A DNA stretch of 20,667 nucleotides from a virus, in IMG/VR virus record IMGVR_UViG_3300031973_001272, positions 1-20,667 of that record; one strand, written 5' to 3'. The first letter of the stretch is position 1; each line of letters begins with the position of its first letter. Below, piece after piece: positions 1 through 20,667 of this stretch. The notes below the pieces were generated by a model. That model was not told the origin of the DNA and ran no database searches. It saw only the letters and a list, made by a program, of their open reading frames with translations. The position numbers and the translations under genes were made by a program.

Positions 1-11
1 TCTTCCGATCT
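1..11. other. Illumina adapter remnant at contig edge
   Basis: The first 11 bases, TCTTCCGATCT, are identical to the 3' terminal bases of the Illumina TruSeq adapter. This is seen directly; that it is contamination rather than phage DNA is inference. The natural sequence probably starts at base 12, which happens to be in frame with the first gene, so the first three residues read from that frame (from base 3) should not be trusted. Confidence 0.85.
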
Positions 12-1115
12 ATTGAAAACAACGACATTAGAGATGTATGGGACACGACAGACCTAACTAACGAAAACGCAAACAGCGTTCAGGTTTTTCGCGGACTAAA
101 TAACGTCATCAAGGGGAACACCCTCGGAAGCACGACGACGGCCAAGCAATACGGTTGTTTTTACTACAAGCACTGTGACACGAGTGGAAACGGGAACTAT
201 ACCGTAACCAATAATCTTTGCCTTAACGGTTCTGGGCATCAGTTCACAACTACTTGCGGCGGCGGAACTTTCACCAAGAATCGCTCCTATGGCAGCGTAG
301 ACGGCAAGCACCCGTTTAACGTTCACGGCGGTTCGGGAGCAACGTTCCTAGGCTCGCCGATTACTATTTCTAATAACACGGCGTTCGAGGGCTCAGGCCC
401 TATAGTCTATTCTAGCGGCAGTTATGAGCAGATGACCGACACTTTTACTGCTACCGCGGCAACCGATATTATTACTTACTCAGCGCGAGATATTCCGTCG
501 CTGACGAAGATGCAGTTCATTACCACCACAACGCTACCAGGCGGTTTGTCGGCGGGCACTAACTACTGGACTATTCGGCAATCTTCAACGACAGCGAAGC
601 TCGCAACTTCACTCGCAAATGCTGTTGCCGGAACGCCCGTTGTTGATATCACCTCGACCGGAACCGGCACGCATACGCTCTACGAAGTTTTTGGCGCGAT
701 GCTGATCGAAAAGAATATTTGGAATGACAACGCGGCGAGTTACCCGGACGACAACTTCTATTCGGTCTGCCGGTATTGTAATGACGCTGTATATACAGCA
801 ACCATTACCGGCGGGGTAATCACGAATAGGCAGAATGCTCACTACAGCCCGATTACCATGCCTTACTCGATATTCGGAGATAATAGCGTCACTTCGCTGG
901 GCACTACTTACGCAAACTTTGCGGCTTGGTCTGCGGGCCTCCTTAGCTCGGGCGAAGTAAATGCAAACCCAAACTTCACTTCTTCTGGCGTAGCGCAACA
1001 CGCCTCCATGCTCGACTGGGGATGGAGGCCATATAACACGCTTACCACAGAGAGTTCCTCGACGGGTACAACCTCCGGGGGGGCGGTATTTCAAATTATT
1101 ATAAGGGACAGATGA
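3..1115 (+). CDS. Tail fibre/tailspike protein, beta-helix type, 5' truncated
   Basis: The frame is open from the window edge to a TGA at 1113-1115, giving about 371 codons of a longer protein whose start lies outside. The first 140 or so residues are rich in Asn, Gly, Thr and short beta strands with repeated NN/GN turns (for example NNLCLNGSG and ISNNTAFEG), the pattern of a right-handed parallel beta-helix. From about residue 144 (base 432) to base 680 comes a separate Thr/Gly-rich module with the signatures LPGGLSAGTNYW and ITSTGTGTHTL, a domain often seen in phage receptor-binding proteins. Helix-like text (IEKNIWNDN) resumes after it, so the module looks inserted into the beta-helix. The likely role is host recognition or surface glycan binding on the tail; no catalytic residues can be assigned. 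It overlaps the next gene by ATGA. An internal ATG at 432 is not the real start, because the open frame continues upstream. Confidence 0.75.
   Translation, partial: FRSIENNDIRDVWDTTDLTNENANSVQVFRGLNNVIKGNTLGSTTTAKQYGCFYYKHCDTSGNGNYTVTNNLCLNGSGHQFTTTCGGGTFTKNRSYGSVDGKHPFNVHGGSGATFLGSPITISNNTAFEGSGPIVYSSGSYEQMTDTFTATAATDIITYSARDIPSLTKMQFITTTTLPGGLSAGTNYWTIRQSSTTAKLATSLANAVAGTPVVDITSTGTGTHTLYEVFGAMLIEKNIWNDNAASYPDDNFYSVCRYCNDAVYTATITGGVITNRQNAHYSPITMPYSIFGDNSVTSLGTTYANFAAWSAGLLSSGEVNANPNFTSSGVAQHASMLDWGWRPYNTLTTESSSTGTTSGGAVFQIIIRDR
432..680 (+). other. Inserted Thr/Gly-rich beta module within the tail fibre
   Basis: Within the fibre frame, residues read as a compact unit beginning MTDTFTATAATD, passing LPGGLSAGTNYW and ending at ITSTGTGTHTL. 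Modules of this pattern recur in unrelated phage structural proteins as mobile beta domains (family knowledge). The boundaries are judged by eye from where beta-helix-like sequence stops and restarts. Confidence 0.5.
1103..1108 (+). promoter_or_regulatory. Ribosome binding site for the signal-peptide protein
   Basis: AAGGGA lies 3 bases before the ATG at 1112. It supports this start, and no other ATG occurs in that frame until codon 42, so the signal peptide is part of the translated protein. Confidence 0.5.
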
Positions 1116-1633
1116 AAAAGTTATTGTTTTTGGTTTTAGCAATTGTTTTTCCTCAGCTGGCTTTGGCTGAGGGTGTGGCGTGCGTTTCTGTTACGCCAAC
1201 GATAGACACATCCGCTTATGCAGCGGGCGATCTTATGGGGACCAAGCAGACGCTTGCGGGCCTGTTAGATCCGAACGTTGGTTCTGGACACGTAATTTCA
1301 GTGACAGTATCAGACAAGGCGGCGCAAGCAATCGACCTCGATTATGTGCTGTTTACTCAGGACCCCACGAGCACGACGTTTACGGATCAAGCAGCATTCG
1401 ATCCGGCTGATGCGGATCTCCCGTATATCATGCCAGCAATCAACCTAGGATCCTCCTCGCGGTTCGCGTTTAGCGATAACAGCACCCACTACGTAGGCTC
1501 TCTTGCTTTGCCTGTGCAGGTAACGGGCACGGGCTCAAAGTCAACGCTATACGGCGCGCTGGTTGCTCGTGGTGCTTTTACGGCAGCAGCTTCAAGCGAC
1601 GTGACTGTTACGGTGTGCGTATTTAGGGATTAA
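1112..1633 (+). CDS. Virion-like beta protein with Sec signal peptide
   Basis: This 173-residue protein begins with a textbook Sec signal peptide: two lysines at 2-3, a hydrophobic core from about 4 to 13 and an ALA motif at 17-19, predicting cleavage before Glu20. The mature part (VTPTIDTSAYAAGD, then VSDKAAQAIDLDYVLF, FTQDPTSTTFTD and LYGALVARG) resembles a family of small beta-rich phage structural proteins that normally lack a signal. Two cysteines, Cys24 near the new N-terminus and Cys169 near the C-terminus, could form a disulfide in an oxidising compartment (inference). The start is ATG 1112, overlapping the fibre stop as ATGA, and the stop TAA overlaps the terminase ATG. It may be a fibre accessory protein matured in the periplasm, or an exported protein acting on the infected cell envelope, for example in superinfection exclusion; the sequence does not decide between these. 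Confidence 0.7.
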   Translation: MKKLLFLVLAIVFPQLALAEGVACVSVTPTIDTSAYAAGDLMGTKQTLAGLLDPNVGSGHVISVTVSDKAAQAIDLDYVLFTQDPTSTTFTDQAAFDPADADLPYIMPAINLGSSSRFAFSDNSTHYVGSLALPVQVTGTGSKSTLYGALVARGAFTAAASSDVTVTVCVFRD

Positions 1634-3039
1634 TGATTGCTGCATGGACTCCGCAGGAAGGCCCACAACTAGACGCCATTACTGCAACGTGGTGCCGGCA
1701 ACTTTTTTACGGCGGCGCACGGGGCGGCGGGAAGTCGGATTACATGCTGGGCGATTATCTCCAGGACGTTCCAAAATACCAGAAGCACTGGCAGGGGCTT
1801 TTAATCAGGCGGCGGTTTCCACAATTCAAGGAACTAAAGCGCAGAAGCGCAGAAGTGTTTCCTCAAACGGGTGGCGAGTGGAAAGAGGGAAAGGGGGAAT
1901 GGAGATGGCCAAATGGCGCAACGCTCAGGTTTGCGTTTCTGGAGAACGACGGCGATGCGCAGAATTATCAGGGGCATCAATACACCTGGATCGGATGGGA
2001 AGAGTTAGGGAACTTTCCCAGCCCGGAACCTTACAAAATGTTGTTAGCCTGCAATCGATGGGCGGAAGCCGATATACCTACAAAACGAATAAGAGCAAGC
2101 GGAAACCCAGGCGGGCCAGGTCAAGCCTGGATAAAAACGCACTTCATCGATCACGCTCCGCTTGGTTTTGTTCCGCGGAAGTGTCCCGAGACCGGGCACG
2201 ACATAATGTTCGTTCCGGCGAGAGTATCGGACAACAAAATCCTGCTAGAGAGAGATCCAGAGTATATCAATACCCTGAGGGGCTCAGGCTCGCCCGCTCT
2301 AGTAAGGGCTTGGCTGGACGGGGATTTCAACGCAGTAGTTGGCGGATATTTTCCCGAGTTTGGCGGAAAGCACATATTGGATCCATTCGAGATTCCTTCA
2401 CACTGGACGCGCTTTCGGGCCATCGATTGGGGATCTTACAGACCGTTTGTTGTGCTGTGGTGCGCTGTATCAGACGGATCTATTCCTCGATATCCGCCAA
2501 ATACCATTATTGTGTATCGCGAATGGTACGGGGGAAGTGAGCCGAATGTTGGTCTTAAGCTTTCAAGTAAGGAGGTTGCAGAAGGAATTAAAGATAGGCA
2601 GGCAAAGGGCGAGCAAATCTCTTATTCGGTTATCGACCCTGCCGCGTTTAATTCCGATGACGGACCTTCGACAGGCGAGCGCCTCACTAATTACGGCGTA
2701 TCGTGCCATCCCGCGGACAATAAACGAGTTGTTGGGTGGCAACGCATTAGGGATCGCCTTCGTGGAATCGATGGCAAGCCCATGCTCTACGTCTTTTCTA
2801 CTTGCCTCAACACTATCAGAACTATTCCGTCACTTCAGCACGACGAGCGAAAACCCGAAGACGTTGACACCGAAGGGGACGACCACTGCGCAGACGCCCT
2901 CAGGTACGGGTGTATGTCGCGTCCTTATACTCCCGAGCGCCCGAAGGAAGACGAACCGATTAGAACATTAAAGGAAATGACATACGGCGAGCTAATAAAA
3001 CTTAATCCGACAAGGCGCGCAGGTCACACAAGGTTATGA
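1633..3039 (+). CDS. terL: Terminase large subunit (DNA packaging ATPase/nuclease)
   Basis: This 468-residue protein is the motor that pumps DNA into the prohead through the portal and cuts the concatemer. The ATPase domain shows Walker A GARGGGKS at 28-35, a Walker B-like strand ending WEEL (Glu123 in the usual Asp place, Glu124 as catalytic acid), and the coupling motif SGNPGG at 156-161. The C-terminal RNase H-like nuclease has its three acidic sites: Asp265 in AIDWG, Asp335 in VIDP and the Asp416/417 to Asp421 group in DDHCADALRY. Length is normal for the family. It starts at an ATG overlapping the upstream TAA, with AGGGA 3 bases before it, and its TGA overlaps the portal ATG. No terminase small subunit is seen beside it in the window. 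Two long open frames inside it in other frames (1644-2540 and 2339-2971) are read as shadows. Confidence 0.97.
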   Translation: MIAAWTPQEGPQLDAITATWCRQLFYGGARGGGKSDYMLGDYLQDVPKYQKHWQGLLIRRRFPQFKELKRRSAEVFPQTGGEWKEGKGEWRWPNGATLRFAFLENDGDAQNYQGHQYTWIGWEELGNFPSPEPYKMLLACNRWAEADIPTKRIRASGNPGGPGQAWIKTHFIDHAPLGFVPRKCPETGHDIMFVPARVSDNKILLERDPEYINTLRGSGSPALVRAWLDGDFNAVVGGYFPEFGGKHILDPFEIPSHWTRFRAIDWGSYRPFVVLWCAVSDGSIPRYPPNTIIVYREWYGGSEPNVGLKLSSKEVAEGIKDRQAKGEQISYSVIDPAAFNSDDGPSTGERLTNYGVSCHPADNKRVVGWQRIRDRLRGIDGKPMLYVFSTCLNTIRTIPSLQHDERKPEDVDTEGDDHCADALRYGCMSRPYTPERPKEDEPIRTLKEMTYGELIKLNPTRRAGHTRL

Positions 3040-5195
3040 GAGTAAAGAAAGAAAAAGACGAGGAAAAGTCATCAAAGGACGCAAAGCCGACCGGCGAATA
3101 TCGGCGCTATACCACAGAGGTAAAGTTAGCCGAACGCGAGTTTCAGGACTATATCGAGCGCTGCAAGAAAATTGTAAAGCGCTATCGGGATGAAGATAGA
3201 AAGGGGCAGGGTAGCGACGACTTGCCAGCTAGATTCAACTGCTTGTGGTCAAACACTGAGACCCTAGCGCCTGCCCTATATTCAAGAACTCCCAACGTTC
3301 AGGTTGATAGACGCTTTAAGGATTCCGATCCTGTGGGCAGGGCAGCGTGCCAAATTTGGGAAAGAGCAACACAATTCGCGCTTGATAACTACGATTTTGA
3401 TGGAACCATGCGCGCGGTCCTTAAGGACTATCAGCTATGCGGGCGTGGAACCGCATGGATCCGCTACGAACCAGCCGTTGAAGACGATGGCATTAGCTAT
3501 CAAGAAGTAAGCTGTGACCACGTGCATTACCGCGATTTTGGTCATATGCCAGCGAAGCAATGGCGCAACGTTCGCGGCGTTTGGCGTAAGATATATCTAA
3601 CCCGCAAACAGCTTAAGCAGCGTTTTGGTAAGATCGGCGCAAAGGTTCCGCTCGATTGGTCGCCTATGGATTCCGGCATGGGGCGGGATACAGACGATAG
3701 TAAAGAAAACAAGCAGGCGTGTGTATATGAGTATTGGGATGCCGACAACATGCGAGTTGTTTGGTTTTCAAAGGGATATACAGATGGTTTATTAGACAAC
3801 ATTGAAGACCCTCTTGGGCTTCATGATTTCTTCCCAACTCCTAAGCCACTGTTCGGAACAACTACAACAGACTCCCTCATTCCTATTCCCGATTATGCAT
3901 TGTATCAGGACCAAGCGAGAGAGCTTGATGTTTTGACTATGAAAATCGCGCTCCTTGAAGACGCGATTCGAATGGTTGGTTTCTACGACGGAACTTACAC
4001 GTCAGAGATGAATAGTCTCTATTCAAACCCACGCACGAACGAAATGATTCCGATCCATAACTGGCAGAAGCTTCAAGCGGCAGGCGGGATGAAGGGAATA
4101 GCCGAGTGGATGAGTATAAAAGAAATTATTGAAGCGCTCTCGGCGCTCTATAATGCGCGCGATAAAGTTAAGCAGGACATGTATGAGATTACTGGCGTTG
4201 CAGACGTAATTCGCGGCGCTAGTTCTATGGGGTCTGCGCCAGTTACGGCGACAGAGCGGAGAATACAGGGGCAATTCGCAACCCTGCGATTACAAGATAA
4301 GCAGAAGGACGTAGAGCGGTATGCGCGGGATTTAATCGCCCTACAAGGCGAGGTTATAGCAGAGCACTTCGAGCCGGAAATATTAGCGGCAATGACTGGC
4401 TACGACATATCACAGCCAGACATACAGCAAGTTTTTATGCCAGCTATTCAGCTGCTCAAGAACGACCCAATGCGATCTTTTAGAATTAGCCTCGAAACAG
4501 ATTCTATGATCGCGGTCGATGATGCATACGAGAAACAGCAGACAAACGAGTTTATGCAGATGTTCGGCCAGGTAATGCAGGGATCTATGCAGGCGGTGAT
4601 GCAAATGCCTGTTCTAGCTCCGATGTTTGCGGAGGCAATGCTTTTTTGCACTAGACGATTCAAGGCCGGCCGCGCACTAGAGACTGCCATCGAGCAAGGT
4701 ATGCAGAGCCTTAATCAAATGGCACAGCAATCAATGAGCCAGCCGAAACAGGATCCTGAAGTTTTGAAAGTTCAGGCGAGAGCACAACTCGAACAGCAGG
4801 ACGCCCAAAACAAATGGCAGCTTTCGCAAGCAGAGAGCCAGAACAAATTGGCGCTCGCCCGCGATGAAATGAATCAGCGAATGCAGCTTGAGATGGAGAA
4901 GTTTAAGCAAGAGGTGGCGCTCGAATGGCAGAAAGCCGCGGCTGATATCAAGGTTGCGGAGACCAAGGCGGTTAGCGAGTTGAAGCTAAAAGAAGCGGAG
5001 ATTAGCCAGAAAGAGCGAGTAGAAACTAGAAAAGCGGTCCTTGGCGCAGGCATAAAAGATTTGCACGCCCTACCAGACGGAACGCTAACAACTCGCCCAA
5101 CAATCATTAAAGAAGGCACGTTCGACTATGACGCCAAAACAGGGCGCCGAAAGGTTGTGATTATCGAGCGACCGCTAGAGGGTAACGTAGGATGA
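3036..5195 (+). CDS. Portal protein (P22-type, long form)
   Basis: This 719-residue protein forms the dodecameric ring at one capsid vertex through which DNA enters and leaves, and is the docking site for terminase and the adaptor. A basic/acidic N-terminus is followed by the family signature NCLWSNTETLAPALYSRTP at about residues 68-86, and by the characteristic GVADVIRG at 387-394 followed by a Thr/Glu-containing stretch (APVTATERRIQG) in the wing/crown transition. From about 560 to 665 the sequence is a Gln/Glu/Lys/Ala-rich helix with heptad character, matching the long C-terminal barrel of P22-like portals that projects into the capsid. A short C-terminal tail follows. The gene overlaps terminase by ATGA with AAGG just upstream, and its own TGA overlaps the next ATG. 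Confidence 0.94.
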   Translation: MRVKKEKDEEKSSKDAKPTGEYRRYTTEVKLAEREFQDYIERCKKIVKRYRDEDRKGQGSDDLPARFNCLWSNTETLAPALYSRTPNVQVDRRFKDSDPVGRAACQIWERATQFALDNYDFDGTMRAVLKDYQLCGRGTAWIRYEPAVEDDGISYQEVSCDHVHYRDFGHMPAKQWRNVRGVWRKIYLTRKQLKQRFGKIGAKVPLDWSPMDSGMGRDTDDSKENKQACVYEYWDADNMRVVWFSKGYTDGLLDNIEDPLGLHDFFPTPKPLFGTTTTDSLIPIPDYALYQDQARELDVLTMKIALLEDAIRMVGFYDGTYTSEMNSLYSNPRTNEMIPIHNWQKLQAAGGMKGIAEWMSIKEIIEALSALYNARDKVKQDMYEITGVADVIRGASSMGSAPVTATERRIQGQFATLRLQDKQKDVERYARDLIALQGEVIAEHFEPEILAAMTGYDISQPDIQQVFMPAIQLLKNDPMRSFRISLETDSMIAVDDAYEKQQTNEFMQMFGQVMQGSMQAVMQMPVLAPMFAEAMLFCTRRFKAGRALETAIEQGMQSLNQMAQQSMSQPKQDPEVLKVQARAQLEQQDAQNKWQLSQAESQNKLALARDEMNQRMQLEMEKFKQEVALEWQKAAADIKVAETKAVSELKLKEAEISQKERVETRKAVLGAGIKDLHALPDGTLTTRPTIIKEGTFDYDAKTGRRKVVIIERPLEGNVG

Positions 5196-6607
5196 GCTAT
5201 TCAAGCGTAGGTTATACTGAGGGATCGGGTAAGGACGTAAAAACCGATGTTGTCGCCGGCAAGGAAGTTCAGTTTGTAAAAATTGCGACAGGCGGCGAAG
5301 GAGTAGCGACCGAGTGGGACGGAAGCGTAAGCATTTCCGGCTCCGTACTTCCCACGGGCGCGGCGACAGTGTCGCAGCAAACAACGCAAACGGCGCTGCT
5401 ATCAAGTATCGAGGTTTATGCGGCAGATACGGCAACGTCGGCAAACCAAGCAACAGAGATTACTCACCTTGGCGACATTAGCAACGCGCTTGTCGACATT
5501 CCTTCAACGATGGCGGTATTCGATAACACCGGTATCGGAACATATGGCCTTTCTGTAGCAGGCATTAGGCGCGATGCTGAGACTTCTCCTGTATCTGCAG
5601 ACGGAGATGCTCACCCTTTTGTTTTTAACGACTTTGGCCGGCTTAAAGTTAGCACGCTTCCCGCGCCGGTAAACTCAACCGTTGATACTATTACCTCTAA
5701 CGGTGACACGGTAGTTGTTGATACTACGCAGTGTAGTAACGTTACCTGCTATTGCACAGGAACGTTTTCAACTATCAATTGCACGTTCGAAGGCTCCGTT
5801 GATGGAACGAACTGGTTTGGTGTTCAAGCGGTTCGGACTAACGCCAATACAGTGGAACTAACAACGGGTAACCTTTCCGCCGCTCCGGCTTACGGATGGG
5901 AGCTTAGCGTCAACGGTCTATACCGTTGCCGGGTAAGAGCAACTGCTTATACCTCTGGAACGCAAACCTGGACTTTCTTGCCAGGGATTTATGCGACCGA
6001 ACCCATTCCGGCGATACAAACGCACGCGGTGACGATATCGTCTGGAACCGTTACTACGGTTTCCTCGGTATCGGCAATTACTGCCGGTGTCGGAGCGACA
6101 AACTTAGGTAAGGCCGAGGATGCGATAGCGGCGTCTGGCGATACTGGCGTAGCGGTTTGGGGCGTGCGGCGAGATACCCCAGCCAGTAACGTTTCTGCGG
6201 CAGGGGACTATGCCGAGTTTGGAATCAGTGGTCAGGGCGCTGCATGGACAAGTTCAACCCCGTCTATTGGTGGTGGTTGGACGCCGTATAAATTACTCTC
6301 GGCGGCGTCTACAAACGCAACAAGCTTAAAAGCTTCGGCTGGCACGCTTGGTAGTTTTTATGTATTCAACACAACATCATCGTTTAAGTATCTCAAGCTT
6401 TACAACAAGGCGAGTGCGCCGACAGTGGGAACCGATACCCCGGTGCACGTTATTCCTATCCCTGCTAGCTCCGGCGCCACGCACGAATGGGCAAACGGCT
6501 TGAAGTTTTCGACGGGCATTGCGTTCGCAATAACAGGAGGCGTTGCCGATTCCGACACTACCGCCGTAGCTGCGAATGACGTCGTAGTTAACCTTGGGTG
6601 GATCTAA
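5192..6607 (+). CDS. Modular beta-rich virion protein (probable fibre or surface protein)
   Basis: This 471-residue protein is rich in Thr, Ser, Ala, Gly and Val, with almost no charged clusters, as in phage adhesion proteins. It contains two copies of a module with the core GIRRD/GVRRD, preceded by a Gly-Thr/Gly-Val strand and followed by VSADGDAH or VSAAGDYA, at about residues 107-160 and 308-350. Between them lies a beta domain with FEGSVDGTNW, resembling an adhesin or lectin-like sandwich. The C-terminal 105 residues (from about 368) form another recognisable phage domain: AASTNATSLKAS, then YLKLYNKASAPTVGTDTP and a final NDVVVNLGWI strand. These modules are known from phage tail and virion proteins, so a virion surface role is well supported while the exact site is not. 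The start overlaps the portal TGA; the TAA overlaps the ATG of the next gene. Confidence 0.75.
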   Translation: MSYSSVGYTEGSGKDVKTDVVAGKEVQFVKIATGGEGVATEWDGSVSISGSVLPTGAATVSQQTTQTALLSSIEVYAADTATSANQATEITHLGDISNALVDIPSTMAVFDNTGIGTYGLSVAGIRRDAETSPVSADGDAHPFVFNDFGRLKVSTLPAPVNSTVDTITSNGDTVVVDTTQCSNVTCYCTGTFSTINCTFEGSVDGTNWFGVQAVRTNANTVELTTGNLSAAPAYGWELSVNGLYRCRVRATAYTSGTQTWTFLPGIYATEPIPAIQTHAVTISSGTVTTVSSVSAITAGVGATNLGKAEDAIAASGDTGVAVWGVRRDTPASNVSAAGDYAEFGISGQGAAWTSSTPSIGGGWTPYKLLSAASTNATSLKASAGTLGSFYVFNTTSSFKYLKLYNKASAPTVGTDTPVHVIPIPASSGATHEWANGLKFSTGIAFAITGGVADSDTTAVAANDVVVNLGWI

Positions 6608-6978
6608 TGGCCTCACTTGAGCAAATCGCACTTGCGCTAGATGCGGTGCGAAACCTGCAAAACCTACGCCGCGATATTAAAGCAAACGCGGCGGAGTACG
6701 AAAAACGGATACTGGCAGGACAGGCGGAAGAAGAAGTTTTGCTGCTCGCGAAAAAAGACGCCGAAGAATACGAGCGGCGTGTTTCTTGGCATTCCGAGGG
6801 CGACGTATCTCTAGACCTAGAGGCCGGTATCGCGGCACTCGGAATTGAAGATTACGCAGCAGAGCTTTCCGAGCTATCCGCCAAGGCGTCTGGTCAAAGA
6901 CAGGCCCCAAGCCTTGAAACAATAAAGGCGGGGGCGCTCGAACTCGCGGAGAGAAAGACTCTTTTTAAGGCTAAATAA
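6607..6978 (+). CDS. Small helical protein of unknown function
   Basis: This 123-residue protein is predicted from composition to be almost wholly alpha-helical, with many Ala, Glu, Leu and Arg residues and amphipathic stretches such as LRRDIKANAAEYEKR. I do not recognise a family. The ATG at 6607 is preferred because it overlaps the previous TAA (TAATG) with a GGGTGG ribosome-site-like stretch a few bases upstream; a GTG nine bases earlier (6598) is in frame but less likely. It is followed without a gap by the duplicated nucleotidyltransferase-like gene, so the two are probably co-translated and might act together, which is inference from spacing only. Confidence 0.7.
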   Translation: MASLEQIALALDAVRNLQNLRRDIKANAAEYEKRILAGQAEEEVLLLAKKDAEEYERRVSWHSEGDVSLDLEAGIAALGIEDYAAELSELSAKASGQRQAPSLETIKAGALELAERKTLFKAK

Positions 6979-7671
6979 ATGGCGCGAATACTCGACACCA
7001 TTCCTGCCGCTGCGGAGTTACCACCCAAGATTACTTTTGCGGACTTAGTGCCACTACTGCCCGACTCGATCCCATACGAATATAACGTGTATGTCGGCGG
7101 CGATTTAGCTAAATACGGCGCAACGTCAAGGACCATTATTTTCTTAATGGAAAACCGCATTGAGCCAATAGCGGAAGTAATGGGCTATTTCAACGATCTA
7201 GTTTCGCCGACTGGTCTTGCGGGAACCGTAACTAATAATCTCTATAATCCAGAGTCACCGGCTATCCGCCTTTATTCAAACGGAAGGCTAATAATAGATC
7301 GCCAAACGCTTGCGTTTACAGAACTGCCTACGCCGATACAGCAGCGCCCCGAAGTTACAATAGAGGACGTTATTTCTAAGCTTCCGGCGGAAATCCCTTT
7401 TGCTGAAACAATATATTTAACTGGCTCTGTTGCTCTTAATGGCTGGAGCGCCAACGATGTAGATTTTCTCGTTGGAGACGCCAACGTATCTAAGGGCGCG
7501 GTTCAGTTTAACGGGATGCAAGATCGGGAGAGGCTCGACGAAGTTCGGCAATATTTTTCTCAGTCCATAGGCTGGAAAGTTCACGCCGGTAGAAAAATCA
7601 TGCATGAGCGTGAGCCTGTTGTGCTTTTAAAAGTGTACGAGAATGGCTTGCTATGTCTACCGTTGCGCTAA
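6979..7671 (+). CDS. Tandem-duplicated nucleotidyltransferase-like protein
   Basis: This 230-residue protein consists of two related halves. Residues 17-57 and 125-165 align without gaps at an offset of 108, with 12 of 41 identical by my count (shared T, D, LP, IP, Y, G, A, G, FL), and the similarity continues to EVMGYF/EVRQYF and to YSNG/YENG near the end of each half. The second half carries TGS at 148-150, nine residues, then DVD at 160-162: exactly the GSx9DxD signature of polymerase-beta-type nucleotidyltransferases (family knowledge). In the first half the matching positions are GGD and Thr52-Ile53-Ile54, so both metal-binding aspartates are lost. A third carboxylate is not obvious in either half. 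A catalytic plus pseudo-domain arrangement is plausible, but activity is unproven. A good AAGG site lies 7 bases before the ATG; the 3' end overlaps the next gene by 19 bases. Confidence 0.6.
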   Translation: MARILDTIPAAAELPPKITFADLVPLLPDSIPYEYNVYVGGDLAKYGATSRTIIFLMENRIEPIAEVMGYFNDLVSPTGLAGTVTNNLYNPESPAIRLYSNGRLIIDRQTLAFTELPTPIQQRPEVTIEDVISKLPAEIPFAETIYLTGSVALNGWSANDVDFLVGDANVSKGAVQFNGMQDRERLDEVRQYFSQSIGWKVHAGRKIMHEREPVVLLKVYENGLLCLPLR

Positions 7672-8768
7672 ACCCGGTTATAGATTTATTCGTATCTCAG
7701 GGGTCTCCAACTACAAGTTATAATAGCGACTTCAGAACGATGGTTGCTTATAATAATGTGGACACGCCCACGGGCGCGGCTCGATCTTGGTTTAAATTCG
7801 ATCTCAGAACCATTCCGGTAGGCTCGACGATAACGAGTGCGACACTTACGCTAAAGACCTTCTACGCACACGATGATGTATATTCCGGCGCTCCAAACAT
7901 AGAGCTGGAGCGATCAACAAACAACGCTTGGACAACCGCACTAACCTGGAATACTCAGCCAAGCACGGTAGGCTCTCCCAGTGATACAATTAGCGGCCAG
8001 CTTATGTACACGGCCGACTTTGTTTTTACCGGCCTTGAGGCGGACGTATCAGCCGCGCTGATGTCTGGCTATTTGACATACCGCATGAAGTCAACAATCG
8101 AGACAGCAGGGCCGATCTACATGATGCATGACGTAGATTTTCCGGGCACTAACCCTGCGGTGCTGGACGTAACTTATACCGCTCCATCTACAGCGTTCGG
8201 AATAAACCATAGAGATACCAGCGGATACGTAACCGACGGCGCGGGGGAAACTTATTGTTTAGGACAAAACGATCTTTATCCGACAACTCGCGCAGGAAAA
8301 ACCTTTGGATGGGATAGCTTCGCGGACATTTCTCGAAATAGAGATAGCGCCGTGGATAGAAGACTGGCGGGCGATGCGAGAACCGATGACGCAACACAAA
8401 AGGTGTGGCGTTGCGATCATGCCGCTGGCACTTATCCAATTACGATAGCGCAGGGCTCGGCGGGCATTTTCTCTTCTAGCTATAACTACCTTGAGGTTCT
8501 AGACAACACCACAACGGTATTAACTATCGACGACACAAACGGAGTCGCCGCGGGAAACCATAACGATTCAACCGGCACTCAGTATTCTTCGGCGACCTGG
8601 CCCGGAAGCAGCGTTTCTACGAACTGCACATTCTCCAGTTCGACGATATTTGTAAAACTTGGGAAGACATCGGCGACAGGTTCATTTCATTCGTGGAATC
8701 ATATTCATGTTGGTGATGCCGTTTCAACGCCCACGCCGAAAAGAATGTTGCTTTTGGGTGTTGGATGA
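7653..8768 (+). CDS. DNRLRE-like domain virion protein (probable surface/adhesion protein)
   Basis: This 371-residue protein has two parts. Residues 1-175 resemble the DNRLRE/CBM96-type beta-sandwich: RSWFKFDLRTIPVGSTI at 44-60, ITSATLTL at 60-67, then LTWNTQPS at 97-104 and a closing VLDVTYT strand. Such domains occur on bacterial and phage surface proteins and often bind glycans. After a short link, residues 182-371 contain the acidic/basic loop NRDSAVDRRLAGDARTDD (229-246) and VWRC, a pattern I associate with phage tail-associated beta domains, ending in a Ser/Thr-rich sandwich. No catalytic site is visible. The start at 7653 lies inside the end of the upstream gene and its ribosome site is weak, so translation may depend on coupling. 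The TGA overlaps the ATG of the next gene. Confidence 0.7.
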   Translation: MSTVALNPVIDLFVSQGSPTTSYNSDFRTMVAYNNVDTPTGAARSWFKFDLRTIPVGSTITSATLTLKTFYAHDDVYSGAPNIELERSTNNAWTTALTWNTQPSTVGSPSDTISGQLMYTADFVFTGLEADVSAALMSGYLTYRMKSTIETAGPIYMMHDVDFPGTNPAVLDVTYTAPSTAFGINHRDTSGYVTDGAGETYCLGQNDLYPTTRAGKTFGWDSFADISRNRDSAVDRRLAGDARTDDATQKVWRCDHAAGTYPITIAQGSAGIFSSSYNYLEVLDNTTTVLTIDDTNGVAAGNHNDSTGTQYSSATWPGSSVSTNCTFSSSTIFVKLGKTSATGSFHSWNHIHVGDAVSTPTPKRMLLLGVG

Positions 8769-9211
8769 CCCTTTTAACGTTACTCCAGAATAGAACGGGT
8801 GGCCCAGGGCCCACACAGCCAGTCTACCCAGGCGATGGGCAGCAGGGCCCTGAAGTTCGTCGGGAGTTTAAGCTAAGAAATGAGGTTAAGCGGAAGAGGC
8901 TTCCTAAGTCTGTAGTTAAGAAGGTTAAGAAGCTTGCTAAGACCGCAGAGCCGACACTAGAGCAAGTAAGAGAAATAGCCCAAGAGGTTCTACCTCAAGC
9001 ATTCGAGATAGATTACCGGGTAATTTATCTAAACATTCTTTCGGCTTTAGGCCCGGCACTTGCCAGGATGGAAGCAGAAAACGCCATACTCGCACTAGCC
9101 GAACAGGAAAGGCAGCGGGCAATAGTGCGCGAGAAGCTCATGATCGAGCAAATAGGGCGTTATTTGGCGGAATTAGAGGAAGACGAATTGTTGCTCACCT
9201 ATCTCATGTAG
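8765..9211 (+). CDS. Small basic/helical protein of unknown function
   Basis: This 148-residue protein opens with a Pro/Gly-rich stretch (GGPGPTQPVYPGDG, about 12-25), continues with a strongly basic segment (KRKRLPKSVVKKVKK, about 42-56) and ends with long amphipathic helices rich in Glu, Ala, Leu and Arg. I recognise no family. The Pro/Gly head and helical tail would fit a small virion or assembly factor, but this is only a guess. It starts at an ATGA overlap. Its stop, TAG, is the only amber stop among the 19 complete gene ends in the window, and the next gene lies in the same frame 12 bases downstream. Confidence 0.65.
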   Translation: MTLLTLLQNRTGGPGPTQPVYPGDGQQGPEVRREFKLRNEVKRKRLPKSVVKKVKKLAKTAEPTLEQVREIAQEVLPQAFEIDYRVIYLNILSALGPALARMEAENAILALAEQERQRAIVREKLMIEQIGRYLAELEEDELLLTYLM

Positions 9212-9223
9212 GTTGTTCTGGCT

Positions 9224-9556
9224 GTGGTGGCTGTCTGGTATAGCGATAGTGTGAGCGATGAGGTTGTAAAAAAATGGATCTGTAGGGAAGCCCCTAACGG
9301 AGAAGTTCTTTTTATTCCGGTTGGAAGTCACGAGCCGGTTATTAGAACTCAAATCCTTACAGACACAATCGAACCGACGTGGCACCCGGTAACGGGTGAG
9401 TATTGCTCTAGTCGTACTGGGATGCAGAAAATCGCTAAGGCGCACGGACTTGAGGAGCTTGGAAACGAGCGCATTCAGCCGCGCAGGTATGAGCCTGATA
9501 AAAAAGCGATTCGAGAAAGGTTAATTCATGGCGCGCAGAAGCTCGGCATTAGGTGA
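9224..9556 (+). CDS. Conserved small phage protein upstream of scaffold
   Basis: This protein is 110 residues if read from GTG 9224. The second half, WHPVTGEYCSSRTGMQKI followed by AHGLEELGNE, matches a motif I recognise from small phage proteins encoded just before the scaffold gene (a residue run of the type SR..hr..LK.HG..EvGNE). Its function is not established. The start is uncertain: GTG 9224 and 9227 have no good ribosome site, and GTG 9251 would give a product beginning MSDEVVKKW. The frame is the same as that of the upstream gene, from which it is separated by a TAG, so a read-through product is possible. The 3' end overlaps the scaffold gene by 29 bases. Confidence 0.65.
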   Translation: MVAVWYSDSVSDEVVKKWICREAPNGEVLFIPVGSHEPVIRTQILTDTIEPTWHPVTGEYCSSRTGMQKIAKAHGLEELGNERIQPRRYEPDKKAIRERLIHGAQKLGIR

Positions 9557-10691
9557 AGAAATTACATTACTGGATGAATCCTATAATGAGCCAGAAGCCG
9601 AGACCGTAGACGAAGAAGAATCGCCCAGACTATCACTTCGAGAGCAGCTCGAAGCCGGATTTGACAAGATTTCAGAAAAAGACTCGGACGAATCCGAGGA
9701 TGAAGAAGATACAGACGACGCATCTGCTAGAGCAGGTCGCGCGCGAGATGATAGAGGTCGTTTCGCAAAGTCACAAGAACAACAGTCCCAAGAATCGGAA
9801 CTAGAGGCAACGACCGAGGGGCAGGATCCCGAGCTGGCTATAGAGTCGGCTCACCCTGCAACTCCCGTTTTAGCGCCCTCAGGTTGGGACGCTGAAGAGA
9901 GAGAAGCGTTTAACCAGGCCCCGCGTAAGGCTCAAGAAGCTTTCGTAAGACGGGAAACTGAACTCAGACGCGCCTTTCAACAGGCATCCGAACGTGCGTC
10001 GCATGTAGAACGAACCTGGACAGAGGTAGATCAAGCGTTAAAGCCGTTTGAGCAGCAGTTGGGTTTGGCGGGCATAAAGCCTGCGCAAGCCGTTCAGCAG
10101 CTCATGAAATGGCAGCAGTTTCTAGAGAGCGATACTGATCGCGCTCTAGTGCAGCTAGCGCAATCCTATGGCCGGACCTTTGGGCAACTTGCGCAAGTAG
10201 AGGCTCGACAGCCTCAGGTGTCGCCAGAAATGCGGGCACTTCAGCAGCAGGTACAGCAACTTAACGGACTTCTTAATCAGCAGCAGCAATTCAAGCAAGA
10301 GAGCGAAAAAGCGGCAATAGCCGCAGAAGTTCAATCTTTTTGTAACGAGACAGATGCTAACGGAAATCCGCTAAGACCGTATATAGAGCACATCATCGAA
10401 GATGTGACCCAAGTTCTCCAGTCGCTTCGGTCTTTAAAACCGCAAGCACCTGTTAGAAGCCTACTGCAAGAAGCCTACGAAAAAGCGATCTGGCTCAATC
10501 CCTCAACGAGAGAGCTAGAGATTCGACGCGCAGCACCCAAACCAGACAAACAAACGATTGAGAAGGCTCGACGCGCTCAAAAGCTTGTAAATGGCGAGGC
10601 GAGAAGTGCGGCGGGTCCAGATCGTTCCCCTAAATCTGTTCGTGATCATCTGTTGGCTAGTTGGGAAAAAATGAATCCCGGTTCGGTTTAA
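9528..10691 (+). CDS. Head scaffolding protein
   Basis: This 387-residue protein has the usual composition of a phage scaffold: a very acidic, probably disordered N-terminus (Asp/Glu/Ser runs at about 20-70), an Arg/Asp/Gly patch, then the conserved PSGWDAEEREAFNQAP segment starting at 117 and a long Gln/Glu/Ala/Arg-rich helical region (about 130-275) with poly-Gln patches. The C-terminus is basic and ends in a short helix (SVRDHLLASWEKM), the place where scaffolds typically contact coat protein. It would guide capsid assembly and leave before packaging. AAGG sits 7-8 bases before the ATG. It lies directly before the major capsid gene, which supports the call; a small palindrome covers its stop codon. 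Confidence 0.85.
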   Translation: MARRSSALGEEITLLDESYNEPEAETVDEEESPRLSLREQLEAGFDKISEKDSDESEDEEDTDDASARAGRARDDRGRFAKSQEQQSQESELEATTEGQDPELAIESAHPATPVLAPSGWDAEEREAFNQAPRKAQEAFVRRETELRRAFQQASERASHVERTWTEVDQALKPFEQQLGLAGIKPAQAVQQLMKWQQFLESDTDRALVQLAQSYGRTFGQLAQVEARQPQVSPEMRALQQQVQQLNGLLNQQQQFKQESEKAAIAAEVQSFCNETDANGNPLRPYIEHIIEDVTQVLQSLRSLKPQAPVRSLLQEAYEKAIWLNPSTRELEIRRAAPKPDKQTIEKARRAQKLVNGEARSAAGPDRSPKSVRDHLLASWEKMNPGSV

Positions 10692-10697
10692 CCGAAC
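10681..10697 (+). promoter_or_regulatory. Palindrome/hairpin over the scaffold stop codon, before the capsid gene
   Basis: GTTCGGTT, a single T, then AACCGAAC form a perfect 8-base inverted repeat; as RNA this gives a 6-7 pair hairpin with a 3-5 base loop. The scaffold TAA lies in its centre and only three T follow the stem, so it is too weak for a standard terminator. It could be an RNA processing or stability element, or a repressor or host-factor site controlling the capsid-to-scaffold ratio. The role is inference. Confidence 0.45.
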
Positions 10698-10715
10698 TTT
10701 AGCTAAAAGAGATAA

Positions 10716-11690
10716 ATGGCTGTTCCAAATAGTTCGTGGAGCGAGTTGGCCACGACCACAATTGAGAGCCGGACAAAAGACCTTGCAGATAACTTTTCTG
10801 TAAGCACCGCGCTTCTCTATCGACTCAAACAAAAAGGAAAACAAAAGTTCTGGACTGGTGGCACTTCCATCCTTCAAGAACTTGAGTACGCAGAAAACGG
10901 AACGTTTACCCGTTTTTCTGGATATGACGAAGTAGACATCTCGCCTTCTGACGTTTTCACGACTGCATCGTTCTCGCCTAAGCAAGCGAGCGTAGCGGTT
11001 ACGATTAGCAAGCTTGAACAGCTTCAAAACTCAGGAAAAGAGCAGATGATTGACTTGCTCGAAGCGCGAATCAGTAATGCAGAGCGTACTTTGATGCAAA
11101 ACCTTGCGCTCGATATGTATTCTGACGGGACTGCTTCCGGCGGAAAACAAATCGGCGGACTCAATCACCTTATTCCAACAGATCCAACCACTGGAACTGT
11201 TGGCGGGATCGATCGTGCAACCTGGACGTTCTGGAGACCATCTCTGTATGACTTTTCGGCGCTAACGATCACTCCAAGCGCAACGACAATTCAAGCAGCT
11301 ATGAATAAGACATATCTTGAAACGTCGCGTAATACAGACCATGTGGATCTTATCATTTTTGATAACGTCTATTATGGCTATTACTGGGCGTCACTCCAAG
11401 GAAATCAGCGTTTCGTAAACTCTAAGCTTGCTGATGCTGGCTTTGAGAACATCCGATTCATGGGCGCTGATGTTGTGTTTGATGGCGGCATCGGCGGCGG
11501 TATTAGTGCAAGTACAGGTTTCTTTCTGAACACGGACTATATCCATTTCCGACCACACGTAAACGCAAACTTTGTACCAGCAGACGAGGATCGTTATTCA
11601 GTGAACCAACTTGCAATGGTCAAGTTAATTCACTGGGCAGGTGCAATGACTATTAGTAACTCGAAGCTTCAAGCTCGAATCCAGGACTAA
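10716..11690 (+). CDS. Major capsid protein
   Basis: This 324-residue protein would form the head shell. It has signatures I know from a podovirus major capsid family, presumed to have the HK97 fold: LADNFSVSTALLYRLKQKG at 23-41, ILQELEYAENGTF at 52-64, SPSDVF at 76-81, a long helix with LLEARISNAERTLMQNL at 114-130, YSDGTASGGKQIGGL at 135-149, GTVGGIDRATW at 160-170, and near the end HFRPHVNANFVP and the VKLIHWAGAMTISN strand. The size is usual. It follows scaffold after 24 bases, with AAGAG (10707-10711) as a modest ribosome site, and precedes the decoration gene. Codon and base use look like those of its neighbours. Confidence 0.95.
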   Translation: MAVPNSSWSELATTTIESRTKDLADNFSVSTALLYRLKQKGKQKFWTGGTSILQELEYAENGTFTRFSGYDEVDISPSDVFTTASFSPKQASVAVTISKLEQLQNSGKEQMIDLLEARISNAERTLMQNLALDMYSDGTASGGKQIGGLNHLIPTDPTTGTVGGIDRATWTFWRPSLYDFSALTITPSATTIQAAMNKTYLETSRNTDHVDLIIFDNVYYGYYWASLQGNQRFVNSKLADAGFENIRFMGADVVFDGGIGGGISASTGFFLNTDYIHFRPHVNANFVPADEDRYSVNQLAMVKLIHWAGAMTISNSKLQARIQD

Positions 11691-11691
11691 C

Positions 11692-11696
11692 GGAGG
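11692..11696 (+). promoter_or_regulatory. Strong ribosome binding site for the decoration protein
   Basis: GGAGG lies 7 bases before the ATG at 11704, one of the strongest such sites in the window. This fits a protein needed in high copy number. Confidence 0.65.
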
Positions 11697-11703
11697 CTGA
11701 ATA

Positions 11704-12201
11704 ATGGCACATAGTTGGATCCCAACAGAGCAAAAGCTAGGACTACAACCAATTGCTGATACCTCAACGGTGGCAATGCATCCGCTCGGAACAATCGTTC
11801 GTGCGGTTCATGCAACTTATGGGGCTGGAGAGTTTATCTACCTGAAAGGGGTAGCCTCTACGGCAATTGGTACGTGGGTAACATACGACGGCGATGATTT
11901 CACCACTGTTCGACTTGTTGCAAACGCGATTGGACCGGTTGCTGTTTCGATGTCCGCAAACGTAGCAAGTCAGTACGGCTGGTATCAAATTCACGGTAAG
12001 GCAATTGGGCTTTGCTTAGCTGGATTTGTTGATAACGCAAACGTTTACGGCACCGCGACCGCTGGAAGTGTTGATGACGCAATCGTTGCAGGCGACCGCG
12101 TTCAGAATTGCAAAGGAGCATCCGCCATCGGAACTCCTAGCGGTTCTTTCGCGGAGTTTGAAATACAACGACCATTCGTTAACGACGCTCTAGCAGACTA
12201 A
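11704..12201 (+). CDS. Putative head decoration/cement protein
   Basis: This 165-residue beta-rich protein has few charged residues. It begins HSWIPTEQKLGLQPIAD and contains LGTIVRAVHATYGAGEF, FIYLKGVAST and GWYQIHGKAIG, followed by an alternating Ala/Gly/Val strand pattern. Proteins of this size and text commonly follow the major capsid gene in podovirus-like genomes, where they are taken to be head decoration or stabilising proteins; this is family and context knowledge, not a motif-level proof. The strong GGAGG site and the terminator directly after it suggest high expression together with the capsid gene. Confidence 0.65.
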   Translation: MAHSWIPTEQKLGLQPIADTSTVAMHPLGTIVRAVHATYGAGEFIYLKGVASTAIGTWVTYDGDDFTTVRLVANAIGPVAVSMSANVASQYGWYQIHGKAIGLCLAGFVDNANVYGTATAGSVDDAIVAGDRVQNCKGASAIGTPSGSFAEFEIQRPFVNDALAD

Positions 12202-12207
12202 CCACCC

Positions 12208-12237
12208 GAGGGCGGGAATTTCTCCCGCCCTCTTTTT
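12208..12237 (+). terminator. Rho-independent terminator after the head module
   Basis: GAGGGCGGGA (12208-12217), a five-base loop and TCCCGCCCTC (12223-12232) make a perfect 10-pair GC-rich stem, followed by five T (12233-12237). It sits in the largest gap of the window (12202-12248), so it should separate capsid/decoration transcription from the connector and tail genes, perhaps with partial read-through since no clear promoter is visible after it. Confidence 0.92.
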
Positions 12238-12248
12238 CATGAGGATAT

Positions 12249-12803
12249 ATGCAGGCATCTATTGGAATGCATAACGGATACGCACCGAACGCAGACGGAC
12301 GGCCAACGCTACTACCAGCGAAATTCTACTGGAAGGAGAAAAAAACGGCAGAAAATCCACCGCAATTCACAAAGGTTCCTTATATTCTCATTTACCATCC
12401 AGGCGGCGATACCACGAACCGCGCCGCAACTGAAATCGATAAGCAGCGATATTCACGCCAGTGGGAAGCCTTCAGCGCAGATCAGGATCAGTCCGAAGTT
12501 GGTTGGACTCTCGACAACTGCGCGTTTCTTGATGTGGCGCAAATCGCCACATATAAGGCGCGAAACATTAAGACGGTTGAGGCGCTTTCGGTTGCGCCAG
12601 ACACCGCCATTCACGGCATTATGGGCGCAAGAGACCACCGCAAACAAGCGCTTGCGTTACTTAAACAAGCATCTGACGGCAAGCCGCTCGCTGAGTTAGT
12701 GCAAAAAAACAGCGCACTAGAAAACGAGGTTGACTTGCTCAAAAAGCAGCTCGCCGAAGTTTTAGAAGAGTTTGGCAAGGCAAAGGAAAAGAAAGCTAAA
12801 TGA
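12249..12803 (+). CDS. Helix-hairpin-helix and coiled-coil protein after the capsid genes
   Basis: This 184-residue protein has an N-terminal beta-type region with YILIYHPGGD (45-54), then a segment at about 93-140 (FLDVAQIATYKARNIKTVEALS followed by a GIMGARDHRKQALALL helix) that has the look of a helix-hairpin-helix fold, and a C-terminal coiled coil (about 145-180, ENEVDLLKKQLAEVLEEF). The same order, beta head, hairpin-helix with TVE.L and MGAR, then coiled coil, is known from phage proteins encoded just after the major capsid protein. Its role is not established; DNA or connector contact is possible. GAGGA lies 3 bases before the ATG. The gene ends with an ATGA overlap with the adaptor gene. 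Confidence 0.65.
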   Translation: MQASIGMHNGYAPNADGRPTLLPAKFYWKEKKTAENPPQFTKVPYILIYHPGGDTTNRAATEIDKQRYSRQWEAFSADQDQSEVGWTLDNCAFLDVAQIATYKARNIKTVEALSVAPDTAIHGIMGARDHRKQALALLKQASDGKPLAELVQKNSALENEVDLLKKQLAEVLEEFGKAKEKKAK

Positions 12804-13672
12804 CGCTTCTATCCACTATTCAGGATGCTGCGCTTGAACTCGGAACGGGTGTTCCTACCGCCGTTGTTACTGCAACGACGGACGGGAACGCCCAGCAACT
12901 ATTAGCCCTTACGAACAGAGCGGGGAAAGAGTTACGGCTGTTTTACCGTTGGCCACAACTTGTTCGAGAGTACACATTTACCCTAACTAGTGGCCAGGCA
13001 TCATATGCAGTGCCAGGCGACTTTGAAAGCTTCGCCTATTGCACGTTCTGGGATCGAAGTAACTCCTGGGAAATGATAGGCCCAATGTCTGCGAGTGACT
13101 GGCAATACCTGAAGTCTGGGGTTACCACTGCCGGAACGCGCCGCCGTTGGAGGTTCACCGGATTATCAGATAAGCAGTTTATTATCGATCCAACTCCAAG
13201 CGCGTCTGATGTGGGCGTTACGCTTGTTTTTGAATATTATTCTAAAAATTGGATAAGACCAAAAACGTGGACCGCATCCACCGCATTTACGGCTGGATCG
13301 TATTGTTTTTATAACGGCAATTATTACAGCACTAGTGGCGGCGGAACTACTGGCGCAACGCCCCCAACGCACACGAGCGGCAGCGTGTCTGACGGTGTTG
13401 TTACCTGGGCTTACTACAGCGGCGCATACGAGAAAGCTACGGCAGATACGGATGTTTCAAACATCAACGAAGACGTTTTAGCTCTTGATGTCAAATGGCG
13501 GTATCGCCAAGCGCGCGGCCTCGACGGCTGGGAACTACTCCGACAGGAAGCCCAGGCCGTAGCTGCAATAATGAGCGGCGCAAGCCGCGGCGCCTCAAAC
13601 GTAAATCTAAACGCTTCCCGCTATTTGCGGGGATATAACGACCCGATTACACCCGATTCAGGATTTGGATAA
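12800..13672 (+). CDS. Head-tail adaptor (T7 gp11 / P22 gp4-like)
   Basis: This 290-residue protein matches the adaptor that binds below the portal and joins head to tail in short-tailed phages. The conserved N-terminal helix region (LLALTNRAGKELRLFYRWPQL, 34-54) is followed by YTFTLTSGQASYAVPGDF (58-75), IGPMSASDWQYLK (93-105) and FIIDP (127-131). At about 156-208 there is an extra module (WTASTAFTAGSYCFYNGNYY, then TPPTHTSGSVSDG and VTWAYY) that breaks the adaptor between a VFEYYSKNW strand and the helical end; modules of this kind are common mobile beta domains in phage proteins. After it the conserved helical C-terminus (LALDVKWRYRQARGL) resumes. It starts at an ATGA overlap and ends TAATG with the next gene. 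Confidence 0.82.
   Translation: MTLLSTIQDAALELGTGVPTAVVTATTDGNAQQLLALTNRAGKELRLFYRWPQLVREYTFTLTSGQASYAVPGDFESFAYCTFWDRSNSWEMIGPMSASDWQYLKSGVTTAGTRRRWRFTGLSDKQFIIDPTPSASDVGVTLVFEYYSKNWIRPKTWTASTAFTAGSYCFYNGNYYSTSGGGTTGATPPTHTSGSVSDGVVTWAYYSGAYEKATADTDVSNINEDVLALDVKWRYRQARGLDGWELLRQEAQAVAAIMSGASRGASNVNLNASRYLRGYNDPITPDSGFG
13265..13423 (+). other. Inserted beta module within the adaptor
   Basis: Residues 156-208 of the adaptor form a self-contained unit running from WTAS to YYSG, rich in Thr, Gly, Ser and Tyr, with the TPPTHTSGSVSDG core. The flanking text belongs to the adaptor family, so this looks like an insertion and not an end extension. It may project outward and bind a surface or another virion protein; this is inference. 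Confidence 0.55.
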
Positions 13673-15270
13673 TGGCACCACCGCGACAGCCCACACAGCA
13701 AGAACTATACGATGCTTGGTTAGCACAAAACCCAGATCAAGGACCGCAGGGAGGTAATGGCTGGATAAATGGCGTGCAACCCGACGGATCTATTGCGGGC
13801 GCTCAGGTAAGTACGAACTACAGACCACCGCAACAACAGCAGGCACCCAGCACAACTGAACAGGTCACAGGCGCAGGCGCCTCTATCGCTGGTAACGTTG
13901 CCGGACACTATGCTGCGAATCAGTTAAACGGGTTATTTAGCAATCCAGCACCAGCGGCAAGCACAGCACCAGCGGCGGCCAGTGCGGCCCCTGCCGCTCC
14001 TGCGGTAGTAGAAGCAGGTTTTACCGGAGCGAACGCGGCTAATGCCACTATGGACGCCGGAACCTGGGGCGCTCAAGCAGTAAACGATTACAATATGATC
14101 GTGGACGCCGGTAGCAACGCGGCAAGCTTAGGAGCTGAGGGCGCGGCAGCAAATGCAGCGGCTCAGGAGGCGGCAGCGGGTACTCCCTGGTTTGATGTTG
14201 GCGGCCCTTCTTACGCTGGTTATCTTGGCGCGGCGGCTAGTGTCGCCTCGCTAGCGATGAACTGGGATGACTGGAAAGCAAAGGGTAACGATTATCTAGC
14301 AACTCGCGGCGAGCAGCAAATAGCTGAAGCGGTAGGTAACTATTTTACTGGCGGACTTGCTGGCGCGGCCAATCAAGGTATCCGAGCCGTAGCTCCACAC
14401 TTTATGAACGAAGTGGATGAGTTCGCCACTAAATACGGCTTACTCGGAAATGTCGTTCGGGCGTTTGGAAGTTCGAAAGATAAAGACCAACTAAACCGCG
14501 ATAAAGTTCGTGGCGAGATGAAGCAGTTTGGTTTTCTCGATCCTGATTACACGCTAACCCTTCCAGACGGAACGAAATTTGATTTTGGCAAAGACGGAAA
14601 CGCAAGGCTTCCTAATGATGGTGTTGACCCAATTAGTGGACAACCCTGGAGGCACTACCACGATGTTGATTGGAGCAAGGGTGGCTCGCCTGGCGTTGTC
14701 GCGGCGGTTAATCCTCTTGCCGCCGCAATGTCTCACGGCGATGAAAAGCTAACAAAAGACTTTGCAGGTTACCTTACAAACGCGGTCACCGCTAGCGGCG
14801 ATCCAATGGAGAATATCCGCTATGTAATGGACAAGGCGGGATTTGACCATGACAAGCTATACGGAACGCTCCATTTAATGAGCAAGTCTCAGGGCGGGAA
14901 TGTCGATGATGAGCTAATCAACGCCTATAAAAATGGACTTGACCAAACGTTCGGCGTTGGTGCGTATGCTGGGAAAGGCCCTCAATTCGGCACACCTGAT
15001 ATCCAGCCGGGACAAAAGCCAGCCTATAAAACAGGCGGCCAGGTCGCGCCGGTAGAAGTCCCAAAGGCATCAAATACGCAAGTATCAAACCCACAAGCGG
15101 GAAGCCCACAGCAGCGAGTCGAGGGAAGAAAAAGCCCATTCACCGGTCCACGCAGCGGAGTGCTTGCCGCATCTCCAAATCCAGCCGGGGGGCGTGTTCG
15201 CCTCTCGCCAGGGGTTTGGCAGGATCCGCAAGGGGTATACAACAGCAAAACGGGCACGCGGGGACAGTAA
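13672..15270 (+). CDS. Large Ala/Pro-rich virion protein, probable internal/ejection protein
   Basis: This 532-residue protein starts with a Gln/Pro/Gly-rich stretch, then a low-complexity Ala/Pro linker (about 92-113) encoded partly by an exact 12-base direct repeat, then Ala/Gly-rich helices (about 120-215). Residues about 286-335 hold a conserved phage pattern: LPDGTKFDFGKDG, then the HYHDVDWS strand, followed by VAAVNPLAAAMSHGDEKLT and a helical YLTNAVTASGDP region. The C-terminus contains YKTGG and is Pro/Ser-rich and probably disordered. I recognise this as a family seen between adaptor and tail hub genes in podoviruses, with no firm function; virion localisation is likely. The start is ATG in a TAATG overlap, with AGGA upstream. 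Confidence 0.7.
   Translation: MAPPRQPTQQELYDAWLAQNPDQGPQGGNGWINGVQPDGSIAGAQVSTNYRPPQQQQAPSTTEQVTGAGASIAGNVAGHYAANQLNGLFSNPAPAASTAPAAASAAPAAPAVVEAGFTGANAANATMDAGTWGAQAVNDYNMIVDAGSNAASLGAEGAAANAAAQEAAAGTPWFDVGGPSYAGYLGAAASVASLAMNWDDWKAKGNDYLATRGEQQIAEAVGNYFTGGLAGAANQGIRAVAPHFMNEVDEFATKYGLLGNVVRAFGSSKDKDQLNRDKVRGEMKQFGFLDPDYTLTLPDGTKFDFGKDGNARLPNDGVDPISGQPWRHYHDVDWSKGGSPGVVAAVNPLAAAMSHGDEKLTKDFAGYLTNAVTASGDPMENIRYVMDKAGFDHDKLYGTLHLMSKSQGGNVDDELINAYKNGLDQTFGVGAYAGKGPQFGTPDIQPGQKPAYKTGGQVAPVEVPKASNTQVSNPQAGSPQQRVEGRKSPFTGPRSGVLAASPNPAGGRVRLSPGVWQDPQGVYNSKTGTRGQ
13947..13976 (+). repeat. 12-base direct repeat in the Ala/Pro linker
   Basis: AGCACCAGCGGC occurs at 13947-13958 and again at 13965-13976, 18 bases apart and in frame, encoding part of the Ala/Pro/Ser linker. 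It is a likely slippage or expansion site and has no other apparent function. Confidence 0.6.
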
Positions 15271-16827
15271 TTGAGCACCCGCAAGCAAACCGTTTCTATC
15301 TTCCCGGTCCCCCCGCCCGTTGGGGGTATTAACGTTCGTGACCCCGCGAATAGACTACCGCAGACAGACGCTTCCTATATTTATAACTGGTATCCGCTCC
15401 AATCGTCTTTACTTGCTCGCGGGCTGGAAGTTACAGCGAGGGACTTAACAGGAACTCAGGGAATCAAGGGGTTTTTTAATTGGGTCAACGATTATGACGT
15501 TGATACCTGCATCCTAACCACTGATTCCAAGATTTTTGTTTTAGCGGATCCCTCGACTCCGTTTGTCGCTACTGACATCACTTCTCCGGTGACAATTACT
15601 AACGGCGCAACAAACGCAGCGCCGTTTAATGGTTACCTGTTTGTTGTGAACGGGACAGATCCCGTTATTCGAGTTGATAGATCGCCGGCGTGCACGAACC
15701 CAGGCTTTACCGGACCAAGCCCAGATGACTCTGTATTGTCCCAAGTTTGCGCTTATCGCAATCGATTGTACTTTGTTGAAAAGTCCTCACTCAGCATTTG
15801 GTATGGTGGCGTAGATTTTGTTTCTGGCGCGCTTACCGAACTTGATCTCTCCTCAGTGTTTGAGTCTCCCTCAAATCTCATGTTTGTTACGGCGTGGACA
15901 ACGAACCAAGGAAATCAAAACGAGGAGTTACTAGTAGTAGTAAGTCGGCGCGGAGAGGTTTTACTATATTCTGGCGACAACCCAGAGGCGGCAAACTGGC
16001 AGCTAATAGGCAGAACATTTATACCTACGGTCTTAGGGCCTAAAGCATTTTGTAAGCTTGGCAACGATTTAATTATATACACGAAGCTCGGACCTGTTCC
16101 GCTTTCTAGCGCCATAAGTAGCGGCGCGCTTCCATCAGATGAATACAACATTTCGAGCAAAATTCTAAAAGCATTTGCATCGTTCGCGTTTGGCGCTGAT
16201 GGAAACTTCCCCATGGACAGCAATCGCGCCGTCATGGTTCGCGATGAAATATTACCTATCCTTTACGTCAATGCTGAAGGTGTAATTTATACACTGAACT
16301 ATCAAACCGGAGCATGGGCGATATTTGACGTTACGACTAAACCCGAGACTCTTTGCTATGCGTTTGGAAACCTGATGCTCGGGAAAAACGCAACCCCAGA
16401 AATCACATACATTCAACCGATCTTGGGAACTGCAAGCGCCGGATCTTACCCTGATTTTGGACTTGGAACAAACACTGGATCTGCGCGCAGTTTGATTACC
16501 GGCTGGCTCAATCTCGGGCGCGAAGAAGTGATGAAAAAAATTGTCGCTATTCGCCTTTATTCGGCGGTCCCCGTCTCTAGTCTTACAACAAGCTCGACCT
16601 ATACTATTACCGTTTATTCGGGATTACAGCCAGCCTATCAGAGCGCGTCTGATACAAAGACTATAACAGTTACCGCCTCGGGGAGCCTCCCCGGAGTTAC
16701 GGAATTTCGACCCAACGCAACCCCGGCAACCTGGTTCCAGTTTGATGTGTCTGTCGCGTCTGGCGGTTCGGCTGATGAATTTTTGGGTATGGATATAGAA
16801 TTTGAAGAACTAGGCGGGGCATACTAA
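15271..16827 (+). CDS. Tail hub/nozzle protein (T7 gp12 / P22 gp10-like)
   Basis: This 518-residue protein is the likely tail tube/hub component that stacks below the adaptor and closes the short tail. Family signs: PPPVGGINVRDP at 14-25, NWYP shortly after, YRNRLYFVEKSSLSIWYGG from 162, then the beta-propeller text RRGEVLLYSGDNPE around 226-239 and GRTFIPTVLGPKAF, with a C-terminal beta domain. It begins with TTG immediately after the previous TAA; GGGGA lies about 7 bases upstream, and no ATG or GTG is available before the conserved PPPVGG text, which decides the start. The TAA overlaps the next ATG. Confidence 0.87.
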   Translation: MSTRKQTVSIFPVPPPVGGINVRDPANRLPQTDASYIYNWYPLQSSLLARGLEVTARDLTGTQGIKGFFNWVNDYDVDTCILTTDSKIFVLADPSTPFVATDITSPVTITNGATNAAPFNGYLFVVNGTDPVIRVDRSPACTNPGFTGPSPDDSVLSQVCAYRNRLYFVEKSSLSIWYGGVDFVSGALTELDLSSVFESPSNLMFVTAWTTNQGNQNEELLVVVSRRGEVLLYSGDNPEAANWQLIGRTFIPTVLGPKAFCKLGNDLIIYTKLGPVPLSSAISSGALPSDEYNISSKILKAFASFAFGADGNFPMDSNRAVMVRDEILPILYVNAEGVIYTLNYQTGAWAIFDVTTKPETLCYAFGNLMLGKNATPEITYIQPILGTASAGSYPDFGLGTNTGSARSLITGWLNLGREEVMKKIVAIRLYSAVPVSSLTTSSTYTITVYSGLQPAYQSASDTKTITVTASGSLPGVTEFRPNATPATWFQFDVSVASGGSADEFLGMDIEFEELGGAY

Positions 16828-18164
16828 TGGCATCGAAAGGAACAAAAGCAACAGAAGGAAAGGGATCAAAAGTAACCTTTTCTGACGGCTCCACAGGCTA
16901 TGTTACTGAGGGCGGGCATTATCGGATTGATAGCGGCCCAAACAAAGGCAAGCTTTGGCAGGGCGCGGCACCGGGAGCAGCTCCAGCGGTAGACCCCGCA
17001 ACCGGCGCGGCACCAGCAGCAGGCCCAACGCTCGGGAACCCAGGGCCAGTATCTCAAGCGCCTTCGGCGCCACTACCATCAGCATTTCAGAATCCGCAGA
17101 TTAAATCTGATGTTGATAACGAATCCCCGGAAGGAATTGCAAATACTCAAGGCGGACTAGATCAGCAATATATTTCTGACCAGATGGCGGCAAACCGCCC
17201 CAACGAAATAAACGCGTTTGGTGCTAGTCAGTATGTCCAAGGCCCAGACGGCACAATCACGCGGCTGAGTTCAGTTGGTAATGTTAACCCCCTAACGTCG
17301 CTCGGATGGCAAGGCGAGCAGTATCAAAATCAGAGTTACATTGATCGAGCGCTGCAAGCGATTGCAGGTGAGGGCGGCGCGAACAACCAAGGGCAAAGCG
17401 GACTACTACCTCAGCTTCGAGGGATGTTTTCGTCGGGGCTTGATTTTCAAAACTTCTCGCCAGTCCCAACGGCGGATCAGTTTAGCGGGGATCGTCAAAG
17501 GGTAGAGGATTCGCTCTATAAGCGTTTTGCTGATGTAAACGAACCGCTTTTCAATAGGCAGCGCGAGCAGTTCGATCAGACAATGGCAAACCGTGGGATC
17601 CCTGTAAACTCGCAGCTCTATAATCAGCAGCTAGAGCAGTTGAACCGCTCTCAGAACGACGCCCGACAATCGGCGCGCACGCAAGCGGTGAGCATGGGCG
17701 GACAAGAGGATCAGCGTTTATATGAGAATGCTGGCACTTCTCGAAATCAGCAAATAAACGAAGCGCTAACGCAACGGAATCAGCCCCTAACAGATTTGCG
17801 CGGCTTATTGTCCGCAGTGAATCCATTGCAGCTTCCGCAGTTTAATCAAACGGCTAACGTGAACGTGGCGCAAAACCCTTATTCACAGCTCGCCGATAAC
17901 TCACTGAATCGAGCAACAAGTTTACAGACAGCGCAGTTTGGACCGGCGGCAACAATCGAAGCAGCACAGATTGGAGCAGAATCGGCACTAGCTCAAGGTG
18001 CTCAGCAATTCCAAAATCAGCAAGCGCTGAATCAACAGCAGTTCGGGTATCAGCAGCAGCTAGCAAACCAGAACCAACCAAGTTCAAGCAGTTTTTGGGG
18101 AAATCTGGGCGGCGCGGCGCTAAACGGCTTTTTTAGTGGCGTTGGGAACAATCTATTTAGTTAA
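16827..18164 (+). CDS. Gln/Asn-rich conserved virion protein (probable ejection or tail protein)
   Basis: This 445-residue protein has a small N-terminal basic/beta segment (VTFSDGSTGYVTEGGHYRI), an Ala/Pro linker (about 46-90), a Gln/Asn-rich middle and a Gly/Phe/Asn-rich C-terminus (FWGNLGGAALNGFFSG). Residues about 236-345 contain a pattern I recognise from phages: NEPLFNRQREQFDQTMANRGI, then a NDARQSARTQAVSMGGQE helix and NQPLTDLRGLLSAVN. Such proteins lie next to the hub and ejection genes in podoviruses, but their exact function is not settled. The start is the ATG in a TAATG overlap with AGGCGGGG just upstream. A hydrophobic Gly-rich end hints at membrane contact during ejection (inference). 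Confidence 0.68.
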   Translation: MASKGTKATEGKGSKVTFSDGSTGYVTEGGHYRIDSGPNKGKLWQGAAPGAAPAVDPATGAAPAAGPTLGNPGPVSQAPSAPLPSAFQNPQIKSDVDNESPEGIANTQGGLDQQYISDQMAANRPNEINAFGASQYVQGPDGTITRLSSVGNVNPLTSLGWQGEQYQNQSYIDRALQAIAGEGGANNQGQSGLLPQLRGMFSSGLDFQNFSPVPTADQFSGDRQRVEDSLYKRFADVNEPLFNRQREQFDQTMANRGIPVNSQLYNQQLEQLNRSQNDARQSARTQAVSMGGQEDQRLYENAGTSRNQQINEALTQRNQPLTDLRGLLSAVNPLQLPQFNQTANVNVAQNPYSQLADNSLNRATSLQTAQFGPAATIEAAQIGAESALAQGAQQFQNQQALNQQQFGYQQQLANQNQPSSSSFWGNLGGAALNGFFSGVGNNLFS

Positions 18165-18169
18165 TTATT

Positions 18170-19423
18170 ATGTCAGACATTATTGATCTATTAGCGGCGC
18201 AGCTGCTTAAAGACAACGCATCGGAAGCAAACCCCTATTCGGGCGCGGGCGCTGGTATTAGCGCTGCTCTCGCGACGATGCCGCAATATAACTTAAAGCC
18301 CTGGGAATCTCTCCTTGCCGGTGCTCTCGGCGGCTTTGCGAGCGGCGCGCTCAAGGGGTACGGGCAGCAGAGCCAGGATCAGAAAACGGCGGAGATAGTT
18401 AATAAATTTACCGCTGCGCTTGACGAAACAGGCGGGCTGGATACTAAGGCTGTATCTGCGTCACCCGAGCTTGCAAAGTATGCCCCAATGCTCAAGCTGA
18501 ACGAAATGCAGGAGAAGAAAGAGCTAAAGAAGCAGCAAGAAAAAATGCTACTAGATGCACTTTCGAAAGCTCCCACAATGCGAACGATCTATCAGGGGGA
18601 TAGCTCGATACAGCAGGAGTTTGATCCGTTAAGTAGGACGTGGGCCGAGGTAGGAAGTGGATCGAGATTTAAACCAAGCGCAGGCCCGGGCCCCGTCAAT
18701 CAGCAACTACTAGACGCTCTCGTTCAGACCGGGAACCTAGCCCCAGAAATCGCCGCGGCTGTTCAATCTCAGCAAGACCTCTCGGCGGCGCAGCGCGCGA
18801 TAGGTCAGTCGGGGGTGCAGAATAGATTTGAAACAACGAAAGACCTAGAAAAGAAAAAAACTTCTCTATTCGGATATGAGCCTATAGACGATAGCTTTAT
18901 GTTACAGCCCTCAGAGCTGGACAATCTAAGAACAAAGGTTGGTGCTACGCAGGACATTATCGCTAAGCTTGGCGTACTACAGGGTAAGGATTTAACTCAG
19001 ATAGCGGGACAAGATTCGGCAACCCAGCAGGCAACTTCAGCCCTAATGTTTCAGGCCTTTAGAAACAAAACGGGATCGGGGGCAAATTTAACAAAGAACG
19101 AGGAAACATTGATTCAGCAAATGATGCCACACTTAGCCTCTAACGACCTTGTTGGAGCTATCAACGCGGGTCTGCTAGGGCGGGATCAAAATCAGTTCTC
19201 TCGCGACCTTCAGGGCATACTACAAGAGGGCTTAGACGTTGAGTTGTTTGCGCAAGGATTAAAGAGAAAATCTCGGGACCTTTCTTCATATCCAAAGCAG
19301 CTTCGCGATACGATGGGAGTTGTAGATAAGCTCCCAAGCGCGCAGCGTGTAGAGCAAGAAAGCGAGGAAACTCTATATCAAAGAATATTATCTGAAGAAC
19401 GCGCAAAACTAGGACTGAAATAA
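18170..19423 (+). CDS. Candidate internal virion/ejection protein
   Basis: This 417-residue protein is mostly helical by composition. It has a Gly/Ala-rich hydrophobic stretch near the N-terminus (LLAGALGGFASGALKG, 48-64) of glycine-zipper type and a highly charged Lys/Glu helix around 112-128. The remainder is Gln/Leu/Asp-rich helix, ending in a charged amphipathic tail. I do not recognise a named family. Position after the hub and beside another Gly/Ala-rich gene suggests a protein packaged in the head and ejected with the DNA, but this is inference. The ATG at 18170 follows the previous stop by 5 bases and has no clear ribosome site, so translational coupling is likely. Confidence 0.6.
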   Translation: MSDIIDLLAAQLLKDNASEANPYSGAGAGISAALATMPQYNLKPWESLLAGALGGFASGALKGYGQQSQDQKTAEIVNKFTAALDETGGLDTKAVSASPELAKYAPMLKLNEMQEKKELKKQQEKMLLDALSKAPTMRTIYQGDSSIQQEFDPLSRTWAEVGSGSRFKPSAGPGPVNQQLLDALVQTGNLAPEIAAAVQSQQDLSAAQRAIGQSGVQNRFETTKDLEKKKTSLFGYEPIDDSFMLQPSELDNLRTKVGATQDIIAKLGVLQGKDLTQIAGQDSATQQATSALMFQAFRNKTGSGANLTKNEETLIQQMMPHLASNDLVGAINAGLLGRDQNQFSRDLQGILQEGLDVELFAQGLKRKSRDLSSYPKQLRDTMGVVDKLPSAQRVEQESEETLYQRILSEERAKLGLK

Positions 19424-20667
19424 ATGGCCTCAGAATTAGAGCTAAGACTAAGGGCGAAGGCGCAAGCTCAGGCTGAGGCAGAACTAGCAGCGCAGCAAGC
19501 ACCAGAGTATAGTCCCGCTGAAATGGCGTCTGCATCTGTACTTAAGGCCGCGCGCGGTGTGCCGTTTGCCGATGAAGCAATAAGCGGCGTCGGCGCCCTT
19601 GTCCAGTCTCTCATGGGTAGTGAAGGCTCTATAGGAGATTTGTATAGCAATAACCTTTCACGCATCGATCAGGGTATTAGTGCATACGAGAAGGAGAATC
19701 CTACGCTCTCGGCGCTATCGACGGCGGCAAGCGTCCCCCTCTCGGTAGCATCAGTGGGCGGCGCTCTTAAAGGCGCGCAGGCGCTGCCAACGGTGGGCAA
19801 GCTCGTTTCGCCTATTGCCGGTTCTGGCATAGGTCCAACAGCCCAACGACTTGCGCAGGCGTTAGGTATTGGTGCCGCAACGGGTGCGGTGTCGGGCGCG
19901 GATACGGCGCAACCGGGAGAAAGGCTTGCGGGCGCCACTTCTGGCGCAAAGATTGGCGCGCTTACTAGCGGCGCTTTTCAGGGCGTTGCGGAAGGCGCGA
20001 ACGCACTTGCTCCCGTAATTGCAGATGCTGGCGGTAAGCTGGCGCGCTCAGCACTCGGAGCGAGAGCCACGGATTACACGAAGTCGGCCAACCGGCTTGG
20101 TATTCTTAAAGATGCTACAGACGGGGAAGTTGAAACGTTTACAAAGAAAACGCTGGACGAGCTAATAGATTCAGGGGCCCTTGGTAAATCCCGCGATCCG
20201 GGGAAGCTCATATCTGCGGCCTCCGAGAAAGAGGCGGCTATCGAGAAGAAAATTGGCGCCATGGTTCGGGTGTTTGATGAAAATTCAACAGCCCCAATAA
20301 GGCCCGACTTCAAACACTCAAAAGCTCTTTTGGAAACGGGCGGGATACCGGGAGACAAGATATCCTCGTTCGCTCGACGAATTAAAAAAATAGAAGAGGC
20401 AATAGACAATAGCGGCGGTTCGCTTTCCTACGTGCAGAAACAAAAGATCGCAGTGGGTAAGGATTGGAGTTTAGACGATACTGTAAAAAACGATTTTACG
20501 CGAGCACTATATCGCGACTTACAAGAGACAATCGAGAAGGCAGTCCCGCAAGCTTCTGAGTTAAATAAAGAGTTAAGCAAATTCAAGGTTGTTGCCCCTA
20601 TACTTCGTCGCGGCTTAGGGGGGAGTGAGAGCGAGGATGTCGTAAGAAAACTTACTGCCGCTATGCG
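19424..20667 (+). CDS. Candidate ejection protein, 3' truncated by the window end
   Basis: The frame is open from ATG 19424, directly after the previous TAA with AGGA upstream, to the window edge: 414 codons, incomplete. The N-terminus is an Ala/Gln/Glu helix, followed by AARGVPFADEAISGVGAL (42-59), a family-like phage motif, then two long Gly/Ala-rich hydrophobic regions (about 96-118 and 147-211), which contain ALGIGAATGAVSGAD and GAKIGALTSGAFQG. These are glycine-zipper-like and would suit a membrane-inserting ejection protein. Then comes DYTKSANRLGILKDAT and a charged helical domain. A lytic enzyme or peptidase domain may lie in the missing part, as is common in such proteins, but none is visible here. 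Confidence 0.65.
   Translation, partial: MASELELRLRAKAQAQAEAELAAQQAPEYSPAEMASASVLKAARGVPFADEAISGVGALVQSLMGSEGSIGDLYSNNLSRIDQGISAYEKENPTLSALSTAASVPLSVASVGGALKGAQALPTVGKLVSPIAGSGIGPTAQRLAQALGIGAATGAVSGADTAQPGERLAGATSGAKIGALTSGAFQGVAEGANALAPVIADAGGKLARSALGARATDYTKSANRLGILKDATDGEVETFTKKTLDELIDSGALGKSRDPGKLISAASEKEAAIEKKIGAMVRVFDENSTAPIRPDFKHSKALLETGGIPGDKISSFARRIKKIEEAIDNSGGSLSYVQKQKIAVGKDWSLDDTVKNDFTRALYRDLQETIEKAVPQASELNKELSKFKVVAPILRRGLGGSESEDVVRKLTAAM

Follow-up and report, generated by a model that had tools for sequence, protein, structure and literature searches.

Why would a tailed phage carry, among its capsid genes, a protein that resembles two fused copies of a minimal nucleotidyltransferase (NTase), with the signature of the enzyme retained in only one of them? 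This question arises from a 20,667-base virus record (IMGVR_UViG_3300031973_001272), which was analysed over its full length and is referred to here as the window. The gene concerned, P0001 (6979-7671, plus strand), is an intact open reading frame with an ATG start that encodes 230 amino acids. We consider it, with a probability of roughly one half, to be a tandem MNT-like pseudo-enzyme that serves as an accessory protein with a nucleotide-binding or structural role.

P0001 lies in a hypervariable cassette between the portal and p46-like genes

The plus strand of the window reads as a tailed-phage structural module, with genes for the terminase large subunit (1633-3039), the portal (3036-5195; PHROG 12082, E = 4e-159), a p46-like protein (9224-9556), a scaffold-like protein (9528-10691) and the major capsid protein (10716-11690; PHROG 9953, E = 7e-101). 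Relatives of the capsid protein are found in Myxococcus phage Mx8, Stenotrophomonas phage BUCT555 and Bradyrhizobium phage ppBjS10J-1 as well as in 71 viral contigs and 8 bacterial-genome loci, all of them proteobacterial, and the source phage is Mx8/BUCT555-like. In nearly 60 related loci that contain both the portal and the scaffold gene (some of them redundant), the portal is followed by the p46-like gene and then the scaffold. This synteny delimits an accessory cassette in the window that extends from the portal gene to the p46-like gene (5192-9211, plus strand). The distance from portal to scaffold in these loci is about 0.2 kb at its shortest and about 6.5 kb at its longest, and the larger gaps hold accessory genes that vary among the phages and in many cases are surface-protein-like. 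P0001 is a lineage-specific gene of this hypervariable cassette, and neither P0001 nor any other NTase-like gene was found in the cassettes of the relatives fetched.

In the window, the cassette encodes a surface-like protein, a 126-residue protein, P0001, a CBM96/DNRLRE-type protein and a 148-residue protein. The initial annotation had placed P0001 between a virion-surface gene and a DNRLRE gene. The latter (7653-8768, plus strand; Pfam PF24517, E = 2.3e-11) indeed lies directly downstream, overlapping the end of P0001 by 19 bases, whereas the virion-surface-like gene (5192-6607, plus strand) is one gene further away, separated from P0001 by the gene for the 126-residue orphan (6598-6978, plus strand), whose stop codon directly abuts the P0001 ATG. 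The GC content of P0001 (0.475) does not stand out from that of the other genes of the window and so gives no hint of recent acquisition from a foreign source, and its values at the three codon positions (GC1 0.57, GC2 0.39, GC3 0.47) resemble those of its neighbours.

The 126-residue orphan is a candidate partner of P0001. It gave no Pfam match at E ≤ 1 and contains an R-x4-H motif (RRVSWH) that is superficially HEPN-like and lacks the tyrosine two residues further on. As it has neither a family match nor the RX4HXY motif, we do not regard it as a HEPN partner, and a Pfam search likewise assigned neither neighbour of P0001 to a HEPN family. The missing HEPN gene, together with the intact reading frame, the neighbour-like GC pattern and the tight gene spacing, speaks against the idea that P0001 is what is left of an antitoxin or defence gene, acquired by the phage as the MNT half of a HEPN-MNT pair and now in decay. 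We therefore hold this origin to be highly improbable, even though the structures nearest to P0001 are MNT antitoxins and the cassettes of other phages are devoid of its relatives.

Several other features of these cassettes deserve mention. The C-terminal domain of the surface-like protein (residues about 350-450) is common to single genes of Caulobacter phage KSC, Synechococcus phages S-SRP01 and DSL-LC07, Arthrobacter phage Tweety19, Octadecabacter phages and others; the genome position of these genes varies among the phages, and the domain is a mobile one, probably of the virion surface. A scan for similar cassettes with the surface-like neighbour gave no match. Moreover, in several otherwise dissimilar cassette proteins a hydrophobic run, preceded by an acidic one, forms the extreme C-terminus (for example EEDELLLTYLM, DDDEETLLLLLG and EEEAIVSLLA). 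One carrier is encoded in the window (8765-9211), the others in related loci (L024:8079-8486, L046:6960-7388, L047:980-1333, L049:7378-8448, L059:6442-6846, L071:8030-8464, L078:6695-6952, L045:2838-5804, L053:1-1626 and L070:2856-4544), and this tail is perhaps a shared docking or virion-targeting signal. Finally, the related phage MW202489 carries, between terminase and portal, a gene annotated as a PhoD-like phosphatase (L084:3699-4832), another enzyme-like accessory in the structural region.

P0001 is an internal duplication with an asymmetric motif

P0001 is the product of a tandem duplication, to a degree far beyond chance. Gapped local alignment of residues 8-106 (N-terminal copy, 7000-7296, plus strand) with residues 116-228 (C-terminal copy, 7324-7662, plus strand) scored 88, a value reached by 0 of 3000 shuffles (25.4 ± 4.3). 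The gapless match between residues 17-57 and 125-165 described at the outset was recovered, with 12 identities and a BLOSUM62 score of 66, and proved to be part of this longer, gapped repeat, in which a stretch of about 15 residues after the second strand of the C-copy has no counterpart in the N-copy.

The second half carries the GSx9DxD signature ascribed to it, G149-S150 being followed, after nine residues, by D160-V161-D162 (7423-7464, plus strand). In the first half, T52 and I54 take the place of the two aspartates, again as initially described, and the ungapped alignment additionally sets G41-D42 against the GS pair, so that the serine is lost as well. A strict version of the signature (hydrophobic-G[SG]-x8-11-DhD-hh) occurred in 13 of 20,000 shuffles of P0001 and, among the 8482 open reading frames of the fetched loci, in a single one besides P0001.

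In the NTase fold, strand 2 bears two acids and strand 5 the third (PMC11646218), which in MNT sequences comes after a hydrophobic residue (VDL and similar). The alignment of the C-half with an MNT profile, described below, stops at V201, and the next residue, His202 (7582-7584, plus strand), occupies the position of the third catalytic aspartate (VDL to VHA). As no other acid is seen on the predicted strand holding His202 in the AlphaFold2 model of the C-half, the C-copy lacks the third acid that this strand, which follows the helix, bears in the fold. It thus keeps GS and DxD, which MntA requires for holding and transferring AMP (PMC7641770), but with an incomplete acid set. The replacement of the third acid by His202 makes full catalysis by the C-copy doubtful, and the anatomy does not favour efficient catalysis by P0001 as a whole.

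Profile comparisons point to an NTase fold

P0001 matched none of the models in the Pfam, PHROG and NCBIfam libraries, and PF01909, applied to the whole record, gave no match at or above its curated cut-off of 21 bits. No homologue emerged from viral contigs searched with the whole protein, the C-half or the two-half alignment, from three degenerate motif scans, from genome contigs, from tblastn searches of phages (up to E = 10) and plasmids (best E = 0.8), from 398 genomes of one family, or from a phmmer search of the open reading frames of the fetched phage loci; a sequence search of the PDB returned chance matches only. The best match in the 398 genomes (E = 0.008) lay inside an apparent nitronate monooxygenase and was likewise taken as chance. 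In the papers searched, nothing pertinent was found on NTases within structural modules of phages.

The fold was therefore addressed with an MNT profile of 15 prokaryotic sequences taken from bacterial genomes (PF14792 was sought in 60 genomes, as material only). In hmmsearch, the C-half scored 9.6 bits, above all of 2000 shuffles, and P0001 ranked second among the distinct open reading frames in the set of 8482, with an E-value in that set of 3.1, which makes this a targeted test and by itself no discovery. Because the motif had prompted the NTase hypothesis, its flanks were tested separately. When the motif was kept and the flanks were shuffled, 3 of 1000 sequences reached the observed score, and masking of the motif left a match of 3.7 bits; the flanks thus add signal independently of the motif. 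Consistent results were obtained with hhalign, in which a profile of the two halves scored 27.6-27.8 against the MNT profile, as compared with 10.6 ± 2.1 (maximum 19.0) for 200 column shuffles and a maximum of 18.3 for 167 pairs of other phage proteins. Both the flank signal and this natural-protein control argue against the view that the duplication is real but produced some other alpha/beta fold, with an accidental match to GSx9DxD, a view for which the lack of a family match in any library could be cited.

MNT proteins head both structure comparisons

AlphaFold2 gave a pLDDT of 34 for the full-length protein as a single sequence. When the C-half was modelled from a two-row alignment with the N-half as the second row, confidence was middling (pLDDT 63.6, pTM 0.59), and the model, which could lean on the motif itself, shows the order helix, strand (with GS), strand (with DVD), hairpin, helix, strand, strand. 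For the C-half, to which this comparison applies, the NTase succession of a helix, strand 1 leading to G[GS], strand 2 with DxD and a helix is accordingly found in the sequence, in the model (pLDDT 64) and in the collinear profile alignment.

The structure comparison that the initial annotation had proposed placed MNT structures at the top of both lists obtained for the C-half, although each score was weak. In a Foldseek search of the PDB, ranks 1-9 were entries of MntA of Shewanella, an MNT antitoxin (best E = 0.061, probability 0.84), all nine representing one protein in several crystal forms or entries, and ranks 11 and 13 were other MNT proteins; Foldseek against viral models gave no match. 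With VIA-align, 13 of the 14 top rows were NTases, which represent about seven distinct proteins; the first was 1no5 (HI0073; Z = 4.8 over 87 residues, rmsd 3.6). The protein 7bqc, designed de novo, was level with them (Z = 4.7), and the next unrelated natural class was ribosomal S3 (Z = 3.5). Singly, these matches fall below significance (best E = 0.06, Z < 5, TM 0.3-0.4), and they gain weight because they agree with the sequence tests. The fold scores are weak, given that a de novo protein equals the NTases and that KH-type domains do not score much lower, and this leaves the other alpha/beta fold mentioned above with perhaps a minor share of the probability, whereas the leading position of MNT structures in both lists argues against it. 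The initial proposal of an NTase-type fold with a degraded first copy thus draws support from profile, control and model evidence in combination, each comparison taken singly falling short of significance, and we conclude with moderate confidence that the C-half quite probably adopts this fold.

A binding or structural role is favoured over catalysis

On the reading we prefer, the domain duplicated in tandem in P0001 is a minimal NTase-like one (MNT, polymerase-beta superfamily), and its two copies may pack as a pseudo-dimer. Of the site, the C-copy would retain the residues that bind phosphate and metal (G149-S150, D160, D162) without the third acid, and the N-copy would be fully degraded. 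With a partial site in one copy and a degraded other copy, a binding or structural role is likelier than efficient transfer, and P0001 thus most likely acts as an accessory of the virion or of virion assembly, either binding nucleotides or having a purely structural part; the virion role is suggested by the position of the gene. Of the two functions initially envisaged, the minimal transferase is weakened by His202 at the third-acid place, and the reuse of an old enzyme fold fits better.

The main competing proposal, which we judge unlikely though somewhat less so than an unrelated fold, sees in the C-copy a working nucleotidyltransferase that acts in trans on another protein, much as MntA polyadenylylates HepT, while the degraded N-copy would bind the substrate. 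The target would come from the virion or the host and might be the 126-residue neighbour. GS and DxD are kept in the C-copy alone, and MntA, a lone MNT domain, transfers AMP with these elements (PMC7641770). Furthermore, the inactive N-unit of OAS3 is required for activity (PMC7756014), inactive OAS2/OAS3 units bind RNA, and RelA/SpoT-type synthetases are enzymes despite lacking one of the three acids (PMC11646218). Conversely, the third acid is missing, nine residues rather than the ten of MntA separate GS from DxD, and the 126-residue neighbour, with R-x4-H instead of RX4HXY, is no recognisable HEPN protein. A more specific version, in which a virion-borne tandem NTase nucleotidylates a host or virion protein at infection and owes its specificity to the dead N-copy, as a phage counterpart of OAS3, strikes us as a long shot.

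P0001 is best read as a known fold in a new arrangement. Should the fold assignment hold, a minimal NTase domain has been taken up and doubled by a phage for use as an accessory alongside its capsid genes, away from replication and defence genes and in a family absent from all databases searched, which would provide a small test case for an enzyme fold turning into a binding or structural part. An active P0001 would instead represent a phage-borne protein modifier of a novel type.

Comparison with known systems

NTase folds whose active site is weakened or dead are known from MAB21L1 and NF90/NF45, which, unlike P0001, are eukaryotic and have no demonstrated sequence relation to it. The palm of the DNA polymerase X family (Pol beta) has the GS-x9-DxD spacing, and P0001 shares both this spacing and the order of the palm elements, whereas it lacks the fingers, the thumb and the lyase domain as well as the third aspartate and a Pfam profile match. 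The spacing had led us to consider a polymerase X palm as a reading of P0001, and the Pfam profiles gave it no support.

The vertebrate 2'-5' oligoadenylate synthetases OAS2 and OAS3 consist of tandem NTase units of which the C-terminal one alone is catalytic (PMC7756014). P0001 resembles them in its tandem units and in the C-terminal location of the best-kept catalytic residues; however, the OAS units are far larger, their C-unit is fully catalytic, and no sequence relation has been shown.

With respect to MNT proteins and MntA antitoxins (PF01909; HI0073, SO_3165), P0001 differs in its two fused copies, its GSx9DxD in place of the GSX10DXD motif of MntA (PMC7641770), its histidine for the third acid, its lack of a Pfam match and its location in a capsid gene cassette rather than next to a HEPN gene with RX4HXY, the partner in MntA-HepT. 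Nevertheless, these proteins provide its best structural matches, and they share with it the size of a single copy (about 110 residues) and the succession helix, strand 1, GS, strand 2 with DxD, helix and strand.
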